Shown here: positions 1 through 64,000 of the stretch, piece after piece
Layout of the letters: every line of letters starts with the position of its first letter
How positions within the stretch are numbered: position 1 is the stretch's first letter
DNA from: Rothia nasimurium
GTDB taxonomy: Bacteria > Actinomycetota > Actinomycetes > Actinomycetales > Micrococcaceae
Assembly: GCF_014217215.1 (NCBI RefSeq)
Contig: NZ_CP056080.1
Span: 1,860,001-1,924,000 of the forward strand
Direction: 5' to 3'
DNA: 64,000 nt
Notes under the pieces: model-generated
What the model saw: only the letters and a program-made list of their open reading frames with translations
The model's database searches: none
What the model was told of the DNA's origin: nothing
Program-made: the position numbers and the translations under genes

Positions 1-44
1 CTCAGGAAAAACAGCTGGCCCAGGCAATTATTTTCGCGTTTGAT

Positions 45-82
45 CTGCGGGCTCCCCTAGCACGTTAAAGGTGAGCCCGCAG
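45..82. terminator. Hairpin terminator after the esterase gene
   Basis: A perfect 10-bp inverted repeat (CTGCGGGCTC at 45-54, GAGCCCGCAG at 73-82) lies just downstream of the minus-strand esterase gene. Neither side has a long T run, so it is a weak intrinsic terminator at best. A plus-strand gene whose last codons could lie in positions 1-43 (one frame ends in TGA at 41-43) would share it; that fragment is too short to identify. Confidence 0.5.
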
Positions 83-95
83 TCCTTACACATAA

Positions 96-782
96 TTATT
101 CGGCAAGCACTTTCTCATTGAGGAAGGCTGTGATGTGGGTGAGTTCTGCGGCGGCGACTCCGTGCCCGATGCCGGCGTAGGTGTGGGCGGTGAGGTCGGT
201 GTGCCCGGCTACCCATTCGCGGGTGTAGGCGATTTTGTCGGCGGTGATGATGGGGTCGGCTTCGTCGCGGCCCCAGAAGAGGGGCAGGGGCTTGTCCGCT
301 AGCTGGGCGTCCTTGAAGTAGTGTTCTCCCCCGGCCACGGCGTAGCCGGAGAGCCCCACCACGGCCTTGATGAGGTCGGGGCGGGCGCGGGCCACCGAAG
401 TGGCAAGGGCCATGCCCTGAGAGAAGCCCAGCAGGATCACGCTATCGTAGTCAGCAGCAATGGGTTCGAGCCAGCCCAGCAGATAGTCGACAGCCAGTTC
501 GATGGCGGTAAAGCCGACAGTTTCTAGTTGCTGGTTGAGGGGCCACCACTGGTAGCCCATGGCGGGGCTCTCGATATAGGCGGAGTCGGCGTCGGCCGGT
601 AGCGGGTAGCCGACGGGCTGGGGCGCGCGGACGGACGCATAGGTCACCTTTTCGCTGGGCAGGTAGGGGGTGAGCCCCAGCAGGTCACGTTCGTGGGAGC
701 CGTAGCCGTGCAGAAGGACAACCAGGTGGGTACCCCGGCGAAAGGGTTCTGCCTTTGAATATTCAACAGTGTACTGGTTCAT
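96..782 (-). CDS. Alpha/beta hydrolase, phospholipase/carboxylesterase family
   Basis: Predicted cytoplasmic serine esterase of the phospholipase/carboxylesterase (YpfH/acyl-protein thioesterase-like) family, about 228 residues. The early LLHGYG segment forms the oxyanion-hole region. The nucleophile elbow is GFSQG with Ser near residue 121, the acid is the Asp in DEADP near residue 176, and the base is the His in GIGHG near residue 207, all in the correct order and spacing. I chose the ATG at 782 with GGGGG six bases upstream; a TTG nine bases further out is also in frame. There is no signal peptide. The natural substrate cannot be read from the sequence. The gene sits 21 bp downstream of metX on the same strand and could be read through from it, but has no obvious link to methionine synthesis. 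Confidence 0.85.
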   Translation of the reverse strand: MNQYTVEYSKAEPFRRGTHLVVLLHGYGSHERDLLGLTPYLPSEKVTYASVRAPQPVGYPLPADADSAYIESPAMGYQWWPLNQQLETVGFTAIELAVDYLLGWLEPIAADYDSVILLGFSQGMALATSVARARPDLIKAVVGLSGYAVAGGEHYFKDAQLADKPLPLFWGRDEADPIITADKIAYTREWVAGHTDLTAHTYAGIGHGVAAAELTHITAFLNEKVLAE

Positions 783-812
783 AACCCCCAACTTACCACC
801 GGCAGAGCCAGC

Positions 813-2039
813 CTAGGCCACTGCCCACAGGTGCTTGCGCCCCCGCGGTTTTGCTTCGTCAGCGACGTCCTGGGTTTCGATGCTGGTGGCAAGGATTCTT
901 TCGAGCTGTTCGTGTTCGATGAGGAAGCCGTCGTGGCCGCAGGGTGAGTGGATGACAGCCGGTTCTACGGGGTTGGGCAGGGAGGCTGCCAGGATGTGGG
1001 AGTCGGAGGGAAAGAAGAGGCGGTCGGAGTCGACGTAGGCGATGGTCCAGCGGCAGGTGGAAAGCGCCAGTGCCTTTTCTAGCCCGCCCCGGTCACGGCC
1101 AAGGTCGTGGGAGAGCAGGGCTTCGTTGATAGCCAGGTAGGAGTTGGCGTCGAACCGGGCTGTGAGCTTTTGGCCGTGGTAGTCCAGGTAGTTCTCTACC
1201 TGGTAGCGGCCGCGGTCTGCGGTGAGGGGGTGCAGGACGTTGTGGCCGTCTTGGGCGTCGCGCCCGAAGCGGAAGTGGAGTTCGGCGGCGGAGCGGTAGG
1301 TGGTGTGGGCGATGCGGCGGGCCAGGGCCAGGCCGGTGACGGGACCGGGGCCTGGGTAGTAGTCACCGCCGGCGAAGGCGGGGTCTTGGCGGATCGCCAG
1401 GTTTTGCATGTGACCCCAGGCGATTTGTTCGGCGGTGGCGGCGGGGCCCGAGGCGATGACGGCGCAGGAGCGGACGAGCTCGGGGTAGGTGACGGCCCAT
1501 TCGGCGGCGCGGGCACCGCCGAGGGAACCACCGATGACGTGGTGGAGAGAGGTAACGCCAAGCTGGTCAAGCAGACGTTTTTCGGCGCGGACGCCGTCGC
1601 GGATGGTAACGAGGGGGAAGCGGGAGCCCCAGGGTTTTTGTTCGGGGTCGATACTGGCCGGGGCGGGTGAGGCTGGGCCGGTGGTGCCGTAGCACCCGCC
1701 GAGCATGTTGGGCGAGATAACAAAAAAGCGGTCGGTATCAATGACCCGGCCAGGGCCCACAGCAGTGGGCCACCACCCCGCAGCCTCAGCCGCTGTAATC
1801 TCTTCGGGGCTGGCACCCGCCCCTGCCCTGCCCGCCGAGACATGGGTGTCCCCTGTCAGGGCGTGCAGAACCAGGACGGCGTTATCGCCAGCTTCGTTGA
1901 GGGTTCCCCAGGTTTCGTAGCCGATGGTGACATCGGGCAGAGTAACCCCGGATTCCAGGAGCAGGTCGCCCACCGAGGCGTAGGTCAGCACGCCGTCGGC
2001 TCGGTAGCCGGTTGAGTCTGCAAGGTGGCGGGTGGTCAT
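813..2039 (-). CDS. metX: Homoserine O-acetyltransferase MetX
   Basis: Transfers an acetyl group from acetyl-CoA to L-homoserine, giving the O-acetylhomoserine that the neighbouring MetY converts to homocysteine. The 408-residue length is normal for the family. The alpha/beta-hydrolase core is visible: LTGDTH near residue 62, the nucleophile in GGSLGG (Ser172), the Asp in the VDSDRLFFPS segment and the His in CGHDGF. The family usually has GGSMGG, so Leu for Met is a mild variant. It starts 12 bp after the metY stop and is surely co-transcribed with it under the SAM-IV riboswitch. Acetyl rather than succinyl specificity is inferred from the MetX family and the MetY partner. Confidence 0.95.
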   Translation of the reverse strand: MTTRHLADSTGYRADGVLTYASVGDLLLESGVTLPDVTIGYETWGTLNEAGDNAVLVLHALTGDTHVSAGRAGAGASPEEITAAEAAGWWPTAVGPGRVIDTDRFFVISPNMLGGCYGTTGPASPAPASIDPEQKPWGSRFPLVTIRDGVRAEKRLLDQLGVTSLHHVIGGSLGGARAAEWAVTYPELVRSCAVIASGPAATAEQIAWGHMQNLAIRQDPAFAGGDYYPGPGPVTGLALARRIAHTTYRSAAELHFRFGRDAQDGHNVLHPLTADRGRYQVENYLDYHGQKLTARFDANSYLAINEALLSHDLGRDRGGLEKALALSTCRWTIAYVDSDRLFFPSDSHILAASLPNPVEPAVIHSPCGHDGFLIEHEQLERILATSIETQDVADEAKPRGRKHLWAVA

Positions 2040-2051
2040 GGGTCTGCCCTC

Positions 2052-3401
2052 CTAGGAGATAGCGGCGAATCCAAGGTCAAGGTCGGCCAGAATATCGTCG
2101 ATATGCTCAATGCCTACCGACAGGCGGATAAAGGCGGGGTTGATGCCGATTGCTTCGAGCTCTTCGGGGGTGGATTGGCTGTGCGTGGTCGATGCCGGGT
2201 GAACGGCCAGGGAGCGCACATCCCCAATGTTGACCAGCAGTGAGTGCAGGGCCAGGGAGTCCACGAACTTCTGGGCGGTAGCGGAATCAGCGTCTTTGAG
2301 GGTGAAGCCAACGATCGCACCGGCGCCCTTGGGCAGGTACTTCTGTGCCAGGGTGTAGTAGGGGGAGGTTTCCAGGCCGGAGTAGGTCACGGACTCCACT
2401 GCCGGGTGTGCCTGCAGGTAGTCTGCTACCTTGCGGGCGTTCTCTACGTGGCGCTCAACGCGCAGTGAGAGGGTTTCCAGGCCGATAGCGATGTTGAAGG
2501 CGTTGGTGGGTGAGATGGAGGAACCCAGGTCACGGAGCAGGGATACACGGGCTTTGAGGATGTAGGAGAGGTTAACCCCAAAGGCGCCGTCCTTGCCCAG
2601 GTCACGGGCGTAGACCAGGCCGTGGTAGCCCTCGTCGGGCTGGTTGAAGAGGGGGTACTTCTCGGGGTAGGCACCGTAGTCGAAGTTACCGGAGTCCACA
2701 ATCACGCCACCTACGGAGGTACCGTGACCGCCCAGGTACTTGGTGGCGGAATGAACGACCACATCGGCACCGTGCTTGATGGGGTTAAGCAGGTAGGGGG
2801 TAGCCACGGTGTTGTCGACAATCAGGGGTACCCCGATTTCGTGGGCTACTGCGGCGATGGGTTCGATATCGAGGACGTCCCCGCGCGGGTTGGGCAGGGT
2901 TTCACCGAAGAAGGCCTTGGTGTTCTCGCGGGCGGCGGCACGCCAGCTTTCGGGGTCTGCGGGATCGTCTACGAAGGTGGTTTCAATGCCCAGGTTCTTG
3001 AGGGTGTACTTGAGCAGGTTGTAGGTGCCACCGTACAGGGAGGGTGAGGCAACGATGTGGTCGCCCGCACCGGCAATGTTCAGGATCGAGAAAGTGGTTG
3101 CGGCCTGGCCGGAGGCAAGGAGCAGGGCACCTACGCCACCCTCTAGGGCGGCGATACGGTTCTCTACCGCTTCCTGGGTGGGGTTGTTGATGCGGGTGTA
3201 GATGGGGCCCAGCTCAGAGAGGGCAAAGCGACCTGCGGCCTGCGCTGAGTCCTTGAAGACAAAGGAGGTGGTCTGGTAGATCGGCAGGGCGCGGGCGCCG
3301 GTTGCCGCATCGGGCTCCTGGCCTGCGTGAATCTGCTGGGTCTCGAACTTCCAGCCGGTGGGGTTTGAGGGGGTGGGGTGAGTGGTGTTTTCGGTGGTCA
3401 T
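2052..3401 (-). CDS. metY: O-acetylhomoserine sulfhydrylase MetY
   Basis: PLP-dependent enzyme of the Cys/Met metabolism family, 449 residues, making homocysteine from O-acetylhomoserine and sulfide in direct sulfhydrylation. The PLP lysine is Lys221 in the HSATKYLGGHG motif, and the QTTSF and YTRINNPT segments (residues 43-47 and 68-75) match the family. The length of about 430-450 residues is typical of MetY and longer than the 380-400 of MetB/MetC, which supports this call over cystathionine gamma-synthase. The start codon ATG is preceded by AGGAG. It is the first gene of a metY-metX operon with a SAM-IV riboswitch in its leader, so expression should fall when S-adenosylmethionine is plentiful. 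Confidence 0.95.
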   Translation of the reverse strand: MTTENTTHPTPSNPTGWKFETQQIHAGQEPDAATGARALPIYQTTSFVFKDSAQAAGRFALSELGPIYTRINNPTQEAVENRIAALEGGVGALLLASGQAATTFSILNIAGAGDHIVASPSLYGGTYNLLKYTLKNLGIETTFVDDPADPESWRAAARENTKAFFGETLPNPRGDVLDIEPIAAVAHEIGVPLIVDNTVATPYLLNPIKHGADVVVHSATKYLGGHGTSVGGVIVDSGNFDYGAYPEKYPLFNQPDEGYHGLVYARDLGKDGAFGVNLSYILKARVSLLRDLGSSISPTNAFNIAIGLETLSLRVERHVENARKVADYLQAHPAVESVTYSGLETSPYYTLAQKYLPKGAGAIVGFTLKDADSATAQKFVDSLALHSLLVNIGDVRSLAVHPASTTHSQSTPEELEAIGINPAFIRLSVGIEHIDDILADLDLGFAAIS

Positions 3402-3492
3402 GCGGTTACTCCTAGGGAGGTCGTTGTTTCAGCGTTCAGTTGAAACGGGCCGCATGCCGTATCTTCCGCCCGGGTAGGGAGGAAAAGAATCT

Positions 3493-3521
3493 GATGCCCT
3501 CGCAGAAGATAGAGGCACATC
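3493..3521 (-). terminator. Possible riboswitch expression-platform hairpin
   Basis: GATGTGCCTC and GAGGGCATC can pair imperfectly on the minus strand, followed by the T-rich stretch AGATTCTTTT. Its place between the SAM-IV aptamer and metY makes it a candidate attenuator. The stem is imperfect and the mechanism is inferred. Confidence 0.4.
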
Positions 3522-3529
3522 GGTCCCGC

Positions 3530-3645
3530 GCTTGCACACCCGGTTCTCAGTGAGGTGTGCCAGGTCTTCACCCAGGGCACCCCACCGCGAGTGGAGGGTT
3601 GCCGGCCAGCTAGCTGGGGCTTAGCGCTGGTTCTCTTGACCTGTC
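3530..3645 (-). ncRNA. SAM-IV riboswitch upstream of metY
   Basis: On the minus strand the leader carries the SAM-IV signature: AGCCCCAGCTAGCTGG, then CCGGCAACCCTCC, then GGTGGGGTGCCCTGGGTGA. The closing helix P1 is a perfect 6-bp match, CAGGTC with GACCTG (plus positions 3638-3643 and 3561-3566). A further 3' hairpin, GCACACC with GGGTGTGC, is characteristic of SAM-IV as opposed to SAM-I. Between it and metY lies an imperfect hairpin (3493-3501 with 3512-3521) followed on the minus strand by AGATTCTTTTCC, which could be the transcription-stop arm. SAM-IV riboswitches are known from actinobacteria, where they control sulfur-amino-acid genes. Confidence 0.9.
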
Positions 3646-3779
3646 TCTAGTCTGGCTGGCTCTCCCGGGGAGCGTCAAGAAAGGGCTCTAAAGTTTCAGC
3701 ATATGTCCTTGTATTGCGTACGTTACGTTCTGTGAGCGTCATTTAGAATGATGGGAAGCGAGTTTTTACGAAAGGGCTG

Positions 3780-5969
3780 ATGATGTCTCTGACTCCTCCT
3801 CTTGCCAAGCGTGTACCCGTTGAGCGCACCCATCACGGTGATACTTTTATTGATCACTATGAGTGGTTGCGCGATAAGGAAAGCACCGAGGTTCTAGAGC
3901 ATCTACGCACTGAGAACGCCTTTACCGAGGCCGTCACCGCCGACCAGCAGCCGCTGCGCGACGCTATTTTTGAAGAGATCAAGGGCCGCACCCAGCAGAC
4001 CGATATGTCGGTGCCCTCGCGCCGCGGGGCCTGGTGGTACTTTAACCGCACGGTCGCCGGTGAGCAGTACCCGGTGATGTGCCGCGTCCCCGCCCTTACA
4101 GAGGGCAGCGTTGAAGAGCGCTACCAGCCACCGGTCGTCCGCCCCGGTGAGCCACTTGACCGCGAGCAGGTCGTGCTGGACTGTAACGAGTTTGCCCGTG
4201 ACATGGCCTTTTTCTCCCTGGGTTCCTTCCAGGTCACCCGCGACGGCTCCCTGCTGACCTTCGGTGTTGATGACTCAGGCGACGAGCGCTACACCCAGTA
4301 CTTCAAGAACCTCGACACCGGCGAGATTCTGGAGGAAAAGATTGAGGACGTCTTCGCCGGGGCTTTCTTTGCCTCCGGCGCTAAGCACCTGATCTATTCG
4401 GTAGCTGACGAGTCCTGGCGCCCCTATGAGGTGCGTGCCCACGCAATTGGCACAGACCGCTCCCAGGACGTAGTGCTCTACCATGAGGCTGACCAGGGCA
4501 TGTGGTTGGACGCCGGAATGTCCTCTTCCCGAACCCACGTGGTCATTACCTCTTCAAACTCCGAGTATTCAGAGACCCGCATTATTAACATCCACGAGCT
4601 GGGTCAGCTAGAACCCACCCTCATTATGAGCCGGAACCACAAGATTGCCCATTCCACCGACATCATTGATATTGAGGGCACCGGCTACCTGGTGATTGGC
4701 CACAACTGGAAGGCCCCGAACAGTGAGCTTGTCATGCTCCCCTTGGCAGACGACTACCGCCCCCTGGAGGCAATGGCACAGGAGTGGGTGCCCCTGGTTC
4801 CCCACCGCGAGGACGTCCGTCTTGAGTCCGTGAAGTTCTCCCGCAACCATCTGGTGCTCATGGCCCGCGAGAACACCACTGTCAAGGTATTCGTTGCCCC
4901 GCGTACCGCTCTCGCTGAGCAGATAGCTTCTGCCCACCCCCAGGGTATTGACCTCTATGAGCCCGGTGGCTTCACTGAAGAGCTCTACACGTCCGCCTTC
5001 TCCGGTGTGAACATCATGTCCCCGGTCATCCGCCTGAACTACACCTCCTACCTCACCCCCAGCAGCGTCTACGACTACTTCCCCGATACCGACGACCTCG
5101 TACTACGCCGCCGCACCCCCGTCATCGGCTACGAGCCCGAGAACTACACCGCCTACCGCATGTGGGCACCGGCAGCGGACGGAGCCATGATTCCGCTCTC
5201 CGTCATGCACCGCGCCGACCTCGATAAGGCTCAGGAAAACCCCGTGATTCAGTACGGCTACGGATCCTATGAGTCCTCCATGGATCCTTACTTTTCTACC
5301 GCCCGCCTCAGCGTGCTGGACCGCGGCGTCATCTTCGTCGTCGCCCATATCCGCGGGGGCGGCGAAATGGGCCGCGCCTGGTACACCGAGGGCAAGAAGC
5401 TGGCTAAGAAAAACACCTTCACCGACTTCATCGACGCCACCGACTTCCTGGCCTCCCAGGCCTGGGTGGACGCTGCCCGTATCGGCATCATGGGTGGGTC
5501 AGCCGGTGGCCTGCTCATGGGCGCCGTCGTCAACATGGCCCCCGAGAAATACGCGGCCTGCCTGGCGCAGGTTCCTTTCGTGGATGCTCTGACCACCATT
5601 CTTGACCCCAATCTGCCGCTCTCTGCCCTGGAATGGGAGGAATGGGGCAACCCCATTACCGACCGTGAGGTCTACGAGTACATGAAGTCCTATACTCCCT
5701 ACGAGAATATCCGCCCGGTTCGCTACCCTGCTATTGCGGCGGTCACCTCGCTCAATGACACCCGGGTTCTCTACGTGGAGCCAGCCAAATGGGTTGCTGC
5801 TCTTAGGCACACCATTGCCCAGGATTCCCCCACTCCCCTCCTCAAGATTGAGATGGACGGCGGCCACGGCGGCGGTTCGGGGCGCTACACGGCTTGGAAA
5901 GAAATTGCCTGGGATTATGCTTTCCTCCTGAGCTATGTGCTCTCTTCCCCACCCACCGGCCACCAGTAG
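3780..5969 (+). CDS. ptrB: Oligopeptidase B (S9A serine peptidase)
   Basis: Cytoplasmic serine peptidase of the prolyl-oligopeptidase family that trims short peptides, in oligopeptidase B after Arg or Lys. At 729 residues it has the expected size. The N-terminal half is a seven-bladed propeller (roughly residues 75-420) that filters substrates by size. The C-terminal alpha/beta-hydrolase domain carries Ser574 in GGSAGG, Asp660 in LNDTR and His696 in GGHGGG. The YGYGSYE and HIRGGGE segments before the nucleophile are hallmarks of oligopeptidase B. Two ATG codons are adjacent; AAAGGG lies three bases before the first and six before the second, so the second (3783) may be the real start. No signal peptide is present. 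It is transcribed divergently from metY. Confidence 0.9.
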   Translation: MMSLTPPLAKRVPVERTHHGDTFIDHYEWLRDKESTEVLEHLRTENAFTEAVTADQQPLRDAIFEEIKGRTQQTDMSVPSRRGAWWYFNRTVAGEQYPVMCRVPALTEGSVEERYQPPVVRPGEPLDREQVVLDCNEFARDMAFFSLGSFQVTRDGSLLTFGVDDSGDERYTQYFKNLDTGEILEEKIEDVFAGAFFASGAKHLIYSVADESWRPYEVRAHAIGTDRSQDVVLYHEADQGMWLDAGMSSSRTHVVITSSNSEYSETRIINIHELGQLEPTLIMSRNHKIAHSTDIIDIEGTGYLVIGHNWKAPNSELVMLPLADDYRPLEAMAQEWVPLVPHREDVRLESVKFSRNHLVLMARENTTVKVFVAPRTALAEQIASAHPQGIDLYEPGGFTEELYTSAFSGVNIMSPVIRLNYTSYLTPSSVYDYFPDTDDLVLRRRTPVIGYEPENYTAYRMWAPAADGAMIPLSVMHRADLDKAQENPVIQYGYGSYESSMDPYFSTARLSVLDRGVIFVVAHIRGGGEMGRAWYTEGKKLAKKNTFTDFIDATDFLASQAWVDAARIGIMGGSAGGLLMGAVVNMAPEKYAACLAQVPFVDALTTILDPNLPLSALEWEEWGNPITDREVYEYMKSYTPYENIRPVRYPAIAAVTSLNDTRVLYVEPAKWVAALRHTIAQDSPTPLLKIEMDGGHGGGSGRYTAWKEIAWDYAFLLSYVLSSPPTGHQ

Positions 5970-6020
5970 GTTATTTCTATACAGCACACCTTTTTCAGGC
6001 TCATTTTCATTAAAAACAAG

Positions 6021-6045
6021 TACAATCTGATGTGATTGGATTGTT
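6021..6045 (+). promoter_or_regulatory. Candidate promoter and operator before the paralog pair
   Basis: A good -10 hexamer TACAAT lies at 6021-6026, 52 bp before the start codon at 6078. No convincing -35 is seen 17 bp upstream. Overlapping the -10 is a short dyad, ACAATC-N6-GATTG, followed by TTGT, which could be an operator. As the downstream proteins have an HTH-like N-terminal region, autoregulation is possible but purely inferred. Confidence 0.35.
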
Positions 6046-6077
6046 ACCCAACACGGAGATGAAGGTTAAGTCGTTGC

Positions 6078-7073
6078 ATGTCTGCTGACCCCATTGATCT
6101 ATCACCGCGCATACCCCATCAGATTCTCACCTCACTACTCAACAAACCCCGCTACCGAGCCAAGTGGATGCCTTACGTTCAAAGGCGTCGCGGAAACACG
6201 ATTAATCAAAGAGCGGTAGCAGCCTTTATCGCAGGTGAGCTCTCCGATGCTTTGGATCAGGAAATCAGGCCCCAAAGATTTAAGGACCGTATCTCCCGCG
6301 CCCTTAAGGGCGAGGCAATTAGCGACACTACGGCGCAGCTCTTTATCTCGACCTTTGAGTTTACTCAGCAAGAAGCGCAAGAGCTCCAGCGAGCGCTATC
6401 AAGCTACAAAATGAACCTACAGGTAGCGCAGCGGTCGACTGTCGCCTCCGCGACTAAAGTTCCGGCAACCGGTAGGGGCCCCTATCGTTCTCTCTCCACC
6501 TTCCTTGAAGGTAAGGTGGATCGGTTCGGTTACTTACACGGAGCCACTATTACCGAGGTTATTCAGGCAGAAGCAGAGACGGTGGAGCAAATTTTTCAAA
6601 ACTTTGAGTCAGCATCTATCCAGTGCACCATGCTTGAAGGGGGCGAACTAGTCGAAGTCTACCCCTCAGACAGTATGACTCCACACGCTAACGATAATTC
6701 TGTTCACCGGTTAGTTATCCGACCCCCCCACCCCATCCGCCGGGGACAGATTCACCAGGTTCGCTATCATCTAACACTCGATAGAAAAGCCATGATAGAA
6801 AGCAACGATACCGAGAACACGATTACTTTCGGCCCCTTCTCCCCACCGCGCTTTAACATCAGCCTCAGACTAGAGTTTGAAGAAGCCCCTCACAAAATAA
6901 AGCAGCTATTCTGGGACCGTAAGATGACAGATGCAAACCTTTGGGAAGCACAGGATCTAGAGATTAGAAAAACATACTCGGCCTACTTCCCCCTTATTGA
7001 GGACACTATTTACTCCCTTGAGTGGAGCTGTGATGCCCAAGCTGCCCGGCAAGCCTACGAAATGGGGAGCTAA
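6078..7073 (+). CDS. Unknown protein A of a tandem paralogous pair
   Basis: I do not recognise this 331-residue protein. Residues 40-108 form a helical, positively charged segment with the core KDRISRA (69-75), followed by an STFEFT stretch and a helix ending QELQRAL. The following gene has the same pattern (KDRVSRA, KTFDFS, RSLQQAV), so the two are paralogs. This part looks like a helix-turn-helix or similar small helical fold. Residues 130-325 are predicted mostly beta strand, rich in alternating hydrophobics, and end in a short Trp-containing strand (YSLEWSC). There is no signal peptide or membrane segment. The start ATG has GAAGG 13 bp upstream. Base composition is clearly lower in GC than in neighbours, which suggests acquisition. 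It probably forms a two-gene operon with the next gene. Confidence 0.8.
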   Translation: MSADPIDLSPRIPHQILTSLLNKPRYRAKWMPYVQRRRGNTINQRAVAAFIAGELSDALDQEIRPQRFKDRISRALKGEAISDTTAQLFISTFEFTQQEAQELQRALSSYKMNLQVAQRSTVASATKVPATGRGPYRSLSTFLEGKVDRFGYLHGATITEVIQAEAETVEQIFQNFESASIQCTMLEGGELVEVYPSDSMTPHANDNSVHRLVIRPPHPIRRGQIHQVRYHLTLDRKAMIESNDTENTITFGPFSPPRFNISLRLEFEEAPHKIKQLFWDRKMTDANLWEAQDLEIRKTYSAYFPLIEDTIYSLEWSCDAQAARQAYEMGS

Positions 7074-7075
7074 TC

Positions 7076-8035
7076 ATGCAGTATTCGCGCAAACCTCCGC
7101 AAGAAAATGATGATGCTCAGCATCAGGTCATGCCGAAACAAACCCACCTACAACGCGACAGTAAATACCTTAACTCCCTTCATCTCACCAGCACTATTCT
7201 CTGCGCGGCACTGTTTGAAGAAAAAAGTCGCAGGGTTTGGGAGCAGTACGCTAAAAACAAAGAACTCAGTAGCGGTTCTAGCATCCCTGTTCGAGCAATC
7301 GCCCGTGCCATGAGTGACTTTGAACATAGAACCTACGGGTTAGAGGTATCCCCTCAGCAGTATAAGGATCGAGTGAGCCGGGCAACCTCCACAGGCCAGA
7401 TGAGCATGGAAACCCTCGACCTACTCTGCAAAACCTTTGATTTCTCTCAAGAAACGGTACGCTCCCTACAGCAGGCCGTTATGCACGGTTTCGATGATTC
7501 TGAGTCACTCCAAATCATCCGCACCATTGCTCAGGTTATGGTCTCAAGCTCATACTTTGACGTCTACCTATCAGAGACAGATCCGGTCGAATTTGAGGTG
7601 AAGGTAACCCTAACATTACTGAGCTTGGAGGCAGGTTGTTCTGCGGTGCTCTTCCCCTTCGCTGACATACAAGACATCACGTGCGAGACTCCGGGCGTTC
7701 ACGTTTTATCAACCCCGGTTGCAGATGAGTGGATCTTCTTCCTAGATGATTTCGTCCCTCCTCAGGAAACTTTTATGCTCCGATTCATCATGCGCGGACG
7801 CGTCAGTAAGACACCGGACGGCTTCTATACCGCTAGGTCTCCCTTTTTTATGATTAGAGTCTTTTCCACGGGTATTAAAGTCAATACAGGAGGGGCAGAG
7901 CGAACGGTGCGAATCGAAAAGACCCTTGCCACAGATTCCGAAAGCACCCTGGTAGCTTCCGAAACAGTGACGGACTACCTCACCTACTACTGCCCGGCTA
8001 TTGACGATAGCTCTATCGTTATCAAATGGAAATAA
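7076..8035 (+). CDS. Unknown protein B of a tandem paralogous pair
   Basis: A 319-residue protein of unknown function, starting 2 bp after the stop of its paralog, so almost certainly translated from the same mRNA. Residues 70-135 match the helical region of protein A (core KDRVSRA at 97-103, then KTFDFSQE). The C-terminal part (about 145-319) is again a beta-rich domain and closes with a short strand, SIVIKW, echoing the EW ending of protein A. The N-terminal 30 residues are polar and look disordered. No catalytic motif, signal peptide or transmembrane helix is visible. Sequence similarity outside the helical region is weak, so the copies are old or evolve quickly. A DNA- or RNA-binding sensor role is possible but not shown. 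Confidence 0.8.
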   Translation: MQYSRKPPQENDDAQHQVMPKQTHLQRDSKYLNSLHLTSTILCAALFEEKSRRVWEQYAKNKELSSGSSIPVRAIARAMSDFEHRTYGLEVSPQQYKDRVSRATSTGQMSMETLDLLCKTFDFSQETVRSLQQAVMHGFDDSESLQIIRTIAQVMVSSSYFDVYLSETDPVEFEVKVTLTLLSLEAGCSAVLFPFADIQDITCETPGVHVLSTPVADEWIFFLDDFVPPQETFMLRFIMRGRVSKTPDGFYTARSPFFMIRVFSTGIKVNTGGAERTVRIEKTLATDSESTLVASETVTDYLTYYCPAIDDSSIVIKWK

Positions 8036-8104
8036 TATTTTTCCTTATCAGGACCAAAAACGCCCTATGCGACATAAGAGAGACGTTGGTGTCCATAAAG
8101 TAAT

Positions 8105-8425
8105 AACTAGATACCAAGGGTTCTGACAAATACCCCGTGAACTTTTGGTCTTGGTAGTGGCAAAGGCTCCCGCTGGCTCCCATCATAGAGCCACGCGAGT
8201 CCCCTAGTTTCTATGGCTCTAGCCCTGTTTCAGGGTTCTATGAGTTCAGCGGTAGCAGCCACGCTACTACCAACGTGGGGCTTAGAGGTAATAGTGCGAT
8301 AAGCCTCTGAGCCCCGCCGAGGAGACTGTAACCCCGACAGCTCCTCATAGCTGGGACAATCTGCAGTAGTCCTGGCGACTCAGAAGGTGCCTACTCCCTC
8401 ACCGGGAGTAGGCACCTTTCCTTTT
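8105..8425 (+). ncRNA. Highly structured stand-alone RNA, family not identified
   Basis: About 310 nt between convergent genes is packed with inverted repeats and ends in a textbook plus-strand terminator. The stems are TTGGTAGT 8151-8158 with ACTACCAA 8266-8273; TAGAGCCA 8186-8193 with TGGCTCTA 8214-8221; CCCTG/CAGGG 8223-8235; a 12-bp helix 8277-8288 with 8304-8315 containing one G-U pair; and GAGGAG-A-CTGT with ACAG-CTCCTC 8319-8346. An alternative pairing, TACCAAG 8112-8118 with CTTGGTA 8150-8156, would compete with the first. No open reading frame is convincing. It lacks the signatures I know for tmRNA, RNase P RNA and SRP RNA and is not a single rod as 6S RNA would be. The raiA-motif and Ms1-type RNAs are classes worth testing. 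The 5' end is uncertain and no clear promoter is seen. Confidence 0.7.
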
Positions 8426-8428
8426 ATA
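8384..8428 (+). terminator. Strong rho-independent terminator of the structured RNA
   Basis: A perfect 15-bp stem (8384-8398 with 8404-8418) with a 5-nt loop TCACC is followed by TCCTTTTAT on the plus strand. On the minus strand the stem is followed by CTGAGTC with no T run, so it serves rightward transcription, that is the RNA at 8.1-8.4 kb, rather than the convergent gatB. Confidence 0.9.
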
Positions 8429-8486
8429 CCAACAGATGGTCTCTTCCCCTGAACCGTTAGGTCATGGTCCAGGGGGTAGAAGATGC

Positions 8487-9992
8487 CTAGCCTTGAACGC
8501 CGAGCTTCTCCAGGATCAGCTCGCGCACACGGCCTGCATCGGCCTGACCGCGGGTTGCCTTCATGACCTGGCCGACGATAGCGCCAGCGGCCTGAATCTT
8601 ACCGGCACGAATCTTGTCGGCAACATCAGGCATAGCCGCCAGAGCATCGTCGATAGCGGCGGTGAGAGCGCCGTCATCAGAGACAACAGCAAGGCCGCGC
8701 TTCTCAACGATTTCGGCAGGTTCACCTTCACCATCAATGACAAAGCCAAGTACCTGGCGGGCAATCTTATCGTTGATCTTCTTAGCTTCAACCAGCTTGT
8801 TCAGCTCAACAACGGTCTGGGCGGTGACGCCGGTTTCCGTCAGCTCAACCTCGCGTTCCTTGGCGATACGAGCGATTTCGCCCATCCACCACTTACGAGC
8901 AACGGACGCGGGAGCACCGGCGGCGACGGTCTCTTCGATGGCGTCCATAGCACCAGCGTTGACCACGTCGCGGAACTCTTCGTCCGAGAAGCCCCAGTCG
9001 GCCTTCAGACGGCGGCGGCGCTCGGCGGGAGGCTCGGGCAGCTCTGCGCGCAGGCGCTCAATCCATTCGGTGTCGGTAACCACCGGAACCAGATCGGGCT
9101 CGGGGAAGTAACGGTAGTCGTCGGCATCAGACTTGGGGCGGCCACTGGTGGTCTCGCGGGTGTCTTCGTGCCAGTGGCGGGTTTCCTGAACAACCTTCTC
9201 GCCTGCTTCGAGGACGGCCGCGTGACGCTGAATCTCGTAGCGCACCGCACGCTCAACCGAACGCAGGGAGTTGACGTTCTTGGTTTCTGAGCGGGTACCG
9301 AACTCGGTGGAACCCTTGGGCATGAGCGAGACGTTAGCGTCGCAGCGGACGTTACCGCGCTCCATGCGGGCGTCGGAGATACCCAGGTTCTTGACAATTT
9401 CGCGAATGGCAGCCACATAGGCGCGGGCCAGTTCAGGAGCCTTGTCGCCCGCACCCACGATGGGGCGGGTAACAATTTCAATCAGGGGAACACCGGCGCG
9501 GTTGTAGTCGACCAGGGAGAAGTCTGCGCCCTGAATACGGCCAGCGGTGCCGCCCTTGTGGGTCAGCTTGCCAGCGTCTTCTTCCATGTGGGCACGTTCA
9601 ATCTCAATGGTGAAGACGGTGCCGTCCTCCAGCTCAACGTCCAGGGACCCGTTAGCGGCGATGGGCTCGTCGTACTGGGAGGTCTGGAAGTTCTTGGGGG
9701 TATCGGGGTAGAAGTAGTTCTTGCGGGCAAAGTGGCTGATGGGTGCGATGTCGCAGCCCAGAGCCAGACCCAGCTTGATAGCTGATTCAACAGCCTTGCC
9801 GTTGACCACCGGCAGCACGCCGGGTAGGCCCAGGGAGACGGGGGTGACATTGGTGTTCGGAGTATCGCCAAACTCGTTAGGAGCGGCGTCGAACATCTTG
9901 GTCTTGGTGTTGAGTTCTACGTGAACCTCGAAGCCGAGTACGGGGTCGTACTTCTCCATGGCTTCTTCAAACGACAGGATTTCGTCAGACAT
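8487..9992 (-). CDS. gatB: Asp/Glu-tRNA amidotransferase subunit B
   Basis: Subunit B of GatCAB, which binds mischarged Glu-tRNA(Gln) or Asp-tRNA(Asn), activates the acyl group with ATP, and lets ammonia from GatA convert it to the amide. The 501 residues have the usual layout: a cradle domain starting at [10 protein letters not shown] near residue 20, the ARKNYFYPD segment near residue 105, the [10 protein letters not shown] segment near 290, and the helical tail domain (YqeY-like) in the last 150 residues, which contacts the tRNA elbow. Its ATG follows the gatA stop directly (TAAATG), implying translational coupling. Last gene of the gatC-gatA-gatB operon. Confidence 0.97.
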
Positions 9993-11582
9993 TTACTTAG
10001 CTCCCTCGAAGTCAAAGTCACGGATCAGGGCGGCGGTGTCGGGCAGCTGCTCGTGCAGGTAGCCACCCCACTTAGCGGTCAGCAGGGCTTCCAGACCAGC
10101 ACCAGCGCGGTAGAGGCGGGCGTCCTCGTGGGCGGGGGCGGTGAACTGGATGCCGACGGGCAGGCCGTCCTCATCTGCCAGACCACCAGGCAGGGACAGG
10201 GAGGGTACACCGGCCAGGTTGGTGGGTACGGTGGCGATATCGCCCTTGTACATGGCCATGGGGTCGCCCTTGGTCTTCTCCCCCAGCTTGTAGGCGGTGG
10301 TGGGCGCGGTGGGGCTGATCAGTACGTCTGCGACCTCAAATGCCTTGGCGTAGTCGCGCTGAATCAGGGTGCGTACCTTCTGGGCTGAGCCGTAGTAGGC
10401 GTCGTAGTAGCCGGCGGACAGGGCGTAGGTGCCCAGGATGATGCGGCGCTTGGCTTCTGAGCCGAAGCCTGCGGCACGGGAGGCTGCCATGACGCGCTCG
10501 ATGGTGACGTGGCCTTCTTCGGGCAGCTTGCGCAGACCGAAGCGGACGCCGTCGTACTTGGCCAGGTTGGATGAGACCTCGGAGGACATAATCAGGTAGT
10601 AGGCCCCGATTGCTTCCTTGACGGAGGGCAGGGAGACCTCAACGATTTCTGCGCCGGCTTCCTTGAGCAGCTCCAGGGACTCGTTGAAGCGGGCCATAAC
10701 GCCGGGCTGGAAGCCCTCGCCGGTCAGTTCCTTGATGACGCCAACGCGCAGGCCATTGAGGCCACCTTCAGCGGCACCGGCGCGGGCGGCGTCCGCGTAG
10801 GCGGGCACGGGCTCGTTCAGGGAGGTGGCGTCCTTGGGGTCGTGACCGCCGATGACTTCGTGCAACAGGGCGGTGTCGAGGACGGTGCGGGCGCAGGGGC
10901 CTACCTGGTCGAGAGAAGAGGCCATGGCGATGACGCCGTAGCGGGAGACCGAGCCGTAGGTGGGCTTGACGCCAACGGAGCCGGTGACGGCTGCGGGCTG
11001 ACGGATGGAGCCACCGGTATCGGTGCCCAGGGCCAGGGGGGCCTGGAAGGCAGCTACTGCTACAGCGGAGCCGCCGCCGGAGCCACCGGGAATGCGGTCC
11101 AGGGCCCAGGGGTTGCGGGTGACACCGAACGCTGAGTGCTCGGTGGTGGAGCCCATGGCGAACTCGTCGAGGTTGGTCTTACCCAGGATGGGCATACGAG
11201 CCTCGCGGATCTTCTGGGTGACGGTGCCGTCGTAGGGGCTCATCCAGCCCTCGAGCATACGGGAGGCGGCGGTGGTGGGCTGGCCCTTGGTGACAATGAG
11301 GTCTTTAACGGCGATGGGGACGCCTGCGAGGGCAGGTAGTTCTTTGCCGGCGGCGCGATCTGCGTCTACGGCGGCAGCAACTTCCAGGGCCTCTTCAGCG
11401 TTCAGATGCAGGAAGGCGTTGAGGCCGCTCTTGCCGGCTGCGCGGTTTTCTGCGTCTAGGGGTTCACCGTCGGTGGCGATGATGTGGTCGATGTAGGCCT
11501 GGGTTGCCTCAACAGAGGTCAGTTCGCCGGCGGCCAGTTTCTCAGCAAGTTCTGCTGCGGAAAGTTTGATGATGTCGTTCAT
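9993..11582 (-). CDS. gatA: Asp/Glu-tRNA amidotransferase subunit A
   Basis: Glutaminase subunit of GatCAB, from the amidase-signature family; it frees ammonia from glutamine and channels it to GatB. The Ser-cis-Ser-Lys triad is visible: Lys in the VAVKDLI segment near residue 92, and the Gly/Ser-rich loop GGSGGGSA followed by [12 protein letters not shown] near residues 168-194. The length of 529 residues is at the upper end of the family, due mainly to a longer N-terminus and inserts. It lies 9 bp after gatC and abuts gatB, the standard order. Function in an organism lacking GlnRS and perhaps AsnRS is inferred from actinobacteria in general. Confidence 0.97.
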
Positions 11583-11591
11583 GCCCGCTCC

Positions 11592-11888
11592 TTAGTCTTC
11601 GTCCAGAATTGCCGGAACCTTGAACTTGCCGTCTTCGGCATCGGGGGCACCCGAGAGAGCTTCTTCAGCGGTCAGGGTTTCGCCCACCACGTCGTCACGG
11701 AAGACGTTCTTGAGCGGGATGGGGTGGCTGGTTGCCGGAATATCGTCTGAGACGGCGTCTGAGACTGATTTGACGGATTCTACGATGACGTCGAGCTCAG
11801 CGGCCATTGCGGCCAGCTCTTCATCAGTCATCTCGATATGAGCCAGCATGGCAAGGTGTGCCACCTGCTCACTCGTAATAGCAGACAT
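11592..11888 (-). CDS. gatC: Asp/Glu-tRNA amidotransferase subunit C
   Basis: Small subunit of about 98 residues that clamps GatA and GatB together. It has the family pattern ITSEQVAHLAMLAHIEMTDEE at the N-terminus and the motif of proline and aspartate residues followed by LRDD-like FRDDVV near residue 70. I chose the ATG at 11888 because GGAAG sits five bases before it; an upstream in-frame GTG at 11900 overlaps that ribosome site and is unlikely. First gene of the gatCAB operon. A plausible -10 (TAAGAT, plus 11927-11932) lies 40 bp upstream, with only a weak -35. Confidence 0.95.
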   Translation of the reverse strand: MSAITSEQVAHLAMLAHIEMTDEELAAMAAELDVIVESVKSVSDAVSDDIPATSHPIPLKNVFRDDVVGETLTAEEALSGAPDAEDGKFKVPAILDED

Positions 11889-11957
11889 AATCACTTCCAC
11901 GAGTTAGACATAGGTTTTCAGTCTCTATCTTAGCCCGCATACGGTCATAACACGATT

Positions 11958-11999
11958 TAAAAAAGAATCGCCCCCTAGCCTGTGCAGGCTAGGGAGCGA
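11958..11999 (-). terminator. Rho-independent terminator after the Rpf-like gene
   Basis: A stem of 14-15 bp with one mismatch (TCGCTCCCTAGCCTG with CAGGCTAGGGGGCGA, plus 11968-11999) is followed on the minus strand by TTCTTTTTT. It ends the rpf-like transcript and insulates the gatCAB operon downstream. Confidence 0.9.
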
Positions 12000-12047
12000 C
12001 GGTGTGAGATCAGAAATCCGCTAGAGGTCTAAGAACCTGGAGGGGTC

Positions 12048-12900
<853 letters not shown>

Positions 12901-13020
12901 CCGTTGCACCTTTGGTTTGGCGGTCGTTTTTGATTCGTTGATAACGATAACGTAACGATTTCGGCTTTGCCAACCCATTTTTGAGACAGAACACTTCACA
13001 CCCCGCCCAGAGAGACCCCC

Positions 13021-13038
13021 GTCACCCTCCAGGGTGAC
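13021..13038. promoter_or_regulatory. Perfect palindrome, possible operator upstream of rpf
   Basis: GTCACCCTCCAGGGTGAC is an 8-bp inverted repeat with a 2-bp centre. A related half site, TCACCCTT, lies about 23 bp further right. It is 290 bp upstream of the rpf-like start codon. The gap 12901-13216 otherwise holds only AT-rich sequence in which I could not fix a promoter. The binding protein is unknown. Confidence 0.4.
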
Positions 13039-13216
13039 AGACTTTAAAGACAGGCTTGTATCACCCTTAACACCGGGGAAAAGCGCGGATTTCTGCGGGT
13101 TGAAAGGGGGACAAATTTTTAACCCACCAGAAACTTATCTGTTTTTAAGTCAGGTTGCTAGGCCCTTAAAAATTTCTTAAATTTTCTGCCATGCTCCCCG
13201 TGACGAACAGGGGTAT

Positions 13217-13268
13217 AGGTCACATTTAGGTCACAGAATCAAAAAATCCTGTGACCTGCCTGTGACCT
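13217..13268. repeat. Fourfold AGGTCACA dyad directly after ligA
   Basis: Four copies of AGGTCACA form a symmetrical array: AGGTCACA-ttt-AGGTCACAG, a 12-nt A-rich centre, then CTGTGACCT-gcc-TGTGACCT. Each arm is a tandem repeat with a 3-nt spacer and the arms are mirror images. It starts 5 bp after the ligA stop codon (13274-13276). As RNA it folds into a 9+8-bp hairpin, so it may be the ligA terminator, although the T run falls in the loop. The tandem half sites look equally like a protein-binding site. Confidence 0.6.
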
Positions 13269-13273
13269 AGCCG

Positions 13274-15508
<2,235 letters not shown>

Positions 15509-15530
15509 CTATAACCTCCCCGGCTGACCT

Positions 15531-16607
15531 CTAGCCGTTGATGCCCCGGTGCAGTTCTTTTTCAGACTGGAAGCGTTCTTCTTCGGTGGTGGCGGTGTGG
15601 GGGTAGTCGTAGCCGTCAATGTTGGCCACAATCTCGTGGGCGTCGGTCTCGGTCAGGGCTTTGAGCTCGGCTGCACGGGCTTCGGCGTCCTCTACGGTTA
15701 TAGCGTCTGCCACGATTACGGTGATGTTGTCCCGGCCTCCGGCTCGCAGGGCAGCCATCTGGAGCACATCCGCCGCGTCCTGGGGGTGCTCGACGGTAGC
15801 AAGTACCCGGGCCATGTAGTTGTGGGAGAGTTCGCCAGAAAGACCGTCGGAACACATCATCAGGCGGTCGCCCTCGCGGGCGGGGATAACCCAGAAGTCG
15901 GGTTCCCAGTAGTTACCGGTGCCCAGGGCACGGGTAATGACGTTACGGCGGGGGTGGGTCAGGGCCTCCATAGCAGTGATCTGACCGGTGTCGACCAGGT
16001 ACTGAACCTCAGAGTGGTCTACGGTGATCTGTTCTAGTTCTAGACCTTCAACCGGCCCGTTAGAGATAGAGAGAGCTTCTTCGGTCTGAGCTTCTTCGGC
16101 CCGGACCAGGCGGTAGGTTCGGGAGTCACCCACGTTGAAGATAAACCACATCTGCTGGTCGCCAATGTGGGTGAGCCAGGCGCCGGTGACGGTTGTACCC
16201 GCTCGCAAATCCAGGGCATTTTTGATGGCTTCATCGGCTTCGCCAATGATTTCCTTGATTTTATCGAGGGTTTTGAGAATCTGGCGGTTGAGGGCGGAGG
16301 TTTCTTTGCGGCGCCTGCCCAGGCGGCGGCCGCCCGGTTCGTCGTTGAGGGCTTCGCTGGCGACTTCCTGCCGGAACGCTGCCTCTTCTTCCTCGGTCAT
16401 GCCGCCGGGGCGGGTGAACATCTGGGCGTAGGCCAGGGTGCGGGTGCACAGGCGTGAGGCGACTTCGCCCTTTTCATGCCCGCCCATGCCGTCGGCGACC
16501 ACGCAGAGGGTGCCGGCAACGACCATAGAGTCTTCATTGTTGTCACGGTACTGGCCTACGTCGGTTGACTTGCCCGCGTAGATAGTGAGGTTGGGGGCGG
16601 TGGTCAT
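15531..16607 (-). CDS. PP2C-family Ser/Thr protein phosphatase
   Basis: Metal-dependent phosphatase of 358 residues that should remove phosphate from Ser/Thr (or Thr of STPK targets). The motifs are present: RDNNED near residues 21-26, VVADGMGGH near 37-44 (metal Asp and Gly), GDSRTYRL, CSDGLSGEL and GGRDNITVIVAD, which together supply the metal-binding aspartates. An insertion of about 60 charged residues (about 72-135) falls between the second motif and the rest of the core. No membrane segment is seen, unlike PstP. It overlaps the upstream cyclase gene by 4 bp (ATGA), so the pair is translationally coupled. The pairing with a cyclase suggests a shared signal circuit, which is inference. 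Confidence 0.93.
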   Translation of the reverse strand: MTTAPNLTIYAGKSTDVGQYRDNNEDSMVVAGTLCVVADGMGGHEKGEVASRLCTRTLAYAQMFTRPGGMTEEEEAAFRQEVASEALNDEPGGRRLGRRRKETSALNRQILKTLDKIKEIIGEADEAIKNALDLRAGTTVTGAWLTHIGDQQMWFIFNVGDSRTYRLVRAEEAQTEEALSISNGPVEGLELEQITVDHSEVQYLVDTGQITAMEALTHPRRNVITRALGTGNYWEPDFWVIPAREGDRLMMCSDGLSGELSHNYMARVLATVEHPQDAADVLQMAALRAGGRDNITVIVADAITVEDAEARAAELKALTETDAHEIVANIDGYDYPHTATTEEERFQSEKELHRGING

Positions 16608-17731
16608 TCGAAATCGATCTCCAGTTCATTACCGATGCCCGGGGTAATTGCCACGGGCCTAACATTGCCAAAACCGCGCACGTTGCGCACGCCTTGGGGG
16701 ATGAGTACAAAACGCCTGTCGTCTTCCAGCACTTCAGCGGTCGAGTCGTCGGTGAGGACGACCCCGGGTTCAGTCAGTGCAACCAGGCGGGAAGCCAGGT
16801 TAACGGTGGGTCCGTAGATGTCGCCCAGACGCGGCAGCACTCTGCCCCACACGAAGGATACACGGGCTTCGGGGAGCTGGGGGTCTTCGCTAATAAGTTT
16901 TGAGAGGGTCAGGGCGATACGGGCGCCGTTTTCGGGGGATTCGACCAGGTACATGACCTCGTCCCCAACCGTTTTAATGATGCGTCCGCCGCCTACCGCA
17001 ATCACTTCAGCACAGCGCTGTTCGAAGTTCTTAACCAGGCGAGCCAGGTTCCGCTCGTTCATCTCGCGTGAGAGTGAGGTGTAGGAGACCAGGTCGACAA
17101 AACCCACACCGCGGGCTAGGGGCAGGTCACTGTCTGCCTGGTCGGTTCCATCCTCTTCATCGCGCAGGGCAAGACGCAAGATGGCCGAATTGAGCATGCG
17201 GCGGTAGCCGTAGACGGTGATATCTTCTAGGTCTTCTATAAGGCGCGGAAGGAGACTTAGCAGCTCACCGCGGGCTTCGGTGTCGGTCAGCCCTCCATTG
17301 ATAACCATGTCTTCCACCAGGGCTTCGACCTGCCAGACCACCATGCGGTCCATCATCTGCCCCACCGACCGGGTGATCGACAAGGCGGCCTCTTCGGTCA
17401 GTTTGCCCTCTTTAATAAGGGAGGTAACCGTGGTCAGGGCTTTGCTGTCGGCGTGGGTGAAGTAGGCGTCGTCATCAGTGAGGTTAGGTAGCCCCAAGGA
17501 GCGCCAGATTTTGCGGGCGGTCAGCAGCGAAACCCCGGCGTCGTCAGCTACTTCGCCGCGCTTCATACTACGGTTTTCTCCCAGTAGAGCGCGTTCGAGT
17601 TCCAGCACGCCCTGGCGAGCTTCGTCGCTACGGTAGAGCTGGCTTTGCACGCGGTTATGGTGGTGCCTGCTCCGGTTGGGTGCGGTTCCGGCCTGTTCGG
17701 CGGGGTCGCTACCGGGTGCTGACTTCTCCAC
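16604..17731 (-). CDS. Class III adenylate cyclase, Rv1264-type
   Basis: Makes cAMP from ATP. The C-terminal catalytic domain (residues 205-365) has every expected residue: metal Asp213 in FVDLVSY, Lys253 and metal Asp257 in IIKTVGDE, Asp304 in GDIYGP, and Asn311 and Arg315 in NLASR. Spacing between these (51, 7 and 4 residues) equals that of the mycobacterial enzyme Rv1264, where Lys and Asp define ATP specificity. Residues 35-190 are a helical regulatory domain like the pH-sensing N-terminus of Rv1264. The first 30 residues are charged and His-rich. It is soluble by prediction. It leads an operon with the PP2C gene and has a good promoter 150 bp upstream. Regulation by pH or lipid is inferred from the homolog only. 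Confidence 0.92.
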   Translation of the reverse strand: MEKSAPGSDPAEQAGTAPNRSRHHHNRVQSQLYRSDEARQGVLELERALLGENRSMKRGEVADDAGVSLLTARKIWRSLGLPNLTDDDAYFTHADSKALTTVTSLIKEGKLTEEAALSITRSVGQMMDRMVVWQVEALVEDMVINGGLTDTEARGELLSLLPRLIEDLEDITVYGYRRMLNSAILRLALRDEEDGTDQADSDLPLARGVGFVDLVSYTSLSREMNERNLARLVKNFEQRCAEVIAVGGGRIIKTVGDEVMYLVESPENGARIALTLSKLISEDPQLPEARVSFVWGRVLPRLGDIYGPTVNLASRLVALTEPGVVLTDDSTAEVLEDDRRFVLIPQGVRNVRGFGNVRPVAITPGIGNELEIDFE

Positions 17732-17880
17732 TGGAGTCTTCCTTCTCTTGGTTAGTGCTGCGTGGTTCTAGAGGCAGTAAGGTCTAGGGCTGGCACTGCG
17801 AGTAATTGCCTACTTCAAGAATACCTAGTTGCTGTGAGCCAGGCTACGAAATGTTCACCACCCGCTAAGCGCCATCGCCC

Positions 17881-17910
17881 ATTCTATGCCCGCCGTCACC
17901 TTTTTTCGAA
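17881..17910 (-). promoter_or_regulatory. Promoter of the cyclase-phosphatase operon
   Basis: On the minus strand -35 TTCGAA (plus 17905-17910) and -10 TAGAAT (plus 17881-17886) are separated by 18 bp, a good housekeeping-type match. Transcription would start near 17873, giving a leader of about 140 nt before the cyclase start at 17731. Confidence 0.5.
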
Positions 17911-17952
17911 CCCAAACAACCTGTTTAGGCTTATCAGACAGATATTGTAAGT

Positions 17953-18450
17953 TTATACCCGGTAGCGGGAGGTAGACCCGCTCAGCAGAGCCCGCTGGGC
18001 CTCCTGAATCTCCCGACTAAAGCGTTCGGGGTCGGGTACGGCCCGCAGTACGTGTTGCACTCCGCGGGCGTGGACGGTGAGGGCAGCAGCATTGGTTACC
18101 CCCATCAAGTGCCGGCGCCCCACGCTCACTCCCTCAATCTCGGCAAGCGGAACACTGACGTCCTGACCGGGGCCCCAGCCCCGTCTAATCACAACCCGAC
18201 CGTTAGTGAGCAGGTAGCTGGTATTCACCCAGCGCGCCACCCCCCGCACGCCCAACCAGACCAGCCACAGCGCAAGAGCCAGTGCCAGGTAACGCCAGAC
18301 AGGGGCACCGGCACCCAGAGCCGAGGCGAAACTCCAGGCAGTCATAGCAACGAGAAAATACGTTAGAGGGCGCACCAAAAGCACCCCGTGGGCACGCGTT
18401 GCGGCAAGGGTGTATTCTGCGGGGTAGAGGTCGCCTCGTAGTTTCATCAC
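17953..18450 (-). CDS. Membrane protein with bacterial PH domain (DUF304)
   Basis: A 165-residue protein with two membrane helices (about residues 25-47 and 50-70) followed by a bacterial PH domain of the YdbS/YdbT type (about 75-155). The typical NTSYLLTNGRVVIRRG and VPLAEIEGV segments are clear. Members are thought to sit on the inner face of the membrane; their biochemical role is unknown. The two adjacent ATG codons at 18450 and 18447 are both possible starts. It lies downstream of birA on the same strand with a 55-bp gap and may share its transcript, a neighbourhood seen in other actinobacteria. Confidence 0.85.
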   Translation of the reverse strand: MMKLRGDLYPAEYTLAATRAHGVLLVRPLTYFLVAMTAWSFASALGAGAPVWRYLALALALWLVWLGVRGVARWVNTSYLLTNGRVVIRRGWGPGQDVSVPLAEIEGVSVGRRHLMGVTNAAALTVHARGVQHVLRAVPDPERFSREIQEAQRALLSGSTSRYRV

Positions 18451-18505
18451 TGGTGAGTCTATCGATGCTTCCTGAAGATTCCCCGATATTGGCTAGGTTG
18501 AATAG

Positions 18506-19354
18506 CTAGCGCCCGTACCCCTGGGGCCGTACATGCACCACATCCCCCACAGTGAAGCTTCGCTCCTCGCCGGTATCGGAGCGGACGACCAGCTCCCCTT
18601 CCGCGGTCAACTCAACTCCGGTTCCCCTAAAGGTCTCATCCCCGGGCAGGTGAATGGTAAGGGTAGCTCCCAGGGTGCTCATGCGCTCCCGCAGGCGGTC
18701 CAGGAGGGAGGCCCCGCCAGTAGCCGCACCCGCATCGAAGCCGGTGGCTGCAAACTCTCGGTAGTAGCACGAAAAGCTGGTCGCTAAGACCGTCAGTGCC
18801 CGATTCAGGTCAACCGGCTGCCCAGATTCCAGCAGGGCACTGGTGGCGGTAGGGACGGGCAAATCCTCCTGAGCCAGGTTCAGGTTGAGCCCGATACCCA
18901 CCACAACCGAAATCTGCCCCTCCGGTTCAATCACGAGCTGGGCCAGAATACCGCAGGCCTTACGGCTACCCAGCAGCACGTCGTTAGGCCACTTAATAGA
19001 AGGGTGCAGCCCTGAGAGCTGCTCAAAAACATCACAGGCAGCCAAGGCGGCTAAAGAGGTAAACCAGTGATACTGGTCGGGCGCAACCCTGTTGGCCGGG
19101 TTAACGTGCGGACGCACAATAAAGCTGGTTGCCAAAGCGGCACCTGCCGGGGCTACCCAGACCCTGTCCAGGCGTCCTTTTCCCGCGTTCTGGTCGGCGG
19201 TCGAGACCAGCGAGAGTTCCCCATAACTGCGGCGCACCAGGCCATCACCCACCAGAATCTGCCGGGCATACTCGTTGGTTGACCCCACCGAGCGCAGAAG
19301 CTCCACCCGCTCAAACCCGCTCACATCAACTAGGTCAGCCTGAAGATGCCCCAT
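18506..19354 (-). CDS. birA: Biotin-protein ligase BirA
   Basis: Activates biotin with ATP and attaches it to the biotin carboxyl carrier domain of acyl-CoA carboxylases, such as the AccA-type subunit at 30.1-31.9 kb. The 282-residue length means it lacks the N-terminal DNA-binding domain of E. coli BirA, so it is a pure enzyme. Motifs: the biotin/ATP loop AGKGRLDRVW near residues 58-67 (the family GRGRxGR), the IKWPNDVLLG segment near 122-131, and KACGIL with the catalytic-site Lys. A small C-terminal SH3-like domain (GTGVELTAEGELVVR) closes the protein. It is divergent from yciI and close to accD, as usual in actinobacteria. Confidence 0.95.
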   Translation of the reverse strand: MGHLQADLVDVSGFERVELLRSVGSTNEYARQILVGDGLVRRSYGELSLVSTADQNAGKGRLDRVWVAPAGAALATSFIVRPHVNPANRVAPDQYHWFTSLAALAACDVFEQLSGLHPSIKWPNDVLLGSRKACGILAQLVIEPEGQISVVVGIGLNLNLAQEDLPVPTATSALLESGQPVDLNRALTVLATSFSCYYREFAATGFDAGAATGGASLLDRLRERMSTLGATLTIHLPGDETFRGTGVELTAEGELVVRSDTGEERSFTVGDVVHVRPQGYGR

Positions 19355-19472
19355 GTGCGCACTCCTTATCTCACATACTAAGTTTCGACCGCTATTCTAC
19401 GGGGTCACGCCCAGCCTGAGCGGCCTAGCGGTGCAATACTGGAACTGTCTAACCCCTACGAAAGGTTCTACC

Positions 19473-19757
19473 ATGACCGTTTACGCTGTGCAGTACTCCT
19501 ACGGCCCCGCCGACCTGCAGGCTGAGCACCGCCCCGCCCACCGCGAATACCTGGCCCAACTCCACGAAGAAGGTAAGCTGCATGCAGCCGGCGCCTTCCT
19601 CGACGGCGACCCCGCAGGTGCCCTGCTCATCTTCGTTGCCGAAGACCGCGACGACCTCGACCGCATCATTGCAGCCGACCCCATGAGTACCGGCGGTGTA
19701 CTCACCGGCTACACTGCACGCGAATGGAACGCTGTGATCGGCAAGGTCGGCAAGTAA
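19473..19757 (+). CDS. YciI-family protein
   Basis: A 94-residue alpha/beta-barrel (ferredoxin-like dimer) protein of the YciI/YCII family. It has the EHRPAHREYL segment, with the conserved His, and the D near ADPMSTGG. The true start is the ATG at 19473 with AAAGG eight bases upstream; upstream in-frame codons overlap the divergent birA promoter region. Biochemical roles in the family differ widely (some act as dehydrochlorinase-like or muconolactone-type enzymes), so no substrate is proposed. It is followed by a long repeat element and appears monocistronic. Confidence 0.85.
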   Translation: MTVYAVQYSYGPADLQAEHRPAHREYLAQLHEEGKLHAAGAFLDGDPAGALLIFVAEDRDDLDRIIAADPMSTGGVLTGYTAREWNAVIGKVGK

Positions 19758-19771
19758 GCAAGAAGCACTAG

Positions 19772-20004
19772 AGCTGAAGCAGGCTCACAGCGAAGCTGTT
19801 GGCTCGATGAAGTGAGCGGGTGCGAGCATGCGAGCACACAAGAGCGAACGGAATCCGCCGCAAGGCGGGGCATGAATCGCTGGTGATGAGCACCGAGATT
19901 CCGAGCGCGCGAGGAAAATAAATCTCGGTGCGAATCTGGCGAGCCTGCGAGCCAGCTAGCGAACCAGCGAGAGGGTCAACAGCAAGCGTGAGCCTGCTCC
20001 AGCT
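19772..20004 (+). repeat. Dispersed repeat copy A, 233 bp with terminal inverted repeats
   Basis: The ends are a 17-bp inverted repeat with one mismatch (AGCTGAAGCAGGCTCAC at 19772-19788 with GTGAGCCTGCTCCAGCT at 19988-20004), extended inward by AGCGAAGCTGTTGG versus its partner. The interior is full of GCGAGC-type motifs and an internal inverted repeat around CACCGAGATT/AATCTCGGTG. A shorter copy in the opposite orientation lies at 33525-33618. It contains no transposase and its open frames are by-products of the repeat. The element fills most of the 396-bp gap between yciI and accD. Confidence 0.75.
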
Positions 20005-20153
20005 CCCCCGAAACACTCTTATTTAGAAAAATCGCTCAAAAATCCCAAGAATAATTGGGTGGGGCGGGGTGGCAGGTCTATAGTTGAAAAAGAATGACCC
20101 TTATCCCAGGTCACCCCACACCATTGACCCACAGTGCACGAGGCAGGCAGAGC

Positions 20154-21758
20154 ATGAACGAGAACCCCACCACCGATGCCCCCGATTTGACCACCACTGC
20201 CGGTAAGATCGCTGACTTCTACGCCCGCCGCGAGCAGACTCTTGCCCCCACCGGCCAGGCCCCTATTGACCGCCAGCACGAACGCGGCAAGCAGACTGCC
20301 CGCGAGCGCATCGAGATGCTGCTTGACGAGGGTTCTTTTGTGGAGTTTGATGCTCTGGCTAAGCACCGCACTACGGCTTTTGGTATGGAGAAGAAAAAGC
20401 CGCTGGGTGATGGCCTGGTTTCGGGCTACGGCACTATCGATGGTCGCCTGGTTGCGGTTTATTCCCAGGATTTCACCGTCTACGGTGGTTCTCTGTCGCA
20501 GGTTAACGGCGAGAAGATTGTGAAGGTGCAGAAGTTCGCGTTGAAGAACGGCTGCCCCATTATCGGTATTAATGACGGTGGTGGCGCCCGTATTCAGGAG
20601 GGTGTTGCGTCGCTGGCTATGTTTGCCGATATCTTCCGTATGAATGTGCGGGCTTCGGGTGTGATTCCGCAGATTTCGGTGATTATGGGTCCCTGCGCCG
20701 GTGGTGCGGCCTACTCCCCCGCTCTGACCGACTATATTGTGATGGTTGATAAGACCAGCCACATGTTTATTACCGGCCCCGATGTCATTAAGACCGTGAC
20801 CGGTGAAGAGGTCGATATGGAGACCCTGGGCGGTGCCCGCCAGCACAACGCGGTGACGGGTACGTCGACCTACCTCGCTGAGGACGAAGAGGACGCCTTT
20901 GATTTCGTCCGCGAGCTCGTTGAGTTCCTGCCCTCCAACAACCTCACCGAGACCTTCCCCCTGGATCATGATCAGGACCCCGAGGTCACCGTCGATGATC
21001 TCGATATTGACCTGCTGATTCCTGATTCAGCTAACCAGCCCTACGATATGCGGGCTGTGGTTGAGTCGGTGGTTGATGATGGCCATTTCTTTGAGATGCA
21101 GGCCCTCTACGCCCCCAATGTGATGATTGGTTATGCCCGGGTTGAGGGTAAGACCGTGGGTATTGTGGCCAACCAGCCCATGCAGTTCGCTGGCACCCTC
21201 GACATCAATGCTTCTGAAAAGGCCGCCCGCTTCGTGCGCAACTGCGATGCCTTCAACATTCCGATTCTGACCTTTGTTGACGTGCCAGGCTTCCTGCCCG
21301 GTACCGACCAGGAGTTCAACGGTATTATCCGCCGCGGCGCCAAGCTGCTGTACGCCTACGCCGAGGCGACCGTTCCGCTGGTTACCGTGATTACCCGTAA
21401 GGCCTACGGTGGGGCCTACATTGTGATGGGCTCGAAGAAGCTGGGCGCCGATATTAACCTGGCCTGGCCCACCGCCCAGATTGGCGTGATGGGGGCCCAG
21501 GGCGCGGTCAATATTCTCTACCGCCGCGAGCTGGCCGCTGTGGCCGAAGAGGGTGGTGATGTTGAGGCTAAGCGCGCGGAGCTGATTGCCAAGTACGAAG
21601 AGGAGCTGCTCAACCCCTATCAGGCTGCTGAGCTGGGCTACATCGACGAGGTTATCGCCCCTTCTGAGACCCGCGTGCGCATCATTTCTTCCCTGCGGGC
21701 CCTGCGCGATAAGCGCGCAGCCTCCCCCGCCAAAAAGCACGGCAACATTCCGCTGTAA
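20154..21758 (+). CDS. accD: Acyl-CoA carboxylase carboxyltransferase (beta) subunit
   Basis: Moves the carboxyl group from carboxybiotin to acetyl- or propionyl-CoA for fatty-acid or methyl-branched lipid synthesis. About 534 residues, with the tandem carboxyltransferase halves: the first has the GGGARIQEG and [14 protein letters not shown] oxyanion loop, the second [10 protein letters not shown] and [12 protein letters not shown]. The ATG at 20154 is preferred, with AGGCAGG before it and a polar N-terminus typical of actinobacterial AccD5-like proteins; an upstream ATG at 20094 would add 20 non-conserved residues. It is followed by accE after 14 bp. The residue that sorts acetyl- from propionyl-CoA was not determined, so substrate remains open. 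Confidence 0.93.
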
Positions 21759-21772
21759 GGGGTCGATAGATT

Positions 21773-22087
21773 ATGGCAACTCCCAACCCGCTGTCCCTGC
21801 TGGGCTTCGGCAAGAAGCCGGTACCGGCGTCCGCGCCCCTTGAAAACCAGGGGCAGGACGCCGGCGATGAGCGGGTGCCCGCACCTGTGCTTTCGGTGGT
21901 GCGGGGCACCCCCACGGAAGAAGAGCTGGCTGCGCTGACTAGCGTCGTGGTGGCGCTACAGGCCCAGGCTGATTCCCGGCAGGAGACCGCGCTAGAAATG
22001 TGGCAGCGCCGCCTCAACCACACCCAGCGCCTGGGTATGCGACTGCGCCCAGGGCCCGGCTCCTGGAAGCGGGCCCGCCCCCAGTAG
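21773..22087 (+). CDS. accE: Acyl-CoA carboxylase epsilon subunit
   Basis: A 104-residue protein matching the small epsilon subunit peculiar to actinobacterial acyl-CoA carboxylases, which bridges the AccA and AccD parts and raises activity. The diagnostic features are a disordered N-terminus, then PVLSVVRGTPTEEELAAL (helix, about residues 38-55), VVVALQAQA, and a Trp/Arg-rich end, GPGSWKRARPQ. It begins 14 bp after accD and is co-transcribed with it. Confidence 0.92.
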   Translation: MATPNPLSLLGFGKKPVPASAPLENQGQDAGDERVPAPVLSVVRGTPTEEELAALTSVVVALQAQADSRQETALEMWQRRLNHTQRLGMRLRPGPGSWKRARPQ

Positions 22088-22140
22088 TTCCCCCTACCCA
22101 ACTCCCTGTTTTCTGGGTCACAGTAACCTAGAATGGGTGT

Positions 22141-23844
22141 ATGACACTACACCCAGATTTACCCAAAATTTTTAAGGCCGACCGCACCCAGACCGAGGTC
22201 GACCGCATTGCCAACGACTACTACGAGAAGACCCTGGAACTAGACCCGGCAGCGGCCACCATCGAGGGCCGCAAGGGGCGGGAAACCGAGTACCCCGATT
22301 ACTCCCCCGCAGGCACCCAGGCAGAGATTGACCTAGCCCGCGCTACTCTGGCAGCCCTTGAAGCCGTTGAACCGGCCGACGACATCGACCGGGTTACTGT
22401 CGATGCCATGCGCGAGCGTCTAGGTCTCAAGCTAGAACTGCATGAGGCGGGCCTGGGCGACTGGGAACTCAACAACATTGCCTCCCCTGTTCAGGGCATT
22501 CGTGCCATCTTTGACCTAATGAACCGTGAAACAGCCGAAGACTGGGGGCACATTGCTGGCCGCCTGGGTAACGTTGCGGAAGCGGTTCGCGGTTATATCG
22601 AGACCCTAGAAGCCGCCCGCGCCGCAGGTAAAGTTGCAGCGGTGCGCCAGATCGATATCGTCATCGAGCAGGTGGCCGCCTACGTTGCAGAGGGAGGTTT
22701 CTTCGATGCTCTGGCACAAGAGGTAGCAGAAGCAGCTCCCGAGCATGCCGACCGCGCCACCCAGGGGGCGGCGTCCGCCAAGGAAGGCTACAGCGAACTT
22801 CTCTCCTATCTCAAAGACACCCTGCGCCCCGACGCGCCCGAGGCCGATGCTGTGGGCCGCGAGCGCTACTCCCTTTACTCCCGTCAGTTCGTGGGAACCA
22901 CCCTCGACCTGGAAGAGACCTATGCCTGGGGCATCGAGGAGCTCGACCGCATCATCGCGGCCCAGCAGGAGGTCGCCGAAGCCATCAAGCCCGGTGCCAC
23001 CATTGACGAGGCAAAGGCCCTGCTCGATGCTGACCCCAAACGCACCCTCAACGGCACCGACGAGCTTCAGGCCTGGATGCAGAAGCTTTCCGACGCTGCC
23101 GTTGACTACCTGGCCCAAGAGCACTTCACGATCGAGGGCCCGCTGCGCAAGCTCGAGTGCATGATTGCCCCCACCCAGGAGGGCGGCATCTACTACACCG
23201 GCCCGTCCGCTGATTTTGAGCGCGCCGGTCGCATGTGGTGGTCGGTGCCCGAAGGTGAAGATACCTTTGGTACCTGGCGCGAAACCTCAACCGTCTACCA
23301 CGAGGGCGTGCCCGGCCACCACCTGCAGGTTGCCTACGCAACCGCTATGGCCGAGGCCCTGAACCAGTGGCGTGCTAACGCCGTGTGGGTTTCGGGCCAC
23401 GGCGAGGGCTGGGCCCTGTACGCTGAGCGCCTCATGGACGAGCTAGGTTATCTCTCTGACCCCGGCGACCGCATGGGCATGCTCGATGCCCAGCGCCTAC
23501 GCGCAGCCCGCGTGGTCTTCGATATCGGCCTGCACTGCGGTTTTGAGATCCCTGAACGCTGGGTTACCGAGCTGGGTGTAGAACCGGGCATCTGGGACGC
23601 AGAGAAGGGCTATAAGTTCCTAGAGGCCAACCTCGATATCTCTGAGGCCCAGCGCCGCTTTGAGTTCCTGCGCTACCTGGGCTGGCCTGGTCAGGCCCCC
23701 TCCTACAAGGTGGGCGAGCGAGTCTGGTTACAGCTACGTGAGGACGCCCGCACCGCCGGAATCTCTGACCGCGACTTCCACACCCGAGCCCTCAAACTGG
23801 GCTCGGTCGGGCTTGATACCCTGCGCCGGGCGCTAGCTGCCTAA
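22141..23844 (+). CDS. DUF885 metallo-hydrolase/peptidase
   Basis: A 567-residue soluble protein of the DUF885 family, distant relatives of M3/M32-type zinc carboxypeptidases. The central motif YHEGVPGHHLQ near residue 390 has the HE...H pattern expected to bind metal. A second acidic segment, GHGEGWALYAERLMDE near 420-435, supplies another ligand Glu. Helices make up nearly all the rest. The natural substrate is unknown; activities on peptides or arginine esters are suggested for relatives. The gene is not part of the carboxylase machinery. It starts 54 bp after accE and ends in a terminator shared with the convergent symporter gene. Confidence 0.88.
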   Translation: MTLHPDLPKIFKADRTQTEVDRIANDYYEKTLELDPAAATIEGRKGRETEYPDYSPAGTQAEIDLARATLAALEAVEPADDIDRVTVDAMRERLGLKLELHEAGLGDWELNNIASPVQGIRAIFDLMNRETAEDWGHIAGRLGNVAEAVRGYIETLEAARAAGKVAAVRQIDIVIEQVAAYVAEGGFFDALAQEVAEAAPEHADRATQGAASAKEGYSELLSYLKDTLRPDAPEADAVGRERYSLYSRQFVGTTLDLEETYAWGIEELDRIIAAQQEVAEAIKPGATIDEAKALLDADPKRTLNGTDELQAWMQKLSDAAVDYLAQEHFTIEGPLRKLECMIAPTQEGGIYYTGPSADFERAGRMWWSVPEGEDTFGTWRETSTVYHEGVPGHHLQVAYATAMAEALNQWRANAVWVSGHGEGWALYAERLMDELGYLSDPGDRMGMLDAQRLRAARVVFDIGLHCGFEIPERWVTELGVEPGIWDAEKGYKFLEANLDISEAQRRFEFLRYLGWPGQAPSYKVGERVWLQLREDARTAGISDRDFHTRALKLGSVGLDTLRRALAA

Positions 23845-23858
23845 GCGGCGTCAACATG

Positions 23859-23898
23859 AAGCGGGCCCTACACACCGATAGGTGCGCAGGGCCCGCTT
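23859..23898. terminator. Bidirectional terminator between DUF885 gene and symporter
   Basis: A perfect 11-bp stem AAGCGGGCCCT/AGGGCCCGCTT (23859-23869 with 23888-23898) lies between the two convergent genes; the plus-strand side is followed by CTCTATGCGG, so the T run is short. Confidence 0.7.
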
Positions 23899-23920
23899 CT
23901 CTATGCGGCAGGGCTAAGGG

Positions 23921-25324
23921 TTAGGACGCTGCCGCGACAGGTACCTGCGGTGCCTCGCCGAGGCGGGCGTAGACGTCCTCAGCTACAAATCCACCCTCGG
24001 TGCGCGGGGCGTTGTAGAGGTCCTCGTTCAGAATGCCCTCGCGCTTGGCGACGGTGAGCGCAACTAGGGCCTGGCCTGCGACGTTGACGGCGGTACGGCC
24101 CATATCAATGATGGGGTCGATGGCCAGAAGCAGGCCAACGCCGTCGAGGGGAAGACCCAGGGTGGAGAGGGTGAGGGTGAGCATGACCGTTGCACCGGTG
24201 GTTCCTGCGGTGGCGGTCGAACCGAGCACCGACACCATAATGATGAGCAGGTAGTGGGTGAAATTCAGGTCAATGCCGTAGAACTGGGCCACAAACAGTG
24301 CTGCTAGGGCGGGGTAGACCGCCGCGCAGCCGTCCATCTTGGTAGTGGAGCCAAGGGGCACCGCGAAGGAGGCGTAGGCGCGGGGCACACCGAAGTTACG
24401 CTCAGCTACAGACTGGGTCAGAGGCATGGTGCCCATGGACGAGCGGGAAACGAAGCCCATCTGCACAGCGGGCCAAACGCCCGAGAAGAACTGCTTAATA
24501 GACAGACCGTTGGCGCGGGCGATGGCTGGGTAGACCACGAAGAGCACAAGGGCCAAGCCGATGTAAAGCACAATTACGAAACGGGCCAGAGAGCCCATGG
24601 AGGTCCAGCCGTAGGCGTAGACGGCCCGGCCAATCAGGCCGACGGTACCGAGCGGGGCAAGGCGGATAATCCACCAGAGGACGGTCTGGATAATAGCCAG
24701 AGCGCTCTTATTGAAGTCAAGGAAGGGCTTGGCTGCGGGGCCGGCTTTAAGGGCTGCAATACCCACGGCTACTGAAATCACAAGGATCTGGAGCACGTTG
24801 AAGCTAGCTGAGCCGGTGACGGTCTCGCCCGAGTTTGAGATGCTCACGCCCAGGCCGAGGAAGTTGGCGGGAATCAGACCGGTGAGGAAGCCCAGCCAGG
24901 AGCCGGTGCGCCCTTCGTAGGTTTCGGGGGTCGCCAGTCCGGTATTTGCACCGGGCTGGGTGACGAGCCCAAGCACCAGGCCAATCATGACGGCAATGAG
25001 CGCGGTATAGGCGAACCAGAGCAGGGTTTTGGTGGCCAGGCGGGCTGCGTTAGATACTTCAGCCAGGTTGGCGATGGACGACACCACGGCAGTGAAGATG
25101 AGGGGTACGACCGCCGCTTTGAGCAGGGTGACGTAGGAGGAGCCAATAGTGGAGAGGGTAGTCATGAGCCAGTTGGGATTCTCGGTGGCGTCGCCGCCGA
25201 GGTTGGTGGCTACCAGGCCCAAGATCACGCCCAAAATCAGGGCGGCGATAATTTGATTGCCGAAGGACGTAGCCCAGGCGGGAAGTCTCTTGCGGGAAGG
25301 AAGTTCTGTGGTGTGGTTTGACAT
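23921..25324 (-). CDS. Dicarboxylate/amino acid:cation symporter (DAACS family)
   Basis: Membrane transporter of 467 residues with about eight helices plus two re-entrant hairpins. The HP1 tip SRSSMGTMP and the HP2/TM8 segment IIDMGRTAVNVAGQ identify the glutamate/aspartate transporter fold. Two positions important for sodium in GltPh are changed: the TM7 motif NMDGT reads KMDGC, and the Asp after NVxG (Asp405 in GltPh) is Gln. Both contribute to the Na1 site, so sodium coupling there is likely lost. The TM8 Arg that reads the side-chain carboxylate of acidic substrates cannot be placed with certainty. Substrate and coupling ion are therefore open. It is divergent from the aldehyde dehydrogenase gene. 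Confidence 0.9.
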   Translation of the reverse strand: MSNHTTELPSRKRLPAWATSFGNQIIAALILGVILGLVATNLGGDATENPNWLMTTLSTIGSSYVTLLKAAVVPLIFTAVVSSIANLAEVSNAARLATKTLLWFAYTALIAVMIGLVLGLVTQPGANTGLATPETYEGRTGSWLGFLTGLIPANFLGLGVSISNSGETVTGSASFNVLQILVISVAVGIAALKAGPAAKPFLDFNKSALAIIQTVLWWIIRLAPLGTVGLIGRAVYAYGWTSMGSLARFVIVLYIGLALVLFVVYPAIARANGLSIKQFFSGVWPAVQMGFVSRSSMGTMPLTQSVAERNFGVPRAYASFAVPLGSTTKMDGCAAVYPALAALFVAQFYGIDLNFTHYLLIIMVSVLGSTATAGTTGATVMLTLTLSTLGLPLDGVGLLLAIDPIIDMGRTAVNVAGQALVALTVAKREGILNEDLYNAPRTEGGFVAEDVYARLGEAPQVPVAAAS

Positions 25325-25429
25325 GTCTCAACACTGTACGCCGGGGGTTGGAGCTTGTGAACCGGGGTGTAAAGCTAAGACACATTTTGGTGTGGGTCAC
25401 AGACCGGCAGGGTTTTTCGCACCACAGTC

Positions 25430-25458
25430 TTCACTTTTGTACAACCCACCACTAAACT
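25430..25458 (+). promoter_or_regulatory. Promoter of the aldehyde dehydrogenase gene
   Basis: TTCACT (25430-25435) and TAAACT (25453-25458) are spaced by exactly 17 bp. A start near 25465 gives a leader of about 80 nt. An overlapping short dyad, GTGACTCAAGTTAC, lies just downstream and could bind a regulator. Confidence 0.45.
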
Positions 25459-25546
25459 GTGACTCAAGTTACTTTTATGTGCTTTTTGTGAACAGGTGGC
25501 TTGGTCCACCACGCGTCTTGATCAGACACAACTCAAAGGAGAGGCA

Positions 25547-27070
25547 ATGACTGTTTACGCCGCACCCGGCTCAGCAGATTCCATCACCACGTTCAAGTCC
25601 CGCTACGACCACTTCATCGGCGGTGAGTGGGTAGCCCCGGCCGAAGGCCAGTATTTCGAAGACATCTCCCCCGTTAACGGCAAGCCCTTTGCCGAGGTCG
25701 CCCGCGGCACCGCTGCCGACATTGACAAGGCTATTGACGCAGCCTGGAAGGCCTTTGAGACCTGGGGCAAGACCTCCCCCACCGAGCGCGCCACCCTGCT
25801 GCTCAAGCTGGCCCAGATTATGGAAGATAACCTGGAATCCATCGCCGTGGCTGAGACCTGGGAGAACGGCAAGCCCGTGCGTGAAACCCTGGCCGCAGAT
25901 ATCCCGCTTGGCGTTGACCACCTGCGCTACTTCGCGTCCGCTATTCGAACCCAGGAAGGCCGCCTGTCAGAGATTGACGAGAATACCGTGGCCTACCACT
26001 TCCACGAGCCTCTGGGTGTGGTCGGTCAGATTATCCCCTGGAACTTCCCCATCCTTATGGCCATCTGGAAGATTGCTCCGGCCCTGGCGGCGGGTAACAC
26101 CATCGTGCTCAAGCCCGCCGAACAGACCCCGGTTTCAGTGCTCTACCTGGTTGACCTGTGGAAGGATGTGCTCCCCGCCGGTGTGCTGAACGTTGTGAAC
26201 GGCTTTGGCCCCGAGGCAGGCGCCGCCCTCTCTGGCAGCAAGCGCATCCGCAAGATTGCTTTTACCGGCGAGACCACCACCGGCTCCATCATCATGAAGG
26301 CTGCAGCCGACAACATCATCCCGGTCACCCTGGAGCTGGGCGGCAAGTCCCCCAACGTCTTCTTTGCCGATGTTGCGGCCGAGAAGGATTCCTTCTACGA
26401 CAAGGCACTAGAGGGCTTTGCCTCCTTCGGCCTGAACCAGGGCGAGGTCTGCACTTGCCCCTCGCGTGCGCTGATTCAGAAGCCGATTCACGATTCCTTC
26501 CTCGAGGCTGGCATCGAGCGCGTGAAGGCCATGAAGCAGGGCAACCCGCTCGATACCGAAACCATGGTCGGCGCACAGGCGTCCAAGGAACAGTGGGATA
26601 AGATTACCGGCTACCTGAAGATTGGTAAGGACGAGGGCGCGGACGTTCTCGTCGGCGGTGAGGCCTGCGAGCTGGGCGGCGACCTGGCAGATGGCTGGTA
26701 CATTCAGCCGACCGTCTTTGCCGGCAGCAACGACATGCGTATCTTCCAGGAAGAGATTTTTGGCCCGGTCCTGGCTACTACCTCTTTCACTGATTTCGAT
26801 GAGGCCATGCGTATTGCCAATGACACCGACTACGGTCTAGGTGCTGGCGTCTGGACTCGTGACCAGAACACCGCCTACCGGGCAGGCCGCACTATTCAGG
26901 CTGGCCGCGTGTGGATCAATAACTACCACAACTACCCGGCTCATGCCGCTTTCGGTGGCTACAAGAAGTCAGGTATCGGCCGTGAGACCCACCTGATGAT
27001 GCTTGAGCACTACCAGCAGACCAAGAACATGCTGGTCAGCTACTCAGATAAGCCGATGGGGCTCTTCTAG
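25547..27070 (+). CDS. Aldehyde dehydrogenase (acetaldehyde-type, NAD+)
   Basis: Oxidises an aldehyde to its acid with NAD+. About 507 residues from the ATG at 25547, which follows AAAGGAGAGG. Diagnostic segments: PWNFPILM near residue 160, the catalytic Glu in LELGGKSPN near 262, the nucleophile Cys in GEVCTCPSR near 301 (two neighbouring Cys, as in ExaC/AldB-like enzymes), and the EEIFGPVL motif near 395. The closest types are acetaldehyde/long-chain ALDHs of the ExaC/AcoD group. No alcohol dehydrogenase gene is adjacent. It has its own promoter and a hairpin just downstream, so it is monocistronic. Confidence 0.93.
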
Positions 27071-27085
27071 CCGAGAAGTAATCGC

Positions 27086-27127
27086 GAGGGGGGCAGGTTC
27101 AAACTGACACATGAACCTACCCCCCTC
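27086..27127 (+). terminator. Hairpin after the aldehyde dehydrogenase gene
   Basis: A 15-bp stem with one mismatch, left arm 27086-27100 and right arm 27113-27127, separated by 12 nt. Only short T stretches follow, so termination is likely but not certain. Confidence 0.7.
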
Positions 27128-27147
27128 TAAGGGTTATTAGTCAGGAG

Positions 27148-27190
27148 ATTCTGAAGACTCACGCTCGCTACGACACCGCTTCGCCAGCAC
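27148..27190 (-). repeat. Possible degenerate fragment of the dispersed repeat
   Basis: CTCACGCTCGCT, CACCGCTTCGCCAGC and CTAAC in this stretch line up with one end of repeat copies A and B (CTCACGCTTGCT, CCCTCTCGCTGG, CTAGC). The match is partial and broken by small gaps, so this is a weak call. Confidence 0.3.
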
Positions 27191-27238
27191 TAACAAATAA
27201 GATTTCCTCCTTAAATCACCTACCAGTCTATATCTTTG

Positions 27239-28210
27239 CTAGAATTTTGCTATTTTAATGCCGGAACTGTTTCCCTGTAAAACCTGAGTTATACTACCGT
27301 CGCTCTTGGTTTTGTAAAGAATAGTGTTCATGTATGGGTGATCTTCAACAGTCTTTCCGAGAGGGATACCCCAGTCAATTTTTCCCATGTTGCCATCGTG
27401 AGCTTCCCACACCCCTTCGCGGTCAATTTCCCATATATAGCGAATAATGGTCTTCCCCGCTTCCTGCACACCCGCCATAAGGTATTTTGGCATTGTTTCG
27501 GGATTTTCAAGCCACGAATTAACCCTGCTATACCCAATTTCCCAGTATTTACGGGCACGCTCCCGAGCCTCATCATCACTCCACCTGTTGTGCCTATCCC
27601 AGCCACGTCGGCGCTCCTTGCCATCTCCACGACTCATATAGACAATTTTCTTAAGAGCTTCCTCTGAGAATTTAGTGTGGTAAGAATCTGGAATTTCGCT
27701 TTTTACCGAGTCGGCCCCCACTAGATCAACCTGTTTCAGAACAACCAAGATTGACTCCTCAGCCGAATCCAAGGTGGTAATGATTTGCTCAACGTTCAGT
27801 CGGTCCATATAATTTCCTAAATCTTCCATCGCAACTCCGTGCCCCTTCACCGCATTAGTGAGTAGAGAACGCCCTTTACTCATACGAACTGCATTCACTG
27901 CCTCAATAGCAAATGCTTCTGCACGATAAGCGTCTACCTCATTCTCAAAACCAGCCATGAGCTTAATTGTCTTGGGAGGAGTTCCAGCCTGAAGTAGCTC
28001 AGCCAACCGATTAAGCTTCCGCCCGGCTACCGACAGACTGTCCGGACTGTGCTCAAGCAAATACTGAGCATCCCTCAAGTGCTGGTCCATACGATTTCCA
28101 GTCCCTTTGCCCACATAGATAACAGCCCCAAGTTGTTCTTCCTTTGTAGGGGCCTGGGTCAGGTCAACCTCGGTCGGATCCACGATTCCATAGACGTAAT
28201 AACTCACCAC
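27239..28210 (-). CDS. GIY-YIG (LEM-3-like) nuclease-fold protein
   Basis: A 323-residue protein whose first 110 residues hold a GIY-YIG nuclease-type domain: YYVYGIVDP for the GIY strand and VIYVGKGTGNRMDQH for the YIG strand with the conserved Gly, Arg and His; a Glu in the AEAFAIEAVN segment is the candidate metal ligand. This is the LEM-3-like subgroup known from scattered bacterial and animal proteins. Residues 150-323 are unfamiliar, with several Trp-rich segments (WDRHNRW, KYWEIGY, IRYIWEIDREGVW). Base composition is much lower in GC than the flanking genes and no neighbour shares its function, which suggests horizontal transfer. A defence or DNA-processing role is possible but unproven. 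Confidence 0.75.
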   Translation of the reverse strand: MVSYYVYGIVDPTEVDLTQAPTKEEQLGAVIYVGKGTGNRMDQHLRDAQYLLEHSPDSLSVAGRKLNRLAELLQAGTPPKTIKLMAGFENEVDAYRAEAFAIEAVNAVRMSKGRSLLTNAVKGHGVAMEDLGNYMDRLNVEQIITTLDSAEESILVVLKQVDLVGADSVKSEIPDSYHTKFSEEALKKIVYMSRGDGKERRRGWDRHNRWSDDEARERARKYWEIGYSRVNSWLENPETMPKYLMAGVQEAGKTIIRYIWEIDREGVWEAHDGNMGKIDWGIPLGKTVEDHPYMNTILYKTKSDGSITQVLQGNSSGIKIAKF

Positions 28211-28508
28211 TTTCTCCTTTCAACACCCACCACTATACTCTTAACAAGTCATACCAACCAGTTAGAAAGTTGTGTGCTGTGCTCTCTCCCTCAAACCACC
28301 CCGGGCCCGCAGACCTTGGCATCACTGTCGGCCAGATTTTTTACCACTTCAACCCGCACCCCAAGCCAAGGAACCGCCGCCCCATTCCCAAAGGGCAGCT
28401 CGACCCTTCGCCTAAACCGGCTTCTACGTCGTCCTAGCACCCACCGTGCAAACCGTTACGCTCGCCCCATCAGATGAAATTCCTACAGCGACCTAGATGC
28501 CCCCGGCC
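28211..28508. other. Gap between two orphan genes
   Basis: 298 bp with no gene I can support. On the minus strand one frame from about 28425 to 28295 reads like a gene remnant (segments such as ELPFGNGAAVPWLG and VEVVKNLADSDAKV before a stop), but it lacks a start and I cannot name it. A decayed gene at an insertion site is one explanation. Confidence 0.3.
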
Positions 28509-29159
28509 TCATTCTTGGGGCAGATCCCACCAGAGAATTGGCTGGCCAGGTCCGGAGTTAAGCCAGCTAAACTTCACCGCCTCCAGCCAGGGGCCAGCGT
28601 CCTGAACCTCAAAAGCCACAAGGTCGCCCATCTCAGCGGTGATGCCCTCGTCCACACCAATAATTTCTCGCCCGGCAACCACTAGCCCACCCACAGTAAT
28701 CACCAAAGGAAGGGCCTGCCCCGGGGCTAGAGAACGAACTAAGGCCAGGTTAGAAGGGCTCACCTTCCAGACCATCCGCGAAGCATCTGTTTGACCTGCC
28801 CGAACAGCAGCATCTTCAGACATTTCAGCTGCCATATCAAACCCATACCAGGTACGCCCCGCCGGGCCCGCAGTAGGCTGGGCATCAATTTGCCGCAAGA
28901 TAACAGCCTTTTGAGCCTGAATCCCCAGCTCTGCTAGTCGTTGAACGAAGCCCGGTTTATCCCACCGTGGAGCAGAAGCGAGCTCCGTTATTCGCTCATA
29001 GGGGTAATAACGTGACTTAGCGCCGGTGGTATAGGCCTGCCCCAGAGCATGAGCCCGGTCCAGTATCTGTACCTGGGCCAGCGGACGCCCCACCATGTCA
29101 CTAACCTCTTTAAGAGAACAGAGCCGGATGTCAGAATAAGTCACAGATAAATCTTTCAT
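28509..29159 (-). CDS. Unknown protein with MerR-like N-terminal helix
   Basis: I do not recognise this 216-residue protein. Residues 14-60 (CSLKEVSDMVGRPLAQVQILD followed later by YPYERITELA) resemble a small winged-helix of the MerR/excisionase class: a helix that begins with a -xxxEVxxxxG- turn, then a tyrosine/arginine wing. Residues 75-215 look like a beta-rich domain with a hydrophobic segment ending PILWWDLPQE. No membrane segment. GC content is intermediate. It lies next to the GIY-YIG gene on the same strand but 300 bp apart, so they need not be co-transcribed. A transcription or accessory DNA-binding role is inference. Confidence 0.6.
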   Translation of the reverse strand: MKDLSVTYSDIRLCSLKEVSDMVGRPLAQVQILDRAHALGQAYTTGAKSRYYPYERITELASAPRWDKPGFVQRLAELGIQAQKAVILRQIDAQPTAGPAGRTWYGFDMAAEMSEDAAVRAGQTDASRMVWKVSPSNLALVRSLAPGQALPLVITVGGLVVAGREIIGVDEGITAEMGDLVAFEVQDAGPWLEAVKFSWLNSGPGQPILWWDLPQE

Positions 29160-29280
29160 GTCTTTTTCTCTGGCCTAAGACAGCAACGTCGGCCAGCAAA
29201 AGCCTATCTAAACGGTATCTAGTTGAGCCTACACCTGCCGCCCACCAACTGCGACCGATCCAACCACTAGACTGTTACCC

Positions 29281-29991
29281 ATGCAGAACCCCACTGAAAC
29301 CTCAGCCGCGGCGGGCGAACAGCCGGTGCGGCTCGTCCTTGCCTCATCTTCCCCTGCCCGCAAAAAGCTCCTGGAGGACGCCGGCGTCCGCTTCACCGTT
29401 ATAGTCAGCGATGTCGATGAGGACGCCGCCCTGCGCGAGGCCCAACAGGCCGCCTATGAGGCGGGGCTGGGCGATATTACCCCGGCGCAGACTGCCCAGC
29501 TGCTGGCCAAGGCAAAAGCGCAGGCGGTTGCCGCCCTGCCCGAGGCGGCAGGAGCCCTGGTGCTGGGCTGTGATTCTGTCTTTGAGCTCGATGGCCTTGC
29601 CTACGGCAAGCCCGGCAGCGCAGAGAAAGCCCTGGAACGGATTACCGCGATGAGCGGACGCAGCGGGCAGCTCCACACGGGCCACTGGCTGGTTGATACC
29701 CGCGCTGCTTCCCCTCACCAGAGTGGCGACACATACCCCGAGGCTAGCGAGCTGCGCACGGCCACCGTCCATTTCGACACCTTCAGCGAAGAAGAAGCTC
29801 AGCGCTATGTGGCCACCGGGGAGCCCCTGTGGGTGGCTGGTTCTTTCACTATTGACGGTTTCGGTGCTGCTTTTATTCGGGGTATCGAGGGTGAATACCA
29901 CACGGTGGTGGGGCTCTCCGTTCACGCCCTACGCACAATGCTGGCCAACTTCGGTGTTTCAATCAGCGACATTTGGAAAAATTCGCGATAA
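29281..29991 (+). CDS. maf: Maf-family nucleotide pyrophosphatase
   Basis: House-cleaning enzyme that hydrolyses non-canonical or excess nucleoside triphosphates (dTTP/UTP or m7GTP types) to the monophosphate; linked to septum formation in Bacillus. 236 residues. N-terminal LVLASSSPARKKLLEDAG is the family signature, followed by the catalytic Asp in LGCDSVFELDG near residue 97 and the KPGSAEKALE segment. An N-terminal extension of about 18 residues is specific to this lineage. In actinobacteria maf usually sits between the accDE genes and accA; here it still precedes accA, separated by a hairpin. Confidence 0.92.
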   Translation: MQNPTETSAAAGEQPVRLVLASSSPARKKLLEDAGVRFTVIVSDVDEDAALREAQQAAYEAGLGDITPAQTAQLLAKAKAQAVAALPEAAGALVLGCDSVFELDGLAYGKPGSAEKALERITAMSGRSGQLHTGHWLVDTRAASPHQSGDTYPEASELRTATVHFDTFSEEEAQRYVATGEPLWVAGSFTIDGFGAAFIRGIEGEYHTVVGLSVHALRTMLANFGVSISDIWKNSR

Positions 29992-30010
29992 ATTTCAAGA
30001 TACGACTTTT

Positions 30011-30037
30011 ATGAGGCGCCGAGACTCGGCGCCTCAT
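30011..30037 (+). terminator. Perfect GC-rich hairpin between maf and accA
   Basis: ATGAGGCGCCGAG and CTCGGCGCCTCAT are exact inverted repeats with one base between, giving a 12-bp stem with a 3-nt loop. No T run follows. It may be a partial terminator or an mRNA-stability element between maf and accA. Confidence 0.5.
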
Positions 30038-30099
30038 AGCAATGCGTACCTGCCAGCAACGGCACGCCAGCACGGCGCATCAACCCGAGGAGCTTTACA

Positions 30100-31917
30100 G
30101 TGACTGCACACAATGACCTGGCCCAGACCTTTACCCCGGTGAAGGGTCGCCACACCGGCCCCGTCAGCAAGGTACTGATTGCCAACCGCGGTGAGATTGC
30201 CGTGCGCGTCATCCGGGCTGCCCAGGACGAGGGCATCTCAACCGTTGCCGTCTATGCAGACCCCGACCGCGAGGCCCAGCACGTGCTGCTAGCTGACGAG
30301 TCCTATGCCCTGGGAGGCACCACCGCAGCGGAGTCCTACCTGGTCATGGACAAGCTACTTGAGGTTGCCAAGCGCTCAGGTGCCGACGCCGTGCACCCCG
30401 GCTACGGTTTTCTTTCTGAGAATGCCCAGTTCGCTCAGCAGGTCATCGACGCCGGTCTGACCTGGATTGGCCCCTCCCCCGAGTCCATCAACCGCCTGGG
30501 TGATAAGGTAGCTGCCCGCCATATCGCCGAGAAGGTCGGTGCCCCGCTGGTTCCCGGCACCAAGGACCCGGTCAAGAGTGCCGCTGAGGTTGAAAAATTT
30601 GCGGACGAGTACGGCCTGCCCGTTGCTATCAAGGCAGCTTTTGGCGGCGGCGGGCGCGGCATCAAGGTCGCCCGCGAGCGCGAGGGCATCGGGGATCTCT
30701 ACGAGTCAGCTGTCCGTGAGGCTATCGCCGCTTTTGGCCGCGGCGAGTGCTTCATTGAGCGCTTCCTTGACTCCCCCCGTCACGTTGAAACCCAGTGCCT
30801 GGCCGACGCCCACGGCAATGTTGTGGTTGTTTCGACCCGCGACTGCTCCTTGCAGCGCCGCAACCAGAAGCTGGTAGAAGAGGCCCCGGCCCCCTACCTG
30901 ACCAAGGAGCAGAATGAGCGCCTGTACGAGGCGTCCAAGGCTATCCTGCGCGAGGCAGGCTACCAGGGCGCCGGTACCTGCGAATTCCTGGTGGGTACCG
31001 ACGGCACCATCTCCTTCCTCGAGGTCAACACCCGCCTGCAGGTTGAGCACCCGGTCTCCGAAGAGGTCACCGGCATTGACCTGGTGCGCGAGCAGTTCCG
31101 CATCGCCCGCGGTGAGACCATCGAAGCCACCGACCCCGAGGTGCGGGGCCACTCCTTTGAGTTCCGCATTAACGGTGAGGACGCCGGCCGCAGCTTCATG
31201 CCCTCCCCCGGCACCATCGATAAGCTGGTTGTACCCACCGGCCCGGGCGTCCGCTGGGATTCCGGCGTTATTGCAGGTGATACCGTCAGCGGCAACTTTG
31301 ACTCCATGATTGCTAAGCTCATCGTCACCGGCGCCACCCGCGACCAGGCCCTACAGCGAGCCCGCCGTGCCCTGGGCGAGCTGGTCATCGAGGGTATGCC
31401 CACCGTTGCCAACTTCCACCGCGCCGTGCTCGATGAGCCTGCCTTCGCTCCTGCCCCCGGCGGTGACTTTGCTGTTCATACCCGCTGGATTGAAACTGAG
31501 TTCAAGAACACCCTTTCCCCCTACGACGGTGCCCTCACCCTGGCTGAGGCCGATGAAGAGCGCCAGAAGATTACCGTTGAGGTCAATGGCAAGCGCATGG
31601 AAGTTGTTCTACCCGCCCTAGGTGGTACTACCGCCAAGCCTGCTGCCGCCTCTAAGGCCCGCAAGTCCCGCTCAAGCCGCGGGGGCGCGTCCGGCTCTGC
31701 CAACAGCAATGAACTCAACAGCCCCATGCAGGGCACCATCGTCAAGGTTGCAAGCAAGGACGGCGCCAAGGTCGCCGAAGGCGATTTGATCGTTGTACTG
31801 GAAGCCATGAAGATGGAGCAGCCCATCACCGCCCACAAGGCAGGCAAGGTCACCGGGCTCAAGCTCAAGGCAGGCGATACCGTCTCAGCCGGGGCTATTA
31901 TCGCCACCATCAAATAA
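30100..31917 (+). CDS. accA: Acyl-CoA carboxylase alpha subunit (biotin carboxylase + BCCP)
   Basis: Carboxylates its own biotin with bicarbonate and ATP, then hands the carboxyl group to AccD. 605 residues in two parts. The biotin carboxylase domain (about 25-470) shows [23 protein letters not shown], the ATP-grasp loop FGGGGRGIK and [14 protein letters not shown] Ser/Arg/Gly-rich linker (about 510-530) precedes the carrier domain (about 535-605), with the biotinyl Lys in EAMKMEQP, target of the BirA at 18.5 kb. The start is GTG at 30100 with GAGGAG eight bases upstream. It ends in a terminator and is about 8 kb from accDE. Confidence 0.94.
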
Positions 31918-31934
31918 AAGCACCGCGCACGAAC

Positions 31935-31979
31935 TAGGCCAGGCCCCCTTGCCACTAGGGAAGGGGGCCTAGTTTATAT
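31935..31979 (+). terminator. Terminator after accA
   Basis: CTAGGC-AGGCCCCCTT and AAGGGGGCCTAG pair (10-12 bp) around a 10-nt loop at 31941-31972, followed by TTTATAT. Confidence 0.8.
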
Positions 31980-32099
31980 CCAGCGCCACCTACACCCACC
32001 ACAGAAAAGCTCACATAGTGGAATTGAAGTTTCACATAGAGAACGTCAGTTTTAGAGTAAAACTGTTCAACATATTCCACACACCCTCAGAGAGATCCT

Positions 32100-33497
32100 G
32101 TGAGCACCACAACCGCCACCCCAGCGTCCTCTTCTGCCACTGAGCAGACCGTGCCCCGCAGCCGCGTCATCCTGGCGTCGCTCATCGGCACCACCATCGA
32201 GTTCTACGACTTCTACATCTACGCCACCGCCGCCGTGGCCGTCTTCCCTGCCCTCTTCTTCACCGGCGAGGACGACACCGCCAAGCTGCTTGCCTCTATG
32301 GCGACCTTCGGCGCAGCCTTCATTGCCCGCCCCATCGGCTCCATCGTCTTTGGCCACTTCGGCGACAAGGTAGGCCGCAAGGCAACCCTGGTCGGCGCGC
32401 TCCTGACCATGGGCATCGCCACCTTCCTCATTGGCCTGCTCCCCACCTACTACCAAATCGGCCTGTGGGCACCGGCCATGCTGACCATCCTGCGCTTCTG
32501 CCAGGGCCTAGGCCTCGGTGGCGAATGGTCAGGCGCAGCCCTACTGGCCACCGAATACGCCGAAGAAGGTAAGCGCGCCCGCGCCGCCATGTGGCCCCAG
32601 CTCGGCGCACCGTTCGGCTTCATTCTCGCCAACGGCTTCATGCTGCTACTCACCGTCGCCATGGGTTTCACCTCCCTCGCCGCCGGCGACACCATTGACC
32701 ACAACTTCCTCGTCTGGGGCTGGCGTATCCCCTTCATCGCCTCCATCGTCATGGTCGCAGTCGGCCTCTACGTGCGCTTCAAGCTCGAAGAAACCCCCGT
32801 CTTCAAACAGGCCCTCGAAAAAGACGAAAAGGTCAAGACCCCGCTCGCTGAAGCCTTCAAGGTAGCCTGGTGGCCCATGATTCAGGGCACCTTCATCATG
32901 CTCGCCACCTACGTACTCTTCTACCTCATGACCGCCTGGATCCTCTCCTTCGGCATCGGCAAGGTAGAAAAAGGCGGCCTGGGCATCGCCTACCGCGAAT
33001 TCCTGGTTATCCAGCTCATCACCATTCTCTTCTTCGCCGCCATGGTCCCGGTCTCCGGCTGGCTAGCCGACAAGTACGGCCGCCGCTCCTCCCAGCTCGT
33101 CATCACCGGCGCCATCATCATCTTCGGCCTCTCCTTCGGCTACCTCATGGACCCCTCCATCGTCGGCACCGGCGAGGACGCCAACACCGGCCGCATCGTC
33201 CTCTTCATGGCCATCGGCATGACCCTCATGGGCCTGACCTTCGGCTCCATGAGCGCCTACCTGCCCGAACTCTTCCCCACCAACGTCCGCTACACCGCCT
33301 CAGGTATCAGCTACAACGTCGCATCCATCCTGGGTGCAGCACTGACCCCCTACGCAGCGGTGTGGCTGAACGCCAACGGTGGTGTGGGCGCAGTCGGCCT
33401 CTACCTGGCCGGCGCAGGTCTGCTCACCCTAATCTTCATGGCGATCACCCATGAAACCCGCGACGTGGACCTGACCACCATGGCCCGCACTAAGTAG
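32100..33497 (+). CDS. MHS-family MFS transporter (metabolite:H+ symporter)
   Basis: A 12-helix major facilitator of 465 residues from the MHS branch (ProP, KgtP, ShiA relatives). The opening segment GTTIEFYDFYIYATAA and the loop FGHFGDKVGRKATL between helices 2 and 3 are characteristic, as are the repeat-type loop DKYGRRSSQL between helices 8 and 9 and the RIPF segment after helix 6. It should import a small organic acid, betaine or similar with protons; the substrate is not readable. The start is GTG at 32100. The gene uses very C-ending codons, like highly expressed or strongly biased genes. It is monocistronic, with a repeat element and a terminator downstream. Confidence 0.9.
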   Translation: MSTTTATPASSSATEQTVPRSRVILASLIGTTIEFYDFYIYATAAVAVFPALFFTGEDDTAKLLASMATFGAAFIARPIGSIVFGHFGDKVGRKATLVGALLTMGIATFLIGLLPTYYQIGLWAPAMLTILRFCQGLGLGGEWSGAALLATEYAEEGKRARAAMWPQLGAPFGFILANGFMLLLTVAMGFTSLAAGDTIDHNFLVWGWRIPFIASIVMVAVGLYVRFKLEETPVFKQALEKDEKVKTPLAEAFKVAWWPMIQGTFIMLATYVLFYLMTAWILSFGIGKVEKGGLGIAYREFLVIQLITILFFAAMVPVSGWLADKYGRRSSQLVITGAIIIFGLSFGYLMDPSIVGTGEDANTGRIVLFMAIGMTLMGLTFGSMSAYLPELFPTNVRYTASGISYNVASILGAALTPYAAVWLNANGGVGAVGLYLAGAGLLTLIFMAITHETRDVDLTTMARTK

Positions 33498-33524
33498 GTT
33501 TAAGGATTTAGACCAAGGGTAGGC

Positions 33525-33618
33525 CAGGCTCGCGCTCGCTGCCGACCCTCTCGCCGGTTCGCTAGCGCTCACAAGCGATTCACGCCAGCCCCGAGCCAGC
33601 AGCTTCGCCGCGAGCCCG
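33525..33618 (-). repeat. Dispersed repeat copy B, about 94 bp, opposite orientation
   Basis: Reading the minus strand, the start GGCTCGCGGCGAAGCTGCTGG matches copy A at 22 of 25 positions, and the end CTAGCGAACC-GCGAGAGGGTC-CAGC-AGCG-GAGCCTG matches copy A almost without change. The central TGAATCGCT-GTGA is shared too, while about 140 bp found in copy A are missing. It sits in a gap between the MHS transporter and the lpdA terminator. Confidence 0.7.
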
Positions 33619-33665
33619 CCCCACCCGCCTACAGCATCCATACACATATAGGGCCAAGGCACCAC

Positions 33666-33703
33666 AAAACCGCCCGCTCCTTCAAGAGGAACGGGCGGTT
33701 TTA
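33666..33703. terminator. Bidirectional terminator between the MHS transporter and lpdA
   Basis: AAAACCGCCCG-TCC and GGA-CGGGCGGTTTT pair in 33666-33703 around TTCAAGA. A run of A precedes and a run of T follows, so it works for both convergent genes. Confidence 0.9.
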
Positions 33704-33718
33704 TTATGGGCGGCGCAC

Positions 33719-35155
33719 TTACTGCATGATGTGCAGCTGCCGCGCAGCTTCTGAGATAGAGCCGGTCAGCGAGGGGTAGACCGTAAAGGTCTCAGCAATA
33801 TCGTCGACGTGCAGCTTCTTATCAACAGCTAGCGACAGCGGGAAGATCAGCTCTGAGGCGCGGGGGCCTACCACCACACCGCCAATGACGGTTCCAGAGT
33901 GCTTGCGGGCAAAGATTTTGATAAAGCCATCCTCTACCGCCATCATCTTGGCGCGCGGATTGGTTGCCAGCGGCAGCATGACCATATCGGCCTGGTACTT
34001 CCCCGACTCAATTTCGCTCTGGCTCACTCCGACAGTTGCAATTTCAGGGGCCGTAAAGATATTGGCGGCAACCTGGTGGGTGCGCAGGGGCTTGACGATG
34101 TCACCCAGCATGTGCGACACAGCGACACGGCCCTGCATGGCGGCCACGGAGGCCAGCGGGTAAACCCCGGTACAGTCACCGGCCGCATAAATGTTGGGGA
34201 TGCTGGTGCGGGAGACGCGATCCACATTAATATGCCCTGATTCGCTGACCTCAACCCCGGCGTCCTCAAGACCCAGATTTTCGGTGTTGGGAATCGAACC
34301 AACAGCAATCAGTACGTGGGAGCCAGCCACCTTGCGTCCGTCCCCCAGGGTGACAATGACGCCGTCACCGGCCTCGTTGTAGCAGGCGGCTTCTGCGCGG
34401 GAGCGGGGCATAACGCGCACGCCCTTGCGTTCAAAAACATTTTCAAGGACGGTCGCGGCGTCCTCGTCCTCACCGGGCAGCACTCGGTCACGGGAGGAAA
34501 TCAGGGTAACCCGCGAGCCCAAACCGTTGTAGGCCGAGGCGAACTCTGCACCGGTCACACCGGACCCGACCACAATCAGATCTTCGGGTAGCTCTTCAAG
34601 TGAGTAGAGCTGGGTCCAGTTGAGAATGCGCTTACCGTCCGGCTTAGCGGTGGGTAGCTCGCGGGGGTGGGTACCCACCGCCAAAATAATGAACTCGGTG
34701 GTCAGGTCATAGGTCAGCCCGCTGGAATCGGTCACCTGCACGGTGTGGCGGTCCACCAGCTTGCCGCGGCCATCAATCACTTTGACGCCGCTACGTTCAA
34801 GGGTGCGTTTAATATCGTGGGACTGCTGATGAGCCAGGTCAATCAGGCGCTTATTCACCTTGGCCAGGTCAACCGAAATGGGCGGCGGCGCGTCATTATC
34901 GCCCACCGAAATAGCGAGCTCCTGGGCCTTGCCGAAGCGGTTGCGGGCGTCCGCACTGGCAATCAGGGTTTTGGAGGGTACGACGTCGGTGAGGACGGCC
35001 GAACCGCCCATGCCCTTATCTTCGATGATAGTGACGTCGGCGCCGTGGCTTGCAGCGACCAGGGCGGCTTCATAACCGCCGGGGCCACCGCCGAGAATGA
35101 CAATTTTGTGCGATGCGTAGTCTGTTTTGAGAGTCACCCCTTTATTGTGTCGCAC
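33719..35155 (-). CDS. lpdA: NAD(P)H-quinone reductase, LpdA-type flavoprotein
   Basis: Flavoprotein of the dihydrolipoamide-dehydrogenase superfamily, 478 residues: FAD motif LGGGPGGYEAA near 21-31, NAD(P)H motif VVGSGVTGAEFAS, and a C-terminal dimer domain. The redox pair is missing: where lipoamide dehydrogenases have GGTCLNVGCIPSK this protein has GGSAVLTDVVPSK (residues 50-62), with Ala and Val in place of both cysteines. That is the state of mycobacterial LpdA (Rv3303c), a quinone reductase that takes part in redox defence. The exact start is uncertain: GTG at 35155, or the GTG at 35137 directly behind AAAGGG. It is divergent from pnp with a 45-bp gap, so the promoters must overlap. Confidence 0.85.
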   Translation of the reverse strand: MRHNKGVTLKTDYASHKIVILGGGPGGYEAALVAASHGADVTIIEDKGMGGSAVLTDVVPSKTLIASADARNRFGKAQELAISVGDNDAPPPISVDLAKVNKRLIDLAHQQSHDIKRTLERSGVKVIDGRGKLVDRHTVQVTDSSGLTYDLTTEFIILAVGTHPRELPTAKPDGKRILNWTQLYSLEELPEDLIVVGSGVTGAEFASAYNGLGSRVTLISSRDRVLPGEDEDAATVLENVFERKGVRVMPRSRAEAACYNEAGDGVIVTLGDGRKVAGSHVLIAVGSIPNTENLGLEDAGVEVSESGHINVDRVSRTSIPNIYAAGDCTGVYPLASVAAMQGRVAVSHMLGDIVKPLRTHQVAANIFTAPEIATVGVSQSEIESGKYQADMVMLPLATNPRAKMMAVEDGFIKIFARKHSGTVIGGVVVGPRASELIFPLSLAVDKKLHVDDIAETFTVYPSLTGSISEAARQLHIMQ

Positions 35156-35200
35156 ATCGCACTCACGCTCAACTCTGGGCAGGTTTGGTACCGTAGAAGG

Positions 35201-36043
35201 GTGTTGAATGATTCAAATATTTCCGCTGTTTCCACCGCTGACCCTCACCACCCGGCACTGGTTCGTGCCCGTGAGGCCGCGGAGTTCATTGCCGAGAAAA
35301 CCGGCGTCGAGAAGCACGACCTAGCGCTGACGCTGGGGTCGGGCTGGGGCGAAGCTGCCTCCCTCATTGGCGAAGCCACCCACGTGCTCTCTGCCGACGA
35401 GGTCCCCGGTTTCCACAAGGCTGCCGTCGTGGGCCACCCCGGTACCCTGACCTCTATTCTGACTGAGAACGGTAAACGAGCCCTGGTTATTGGCTCCCGC
35501 ACCCACTACTACGAGGGGCGTGGCGTTGAAGCCGTCGTCCACGGTGTGCGCACCGCAGCCGCAGCTGGCGCTGACACCATGATTCTCACCAACGGCTGCG
35601 GCGGTCTGAACCCCGCCTACTCAGCCGGGGAACCCGTCCTGATTTCTGACCACCTGAACTTCACCTCGGCGTCCCCGCTGACCGGTGCCCACTTCGTTGA
35701 TCTGACCGACCTGTACTCCCCGCGCATCCGCGAGATTGCCCGCGGCATTGACCCCTCACTGCAGGAGGGTGTCTACATGCAGTTCCCCGGCCCCCACTAC
35801 GAGACCCCGGCCGAGGTCAAGATGGCAGGTGTACTGGGTGCTGACCTGGTGGGCATGTCCACCGCTCTTGAAGCCATTGCCGCCCGCGCTGCGGGTCTTG
35901 AGGTCTTCGGCATCTCGCTGGTTACCAACCTTGCTGCCGGTATTCAGGAGACCCCGCTGTCCCACGCCGAGGTCATCGAAGCTGGCGAAGCTGCTGGCCC
36001 CCGCATTTCCCGTCTGCTCGCAGATATTATTGCGGCCCTCTAA
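35201..36043 (+). CDS. Purine nucleoside phosphorylase
   Basis: Cleaves purine (deoxy)nucleosides with phosphate to free base and (deoxy)ribose 1-phosphate. 280 residues, of the trimeric low-mass class: LTLGSGWGEAA near 40-50 (phosphate site), RTHYYEG near 103, TNGCGGLNP near 130, DHLNFT near 151, and PGPHYETPAE followed by VGMSTALEAI near 225 (purine site). Start GTG 35201 or TTG 35204; AGAAGG ends right before the GTG, and a -10-like TACCGT lies about 12 bp upstream, so the message may be leaderless. It heads an operon with the phosphomutase and deoC, matching the mycobacterial deoD-pmmB order. I leave the symbol blank as deoD/punA use is inconsistent. Confidence 0.93.
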   Translation: MLNDSNISAVSTADPHHPALVRAREAAEFIAEKTGVEKHDLALTLGSGWGEAASLIGEATHVLSADEVPGFHKAAVVGHPGTLTSILTENGKRALVIGSRTHYYEGRGVEAVVHGVRTAAAAGADTMILTNGCGGLNPAYSAGEPVLISDHLNFTSASPLTGAHFVDLTDLYSPRIREIARGIDPSLQEGVYMQFPGPHYETPAEVKMAGVLGADLVGMSTALEAIAARAAGLEVFGISLVTNLAAGIQETPLSHAEVIEAGEAAGPRISRLLADIIAAL

Positions 36044-36060
36044 GCACACAAGGAAACCCC

Positions 36061-37749
36061 ATGTCACTAGATACTCAACAGCTTCTTGAACAGGCCCGCG
36101 CCTGGGCCGCTATCGACCCCGACGCTGAAACCAAAGCCCAGCTTGAGGGCATCATTGCCCAGGTTGAGGCCGGCGATGAGGCCGCAACCGCCGATTTGGC
36201 CGACCGTTTTTCTGGCACCCTGCAGTTCGGCACCGCGGGTCTGCGCGCCGAACTGGGTGCTGGCCCCATGCGCATGAACCGCGTCGTCGTTCAGCGTGCC
36301 GCCCAGGGCCTGGCAGACTACGCCACCGCGCGCGCCTCCGCCGAGGGCTGGGAGAAGATTTCTGCCGTGGTGGGTTTTGACGCCCGCAAGAATTCGGACG
36401 TCTTCGCCCTCGATACCGCCGCTATCTTCACCGCTGCCGGTATTAAGGTTCACCTCATGCCCTCAGCCCTGCCCACCCCTGTGACCGCCTGGGCGACCCG
36501 CGAATACGGGGCTGAAATTGGCGTCATGGTCACCGCCTCCCACAACCCGCCTAACGACAACGGCTACAAGGTCTACCTGGGCGGAGCAGCCGTTGAGCCC
36601 GGTGCCCGCGGCGCCCAGATCATTCCTCCCTACGACGGGGATATCGCAGCCGCTATCGCCGCTGTTGGAACCCCGGTACTGGCCGCTGACGGCTGGACGG
36701 TCCTGCCCGAGAGCGTGGCTACCGACTACATCGCCCGCGTCACTCCCCTGGTCGAACAGAAGGAACGCGACCTCAAGATCGTTCTGACCCCCATGCACGG
36801 GGTGGGCGGTAAGACCGCTGAGGCTGTACTGCGTCAGGCCGGCTTCACCAACGTCACTCTGGTGCCCGAGCAGGCAGATCCTGACCCGAACTTCTCGACC
36901 GTGGCCTTCCCCAACCCCGAAGAGCCCGGCGCCCTCGACCTTGCCATGGCCCTAGCCGAGAAGGTTGATGCCGACCTGATTATCGCCAACGACCCGGACG
37001 CCGACCGCGCGGCTTTCGCCGTCAAGCGAGACGGTGCATGGGCGATGCTGCGCGGCGACGAAACCGGTGCGATCCTAGCTACCCGGGCGCTGGCGTCCGT
37101 CACCGACGCCGAAAGTGCAACCTTCGCCAACTCGATTGTTTCCTCCCGCCTGGCAGGGGCCATCGCTAAGGCTGCGGGGGTAGCCCACTACGAAACCCTG
37201 ACCGGCTTCAAGTGGATTGCCCGCGTCGATAACCTGACTTTCGGCTACGAAGAAGCGCTGGGCTACTGTGTAGACCACGCCCAGGTGCGCGACAAGGACG
37301 GCATCTCAGCCGCCCTGGTCATGGCCGATTATGCTCAGGAGCTTAAGGACGCCGGTTCTTCCTTCCCCGCGCTTCTCGACGAGCTTGCCACCGAGCACGG
37401 CCTCTACGCCACCGACCAGCTCTCTGTCCGTGTCGACGACCTCGCCCTGATCCCGGCGATGATGAAGCGCCTGCGCGCTAACCCGCCCGCAGAGCTCGCC
37501 GAATCCCCTGTGGTGTCGGTTGAAGACCTCACCGAGGGCACCGAAACCCTGCCGCCCACCGACGGTATGCGCTACTACACCGAGGACTCCACCCGCGTGA
37601 TTGTGCGCCCCTCCGGCACCGAGCCCAAGCTCAAGTGCTATCTCGAAGTGGTCGTACCGGTCAGCGGTTCCGTAGCCGATGCCCGCCAGGTTGCTAGCAC
37701 CAAACTGGCCCTGCTCAAGGCAGATATGAAAGCGGCCCTGGGCCTCTAA
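36061..37749 (+). CDS. Phospho-sugar mutase (phosphopentomutase/phosphomannomutase-like)
   Basis: Alpha-D-phosphohexomutase family, 562 residues in four domains. The catalytic serine lies in [15 protein letters not shown] near residue 158, the metal site is DPDADR near 312, the sugar-binding loop is GDETG near 333, and the phosphate loop is [10 protein letters not shown] near 515. The long form resembles B. subtilis PgcA and mycobacterial PmmB. Its place between pnp and deoC suggests a job turning (deoxy)ribose 1-phosphate into the 5-phosphate that DeoC needs; that is inference, as the family also handles glucose or mannose phosphate. It begins 17 bp after the pnp stop, with AAGGAAA upstream. 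Confidence 0.9.
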
Positions 37750-37777
37750 ACAAACCAAGATTTCAAGGAAGAACACT

Positions 37778-38470
37778 ATGACTCTCGAACTTTCAGCAGC
37801 CGAACTGGCTGCCATGATTGACCACACCATCCTGGCTCCTTCCGCCTCAGAGGCTGACGTCCGCCGCCTCTGCGCCGAAGCAAAGCAGTACGGCTTCGCC
37901 TCCGTCTGCGCCAACCCCGTCTGGGCCCCCGTGCTGGCCGAGGAGTTGGCCGGGTCAGCGTCCGTCCCCTGCGTGGTCGTAGGCTTCCCCTTTGGCGCTT
38001 CCGCCACCGAGGTCAAGGCCTTCGAAGCCAAGACCGCCGTTGAGGCCGGCGCCCGTGAGGTCGATATGGTCATCAACATCGCCGACGCCCGCGCAGGCAA
38101 GAAGGACGCCCTGGTGGCAGATATCAAGGCCGTCGCCGAGGCTACCCATGCCGGCGGTGCCCTGCTCAAGGTCATCATTGAGACCTCCGAGCTAACCGAC
38201 GACCAGAAGGTTCTGGCCTGCCAGGCCTCTGTTGAAGCCGGTGCCGATTTCGTCAAGACCTCCACCGGCTACTCGTCCTCCGGCGCAACCGTCGAAGATA
38301 TCGCCCTGATGCGCGCCACCGTTGGACCTGACCTGGGTGTGAAGGCCTCGGGCGGCGTCCGCACCCGCGAAGAAGCCCTCGCCATGATTGAAGCAGGCGC
38401 CACCCGCATCGGTGCTTCAAAGGGCATCGCCATCATCGGCGCCGGCGAAGCGGCAGAGGGCGGCTACTAA
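37778..38470 (+). CDS. deoC: Deoxyribose-phosphate aldolase
   Basis: Splits 2-deoxyribose 5-phosphate into acetaldehyde and glyceraldehyde 3-phosphate through a Schiff base. 230 residues in a TIM barrel. The Schiff-base lysine is in FVKTSTGY near residue 161, the second active-site lysine in VKASGGVRT near 190, and the Asp in EVDMVINI near 95. It follows the mutase by 28 bp with AAGGAAGA before the ATG. It completes a nucleoside salvage route with the upstream pnp and mutase. The acetaldehyde could feed an ALDH such as the one at 25.5 kb, though the genes are unlinked. Confidence 0.96.
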
Positions 38471-38516
38471 GCTAGGTTCTTCTCTGTCATATGGTGCGAA
38501 CCGCTGAGGCAGCACC

Positions 38517-38522
38517 TATACT
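38517..38522 (+). promoter_or_regulatory. Likely -10 element of the small membrane protein gene
   Basis: TATACT lies 36 bp before the start codon, close to the actinobacterial consensus. The sequence 17 bp upstream (GTGCGA) is a poor -35, so the element is only moderately supported. Confidence 0.35.
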
Positions 38523-38557
38523 GAGTAATAAAGTACACACACGAAAAGGACTTCCCC

Positions 38558-38884
38558 ATGGCTAAGACCACTGCTCAGTCAGACGCTGAGAAGCGTTCCA
38601 ACGTTGAATCCTTCGGGATGGAATCCGGCGCTCCCGCTCGTAGCGGCACCCCCCAGTACTCAGGCACCAAGGAGCTGGGCTCAAACATCGCCCTCTTCGT
38701 TCTCTGCTTCGTACTGCTGCTGGGCTGCCTCTACACCCTGGGCATGTACCCCGAGGGCGGCTGGGGCTGGTGGACCGTAGCTGTTCTGCTCTACGGCGTC
38801 ACCTTCATCATCCCCCTGTGGTTCCTGCCCTCAAAGACTAACGAGAAGCACCACGTCGGCGGTGCAGACCTTTACCTCAAGTAA
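38558..38884 (+). CDS. Small membrane protein, unknown
   Basis: I do not recognise a family for this 108-residue protein. The first 42 residues are polar and likely cytoplasmic. Two hydrophobic helices follow (about residues 44-64, LFVLCFVLLLGCLYTLG, and 72-92, WTVAVLLYGVTFIIPLWF), with a Gly/Trp-rich turn (PEGGWGWW) between. A short charged tail ends the protein. Start ATG with AAAAGG eight bases upstream, codon use like the housekeeping neighbours. A strong terminator follows. Possibly an accessory subunit of a membrane complex, but this is a guess from shape only. Confidence 0.75.
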   Translation: MAKTTAQSDAEKRSNVESFGMESGAPARSGTPQYSGTKELGSNIALFVLCFVLLLGCLYTLGMYPEGGWGWWTVAVLLYGVTFIIPLWFLPSKTNEKHHVGGADLYLK

Positions 38885-38908
38885 AGAGACGCACGCTGTT
38901 ATAAGCTC

Positions 38909-38943
38909 AGGGGCGGCCCACCTATTCAGGTGGGCCGCCCCTT
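38909..38943. terminator. Strong terminator after the small membrane protein gene
   Basis: A 15-bp stem, AGGGGCGGCCCACCT/AGGTGGGCCGCCCCT, with the loop ATTC, followed by TGTTTCT. It also lies at the end of the convergent mfd gene. Confidence 0.9.
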
Positions 38944-38959
38944 GTTTCTATCTACCGCG

Positions 38960-41900
38960 CTATGAACCGGCGACGCCGGCCTCGAAGATGGCATGGATGA
39001 ACTGCTCGGTCCACTCCACCATGGCGTCATCCACCAGGTCTTTACCCCCAACAGCGGAGGTCTTGGGGCGGGGCACCAGAATCTGCCAGTTCTCGGTACC
39101 CGGAATCTGACGGTACTGGGCACCCGGGTACATGCGATCTAGTCGCATCTGGCGGGACTCCGGCAGATCATTGACCGGGAAAAAACGCACTTTGGGGCCC
39201 ACCGCCACAATTTCACTCAGCCCCACAGCGCGAGCACGCTGGCGAAGGGCAGCAACCTTAAACAGGTTTTCAACGGGAGCTGGCGGGTTACCATATCGGT
39301 CGACCAGCTCCTCGCGGGCCTCTGCCAGTTCTTCAGCGGTCTGGGCCTGGGCAATCTGCCGATAGGCAGACAGGCGCAGGCGCTCTGAACTCACGTAGTC
39401 GTGCGGCATGTGGGCGTTGACCGGCAGATCGACCTTAATCTCAGCGGGAGCTTCTTCCTTCTCCCCGTGCTGGAAGTTAGCCACGGCCTCCCCCACCAGG
39501 CGCAGGTAGAGGTCAAAGCCAACACCGGCAATATGGCCCGATTGTTCACCGCCCAGCAGGTTACCGGCACCGCGAATTTCTAGGTCTTTCATGGCCAGGC
39601 GCATACCGGCGCCCAGTTCGTTGTGGGTCGCCACCGCCTTCAGACGCTCGTGGGCGACCTCGGTCAGCACCTTCTCAGCCGGGTAGAGGAAGTAGGCATA
39701 GGCGCGCTCGCGGCCGCGCCCCACGCGTCCGCGCAGCTGGTGGAGCTGGGACAGGCCGTAGTTCTGGGCCTGGTCCACAATCAGGGTATTGGCGTTGGAG
39801 ATATCCAGGCCGGTCTCCACAATGGTAGTTGAGACGAGCACATCGAACTTCTTCTCCCAGAAGTCCACGATGATTTTTTCAAGGCGGGATTCGCTCATGC
39901 GCCCGTGGGCCACCGCGATGCGGGCCTCGGGAACGAGTTTTTGAATCTCGTTGGCGGTCTCTTCTATGGTTGAGACCCGGTTGTGAACCACAAAGACCTG
40001 CCCCTCTCGCATGAGTTCGCGGCGAATGGCGGCGGTAATCTGCTTATCGGTACGAGGGCCGACAAAGGTGAGGACGGGGTGACGTTCCTCGGGCGGGGTG
40101 GCAAGGGTAGACGTCTCGCGGATGCCGGTTAGGGACATCTCCAGGGTTCGCGGGATGGGGGTTGCACTCATGGCCAGCACGTCCACGTTGGTGCGCATGG
40201 TTTTGAGCTTTTCCTTGTGCTCAACGCCGAAGCGCTGTTCCTCGTCGATAATGACCAGGCCCAGGTCCTTCCAGTCCACCGACTCGGAAAGTATGCGGTG
40301 GGTACCGACGACCACATCGACCGCCCCGTTCTTAATGCCCTCAGCGATTTCAGCTGACTCCTTAGCCTTCTGGAAGCGGGAGAGCACCTTGATGGAGACC
40401 GGGAAGCCCGAGAAACGCTCAGTGAAAGTCTCGTAGTGCTGCTGGGCCAGCAGGGTGGTGGGAACGAGGACGGCCACCTGTTTGCCGTCCTGCACCGCCT
40501 TGAAGGCAGCACGTACCGCGATTTCGGTCTTGCCGTAGCCCACATCGCCCGAGATCAGGCGGTCCATGGGGATTTCTTTCTCCATATCGGCCTTGACCTC
40601 GTTGATAGCCGAGAGCTGGTCGGGGGTTTCGTTGTAAGGGAAGGCTTCTTCCAGTTCCCGCTGCCAGGGGGTGTCGGGCCCGAAGGCGTGGCCGCGGGAG
40701 GCCTGCCGGGCTGAGTAGAGTTTAATCAGGTCAGCAGCAATTTCCTTGACGGCCTTACGGGCCTTTGACTTGGTCTTAGCCCAGTCGGAGCCACCCATCT
40801 TTGAGAGCACCGGGGCGTCGCCGCCCACGTAGTTAGAGACCTGGTCCAGTTGGTCCGAGGGCACAAAAAGGCGGTCCTTGGGCCCGCCCCGTTTGGAGGG
40901 GGCGTACTCCAGCACCAGGTATTCCTTCATGGGCTTGGGCTGCCCGGGCATGACGGTTGCCCCGGCAATGGGGCGCTGAATCAGCTCCACGAACTGGCCG
41001 ATACCGTGCTGTTCGTGCACTACATAGTCCCCTGCGCTCAATGACATGGGATCTACCGCGTTCTTTCGGCGGCGCACCGGTAGCTTGCCACTGCGCAGGT
41101 CGCGGGTGGCGTAGGGACTGGTGCGACCCAGGATATCTGCCTCGGTCAGTAGACCCAGCTTTTCGCCGTCCATCATGAAGCCTCGCCCCATGGAGGCGGT
41201 GGTCATCTCGATGATGCCCGGCCCAGGAAGGTTCGTCAGGCTGTCCACGCGGGACGCCGGTATCTCAGCTTCCTGAAAAAGGTCAAGCAGGCGGGTGAGC
41301 GGGCCTGGTCCATCGGTGACCACGGTAATCCGCCAGCCGTCCTTTACCTTCTTCCCAACTTCTGTCAGCAGCTCGGTCACGTTGCCCGAGTAGGTATGGG
41401 GGGCGCGGGCAGCCAGCTGGACCGAGTCAATCCCGTCATCAATGGCGTCATCGACGCCCAGGGCCGTCATAGCCCACCAGCCAAAGCCTTTTGCGAGGGC
41501 AGTTTCTCGCAGGGTGGCAATGGTGCGGAAGCTACCGGCGCTCAGACCATCGGGGCCGTTGGCACCCAGGTCGATGGGGGCGTCCGTAGTGTCGGTGACA
41601 GAATCCCAGGCCGCCAGCAGGAACTCCTCGTTGGTGGCAACCAGGTCGGTTGCGCGGGAGCGTACCTTTTCCGGCTCGATAATGAGGGGCAGAGACCCCG
41701 GGGGCAGATGGTCGAGCAGGGTCACCATATCGTCAACCAGCAGGGGAATCAGGGACTCCATGCCCTCAATATAAATACCACCGGCAATTTTTTCGAGCAT
41801 GGCGGCAGCGCCCGGAAAGGATCCCTTGAGGCGGGCTGCCCGACTCATCACGCTGGGGGTAATCAGGAGTTCGCGGCAGGGAGGGGCGAGTAGCTCGGCG

Positions 41901-42610
41901 GGGTGGTCTTTGCCGGGCAGGGTGCGCTGGTCAGCAACCGAGAACCAGCGGATATTCTCGACCTCGTCCCCAAAGAATTCGATACGGGCGGGGTGAGCTG
42001 CGGTCGGTGAGAAAATATCGATAATGCCGCCGCGCACGGCAAATTCTCCGCGCTTTGACACCAGGTCAACGCGGGAATAGGCGGCCGACGCGAGAGATTT
42101 AATCAGGGCATCAAAGTCTTGTTCTTCGCCCACCCGCAGGGTCACCGGCTGCATTTTTTCGAGGCCTGCGACCAGGGGCTGCAGCACCGAGCGGATAGGG
42201 GCAACGAGCACCCGGGGAGCGGACGCACCCCCCTCGGCGAGGGCGCGCAAGACCGCTAGGCGCTGGCCCACGGTATCGCTTCGCGGGGAGAGGCGCTCAT
42301 GGGGCAGGGTTTCCCAGGCCGGGAAGAGCTGGGCCTGCCCAGGCTCTAGCACCGATTCTAGGGCAGTGACGGTGTCTTCGGCTTCGCGGTCGGTAGCGGT
42401 GACAGCTAGCAGGACGGGCGGGGTCGGCTCGTTCTGGGCGGCAAGTTGCTGGGCTATGCCGGCAAGCAGAAAGGGCCTGGCCCCGTCAGGAGAGCCAATC
42501 AGAAATTCATCGAGGCGGGCTTTGGGGTCTGCACCTGCCTGGGTGATGATTGCGGTATAGCTGGGCTCATGGGTGAGGGCTTGGGCAAGGCCGCTCAGTG
42601 ACATCTTCAC
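38960..42610 (-). CDS. mfd: Transcription-repair coupling factor Mfd
   Basis: Translocase that removes RNA polymerase stalled at DNA lesions and recruits UvrA. 1216 residues, full length. Domains in order: UvrB-like module (about 1-360), linker, RNA-polymerase interaction domain (CarD-like, about 515-590; GDYVVHEQHGIGQF), RecG-like helicase lobes with Walker A GDVGYGKTE near 693 and DEEQRFGVEHKE near 790, the motif VI-type QLRGRVGRG near 985, and the C-terminal TRCF domain that hides the UvrA site. In actinobacteria mfd normally follows pth; here pth is 17 kb away, beyond the surface-polysaccharide genes. Confidence 0.97.
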   Translation of the reverse strand: MKMSLSGLAQALTHEPSYTAIITQAGADPKARLDEFLIGSPDGARPFLLAGIAQQLAAQNEPTPPVLLAVTATDREAEDTVTALESVLEPGQAQLFPAWETLPHERLSPRSDTVGQRLAVLRALAEGGASAPRVLVAPIRSVLQPLVAGLEKMQPVTLRVGEEQDFDALIKSLASAAYSRVDLVSKRGEFAVRGGIIDIFSPTAAHPARIEFFGDEVENIRWFSVADQRTLPGKDHPAELLAPPCRELLITPSVMSRAARLKGSFPGAAAMLEKIAGGIYIEGMESLIPLLVDDMVTLLDHLPPGSLPLIIEPEKVRSRATDLVATNEEFLLAAWDSVTDTTDAPIDLGANGPDGLSAGSFRTIATLRETALAKGFGWWAMTALGVDDAIDDGIDSVQLAARAPHTYSGNVTELLTEVGKKVKDGWRITVVTDGPGPLTRLLDLFQEAEIPASRVDSLTNLPGPGIIEMTTASMGRGFMMDGEKLGLLTEADILGRTSPYATRDLRSGKLPVRRRKNAVDPMSLSAGDYVVHEQHGIGQFVELIQRPIAGATVMPGQPKPMKEYLVLEYAPSKRGGPKDRLFVPSDQLDQVSNYVGGDAPVLSKMGGSDWAKTKSKARKAVKEIAADLIKLYSARQASRGHAFGPDTPWQRELEEAFPYNETPDQLSAINEVKADMEKEIPMDRLISGDVGYGKTEIAVRAAFKAVQDGKQVAVLVPTTLLAQQHYETFTERFSGFPVSIKVLSRFQKAKESAEIAEGIKNGAVDVVVGTHRILSESVDWKDLGLVIIDEEQRFGVEHKEKLKTMRTNVDVLAMSATPIPRTLEMSLTGIRETSTLATPPEERHPVLTFVGPRTDKQITAAIRRELMREGQVFVVHNRVSTIEETANEIQKLVPEARIAVAHGRMSESRLEKIIVDFWEKKFDVLVSTTIVETGLDISNANTLIVDQAQNYGLSQLHQLRGRVGRGRERAYAYFLYPAEKVLTEVAHERLKAVATHNELGAGMRLAMKDLEIRGAGNLLGGEQSGHIAGVGFDLYLRLVGEAVANFQHGEKEEAPAEIKVDLPVNAHMPHDYVSSERLRLSAYRQIAQAQTAEELAEAREELVDRYGNPPAPVENLFKVAALRQRARAVGLSEIVAVGPKVRFFPVNDLPESRQMRLDRMYPGAQYRQIPGTENWQILVPRPKTSAVGGKDLVDDAMVEWTEQFIHAIFEAGVAGS

Positions 42611-42945
42611 TCCCCTGGGGTAAGGCCGGTTGGTGCAGGCTCTATTATCCCACAGGCATCTTCACTACCCTAAGGGCTAAACCGCAAAGACGGTAGAAGC
42701 CTCTATTCAAGGAAATAACTAATACAAGTATGATAAACACCAATAGTATTTTTGAGGAAAACCATTCTTGTCCCCATAAGTTACTACCGAGCAACCCCAT
42801 CTTTTCCGCCTAAGGCTATTAACCCACCCGAGGACCAACCGGTAGCATGAGATGACCGGTAAAGCACTCTGGCAAAACCCCACCCCTTTCGCACGGAGCA
42901 CCAGCGAGCTTTACCCCACCACGCACCACAACTTTTAGGGACTTA
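42611..42945. other. Divergent intergenic region mfd / lipoprotein gene
   Basis: 335 bp containing promoters for both directions but no gene. The central 42690-42800 is AT-rich. I could not fix convincing -35/-10 pairs. GAC-TTA before the lipoprotein ATG with AGGGA gives a usable ribosome site. Confidence 0.4.
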
Positions 42946-43701
42946 ATGAAACAATTAGGGACACCCCTCTCTGCTGCCCTGCGCGCGCCCAGCCTGCGCA
43001 CCGGCGTCCTTGCCCTGTGCGCCAGCGCCACTCTTGCCCTAGCTGCCTGTGGCTCGTCGACCGAAAACGGAGCAGCCTCAGAAAGCACATCCAGCAGTGC
43101 AGCAACCGCCGAAGCCACTAATAGCGCCGGTGAAACGCTCACCGAAAACTTCGCGGGTTCCGAAGCTCTAGCCGAAGCCAGCGAAACTGCCGTAGACACC
43201 ATAGAGGTGCAAACAGCAGAACAGCTCTACACCGATATCCAAGGGGCGCTCGGCGGAATTGAACCAGCTACCGGGTCCAGCGATGCAAACAGCACCGGGG
43301 AAGAAATTTCCAGCGATACCGAAAGCGTTCAAGCCAACGAAAACGCGGTTGAAAGCTACGTCTCTGCAGAAACCACAGCACAGCTTGAAGCGGCAGCCAC
43401 CGGCACAGCCCTTGACCAGTACCTTGCTACCGCAACCGAGTACGCCCAGTCAGGCTGGCATGTTGAGGGAACCTCAACCGTCGTGGGCACCCCCCGCATC
43501 GCTGATGGTGAGTACAACGGCCAGGCAGCCAAAATCATGGAAGTCTGCCTCGATTCCTCGGGAGTCAAAGTTGTAGATGCTGCGGGTAACACCGTCAGCT
43601 CCAACCAGTTCCCCCGCTCACTCAACATTTTTACTCTGGTCGAAAACAACGGGGAATGGAAGATTGCTTCCCACGATTTCCCCAACAACGCAGATTGCTA
43701 A
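42946..43701 (+). CDS. Putative lipoprotein, unknown
   Basis: A 251-residue exported protein. Residues 1-34 form a lipoprotein signal peptide with the lipobox ALAAC, making Cys35 the lipidated residue. A Ser/Thr/Glu/Ala-rich spacer runs to about residue 150 with no clear fold. The last 100 residues (from ATEYAQSGWHVEG) look like a small globular domain of the NTF2-like or DUF4878 kind: VVGTPRIADGEY, CLDSSGVKVVD, and ending VENNGEWKIASHDF; that assignment is a guess. The stop codon is 5 bp before the start of the fibrinogen-like gene, so the two are co-transcribed and probably act together at the cell surface. Confidence 0.75.
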   Translation: MKQLGTPLSAALRAPSLRTGVLALCASATLALAACGSSTENGAASESTSSSAATAEATNSAGETLTENFAGSEALAEASETAVDTIEVQTAEQLYTDIQGALGGIEPATGSSDANSTGEEISSDTESVQANENAVESYVSAETTAQLEAAATGTALDQYLATATEYAQSGWHVEGTSTVVGTPRIADGEYNGQAAKIMEVCLDSSGVKVVDAAGNTVSSNQFPRSLNIFTLVENNGEWKIASHDFPNNADC

Positions 43702-43706
43702 CACAC

Positions 43707-46700
43707 ATGAAAAAACCATCACTCATTACCAAGATTTCAGTCGGGGCACTCACCTTGGGTGTAGGCTTTTCTCTTCTCCCCAGCGCGACAGCCGCCGATG
43801 AGTACGTTGCCAACGGGCTAACCTCCGAAACCGCTGCAGCTTCCTGTTGGGAGGTTAAGCAGAACGATCCTACCGCCACATCAGGTACTTACTGGCTGTA
43901 CACCCCGTCTATGGATGCTCCTGCGCAGTTCTACTGCGATCAGGAGACCGATGGCGGCGGCTGGGTCATGATTGGTCGCGGCCGCGAGGGCTGGACCGAG
44001 GACTACTACGGTCGCGGAAACGCTTCTGAGCTCTACACCAATCCCAGTGGTACCAGCGCTTTCACGCCGGTTCAGCTCTCATCACAAACTGTTGACGAGC
44101 TCCTCGATGGTGACCGCGTTGACTCCCTTGAAGACGGAATCCGCTTCCGCCGTGCAACCGATATAAACGGCCAGAGCTGGCAGAACACCTACGCTAAGCG
44201 GTCAAATACCGAAAGCTGGAGTTGGGCTCTTAGAGCTACAGCCAGCTGGTCAGATATCCGTTTCCAAAACCCCGCCTATACCGCGGCTAACTACAGCACA
44301 CGAACTTCCCTCGGTAGCATCGGCAGCTGGGGTTCCTACAATACTTTGAATTTCACAACCTCTAAAATTTACGGTTGGAATAACGGTTTCGCATACAGCA
44401 CCGGTGTATGGGGTAACTCATCTGCCACCTCCTATCTCTGGTCTCCTAGCTATGGCACAGCTCCCATGGCGTTCACCCAGGTCTTTATCCGCCCAAAGAT
44501 TGACAAAAACGATGTCGGCTTTGCCGCTATTGGCGACACCGGACTAGCAGCAGAGAACAACCGCCAGCTCCCCAATAGCTACTCCGCTTCAATGCGCTGG
44601 CGCACCTCCGAGGACTCAGGCACCGGCGTTGTCTCTGAGCTCAACACCCGAGTGCAGGCGATTGCCCAGGTAGGCAACACAGTCTTTACCGGTGGTGACT
44701 TTAAGAATGTCGTTAGCGCAAACGGTGAAACCGTCAACCAGGCTTTCATTGCTGGCTACGATGTGAACACAGCAGAGCTGGTTCGCACCTTCACACCGAC
44801 TTTCAACGGGCAAATCAAGTCTTTGGCCGCCCTGCCCAATAACCTGCTGGCGGTAGGTGGCGAATTCACGACCGTCAATGGCCAGCCCGCAAACGGTTTT
44901 GTGATCCTGAACCCCGTTACCGGTGAAACTGATACTTCCCTGGGCTGGGAAGTTGTCAACCGCCTGGCAACCGGCATCACCTCTGTTAAGACCATCCAGG
45001 TCCAGGGTAATTACGTCTACATCGGTGGATCATTCACCCATGTCAAGGACGCAAATCGAGTCAGCTTCGCCTACTCACGCAACGTAGCTCGTTTCTCCCT
45101 GACCGATAACACGGTCGATATCAGCTGGCGTCCGACGACCAACGGCACCGTCAACGGCATCTCAGCCAGTGACGAGGGCGTTGCCATTGCCGGTTACTTC
45201 ACCACTGTTGGCAGCGAAAGCTCATGGAAACTTGCTTATCTAAGCACCACGAGTGGCACCTTGGCTAAGAGCTGGAACTGGGCTCTTTCACACCGAGCCA
45301 CCAACCCCTACCCCAGCGATGGCTTCCAGTTTGATGTTCAAGATGCTGGCGATTCAATTTGGACAGCTGGTGCTGAGCACATTATCGCCCAGTACAACAA
45401 GTCAGACCTATCACGCCGTTCTGCCTCCATTACTAGAGCCGGTGGAGACTTCCAGGATCTCTCCTTCGATGCACAGACTAACGTCATCTACGGTGCCTGC
45501 CACTGTGGCGACTGGATCTACGAAGGCGGTGAGGTATACAGCAACCCCTGGACAACCTCATCCGATATCCACCGTATCCGTCTGATTGCGGCTTTCGACG
45601 CTCAGACCGGTGAGGTTCTCCCCGAGTTCGCCCCCGATATCGCCGGCGCAAATGGCTACGGCGTGTGGTCATCATTCGTTGATTCCACCGGTGTCCTGTG
45701 GGTTGGTGGCGACATCACCCGTACTCGAGGTGCAAATGGTGCTCAGTCCACTGTGGGCTTCGCCCGGTACACTCCCCGCGATGTCACTCCGGCTGCTGCA
45801 CCAAGCAACCTGCAGGTCACTTCAGACGGGACTACCGACCAGCTCACCTGGGTCAGCAACACTTCTGGTCGCACCGATTACCAGGTCCTGCGCAACGATC
45901 GAGTTATTGCTACAGTAACTAACGGTACGTCCTACTCAGTTGCTCATACAGATGGTGCTCGCTATTTCGTGCGCTCAGTGGACAACGTAGGCAACTACTC
46001 CGAGACCACCCCTGTGGCAACCGCCCAGGTAACTACTCCGGTTGAAGAGCCTATTGACCCGCCTGTTGAAGAAAACCCGGTGGTACCTCCCGCTGAGGAG
46101 GATCCCGCTGTTCCCGCGGATCCTGTTGACCCTGTAGTTCCTCCGATTGAAGAAGATACTCCGGCAGATCCTGAACAACCCGATGTCGATGAGAACCCCG
46201 CTCCCGCGGATCCGGTAGAACCGGTTGAGCCCGAAAAGCCGGCGGACCAGAAGATTATCGCCTCCGGCGATGACTGGCGAGTAGCTTTCCGTCTGCTCAA
46301 CGACTTCGACCGGACATGGCGCGACACCAACTATGGTTACAACACCGCCTGGCAGTGGTACACGGCACCAACTTCAATCGGGTGGGGCGAAGACAGTCTG
46401 AAGACCCGTCTAACTTTCAACTTCTTCACTCAGCCCTCGTCATTCTTCTTGCGCAAGGAGTTCAACCTGACCCCCGCTCCCAACCAGGAGCTGGTCCTTA
46501 CCACCTACGCTGATGATGGTGTCGCTATCTATGTGAATGGCAAGGAAGTAGCCCGTCAGAACCTCCCTGCGAACGCATACCCCAGGACCTCTGCTCTCGC
46601 ACGAGTTTCTTATGCTGATGCAAAGGCTAACCCGATTACAATCACGATTCCGTCCAAAGACCTGAAAGATGGTAAGAACGTAATCGCGGTTGAAGTTCAC

Positions 46701-46760
46701 TCCTACCGTCGCGGTGAACCTACCACCTTCGATATGGATGCAACTCTGGTCACCCGGTAG
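43707..46760 (+). CDS. Large secreted protein: fibrinogen-like domain, propeller, FN3
   Basis: 1017 residues. A signal peptide (1-30, cleavage after TAA) is followed by a fibrinogen-related domain (about 45-285): SCWEV and FYCDQETDGGGWVMI with the Cys47/Cys77 pair match eukaryotic fibrinogen C-terminal globes. Residues 300-690 form a beta-propeller-like array of repeats (VFTGGDF, LAVGGEF, VYIGGSF), an FN3 domain spans about 690-770, and a Pro/Glu/Asp-rich stalk (about 775-845) leads to a C-terminal beta-sandwich (about 850-1017; LTTYADDGVAIYVNGKE). There is no LPXTG motif or terminal membrane helix, so it is released or held by its partner. Probably an adhesin or glycan-binding surface protein; that is inference. 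Start ATG is 5 bp after the lipoprotein gene. Confidence 0.85.
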   Translation: MKKPSLITKISVGALTLGVGFSLLPSATAADEYVANGLTSETAAASCWEVKQNDPTATSGTYWLYTPSMDAPAQFYCDQETDGGGWVMIGRGREGWTEDYYGRGNASELYTNPSGTSAFTPVQLSSQTVDELLDGDRVDSLEDGIRFRRATDINGQSWQNTYAKRSNTESWSWALRATASWSDIRFQNPAYTAANYSTRTSLGSIGSWGSYNTLNFTTSKIYGWNNGFAYSTGVWGNSSATSYLWSPSYGTAPMAFTQVFIRPKIDKNDVGFAAIGDTGLAAENNRQLPNSYSASMRWRTSEDSGTGVVSELNTRVQAIAQVGNTVFTGGDFKNVVSANGETVNQAFIAGYDVNTAELVRTFTPTFNGQIKSLAALPNNLLAVGGEFTTVNGQPANGFVILNPVTGETDTSLGWEVVNRLATGITSVKTIQVQGNYVYIGGSFTHVKDANRVSFAYSRNVARFSLTDNTVDISWRPTTNGTVNGISASDEGVAIAGYFTTVGSESSWKLAYLSTTSGTLAKSWNWALSHRATNPYPSDGFQFDVQDAGDSIWTAGAEHIIAQYNKSDLSRRSASITRAGGDFQDLSFDAQTNVIYGACHCGDWIYEGGEVYSNPWTTSSDIHRIRLIAAFDAQTGEVLPEFAPDIAGANGYGVWSSFVDSTGVLWVGGDITRTRGANGAQSTVGFARYTPRDVTPAAAPSNLQVTSDGTTDQLTWVSNTSGRTDYQVLRNDRVIATVTNGTSYSVAHTDGARYFVRSVDNVGNYSETTPVATAQVTTPVEEPIDPPVEENPVVPPAEEDPAVPADPVDPVVPPIEEDTPADPEQPDVDENPAPADPVEPVEPEKPADQKIIASGDDWRVAFRLLNDFDRTWRDTNYGYNTAWQWYTAPTSIGWGEDSLKTRLTFNFFTQPSSFFLRKEFNLTPAPNQELVLTTYADDGVAIYVNGKEVARQNLPANAYPRTSALARVSYADAKANPITITIPSKDLKDGKNVIAVEVHSYRRGEPTTFDMDATLVTR

Positions 46761-46782
46761 AAGCTCGTAGAGGAAAGAATAG

Positions 46783-46830
46783 AAAACCCTGCTGGTTCAG
46801 AGGGAAACCTTTGAGCAGCAGGGTTTTTCT
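46783..46830 (+). terminator. Terminator after the fibrinogen-like gene
   Basis: AAAACCCTGCTG (46783-46794) and CAGCAGGGTTTT (46816-46827) form a perfect 12-bp stem; the T run continues to 46828. Confidence 0.9.
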
Positions 46831-46848
46831 ATATTCGGATACACCCCA

Positions 46849-46889
46849 GTAGGTAAAAAATAAATCGCTGGGTAGCCATTTTTGCCTAC
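46849..46889 (+). repeat. Inverted repeat upstream of the polysaccharide operon
   Basis: GTAGGTAAAAAAT (46849-46861) and ATTTTTGCCTAC (46878-46889) form an imperfect dyad separated by 16 nt. It could be a second transcription stop or an operator in the 415-bp gap before the polysaccharide genes; nothing shows which. No gene is supported in 46890-47175. Confidence 0.35.
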
Positions 46890-47004
46890 ATATTTACCGA
46901 CGAATCAACAAGGCATTACACCCATTCGCCCGCTATTCAGCTGACAAATAATATGGACAAGTCATTACAAATACGGCCCTTGTCCCAAGAATGTCGGCTA
47001 CTGT

Positions 47005-47033
47005 TTGGGCTTGCCCTAGCCTAAAATTAATAG
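47005..47033 (+). promoter_or_regulatory. Candidate promoter of the polysaccharide operon
   Basis: TTGGGC (47005-47010) and TAATAG (47028-47033) are 17 bp apart; an alternative pair is TTGCCC with TATACC and 18 bp. Either gives a leader of about 130-140 nt before the first gene. Confidence 0.4.
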
Positions 47034-47175
47034 ATATACCCCCGAGCCTTTCAGCGGCACATATCCTTCCCCATACTTGAGGCGTAAAGCGATGCAGTAC
47101 CGCCGTAGGGTTCACAAGCGGTCCGCACACCCGCTTATTTGCTCGCACTTTACTAGGGACTTCAAGGGCACGACT

Positions 47176-47922
47176 ATGACCTCTTCTTCCTCTCCCGGCA
47201 AAGGCCGGTTCAGGGAAACGCTTTCACACTTGAATGCAGCGCAGAAACCCGGAGTTGGCGTACCTGCTTACACCCGCTGGGTTAATCGCCGCGTCGCACG
47301 TGTCTTTGCAGCGGGCGCCGTTAAACTTGGTATCACCCCAAACGGTGTCACTGCCATAAGCGCACTAACCTCGCTACTAGCTATGGTTCTATTGCTTACC
47401 GCCCAGCCCACTTTCGGGGTGGGTGCGCTTGCAGCCTTCCTCTTTGCCCTGGGCTACGCACTCGACTCAGCTGACGGCCAGGTTGCTCGCGTGACGGGGA
47501 AGTCCTCCCCCGCCGGTGAATGGCTAGACCACGTTGTCGATGCCATGCGCACCCCCGCCATGCACCTCACCATCCTGATCGGGTTCATCAAGTACTCCGA
47601 CAGCTGGCCTCTCACCGGCTGGCAGCTCTGGTGGCTACCCCTCGCTTTCTCGGTTCTTATGACCGGCCACTTCATGAGCCAGATTCTGGCAGAACAGCTC
47701 CGCAAAAAGCACGCTACGCAAGAGCCGCCCTCGGGGGGAACGCTTCGCTCTTTCATCAATCTGCATATGGATTCCGGTACTTTCTGCTGGGTCTTTATTC
47801 TCTGGGGAACAGGGTGGGGCTTCCTCATTGCCTACGGCCTGCTCTTCCTCTCAAACGCAGCAACGGTTCTTCTCTCGATGCGCCGCAAGTTCGTTTCACT
47901 CAGTACACCTCAAGGAGCATAG
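47176..47922 (+). CDS. CDP-alcohol phosphatidyltransferase family protein
   Basis: Integral membrane enzyme of 248 residues that would transfer a phosphoalcohol from a CDP-alcohol to an acceptor. The family signature D-x2-D-G-x2-A-R-x8-G-x3-D-x3-D is intact: DSADGQVARVTG then AGEWLDHVVD, near residues 97-122. Five or six membrane helices surround it. The N-terminus (1-35) is cytosolic and charged. I start at the ATG at 47176 (AAGGG upstream); an earlier codon at 47077 would add 33 basic residues that are not family-like. It is the first gene of a seven-gene polysaccharide operon, and a TagD-type cytidylyltransferase at 54.7 kb could supply its donor. Its acceptor may be a polymer or lipid and is unknown. 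Confidence 0.85.
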   Translation: MTSSSSPGKGRFRETLSHLNAAQKPGVGVPAYTRWVNRRVARVFAAGAVKLGITPNGVTAISALTSLLAMVLLLTAQPTFGVGALAAFLFALGYALDSADGQVARVTGKSSPAGEWLDHVVDAMRTPAMHLTILIGFIKYSDSWPLTGWQLWWLPLAFSVLMTGHFMSQILAEQLRKKHATQEPPSGGTLRSFINLHMDSGTFCWVFILWGTGWGFLIAYGLLFLSNAATVLLSMRRKFVSLSTPQGA

Positions 47923-47927
47923 GTTCC

Positions 47928-48851
47928 ATGTCGGACGTTAAAATTTCAGCACTTATTGCAACCGCAGGGGCACGCCCCCAGCTGCTGCGACAGACCGTTC
48001 AATCGATGTTTGACCAGGACTACACCGGCCACATCGAGGTTATCGTTGTGTTTGACTACGTTGATATCGATGATCTAGCCGATATGACGGTACCGCCCAA
48101 CCGCTCTCTTAAGACCATTGTTAACTCTCATTCGAAGGGTCTTGCCGGCGGACGGAACACCGGTGTGGTTGAGGCAAGCGGTGAGTGTGTTGGCTTCTGC
48201 GACGATGACGATTATTGGTACCCCACCCGTATCTCTGAACAGATCAAACTGTGGAAAGAGCACCCGGAGGCTATCGCCATTTCATCTGGCATCGTCATTC
48301 GTTCTGAGGGTAAGGACATCGAACGTCTTGCTCCTGCTGTTGCAACTTTCGACGACTTCCTGCGGTCTCGTATCACCGAGATTAATCCCTGCACCACGCT
48401 CTTTAAGCGTGATGACCTAGTTCCTGGCGGTCGTATTGGGCTGGTTGATGAAGAGCTCCCCGCCGCCTACGGCGAAGACTACGATCTGCTCCTCCGGGCA
48501 ACCCAGTTTGGTGATATCTACTCGATTCAGGAGCCCGGTGCGCTCATTCTCTGGGATCGCCCCTCGTTCTTTGCCGGGCGCTGGCAATCAATGGTCGATG
48601 GTCTTACCTATATCCTCCAGAAGTACCCCGAGTTCGAGCGTCAGCCCAAAGGCACCGCAAGAATCGCCGGTCAAATCGCTTTTGCGCATGCTGCCCTGGG
48701 CAACCGCAAACTCGCGCAAGCATACGCAACATCGGCGCTACGTCGCGACCCCCTACAGGTTCGGGCCTGGGCCGCACGCTGCATTGCAGCGGGACTCATT
48801 AAGCCCGAGTTTCTACTGAACCTGGTGAATAAGACAGGTAGAGGGCTCTAG
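47928..48851 (+). CDS. Family 2 glycosyltransferase
   Basis: Inverting GT-A enzyme of 307 residues, predicted to add a sugar to a lipid-linked repeat unit. Residues 5-110 give the nucleotide-sugar fold: ISALIATAGARPQLL, then the GLAGGRNTG helix and the metal motif in CDDDDYW (the family DXD). A second acidic motif, GEDYDLLLRA, near residue 185, holds the base Asp. A C-terminal helical tail (about 245-307) is TPR-like and basic. It starts 5 bp after the CDP-alcohol transferase stop, with AAGGAG upstream. Sugar type is unknown. Confidence 0.9.
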   Translation: MSDVKISALIATAGARPQLLRQTVQSMFDQDYTGHIEVIVVFDYVDIDDLADMTVPPNRSLKTIVNSHSKGLAGGRNTGVVEASGECVGFCDDDDYWYPTRISEQIKLWKEHPEAIAISSGIVIRSEGKDIERLAPAVATFDDFLRSRITEINPCTTLFKRDDLVPGGRIGLVDEELPAAYGEDYDLLLRATQFGDIYSIQEPGALILWDRPSFFAGRWQSMVDGLTYILQKYPEFERQPKGTARIAGQIAFAHAALGNRKLAQAYATSALRRDPLQVRAWAARCIAAGLIKPEFLLNLVNKTGRGL

Positions 48852-48857
48852 GTCCGC

Positions 48858-50147
48858 ATGACGGTTCCACTCTCCCCAACCTCAAAACACAATCGTTTTC
48901 TGTCGGCGGTGCCCCCCACCGTGGATGCACCGCTCCCGGCCTGGCCCATTTTAATCCTGCTCTATGGATTCCCCATTGTGTGGGCTATGGGTTTCATGCA
49001 GTTCGCGCCAACGGTTCTAGCGTTCATCATGATTGTTCTCATGGTGATGCGCCGACACGTGATGGTTCATTCCACCATGTGGGTGTGGTTCGCTCTCATG
49101 TTCTGGGGGCTTATCTGCCTTGTCTCCATCAATACAGGGTCGGAGTTTTTAGGCTGGTTCCAGCGCTACATGAACATCTTCAATGCGGGTATTTACACGG
49201 TCTATTTCTTTAACGCCCGTGAACGGATCCCGAACCACATCATGTTGGGTGGCCTGCTGACCATTTGGGCAACGGTCGTTATCCTGGGCTACGCGGCCCT
49301 GGCTTTCCCCAACTTTAGGCTTCAAACGCCCATGAGTTTTGTGTTGCCGGGTTCGCTACTCAATAACGACCTGGTGAAAGCCTATGTGCTCCCCCCGATG
49401 GCAGAAGTTCAGCTTCCTTGGGGTGTCGATGTGCCCTACAACAGGCCCTCAGCGCCTTTCCCCTACGCCAACTCATGGGGTTTGGCTTATGCGCTACTCA
49501 CCCCCGTTGTTTTTGCTGTGATTACCGGGGTTCACTCACGTAAAATCCAGATCCTTCTTGGCCTTGCCGTAGTTGTTTCGCTCGTCCCAGCGGTGGCAAC
49601 ATCAAACCGAGGTATGTTCATTGGCCTGGGCGCGGCTTTTGCCTATGTCCTCTTCCGTTTGCTTCTTCGCGGTGACTGGCGTGCTTTGGGTATAGGCCTT
49701 GCTCTCTTCGTTGGGGGCATCACCTATCTCACGGTTTCAGGTGCTGTTGAGGAAATCTTGGGCCGCCAGGAATACTCAAACTCAACCGGTGGTCGGGCCT
49801 CACTCTATAAGCTCACTTTTGAGTACACCCTGCGTTCACCGCTCGTAGGCTATGGAACCTCCAAGATGGCCGATAACGTCGGTGTTTCAATGGGCACCCA
49901 GGGCCAGGTGTGGGCTCTCATGTTCTGCTTTGGTTTTGTTGGTCTGGGGCTCTTCCTACTCTATGTAATCTCGGTCCTCATCAATACCTGGAACGTCGCA
50001 TCGCTCACCGGTATGTGGGTTCACTCCGTGATTGTGGCAGCGCTAGCAGTGGTCTTCTTCTACTCATTTGACGTCATTCAGCTCACCGTTCTCATGCTGA
50101 CGGTAGCCATGATGATGCGATCACGAATGTACGGGGAAGGTCTCTGA
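48858..50147 (+). CDS. Polysaccharide polymerase, Wzy/O-antigen ligase-like
   Basis: Membrane protein of 429 residues with about 11-12 helices, matching the O-antigen ligase/Wzy polymerase fold. A large outer loop (about residues 160-205) carries PYNRPSAPFPYANSWG, where Arg and Asn-Ser-Trp-Gly resemble conserved features of the family; a second Arg-rich stretch (SNRGMFIGLG near 250) follows. It would join repeat units at the outer face of the membrane. Start ATG, with GGTCCG a weak ribosome site. Next to the flippase gene, with a 1-bp overlap (TGATG), so they are translated together. Confidence 0.8.
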   Translation: MTVPLSPTSKHNRFLSAVPPTVDAPLPAWPILILLYGFPIVWAMGFMQFAPTVLAFIMIVLMVMRRHVMVHSTMWVWFALMFWGLICLVSINTGSEFLGWFQRYMNIFNAGIYTVYFFNARERIPNHIMLGGLLTIWATVVILGYAALAFPNFRLQTPMSFVLPGSLLNNDLVKAYVLPPMAEVQLPWGVDVPYNRPSAPFPYANSWGLAYALLTPVVFAVITGVHSRKIQILLGLAVVVSLVPAVATSNRGMFIGLGAAFAYVLFRLLLRGDWRALGIGLALFVGGITYLTVSGAVEEILGRQEYSNSTGGRASLYKLTFEYTLRSPLVGYGTSKMADNVGVSMGTQGQVWALMFCFGFVGLGLFLLYVISVLINTWNVASLTGMWVHSVIVAALAVVFFYSFDVIQLTVLMLTVAMMMRSRMYGEGL

Positions 50148-51673
50148 TGGCTCGTTCTCTTGCAAAAAGTGGTGCTTTCTCAACGCTGTATGTCATGTAC
50201 GGTTCGGCCGCGGCCTTTGTGGCTACGCTCGTGGTGTCAAACGGTGTGGGAGAAGCAGGTGCCGGGTCCTTCTTTCAGGTCATGGCGCTCTTTGCAATTG
50301 CGACCTCGCTCTGTGTCTTTGGTGCAGATACCGGTCTCGTGAGAACCATGAGCGCACAGCGGGCTCTGGGCCGGTATTCCGTTCTACCTCAGCTCATACG
50401 ATTTGCTGTTGGCCCCGCAACCCTCATTGCTTTCGCGGTTGTTATTGCGGCAATCGTTATCTCCCTACCGTTTGTTACACCGAATATGGGCGCTGAAAAC
50501 CGTACAGCGGTCCTTGCCAGCGCACCTTTTATTCTGGTTGCGGCCTGGATGACGCTGTGCTTCGGGGCGCTCCGGGGACTGGGATACACCGTAGAGTTCA
50601 CTTTTCTCCAAAGCGCGCTCCTGCCCACCCTTCGTATTCTGGCTGTTCTGCTCGCTGTCAGCATCTCGGGTGCTATTCTCTCTTTAGCGCTGGCATGGTC
50701 AATTCCTCTGCTCCTTGTCTTTGCGGTTTCAGCGCTATGGGTTCGCAAGTACATGCCCCAGGGCGAAGATGTACCCAGCTATCCAGCAAAGCATCTGGCT
50801 GTTGAACCCATGGCAAGTACATCTGTAACTGCGCCCGAAACCGCAAAAAGTTTCTGGGCGTTCAGCTCAGCGCGCGGTGTCTCGGCAATGGTTGAGGCGG
50901 TCCTGGAATGGATTGATGTTCTGCTGATTGGCCTCTTCTTAGGCCCGGCAGCCAGCGGTGTCTACGGTGCAGTCAACCGGTGTGTGCGTGTCGGTGCAAT
51001 GGTTGAACACACCGCCCGCGTAGTCACCGGCCCAGAGATTTCCTCAGCAATCGCGCGGGGCGATCGTGTCCGGGCTCGCCAGATTTTTGTTTCCGCTACC
51101 CGGATTCTGGTAGCTGTTGGTTGGCCCTTTTTCATCACCCTGGCGGCGTTCGGCCCCGCCCTACTCGGGTTCTTTGGATCCGGCTTCGTGGAAGGCGCAC
51201 CGCTCTTCTGGATTATTGGGGTAGCAATGCTAATCCAGATGGCCGCAGGCGGCGTCCAGAGCGTACTCCTCATGAGCGGGCGTAGCCGCTGGCAACTTTA
51301 CAACAAGCTCTCCGCACTAGCTGTCGCGGTAACTCTCAACCTCACCCTGATTCCGCTCTGGGGGCTAGCTGGGGCAGCAACCGCTTGGGCCGCAGCCGTC
51401 CTTACAGACTGTCTGCTCGCCACGGTTCAGGTCTACGGAAAACTCGGTATCAGGCCCCGCCCTTCCGAGCTGCTCCCGGTCATGGGCCTTGCAGCAGCAA
51501 CTCCATCTTTCGGAGCGCTGGGGGTTCACCTCATCTGGGGAAACCAATTCTTAGGACTCATCATCTACCTGGTTACGGTGGTACCGCTCTACGCGGGTCT
51601 TATCTACTGTTTCCGGCATCAGGTAGGCCTTGAGCAGCTCATTAACTCGCTCACTCGCAAATTTAGCCGCTAG
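50147..51673 (+). CDS. Polysaccharide flippase, Wzx/MATE-like
   Basis: Polytopic protein of 508 residues with 13-14 predicted helices in the MOP superfamily (Wzx/PST type), expected to flip undecaprenyl-linked repeat units across the membrane. Early segment AAAFVATLVVSNGVGEAGAG and the mid segment DVLLIGLFLGPAASGVYGAVNR (about 265-285) match family signatures. An internal polar loop (about 205-230) splits the two halves. It overlaps the polymerase gene by one base. Some family members export teichuronic acid; the substrate here is unknown. Confidence 0.85.
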   Translation: MARSLAKSGAFSTLYVMYGSAAAFVATLVVSNGVGEAGAGSFFQVMALFAIATSLCVFGADTGLVRTMSAQRALGRYSVLPQLIRFAVGPATLIAFAVVIAAIVISLPFVTPNMGAENRTAVLASAPFILVAAWMTLCFGALRGLGYTVEFTFLQSALLPTLRILAVLLAVSISGAILSLALAWSIPLLLVFAVSALWVRKYMPQGEDVPSYPAKHLAVEPMASTSVTAPETAKSFWAFSSARGVSAMVEAVLEWIDVLLIGLFLGPAASGVYGAVNRCVRVGAMVEHTARVVTGPEISSAIARGDRVRARQIFVSATRILVAVGWPFFITLAAFGPALLGFFGSGFVEGAPLFWIIGVAMLIQMAAGGVQSVLLMSGRSRWQLYNKLSALAVAVTLNLTLIPLWGLAGAATAWAAAVLTDCLLATVQVYGKLGIRPRPSELLPVMGLAAATPSFGALGVHLIWGNQFLGLIIYLVTVVPLYAGLIYCFRHQVGLEQLINSLTRKFSR

Positions 51674-51714
51674 GCAACATATCTTGATTAATCTTTAGGG
51701 AAGGACTCATACTC

Positions 51715-52923
51715 ATGGAACGCCAATCACGGGTAAGAACTAACGACCAGCAAACCACACCCGTATCGCTTGGTGCAGCAGCCCGGCGGGTTCTGCGCCA
51801 CCGCTTTGTGGTGCTAACCAGTTTGATTATTTTCGCGGCGCTCGGCGCTGTGGCGGGGCTTGCTCTACCGAACTCATACGAGGCAAAAACCGTTATCAAC
51901 GTAACCCAGCCTAGCTCGGGGGCAACGGGCCTTCGCGCAAGCCTGAACACCATTGATATGGATACCGAAGAGGCCATTGCCGGTTCCCGTATCGTGCTTC
52001 AGTCAGCGGCAGATGAACTCGGCATGGATGTCGAAGATCTCAAGGACCTGGTCGATACTGTAGGCCATTCCAACAGCACCATTCTCGACATTATCGTCAA
52101 TTCCGATTCGCCCGAGAAATCAGCCGAGATCGCCAACACCGTTGCCAAGGCCTACCTCAAGCACCGCTCTGATACCATCCGCGCCAGCCGTGAAGAGACA
52201 CGTAAAAACATCGACGCGGTGTCTAAAGGCATGGATGCCGTCATCGTAGACCAGGCTATCTTGGGCCTAGAAGCGACCTCCACCGATAGCGGTACTATCA
52301 TCTCCGTGGCGCAGGCTCCGACCAAACCCTCCAACTTCACTCTGAGCCAGACCATCTTTATTGGTGCGGGTCTCGGTCTGCTCCTTGGAATTTTTGCGGC
52401 CTACATCGTTGATAGAACTTCGAGGGTTCTCGGCTACCCCGAGCGTCTCTCTGAAATTGCTCAGGCTCCCGTCTCTATCATCAAGAGCGGTTCCGAAGAG
52501 GAATCTATTGCCCAGCTTCTACGCCGAATGGGCGTTGCCGACGGCGAACTCCAGAACACTGACTTTGATGGTGTTACCATCTTCTCCCCCACCCCTCGCG
52601 CAGCGGGTGCACTGACTACCTCCCTCGTCAAGGGCCTTTCCGATTCCAATTTTGCTGTGACCGAAGCTCCGGTTTTCAACTCACTGGCCAATAATCAGGT
52701 CAAGGCTCATATCAAGCAGAACAAGCCGCTGATTGTAGATACCCCCGCCTCAGCCTCTGTTGCTAAGGTCCTCCTTTCAGCTGACCAGAGCGGCGTTCTA
52801 CTCCTGCCTTTCACTCCCAAGAGCACGGTGAAGAGCGTACGACGCCTGTTTAGTGAGCTCACTCCCTCAAGCTCAACCCAGGTTATTCCTGTTTACTTTG
52901 ACACGCATACTCACGAGAAATAA
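51715..52923 (+). CDS. Wzz-like chain-length protein with degenerate BY-kinase domain
   Basis: 402 residues. Membrane helices at 32-50 and 211-231 enclose an outer Wzz domain, with the family pattern YEAKTVINV at its start and AQAPTKPSN before the second helix. The cytosolic part (285-396) follows the course of a bacterial tyrosine kinase: a first strand GVTIF, then a helix, a later Walker B-like LIVDTP (339-344) and GVLLLPFTPKS. The Walker A lysine loop is replaced by SPTPRAAGALTTS (291-303), and there is no tyrosine cluster at the end. So the domain is probably not catalytic. It should control polymer length as a scaffold. The operon has no separate kinase gene. Confidence 0.88.
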   Translation: MERQSRVRTNDQQTTPVSLGAAARRVLRHRFVVLTSLIIFAALGAVAGLALPNSYEAKTVINVTQPSSGATGLRASLNTIDMDTEEAIAGSRIVLQSAADELGMDVEDLKDLVDTVGHSNSTILDIIVNSDSPEKSAEIANTVAKAYLKHRSDTIRASREETRKNIDAVSKGMDAVIVDQAILGLEATSTDSGTIISVAQAPTKPSNFTLSQTIFIGAGLGLLLGIFAAYIVDRTSRVLGYPERLSEIAQAPVSIIKSGSEEESIAQLLRRMGVADGELQNTDFDGVTIFSPTPRAAGALTTSLVKGLSDSNFAVTEAPVFNSLANNQVKAHIKQNKPLIVDTPASASVAKVLLSADQSGVLLLPFTPKSTVKSVRRLFSELTPSSSTQVIPVYFDTHTHEK

Positions 52924-52929
52924 TCACCG

Positions 52930-53379
52930 ATGAAGGTCCTTTTAACAGCAAGTGCTGGTGGCCATCTGGCTCAGCTTATAGCCCTTGAAAAGTTCTGGAA
53001 AGAACATGATCGGGCATGGGCAACCTTTGAGCTACCCGAAGTTAAGGCCGCTTTAGACGGCGAGCGCACGTACTGGGTACATTTCCCGACGACCCGGAAT
53101 ATTCCGAATGCAATCCGGAATATCGGTGTTGCCTGGCGGGTACTCCGCAAGGAGCGGCCCGATGCCGTCATTTCAACCGGTGCTGCGGTTGCCGTTCCGT
53201 TCTTTATTATTGCCAAGATTCTTGGCATTAAAACGGTCTTTATTGAGTGTTATGACCGTATTACTATGCCAACGCTCACCGGCCGTATGTGCTACCCCAT
53301 GAGTGATCTTTTTGTGGTGCAGTGGGAAGAGCAGAAAAAGATATTCCCTGAGGCCGTCAATATCGGCCATATTCTCTGA
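52930..53379 (+). CDS. Alg14/PssD-like glycosyltransferase subunit
   Basis: 149 residues, membrane-anchoring and acceptor-binding half of a split GT28-type (Alg13/14, PssD/PssE, EpsE/EpsF) glycosyltransferase. The N-terminus LTASAGGHLAQL is the family signature, with STGAAVAVPF near residue 80 and EC-Y-RITMPTLTGRM near 105. Its partner is the next gene; the split into two polypeptides is normal and not a frameshift. It begins 6 bp after the Wzz gene. The sugar is likely glucosyl, galactosyl or GlcNAc by analogy, undetermined here. Confidence 0.88.
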   Translation: MKVLLTASAGGHLAQLIALEKFWKEHDRAWATFELPEVKAALDGERTYWVHFPTTRNIPNAIRNIGVAWRVLRKERPDAVISTGAAVAVPFFIIAKILGIKTVFIECYDRITMPTLTGRMCYPMSDLFVVQWEEQKKIFPEAVNIGHIL

Positions 53380-53393
53380 GCGAGGAGGTAGCT

Positions 53394-53963
53394 TTGAGCG
53401 AGAAAAAATATGACCTGGTTGTATCTTTGGGCACTGATTACCACCATTTTGACCGTCTTGTGCATTGGGTGGATGAGTATCTTGCGGTACGTCCTCAGGT
53501 GAGCTGTCTTGTTCAGCATGGTTTCACGGCTCCTCCTCAACATGCAGAGGCTGTTGAGCGTTTGCCTCGTGCTGAACTGCTGGAGCTCTACCGCTCTGCG
53601 AAGGTTGTCTTGGTGCAGGGCGGGCCGGGGTCAATTTTGGATGCGCGTGAGGTGGGTGCGATTCCTCTGGCGGTCCCGCGTGTTGCTGAACTTGATGAGG
53701 TAGTTGATAATCACCAGGTTGAGTTCTCTCGTGTGATGGAGACACACGGTGAGACTATCGTGGTCAATAGCGCAGAAGATCTCCTGAATAAGCTTGATGC
53801 GGCTTTTGCTGACCCGGATTCGCTGCGGGGTACCTACCGTGTGCCCGGCAGTGATAAGGCTGCCGATAATCTTACGGAGTCCTTTAGCCTGATTGGTAGT
53901 GGCCAGCGAAGTGGGTTTGTTCGCAGGGTTTGGCAGATTCTGTCGGGAATGCGCAAGCGGTAA
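53394..53963 (+). CDS. Alg13/PssE-like glycosyltransferase subunit
   Basis: 189 residues, catalytic, nucleotide-sugar-binding half of the split enzyme. YDLVVSLGTDYHHFDRL at the N-terminus and the VVLVQGGPGSILDA segment near residue 80, with the Gly-Gly-x-Gly-Ser loop, match Alg13/MurG C-domains. The start is TTG at 53394, backed by a strong GAGGAGG six bases upstream. The last 45 residues are an extra basic tail (RRVWQILSGMRKR). It is the last gene of the polysaccharide operon; no clear terminator follows. Confidence 0.88.
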   Translation: MSEKKYDLVVSLGTDYHHFDRLVHWVDEYLAVRPQVSCLVQHGFTAPPQHAEAVERLPRAELLELYRSAKVVLVQGGPGSILDAREVGAIPLAVPRVAELDEVVDNHQVEFSRVMETHGETIVVNSAEDLLNKLDAAFADPDSLRGTYRVPGSDKAADNLTESFSLIGSGQRSGFVRRVWQILSGMRKR

Positions 53964-54136
53964 AGCGAGGTCTGCTCCCCTACCGGAAGCGTATTCAGGT
54001 ATATGCCTGTGGATATCTGCTGTGGGGCTCAACAATTTAGCCATCAGTGAGCAGAGTTCGCGTCTCTCAGCGTTCAAACATGTTGACCCCGTAGAATGGG
54101 GCACGACAGAAACTATTTGCCCTGAAAGGCTTCACT

Positions 54137-54643
54137 ATGGCTGTTCAAAGCTCCACCACTATTAACGCCGGCATCGATTTGGTTGCACGTGCTTTCGCCG
54201 ACGAGAACTTTGCCCGTTTTGCAAGTGAAAAGGTGCGGGTGACTTTTGAGTCTTTCCAGCTTCAGGGTGATCCTGCGGCGGCTTTTACCACCACCACCGT
54301 CCGCTCCGTACCTGCTGATCGTCTGCCCGATATGGCTAAGAAGATTCCCGGTGCTTCTAACGGTATCTCCCTGACCCAGGTCGATCAGGTCTCTGCACCC
54401 GCGGCTGATGGCTCACGCACCGTTGTCTCAGAAGTATCTGTTAAGGGTGTTCCCGTAACCGGCAAAGCTAGCCAGACCCTTACCCCTCAGGGCGATACGA
54501 CCGTGGCTAATGTTGAGGGCGAAGTTAAGTGCTCTATCCCGCTGGTAGGTAAGAAAATCGCAGCGGCAGCTGAGCCTCAGATTGGCCGTGTGTTCTCAGC
54601 TCTGGGTTCCTGCGCCGAAGAGTTCATTCAGAACAACTACTAG
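54137..54643 (+). CDS. DUF2505 protein
   Basis: A 168-residue soluble protein of the actinobacterial DUF2505 family, which is related to START/SRPBCC lipid-binding folds. It opens with VARAFADENFARFASEKV, followed by alternating beta strands (DGSRTVVSEVSVKGVPVTGK) and a C-terminal helix with EPQIGRVFSALGSCAEEFI. The family's role is unknown. Start ATG at 54137 with GAAAGG eight bases upstream. It is a monocistronic gene between the polysaccharide operon and a strong terminator. Confidence 0.85.
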   Translation: MAVQSSTTINAGIDLVARAFADENFARFASEKVRVTFESFQLQGDPAAAFTTTTVRSVPADRLPDMAKKIPGASNGISLTQVDQVSAPAADGSRTVVSEVSVKGVPVTGKASQTLTPQGDTTVANVEGEVKCSIPLVGKKIAAAAEPQIGRVFSALGSCAEEFIQNNY

Positions 54644-54667
54644 GCCAGATAGCCCCATAAAGCTCAA

Positions 54668-54705
54668 GAGGCGTCCTACCCGTTCGGGGTAGGACGCCTC
54701 TTTTC
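54668..54705. terminator. Bidirectional terminator DUF2505 gene / tagD-like gene
   Basis: GAGGCGTCCTACCC and GGGTAGGACGCCTC (54668-54681 with 54687-54700) form a perfect 14-bp stem with loop GTTCG, followed by TTTTCTT on the plus strand. Confidence 0.92.
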
Positions 54706-54719
54706 TTCTGCCTCAATGG

Positions 54720-55148
54720 TTATGCGGTAGAGGGCATAGAAAGTGCCTTCAGGGCGGCACGCAACTTGGTGCTGGAGGTGTGAGCGGTGTAGGGGAAGTA
54801 AACTACTTGAACACCGACCTCCGCAAAACGGCGCTCTAGCTCCTTACCGCGAGCTGTGCCTTTCCAGTCGTCGCCCTTAAAGAAGGTGTTGAAGCGAACC
54901 TGTTCCCAGGTCTCTAGTTTATCTTCTACCGTTTCGGCTCGAACTTCATCGACGAAATCGATGTGAGAGACGATTTCCATACGCTCAGCTAAGGGGACGA
55001 TGGGGCGGCGACCCTTGGTCAGCTCTAGCATTTCATCTGAGACGACCCCTGCAATCAGATAGTCGCAGTTCTTTTTTGCTTCACGCAAGATGTTGAGATG
55101 ACCTACGTGAAAGAGGTCAAAGGCGCCAGCGGCGTAACCGATATTCAT
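54720..55148 (-). CDS. TagD-type glycerol-phosphate cytidylyltransferase
   Basis: 142-residue nucleotidyltransferase of the cytidylyltransferase-like family. The HxGH motif is in FDLFHVGHLNIL (residues 10-21), and the RTxGxSTT-type end motif reads HTSSTKLRAAL (near 124). GRRPIVPLAERMEIV and FKGDDWKGT are also family-like. Enzymes of this class make CDP-glycerol, CDP-ribitol or related activated alcohols for wall teichoic acid or similar polymers. In this window the only likely consumer is the CDP-alcohol transferase at 47.2 kb. The glycerol assignment is by family resemblance. Confidence 0.85.
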   Translation of the reverse strand: MNIGYAAGAFDLFHVGHLNILREAKKNCDYLIAGVVSDEMLELTKGRRPIVPLAERMEIVSHIDFVDEVRAETVEDKLETWEQVRFNTFFKGDDWKGTARGKELERRFAEVGVQVVYFPYTAHTSSTKLRAALKALSMPSTA

Positions 55149-55309
55149 TGTTCCCCTAAAGAAAAGTGCGAAATAACCCGCGTGCGAAAACGGGATGTTG
55201 ATGTATTTTCAGTCCTTAAGACTACGGGAGTTAACCTGCTATTGGTACTCGTTTAAACCGGCTCTTTGGGGGACAGTGCTCGCTAGAAGAAATGGGTGTG
55301 ACCTGCGAC

Positions 55310-55353
55310 AAGACCCGCCCCAATAGCTATGTTTGTTAGCTGGGACGGGCCTT
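55310..55353 (-). terminator. Possible terminator after sufU
   Basis: On the minus strand AAG-CCCG-CC...AGCTA and TAGCT...GG-CGGG-CTT pair imperfectly around a 7-nt loop, with a few wobble pairs. The gap 55149-55386 holds nothing else I can support. Confidence 0.4.
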
Positions 55354-55386
55354 ATGTCATGGGCTAAGCCGCAGGGAATACCGGAC

Positions 55387-55842
55387 CTAGAGGGCAGCTT
55401 CTTTAGTGGCTTCTTCTGCCGCGACCCACGAAAGCATGGCGCACTTCACGCGTGCAACGAACTTGGAGACACCGGCGAAAGCCGCAGCGTCACCGAGTAC
55501 TTCCTCATCGGGTTCAATCTGGCCACGTGAGCGGAGCATCTCCCGGAAGTCATCAACAAGTTTCTGAAATTCTTCTACGGTCATACCCGGTGCCATCTCC
55601 GACAGCACAGAGGCCGCAGCCATGGAGATAGAACAGCCGTCACCCTCCCACGAAACCGACTGGATAAGGGGCTGGTCTGCCTCAAGAATGATCCGCAGGT
55701 TAATCTCGTCGCCACAGGTGGGGTTGTACTGGTGGTTAGTAGCCGCCCGAGCCCCGGCTACGGGTTCTACCAGGCCCTCACCGCTACGCTGTTTGGAATG
55801 TTCAAGGATAATTTGCTGATAAAGCTGTTCTAGGCCGCTCAT
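55387..55842 (-). CDS. sufU: Fe-S cluster scaffold/sulfur relay SufU
   Basis: 151-residue zinc-dependent sulfur acceptor that takes sulfur from SufS during Fe-S assembly. The three conserved cysteines are seen: NPTCGDEI (with the ligand Asp) near residue 43, GDGCSISM near 69 and KCAMLSW near 133. The 18-20-residue insert after the second Cys distinguishes SufU from IscU. It lies downstream of sufS on the same strand with a 69-bp gap. The sufBCD genes are not in this window. Confidence 0.94.
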   Translation of the reverse strand: MSGLEQLYQQIILEHSKQRSGEGLVEPVAGARAATNHQYNPTCGDEINLRIILEADQPLIQSVSWEGDGCSISMAAASVLSEMAPGMTVEEFQKLVDDFREMLRSRGQIEPDEEVLGDAAAFAGVSKFVARVKCAMLSWVAAEEATKEAAL

Positions 55843-55911
55843 TCGGTATCTCTTCTTTCGTTTAGGGTCTGGTAAAAGATAATGCAGGCTAATCCCAGTC
55901 TCCTGCGGTTG

Positions 55912-57249
55912 TTACCGCGAGAGGGTGCTGGGTACACGGGTTTGATCGGTATACCCGAAGTAGGGGCGCACTTTCGCTAGCTCTTCGATAAACCGCTCAA
56001 CGTCCTGAGTGGTCGTGTAAATATAGGCTGATGCACGCGTTGACGCGGTGACACCTAAAGCGCGGTGAAGGGGCTGGGCGCAATGGTGGCCCACACGAAC
56101 CGCAATGCCCTGCTGATCCAGCAGCTGACCCACATCGTGCGGGTGTACCCCATCAACGTGCACGGAGACAAGACCCGCACGGGGCTGGCCCCTTGAAGGA
56201 CCGAGCAACCGCACGCCGGGAATCTGACTTACGCCCTCGGCAAGGAGCTGCCCCAGGTGGGCTTCCCAGTCGTGAACGCGGTCCATACCCAGATGTTGCA
56301 GGTAGCGCACGGCCTCAGCCCAGGCAACGGCCTGGGAAACCCGCTGAGTGCCGGCCTCAAACTTAATGGGAGCGGGCATCCATTCGGCTTCGGTCATGGT
56401 GACCTTGGTGATCATGGAGCCGCCGGTCAGGAAGGGTGGCAAGGCCTCTAAGAGTTCATGCCGACCGTATAGGGCACCGATGCCGGTAGGTGCCAGCATC
56501 TTGTGCGCAGAGAAGACTGCGAAATCAACGCCAAGCGCCTTGACATCGACCTGCATGTGAGGAGCTGACTGGCAGGCATCGAGAACGGTCAGGGCACCCA
56601 CACGCCCTGCCAGCTGAACCATGAAAGCGACATCGGTAATAGAGCCAGCAACGTTAGAAACATGGGTGAAAGCTAAGACGCGGGTACGCTCAGTGACGAT
56701 ACGCTCCGCGGCCTCGTAGTCAATCAGGCCATCGGTTGTGACCGGAATATAGCGGAGGGTAGCGCCGGTGCGGGCCGCAAGTATCTGCCACGGAATAATG
56801 TTTGCGTGGTGTTCCTGCTCCGTAGTGACGATTTCGTCGCCGGGCTTGAGGGCAAAGGCGCGGGCGGCCTCTCCCCCGATACCGTCAGATGCATTACCGA
56901 GCGAATAAGCCAGCAGGTTCAGGGCTTCAGTAGCGTTCGAGGTCCACACCAGCTCGTTCTCCGCTGCACCAACGAACCCCGCTACCGTGCGCCGGGCGTC
57001 TTCAAAGGCGTCGGTTGCATCAACAGCTAAGGTATGGGCACCGCGGTGAACCGCAGAATTAGCGCCCAGGTAGTAGTTGCGCTCAGCATCAAGAACCTGG
57101 AGAGGGTTCTGGCTCGTTGCACCCGTATCGAGGTAAATCAGAGGTCGGTCGTTGACGGTGCGGTCAAGGATCGGGAAATCCTTACGTAGCTCTGCGACGA
57201 GTTCATCGGTGAGTTCTACCCCGGCTGGGGTGTGGTATTGGCTAGCCAC
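55912..57249 (-). CDS. sufS: Cysteine desulfurase SufS
   Basis: PLP enzyme that takes sulfur from cysteine. About 445 residues. LDTGATSQNP near the N-terminus, TEQEHHANIIPW, the PLP lysine in FSAHKMLAPTG near residue 240, and the nucleophilic Cys in RVGHHCAQPLH near 380 define class II SufS. I chose the GTG at 57249, which has GAAGGGCAG about seven bases upstream; an ATG 42 bases earlier would add 14 unlikely residues. It acts with SufU. Upstream lies a 130-bp gap. Confidence 0.94.
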   Translation of the reverse strand: MASQYHTPAGVELTDELVAELRKDFPILDRTVNDRPLIYLDTGATSQNPLQVLDAERNYYLGANSAVHRGAHTLAVDATDAFEDARRTVAGFVGAAENELVWTSNATEALNLLAYSLGNASDGIGGEAARAFALKPGDEIVTTEQEHHANIIPWQILAARTGATLRYIPVTTDGLIDYEAAERIVTERTRVLAFTHVSNVAGSITDVAFMVQLAGRVGALTVLDACQSAPHMQVDVKALGVDFAVFSAHKMLAPTGIGALYGRHELLEALPPFLTGGSMITKVTMTEAEWMPAPIKFEAGTQRVSQAVAWAEAVRYLQHLGMDRVHDWEAHLGQLLAEGVSQIPGVRLLGPSRGQPRAGLVSVHVDGVHPHDVGQLLDQQGIAVRVGHHCAQPLHRALGVTASTRASAYIYTTTQDVERFIEELAKVRPYFGYTDQTRVPSTLSR

Positions 57250-57381
57250 TGATATCTGCCCTTCTATCGAGTCCTGCCTGTATAACGGCACGCTTTTATA
57301 GCCTATTCCCTAAAAGAGATGAAAGGTAGTTAGGTGGGACTAGCCCCACTTCACTTTCCTTGAATTGAAGGCAGGGTAGCT

Positions 57382-58281
57382 TTACCGGTAGCCGGCGCTG
57401 TTCATAACAAATTTGATCTCGTTATCAATCAGTAACTTGTCGTGGTACTTGAGGCACAGAGGCGAAAAGATCTGCCCCATGATAGCGTTCCAGGGCACGG
57501 GGTAGCCCTCGTCAAGGCCCCACACCGGGTCCTGTGACTCATGGGCAAAGAGCAAGCGCGAAAAGTAATCCAGCCGGCGTTCAACTTCTTCTAGCCATTC
57601 TTTGGCCAGGGGCGTGCCCGGCTTGAAGGCAAAAGCCGCAGGCCAAAGAACCTGCTGCCAGTATAGCCTTTGGTGTAGCCCTAGCTTTCCCCAAGCCGGT
57701 GAGACATTAGCCGAACACATTTCACCGGGGCCAGCAGCCCATGCATCAGACTGGTTCAACCTAGATACGATGCTATTCCAGGGCTTACTCAACATTTTGA
57801 TGTCGGTGTAGACCCCACCGTAGTGGTACATCAAGTAGGAGCGCAAATAGTCAGAGCGATGTACATACGATAGTTTCTCGTATGCGGGGTGCAGAGGATG
57901 CTCAGGAACTTCAAAATCTCGGTAGTTGTCGGCCGTGACTACAATGACCTCAAACTCCGGGTTATCCTCAATAATCCTTTGCAGAGATTCCCTCCGTGAA
58001 TCCCCCATCTCGTTATCGCCGGTCCAGCACACAAATATCTTATGTGGAGCCTCCAGCTCAATATCAGAGGGACTACCAGAGACAGGAAAATCTAAATGAT
58101 TTATGTTAAAAGTCGAGACTCTGGGAACAACAACTTCCCCAATTTTTCTTCTGTATTTCTCGGGACTGTACTGATACCTGCGAACATCTGATAAGCACGC
58201 CAGGCTAACGTCCATAAGGTGACGCCGGTTCTTCCAGCCTTGGTAAAGGGAATGCTTGAAATTTTTAACAGGACCTAACAT
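57382..58281 (-). CDS. Sugar transferase with DXD motif (GT32-like)
   Basis: 299 residues, related to capsular/mannosyl OCH1-type transferases of GT family 32. Core segments are PHKIFVCWTGDNEMG near residue 82, the YVHRSDYLRSYLMYHYGG helix near 137, and the metal motif GGVYTDIKML near 155, with the DXD-like D-I-K. There is no signal peptide. AT content is higher than in sufS. It pairs with the following GT2 gene 43 bp away and may share its transcript. Sugar and acceptor are unknown; a role in the surface polymer is inferred. Confidence 0.85.
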   Translation of the reverse strand: MLGPVKNFKHSLYQGWKNRRHLMDVSLACLSDVRRYQYSPEKYRRKIGEVVVPRVSTFNINHLDFPVSGSPSDIELEAPHKIFVCWTGDNEMGDSRRESLQRIIEDNPEFEVIVVTADNYRDFEVPEHPLHPAYEKLSYVHRSDYLRSYLMYHYGGVYTDIKMLSKPWNSIVSRLNQSDAWAAGPGEMCSANVSPAWGKLGLHQRLYWQQVLWPAAFAFKPGTPLAKEWLEEVERRLDYFSRLLFAHESQDPVWGLDEGYPVPWNAIMGQIFSPLCLKYHDKLLIDNEIKFVMNSAGYR

Positions 58282-58324
58282 AGATTTTCCTTCGCTGGCT
58301 CAATTTATTCTCCTATAACCCAAA

Positions 58325-59182
58325 TCATTTATTTTTTTGGGGATGAGCTAGGAGGTAAATGACGTACTGAAAATGAATACCGATTCGGTGCGCAACGTTC
58401 TTTGCCACCCTTTTATCAGTTGTTAATAGCTGGGGAAGAGTCTTAACAAACGTAAATAAAGAGTGCCTTAAATTAACATTGAGAACGTCGGGGCCGTGAT
58501 CTCTCCAAAGCTGTAGATTGCCTCGACCATAGCCCCTACCACGGTTAAAGGAAGCCCAAACGGTAGGTCGTTCTGAGTAGAGAATCTCTGCATCACTGAG
58601 CTGAAAAATCTTGATATTCTTTTTCACAGCGCGGAGCGCAAAATCAACGTCTTCTGCGCCCCCCACAACGAAGTCTTCCCTAAAGCCATCGTTTTGCCAC
58701 CAGACCTCACGTGAAACAGCAAAATTACCGCCGCTCATGGAGGTGGCTTCTAGCGGTTTAACTTCGTCTTTCAGGTCTTCACCCCGGGTAAACTGCGACA
58801 AATCCTTATTAGCCGGATCTACGCCTATGATGCGCCCGGTATAGATAGCTGATGGGTCTTTATCTAGGTGTCGACGAAAAGTCTCGACCCAATAAGCTCC
58901 AACTACATCATCTGCATCGCAAACCATAATGTAATCCGCTTCAGAAGCACGGGCACCGGTATTGCGTGCAAAAGCGACGCCGCGCTGGGCTGAAGCATCT
59001 ACCTGGCGAAGGTTAAGCCGGTCCTCATAACTGGCCAGAACTTCTCGGAGATTATCCGTGCTCCCATTGTCGCTCACAATCAGTTCAAAATCAGGGTCTG
59101 TTTGCATACACAGGGCATCAAGCTGATCTGAAATTTCGTGAGCACCGTTTCTTACCGGAATAATAACGGAGACCGTCCCCAT
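58325..59182 (-). CDS. Family 2 glycosyltransferase
   Basis: GT-A enzyme of 285 residues. SVIIPVRNGAHEI at the start, DNGSTDN near residue 40, RNTGARAS near 75, and the metal motif VCDADDVVGAY near 90 are typical. A TSMSGGNFAVSRE segment (near 150) and the GGAEDVDFALRA base motif near 175 follow. It reads into a GT32-like gene downstream. Upstream is a very AT-rich gap. Role likely in the same surface polymer as the genes at 47-54 kb, but unproven. Confidence 0.88.
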   Translation of the reverse strand: MGTVSVIIPVRNGAHEISDQLDALCMQTDPDFELIVSDNGSTDNLREVLASYEDRLNLRQVDASAQRGVAFARNTGARASEADYIMVCDADDVVGAYWVETFRRHLDKDPSAIYTGRIIGVDPANKDLSQFTRGEDLKDEVKPLEATSMSGGNFAVSREVWWQNDGFREDFVVGGAEDVDFALRAVKKNIKIFQLSDAEILYSERPTVWASFNRGRGYGRGNLQLWRDHGPDVLNVNLRHSLFTFVKTLPQLLTTDKRVAKNVAHRIGIHFQYVIYLLAHPQKNK

Positions 59183-59217
59183 CTGTCCTTCTCCCTAATA
59201 TATCTAGTCCTCGTTGC

Positions 59218-59397
59218 GTTACTCTTTTTAGCCATACTCTACTCAGATATTGTTATGACCTATACCTACGAGTAAATAACAACGACTAACGCAGTTTATC
59301 TAAAAAATAATGATTATGCAACTATTACCACAAGGAAAAAAATATATTAATGCTAAATTTATTATTATTTTTCAAATTATTACAGCTCGTTGTACCA
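59218..59397. other. Extremely AT-rich gap upstream of the GT pair
   Basis: About 180 bp with roughly 70-75% A+T, including runs such as AAAAAATATATTAATG and TTTATTATTATTTTTCAAATTATTA. It contrasts sharply with a genome near 60% GC. It probably holds the promoter of the two glycosyltransferase genes on the minus strand, and could bind a nucleoid silencer such as Lsr2. No gene is supported. Confidence 0.55.
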
Positions 59398-59409
59398 CCA
59401 AGGGAGGTA

Positions 59410-59997
59410 CTACCCTCCCACCGAATGATATTTCTGCTGAGCAGCGATAAGCCCCTCCCTGATTAAAAGCTCAACGGCTTGCGCTGAATCAGAGATGAGA
59501 AACGGGAGCTCTTTCCTCTCGAGCTGCGAGAAAGGCTTGAGAACAAAGTCTGCGGTCTGCATACGCCCCGGAGGCCGCCCAATCCCGGTACGAACCCGGT
59601 AGTAGTCTTTAGTCCCCAGTGCCTTTGTCATATCGCGGAGCCCGTTGTGCCCACCCTCTCCCCCACCATTTTTTAGCTTGATGGAGCCAAAGGGGATGTC
59701 CAATTCGTCATGAACCGCAATAATCCGGTCTGGTTCAATGCCGTAAAACTGTGAGAGAGCTGCGGCCGGGCCGCCCGATACGTTCATGTAGGTCAGGGGC
59801 TTAGCCAGCACAACTTTTGCACCCCCCACCCCGAGGCGTCCTTCAAGCACCTGGGCTCGTGCCTTACTGTGCTTCTTGAAATTACCACCCACAATATTTG
59901 CGAGCTCATCGAGCACCATCTGCCCGATGTTGTGACGGGTTACTGCGTACTCGGGGCCGGGGTTACCCAAACCTACGATCAGCCATGCATCTGACAT
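59410..59997 (-). CDS. pth: Peptidyl-tRNA hydrolase
   Basis: Recycles peptidyl-tRNA that drops off ribosomes. 195 residues from the ATG at 59997, which has AAAGGCG eight bases upstream; an earlier in-frame start at 60069 lies inside the hairpin after rplY and would add 24 residues absent in the family. Signature: [20 protein letters not shown] with the active-site His, then [11 protein letters not shown] and the catalytic Asp in [10 protein letters not shown]. It follows rplY, as in most actinobacteria. Confidence 0.96.
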
Positions 59998-60058
59998 ATT
60001 TTCGCCTTTCCTAGGGCGCAAGAATGCGGTAAGCATACAAAAAGTGTAGCGAGTCAAG

Positions 60059-60094
60059 AAGGCCCGCACCGTCGTTGACTACGGTACGGGCCTT
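60059..60094 (-). terminator. Hairpin between rplY and pth
   Basis: AAGGCCCGTACCGT and ACGGTGCGGGCCTT form a 14-bp stem with one wobble in 60059-60094. It is followed on the minus strand by CTTGACTCGC, so a partial terminator is likely. Confidence 0.6.
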
Positions 60095-60119
60095 ATAAAG
60101 GGTGAGGTAGCTATAGAGC

Positions 60120-60743
60120 TTACTTAGCTTCGTCTACCTGAGCGTCAGCTTCTGCGCCCTCGGGAGCGTTTTCGCCTTCTTCACCGGTCTCGGGTACGTC
60201 GAGTTCCTCGGGCTCTGAGATGTTGACGACCAGCAGTTCTGCGTCTGCTACGAGGGTTACGCCGGCGGGCAGTTCAACGTCGGAAGCGTGAATGTGGGCG
60301 CCTGCTTCGCGGCCTTCGATGTTAACAACGAGAGCTTCGGGTGCCTTCAGGGCGTCTGCTTCAACGAGCAGAGCGGTTTCTTCCTGGTTTGCAACGGCGC
60401 CAACAGCGGGCTCGCCTTCAACGTGTACGGGAACCTCGATCTCAACGCGTTCGCCACGCTTAACGGTCAGCAGGTCGATGTGCTGCAGTTCGGGGCGGAT
60501 GGGGTGGCGCTGGATGTCCTTGATCATGGCCAGGTGTGAGTCACCTTCGATATCAAGGTCGAGGATTGCGTTGGGGACGCGGGCTGCCAGGGTGGTTGCG
60601 TGACCGGGCAGTACGACGTGCTTGGGCTCTTCGCCGTGGCCGTAGATGACGGCGGGGATGTCACCTGCCATGCGGATGCGGCGTGCGTAGCCCTTACCGA
60701 AGTCGGTGCGGACGGTTGCGGAAATCTTGATGGTCTCTGACAT
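60120..60743 (-). CDS. rplY: Ribosomal protein bL25, Ctc/TL5 long form
   Basis: Binds 5S rRNA in the central protuberance. About 207 residues: an N-terminal 5S-binding domain (1-95, with RTDFGKGYARRIRM and the HLAMIKDIQRHPIRPELQHIDL motif) and a C-terminal TL5/CTC domain (about 96-180), followed by an acidic Glu/Ala-rich tail. The start ATG at 60743 has AAAGG ten bases upstream, while an ATG at 60752 would overlap it. Long forms are also general stress proteins in some Gram-positives. It has a strong own promoter at 60908-60936. Confidence 0.95.
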   Translation of the reverse strand: MSETIKISATVRTDFGKGYARRIRMAGDIPAVIYGHGEEPKHVVLPGHATTLAARVPNAILDLDIEGDSHLAMIKDIQRHPIRPELQHIDLLTVKRGERVEIEVPVHVEGEPAVGAVANQEETALLVEADALKAPEALVVNIEGREAGAHIHASDVELPAGVTLVADAELLVVNISEPEELDVPETGEEGENAPEGAEADAQVDEAK

Positions 60744-60907
60744 GAGGGCCATCCTTTCTGTGGTTAGTTGTCGATGCGCCAAGTGGTGTAGTGAACTGGC
60801 GCCAGAAATCGCTTTCTAACCAGCCACCGTCAGTTCCGGACCTACCGGGGTTTCCCACCGGCATTCCACTGCCTTGGCTTGTGCGCTGTGCTCAGCGCAA
60901 CCCCTCA

Positions 60908-60936
60908 ATTATGGCTGAGTTTGAAGGTTTAAACAA
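60908..60936 (-). promoter_or_regulatory. Promoter of rplY with a 160-nt leader
   Basis: On the minus strand -35 TTGTTT (plus 60931-60936) and -10 CATAAT (plus 60908-60913) are 17 bp apart, an excellent match. The leader (60744-60900) contains a GC-rich hairpin (CCGG-T-GGGAAACCCC region) and a TTGCGCTGAGCACAGCGCAA-type palindrome, so some post-transcription control is possible. I know of no actinobacterial L25 leader class. Confidence 0.6.
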
Positions 60937-60985
60937 GCAAGGACGCTGAGGTGCACGGTTGTTGTGCGCCACAGCGTCCCTGCTT
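60935..60985 (-). terminator. Terminator after the rmlCD gene
   Basis: On the minus strand AAGCA-GGACGCTG-G-GCAC and GTGC-C-CAGCGTCC-TGCTT pair with a few mismatches around an 8-nt loop, followed by GTTTAAAC. The arm touches the -35 of rplY, so the two signals abut. Confidence 0.7.
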
Positions 60986-60996
60986 AATAGCGGGCA

Positions 60997-62408
60997 CTAC
61001 GCGAAATAGGCCACGAGAGCTTCTTGGTGGTTACGAGGGGTGAAACCTGCCTGAACAATCTTCGATAGGTTCATGGCTGAGTTAGTTGGACGGGGGGAGA
61101 AGACCTCAGCCTTCGCAAAGTACTCAGCTGTAGTGACAGGAGTAACCCGGTCTGCTGAGTGGCCGATAGCTTCAAATACCATTTTCGCCAAATCTGCCCA
61201 GGTCACTACCTCACCAGTATTTGAAACATGGTAAGTACCGAACTCACAGTTATTGTTCACCAGGTGCAGAATCGCTCCAGCAAGATCCTCAGTGAATGTG
61301 GGGCGGCCGTACTGGTCGTTCACCACAGTAGGGTTTACTCCGCGCTCAGCCAGAGACTTCATAATTTCAATAAAGTTCTTGCCATCCCCCATAACCCAGG
61401 AGGTGCGCACGATATAGTGGCGTTGCACTGAACGAACAGCCATCTCACCGGCAGCCTTTGACTGGCCGTACACACCGAGAGGTGCCAACGGGGCGTCCTC
61501 TGCGTACTCTTCACCTAAGGGCAGGGAGCCATCAAAAACATAATCGGTAGAAACGTGTACCAGCGGGATACCGGCTTCGTCCGCCACCCTGGCCAAAGCC
61601 GCAACGCCGGTCGCGTTGGCAGCCCAGGCGTCCGTACGTCCTTCAGGGGTCTCAGCCTGATCAACCGCGGTGTAGGCTGCCGCGTTAATAATGCCGCGCA
61701 GCGAACGCCAGCGGTAGGCAGAAGCCCAGCTCTCAGGACGCGCCAGGTCAAGTTCCGCACGAGTCGCAGCCATGTAAGGAGTACCGGATGCTTCAAGCTG
61801 CTTGACCAGCTCACGCCCCAGCTGCCCGTTAGCCCCTACCACCAGCAGGGGGGCAGGAGCAAGGGGCTCTACCTCAGCAAGTCGGGGGTGATTCTTATCC
61901 TTCTCAGAAAGCTCTGCCTGGCCCAGAGAAATCGGCCAGTCAATCGCCACGGTCTCGTCTGCAAGGTTAAGGAAGGAGTACTCCCCCTGGGCGTCTGCCG
62001 ACCAGTGGTCATTCACCAGGTAGGTGTAGGCAGTGTTGTCTTCCAGAGTCTGGAAAGAGTTGCCTACCCCGCGGGGAACAAAAACAGCGGTATCGGGGCC
62101 AAGCTCTACAGTGACGGTCTTACCAAATGATTCCCCGGCCCGCAGATCAACCCAGGCACCAAAAATGCGACCGGTAGCGACAGAAACATACTTATCCCAG
62201 GGTTCAGCGTGGATACCACGGGTGGTACCTGCTGTTGCGTTAAAGGAAATGTTGTTCTGTACGGGGCCGAAATCCGGCAACCCCGCAGCAACCATTTTCT
62301 CGCGCTGCCAGTTTTCTTTGAACCAGCCACGGTTATCGCCGTGCTGGGGAATATCGATAACGAGCAGACCCGGAATCTCCGTTGTGTGAACGGCTAATTC
62401 TTTAGGCA

Positions 62409-62409
<1 letters not shown>
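60997..62409 (-). CDS. Fused dTDP-4-dehydrorhamnose 3,5-epimerase / reductase (RmlC-RmlD)
   Basis: 470 residues in two enzymes. Residues 1-180 are RmlC, a cupin: IDIPQHGDNRGWFKENW near 18, NNISFNATAGTTRGIHAEPW near 58 with the catalytic His, and the VFVPRGVGNSFQ segment near 115. Residues 190-470 are RmlD: the NADPH fold GANGQLGRELV, STDYVFDG and YGQSKAAGE with Tyr-x3-Lys. Together they convert dTDP-4-keto-6-deoxyglucose to dTDP-L-rhamnose. The fusion removes the need for two genes and may channel the intermediate. Its ATG overlaps the last base of the rmlB stop by one base, implying coupling. Confidence 0.93.
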
Positions 62410-63428
<1,019 letters not shown>

Positions 63429-63489
63429 TCACCTCATTTTGGGTTTCTGATAGCGCCTAAACATGTGGTGTTCATGCCAGAATGGGGGT

Positions 63490-64000
63490 ATGAAGGGAAT
63501 TTTACTCGCAGGTGGCACAGGCTCACGCCTCCACCCCATCACGCTCGGCATCAGTAAGCAGCTCACACCGGTTTACGACAAACCGATGATTTACTACCCC
63601 ATTTCCACCCTGATGTTGGCAGGTATCCAAGATATCCTGATCATCACCACGCCTCAGGACCAGGACCAGTTCCGCCGTCTTCTGGACGACGGTTCCCAGT
63701 TCGGCGTTAACTTCACTTACAAGGTTCAGCCTTCGCCCGACGGTCTAGCACAGGCCTTCCTCCTGGGTGAAGAGCACGTTGGTGATGACTCAGCTGCTCT
63801 TGTTTTGGGCGACAATATTTTCTACGGCCCCGGTCTCGGTAACCAGCTCCGTAAATATAACGACGTAGATGGAGCTGCTGTCTTTGGTTACCGGGTAGCA
63901 GACCCCACTGCATACGGCGTTGTTGAATTCGATGATGACTTCAGGGCTGTATCTATCGAAGAAAAACCGGTAAATCCCAAGAGCGACTATGCAATTCCTG
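63490..64000 (+). CDS. rmlA: Glucose-1-phosphate thymidylyltransferase, 3' end outside the window
   Basis: First step of dTDP-rhamnose synthesis: dTTP plus glucose 1-phosphate. Only the first 170 residues are visible. [14 protein letters not shown] with [16 protein letters not shown] is the nucleotide-binding signature, [10 protein letters not shown] near 110 carries the Mg Asp, and [17 protein letters not shown] near 150 is family-typical. The full protein should be about 290 residues. Start ATG 63490; GGGGG lies just before it, too close to act as a normal ribosome site, so a leaderless or short-leader message is possible. Confidence 0.95.

Follow-up and report, generated by a model that had tools for sequence, protein, structure and literature searches.

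A folded RNA between ORF2 and gatB

The window, that is, the whole stretch of 64,000 nucleotides of Rothia nasimurium DNA that was analysed, carries a cassette with the order oligopeptidase gene, ORF1, ORF2, RNA, and gatB. Its features are as follows.

6078-7073, plus strand: ORF1, 331 aa, a helical N-terminal part followed by a beta domain, of no known family
7076-8035, plus strand: ORF2, 319 aa, paralogue of ORF1; its end at 8035 is the left flank of the RNA gap
8068-8085, plus strand: putative promoter box, heptamers TGCGACA (8068-8074) and AGAGACG (8079-8085) with four bases between
8096-8101, plus strand: putative -10 box TAAAGT, 17 bases past the TAAG of the repeat
8102-8425, plus strand: structured RNA predicted by folding, probable start near 8107-8110
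8113-8149, plus strand: P1, 11 bp; its loop (8124-8138) contains ACCCCG
8151-8273, plus strand: P2, branched, with an 11-bp base and the inner loop 8200-8208 UCCCCUAGU
8275-8317, plus strand: P3, 15 bp; its loop holds GUGCGA at 8294-8299
8319-8346, plus strand: P4, loop 8330-8336 AACCCCG
8350-8376, plus strand: P5, from the minimum-energy fold
8383-8425, plus strand: predicted terminator, a stem of 16 pairs (8383-8419) and then a T-rich tail
8487-9992, minus strand: gatB, a housekeeping gene convergent with ORF2

The segment 8085-8425 folded at -157.4 kcal/mol with a z-score of -8.8 (0 of 100 shuffles as good), and with the terminator excluded (8105-8376) the z-score was -6.1 (0 of 200 shuffles as good). 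Helices P1 to P5 and the terminator were taken from the minimum-energy structure, and the start of the RNA was placed near 8107-8110 because the putative -10 box lies at 8096-8101. Neither strand of 8102-8425 has a stop-to-stop frame longer than 50 codons; together with the strong fold compared with shuffles, this confirmed the claim of an earlier note on this DNA that a structured RNA lies between the convergent genes. Its assignment of the RNA to the plus strand, with an end at a terminator, held as well: the T-rich tail was present on the plus strand only, and the terminator therefore faces right. The stretch is thus a strongly folding and apparently non-coding one that ends in a predicted terminator, and it is very likely that an unlisted structured RNA with its own promoter is real at this site.

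A switch built from two mutually exclusive pairings had also been proposed. Both pairings exist letter for letter, but the folding energy does not support a switch, with the first pairing lying 11.6 kcal/mol above the minimum at a mean pairing probability of about 8e-9. The complementarity of the 5' strand of P1 to the next 25 bases, a crude count that does not decide on a switch, was 6 for the window RNA and ranged from 4 to 7 across the 14 others described below.

No Rfam family matched the RNA at the gathering score, in line with the earlier proposal that it lies outside the routine classes, and the three matches at E up to 10 were all far below their own gathering scores. There was no match to raiA, 6S/Ms1, tmRNA, RNase P, or SRP RNA, whose models (Ms1 especially) were presumed to be in the copy of Rfam searched, nor to RNAIII, whose model was assumed to be there. 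The covariance model of 6C RNA (RF01066) gave no match at the locus; it gave none in 35 genomes either, a weak genome-wide search that scored no more than 105 candidates in each genome and whose control gave a signal in 1 of 14 genomes and above the cut-off in 0. BLASTN of 8080-8430 found no match in 58 other genomes (34 of the same genus), phages, or plasmids. Among the literature matches listed for Rothia and RNA terms, which is a thin test, no paper on the RNA itself was found; the Rothia ncRNA candidates named in passages of PMC7160235 are other ones, and gatB is never mentioned there. Elsewhere in the window, Rfam placed a SAM-IV riboswitch at 3523-3641 on the minus strand (101 bits).

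Counterparts in the genus and their promoter element

Of 35 genomes of the genus, 15, among them that of the window, have a relative of ORF2 beside gatB; the stop codons of ORF2 and gatB lie 320 to 721 bases apart at these loci. Against 60 shuffles apiece, all 15 RNAs folded better, at z-scores from -3.7 to -11.0; the 15 cassette genomes are related, so the counts are not independent. The occurrence in relatives that the earlier note had proposed to check was observed, in that 14 relatives have folded counterparts with their own promoter at the same place. Among the 20 genomes lacking ORF2, adjacency was traced in four (G028, G018, G007, and G032), in each of which the oligopeptidase gene directly adjoins gatB. 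The gap before gatB in G032 (L045) contains several hairpins and AGTGCGAG, and these hairpins are perhaps a remnant of the RNA. Against the five R. nasimurium-group genomes compared, identity was 99% for gatA, 97% for gatB, and 91-92% for the oligopeptidase, and 48-49% for ORF1 and 39-42% for ORF2. By sequence comparison, the trio of RNA, ORF1, and ORF2 is changing far faster than the neighbouring genes, and allelic replacement and fast change are both compatible with this divergence.

The 11 RNAs with GUGCGA in the P3 loop, its defining feature, were named type A. The remaining four (G017, G029, G004, and G025), named type B, are without GUGCGA by eye and have other hairpins in common. The longest stem around GUGCGA measured 15 bp in the window, 13 in G016, 11 in G030, and 10 in G002, and was reached by 0, 0, 1, and 1 of 2000 shuffled flanks respectively. 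Six close relatives have an 8-bp stem, reached by 54 to 81 of 2000 shuffled flanks, and the 6-bp stem in G005 is unsupported, since shuffles reached it in 492 of 2000 cases. P3 stems of unrelated sequence enclose GUGCGA.

The covariation that had been expected in relatives was clear only inside groups of relatives; RNAs of different types were unalignable. In a group of seven close type A RNAs, six of them distinct, the pairs of P3-P5 held in 96.9% of cells, and four pair changes were double-sided compared with a shuffle mean of 1.4 (11 of 500 shuffles reached 4); further pair types in P3-P5 of this group showed no excess. Over the whole RNA, RNAalifold found 11 of 109 pairs changed on both sides, with a small covariation term of -0.8. 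The covariance model R1, made from the same seven RNAs, was significant only for those seven in the 35 genomes and missed the other eight. A smaller R1 search gave the P3-P4 region of the window 12.4 bits (E 0.44), and its best place, at 17.5 bits (E 0.035), was in type B. A MAFFT alignment across types misplaced P3, so no cross-type alignment was used as evidence. We infer that the 15 RNAs descend from one by their place, promoter, layout, and loops rather than by a homology test, because the R1 model misses the other types.

The 15 gaps all begin with TGCGMYR-TRAR-NGMGACR, followed by 10 bases (9 in G025) and TANNNT, so that 17 bases (16 in G025) separate the middle TRAR from the -10 box. 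Counted from the first base of the ORF2 stop codon, this promoter-like element, conserved in 15 of 15, lies at a distance of 28 to 177 bases. When the pattern was scanned in the 35 genomes, it was found at 16 places, 15 of them at the cassettes and one extra in G029 (R. amarae). It occurred 0 times in the 20 genomes lacking ORF2, and a reversed control pattern 0 times in all 35; the pattern was derived from the 15 cassettes, and the new information is its absence elsewhere. Box sites with up to two mismatches occurred in 31 of 35 genomes, but such weak sites mean little because controls were as frequent at two mismatches. In G033 (R. endophytica 56QC2O2, L073), TGAG replaces TAAG in the promoter, ORF1 and ORF2 are both broken, and the RNA still folds (z -4.0).

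These observations bear on whether the locus is a decaying or neutral run of hairpins whose promoter serves no functional RNA. The lack of sequence similarity between types and the broken genes of G033 would fit such a history. However, all 15 RNAs fold, one group shows compensatory changes, and the promoter layout is exact; these points argue for a functional RNA, and G033 keeps the fold, which leaves neutrality very improbable.

ORF1, ORF2, and control of the RNA

The earlier account was partly right about the RNA but overlooked that it is tied to two paralogous genes upstream and to the repeat promoter. ORF1 and ORF2 accompany the RNA, are paralogous over 280 columns, and in one genome run together as one 742-codon open frame, all of which can be read directly from the sequences. 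The beta domain of ORF2 resembles the N-terminal domain of M1 aminopeptidases. Pfam gave no WYL or other family in 13 ORF1 and 14 ORF2 sequences, there was no match to a toxin or defence family, and the PDB searched by ORF sequence returned nothing useful. The fold lists were filled by the beta domain and hardly covered the helical one, and no helix-turn-helix was confirmed. All 9 type A rows of ORF1 have KDR and all 4 type B rows have KDS, a difference that tracks the first half-site, which reads TGCGA or TGCGC.

The ORF1 profile matched 13 of 295 genomes within the family (12 of the genus and 1 of another) and 11 of 394 within the class, the window's own included. A scan of named genomes gave 12 loci, all in Rothia: five in R. 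nasimurium, one each in R. terrae, R. amarae, R. aerolata, and R. endophytica, and three in MAGs. One other genus, with very large genomes, has a single ORF1 relative with the same N-terminal signature (L102-L109, L114, and L115). Five neighbourhoods of distant ORF1 relatives had no box and, by eye, no second paralogue (one was cut by a contig end), and no viral contig encoded a relative.

The box also stands before other transcription units. The extra R. amarae box (L110, 2449-2640, minus strand) precedes a predicted 158-nt RNA with a terminator, three CCCC runs, and a z-score of -4.2; 26 of 200 shuffles had as many unpaired CCCC. In G002, G011, G012, and G027 (L120-L123), four close relatives that amount to one observation, a box agrees with the pattern at 16 of 17 positions and has TAGAAT 11 bases further on. 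This one-mismatch box lies 90-92 bases upstream of a gene whose product has 238 residues and a signal-peptide-like start, a gene present in 11 of 35 genomes. In the other seven carriers (G000 and G017 with the cassette, five without), the best site scored 11 to 14, and the best box score in 238 control pieces, from which pieces with a box-like core were left out, was 15. A second gene of this kind follows the boxed gene. The window's own genome (L128) has a relative of the 238-residue protein, 95% identical over residues 40-218, without the usual start and without the box.

Adjacent paralogous regulators that form a heterodimeric activator, with a natural fusion in Arthrobacter, are described for PafBC in PMC6789036. 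ORF1 and ORF2 are likewise an adjacent paralogous pair, fused in one strain, whereas PafBC has WYL domains, which ORF1 and ORF2 did not match, and acts on DNA-damage genes. We consider it likely that ORF1 and ORF2 control the RNA. They would bind the heptamer repeat at 8068-8085, probably as a pair, and a protein on this repeat would cover the -35 region, as activators do; once bound, they would activate the RNA promoter rather than repress it.

Alternatively, the target of ORF1 and ORF2 may be the RNA: together they could form a ribonucleoprotein, or a unit akin to a toxin-antitoxin system in which the proteins are restrained or guided by the RNA. The co-occurrence of RNA and proteins, their joint difference in type, and the GUGCGA loop conserved in type A are all consistent with such binding. 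Nevertheless, the best-conserved element across the 15 cassettes sits ahead of the -10 box, where transcription has probably not yet begun, the box recurs before other units, and neither protein resembled a toxin or defence family. Binding to the RNA is therefore quite unlikely in our view.

C-rich loops and known systems

Taken as a whole, the locus is tentatively read as a regulatory cassette, a proposal held at slightly short of even confidence, in which ORF1 and ORF2 activate the promoter and the RNA acts antisense through its C-rich loops. The transcript, of about 315 nt, would end at its own terminator and work in trans: its C-rich hairpin loops would base-pair with G-rich parts of target mRNA leaders, much as in S. 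aureus RNAIII and mycobacterial 6C/B11. Hairpin loops with CCC were present in 15 of 15 RNAs, one to five in each, a count that includes terminator loops and has no shuffle control. All 15 RNAs had more unpaired CCC than the shuffle mean, and 13 had more CCCC; taken one by one, with enrichment set at no more than 3 of 60 shuffles reaching the observed number, only 5 RNAs were enriched in CCC and 4 in CCCC. Unpaired GGG was 0 in all 15 RNAs and near 0 in shuffles too, and was thus uninformative. The runs in the loops of the window RNA are of 4 Cs, and some relatives have a longer run in one loop. Among 29 crudely predicted window genes, 1 is preceded by GGGG and 10 by GGAG, and this rarity of GGGG counts against a general action on ribosome-binding sites. 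Inspection by eye showed no conserved pairing of the RNA loops, either with the exported-protein gene's leader or with the ORF2 ribosome-binding site. Antisense action through the C-rich loops is plausible, with the chances evenly balanced.

The RNA could also be regulated and trans-acting by another route, binding another protein or RNA polymerase, or using the GUGCGA loop. This would agree with the modest enrichment of C-runs and the rarity of GGGG before window genes, and GUGCGA is the sole loop kept in type A, although that type is defined by it. The four type B RNAs, however, lack GUGCGA, CCC loops are present in all 15 RNAs, and no protein-binding RNA family of Rfam, 6S included, matched; we give this route a low but appreciable chance.

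Several known systems resemble the favoured circuit of two-protein activator and antisense RNA. 6C RNAs are defined by two hairpins with six or more loop Cs, and the window RNA, with runs of 4, does not reach this number. Its likeness to the 6C/B11 RNAs of actinobacteria, such as mycobacterial B11, lies in the C-rich hairpin loops; it differs in having fewer Cs per loop, in being three to four times longer and branched, and in giving no RF01066 match. The csRNAs of streptococci are regulator-controlled sRNAs with UCCC motifs, and both they and LhrC are short RNAs, present in several copies, under two-component systems. The Rothia RNA would be akin to them in its proposed regulator control and its UCCC motifs, and differs from these short, multicopy RNAs of two-component systems. 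In PMC4132741, LhrC of Listeria is described as a regulator-controlled sRNA with UCCC motifs, and in PMC10470900, two C-rich loops of B11 act in the repression of an mRNA leader with a G-run. In Staphylococcus aureus RNAIII, the C-rich loops 7 and 13 bind mRNA (PMC2837412). The Rothia RNA shares with agr RNAIII the form of a large structured effector RNA with C-rich hairpin loops and neighbouring regulator genes. In contrast, it has no Rfam match, its neighbours are ORF1, ORF2, and gatB with no agr genes, its putative regulators are of another family, and no peptide is known. C-rich hairpin loops that pair with ribosome-binding sites are a hallmark of RNAIII, and the window RNA has candidate loops of this kind.

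A bolder reading, speculative and rather doubtful, is that the locus is an actinobacterial counterpart of agr-RNAIII made of unrelated parts: a two-protein activator with peptidase-like sensing, an effector RNA with C-rich loops, and agr-like divergent alleles at one place. The oligopeptidase gene next door and the exported-protein gene driven in some strains would belong to the same reading. A regulator with an effector RNA is a known kind of system, and neither these parts nor their combination was found described among the literature matches listed.

The locus illustrates how a structured RNA may hold its position and layout even as its sequence becomes unrecognizable. If the proposed circuit is true, Rothia would have a dedicated regulatory RNA circuit, and this would suggest that long effector RNAs with C-rich loops and their own activators arose outside Firmicutes.
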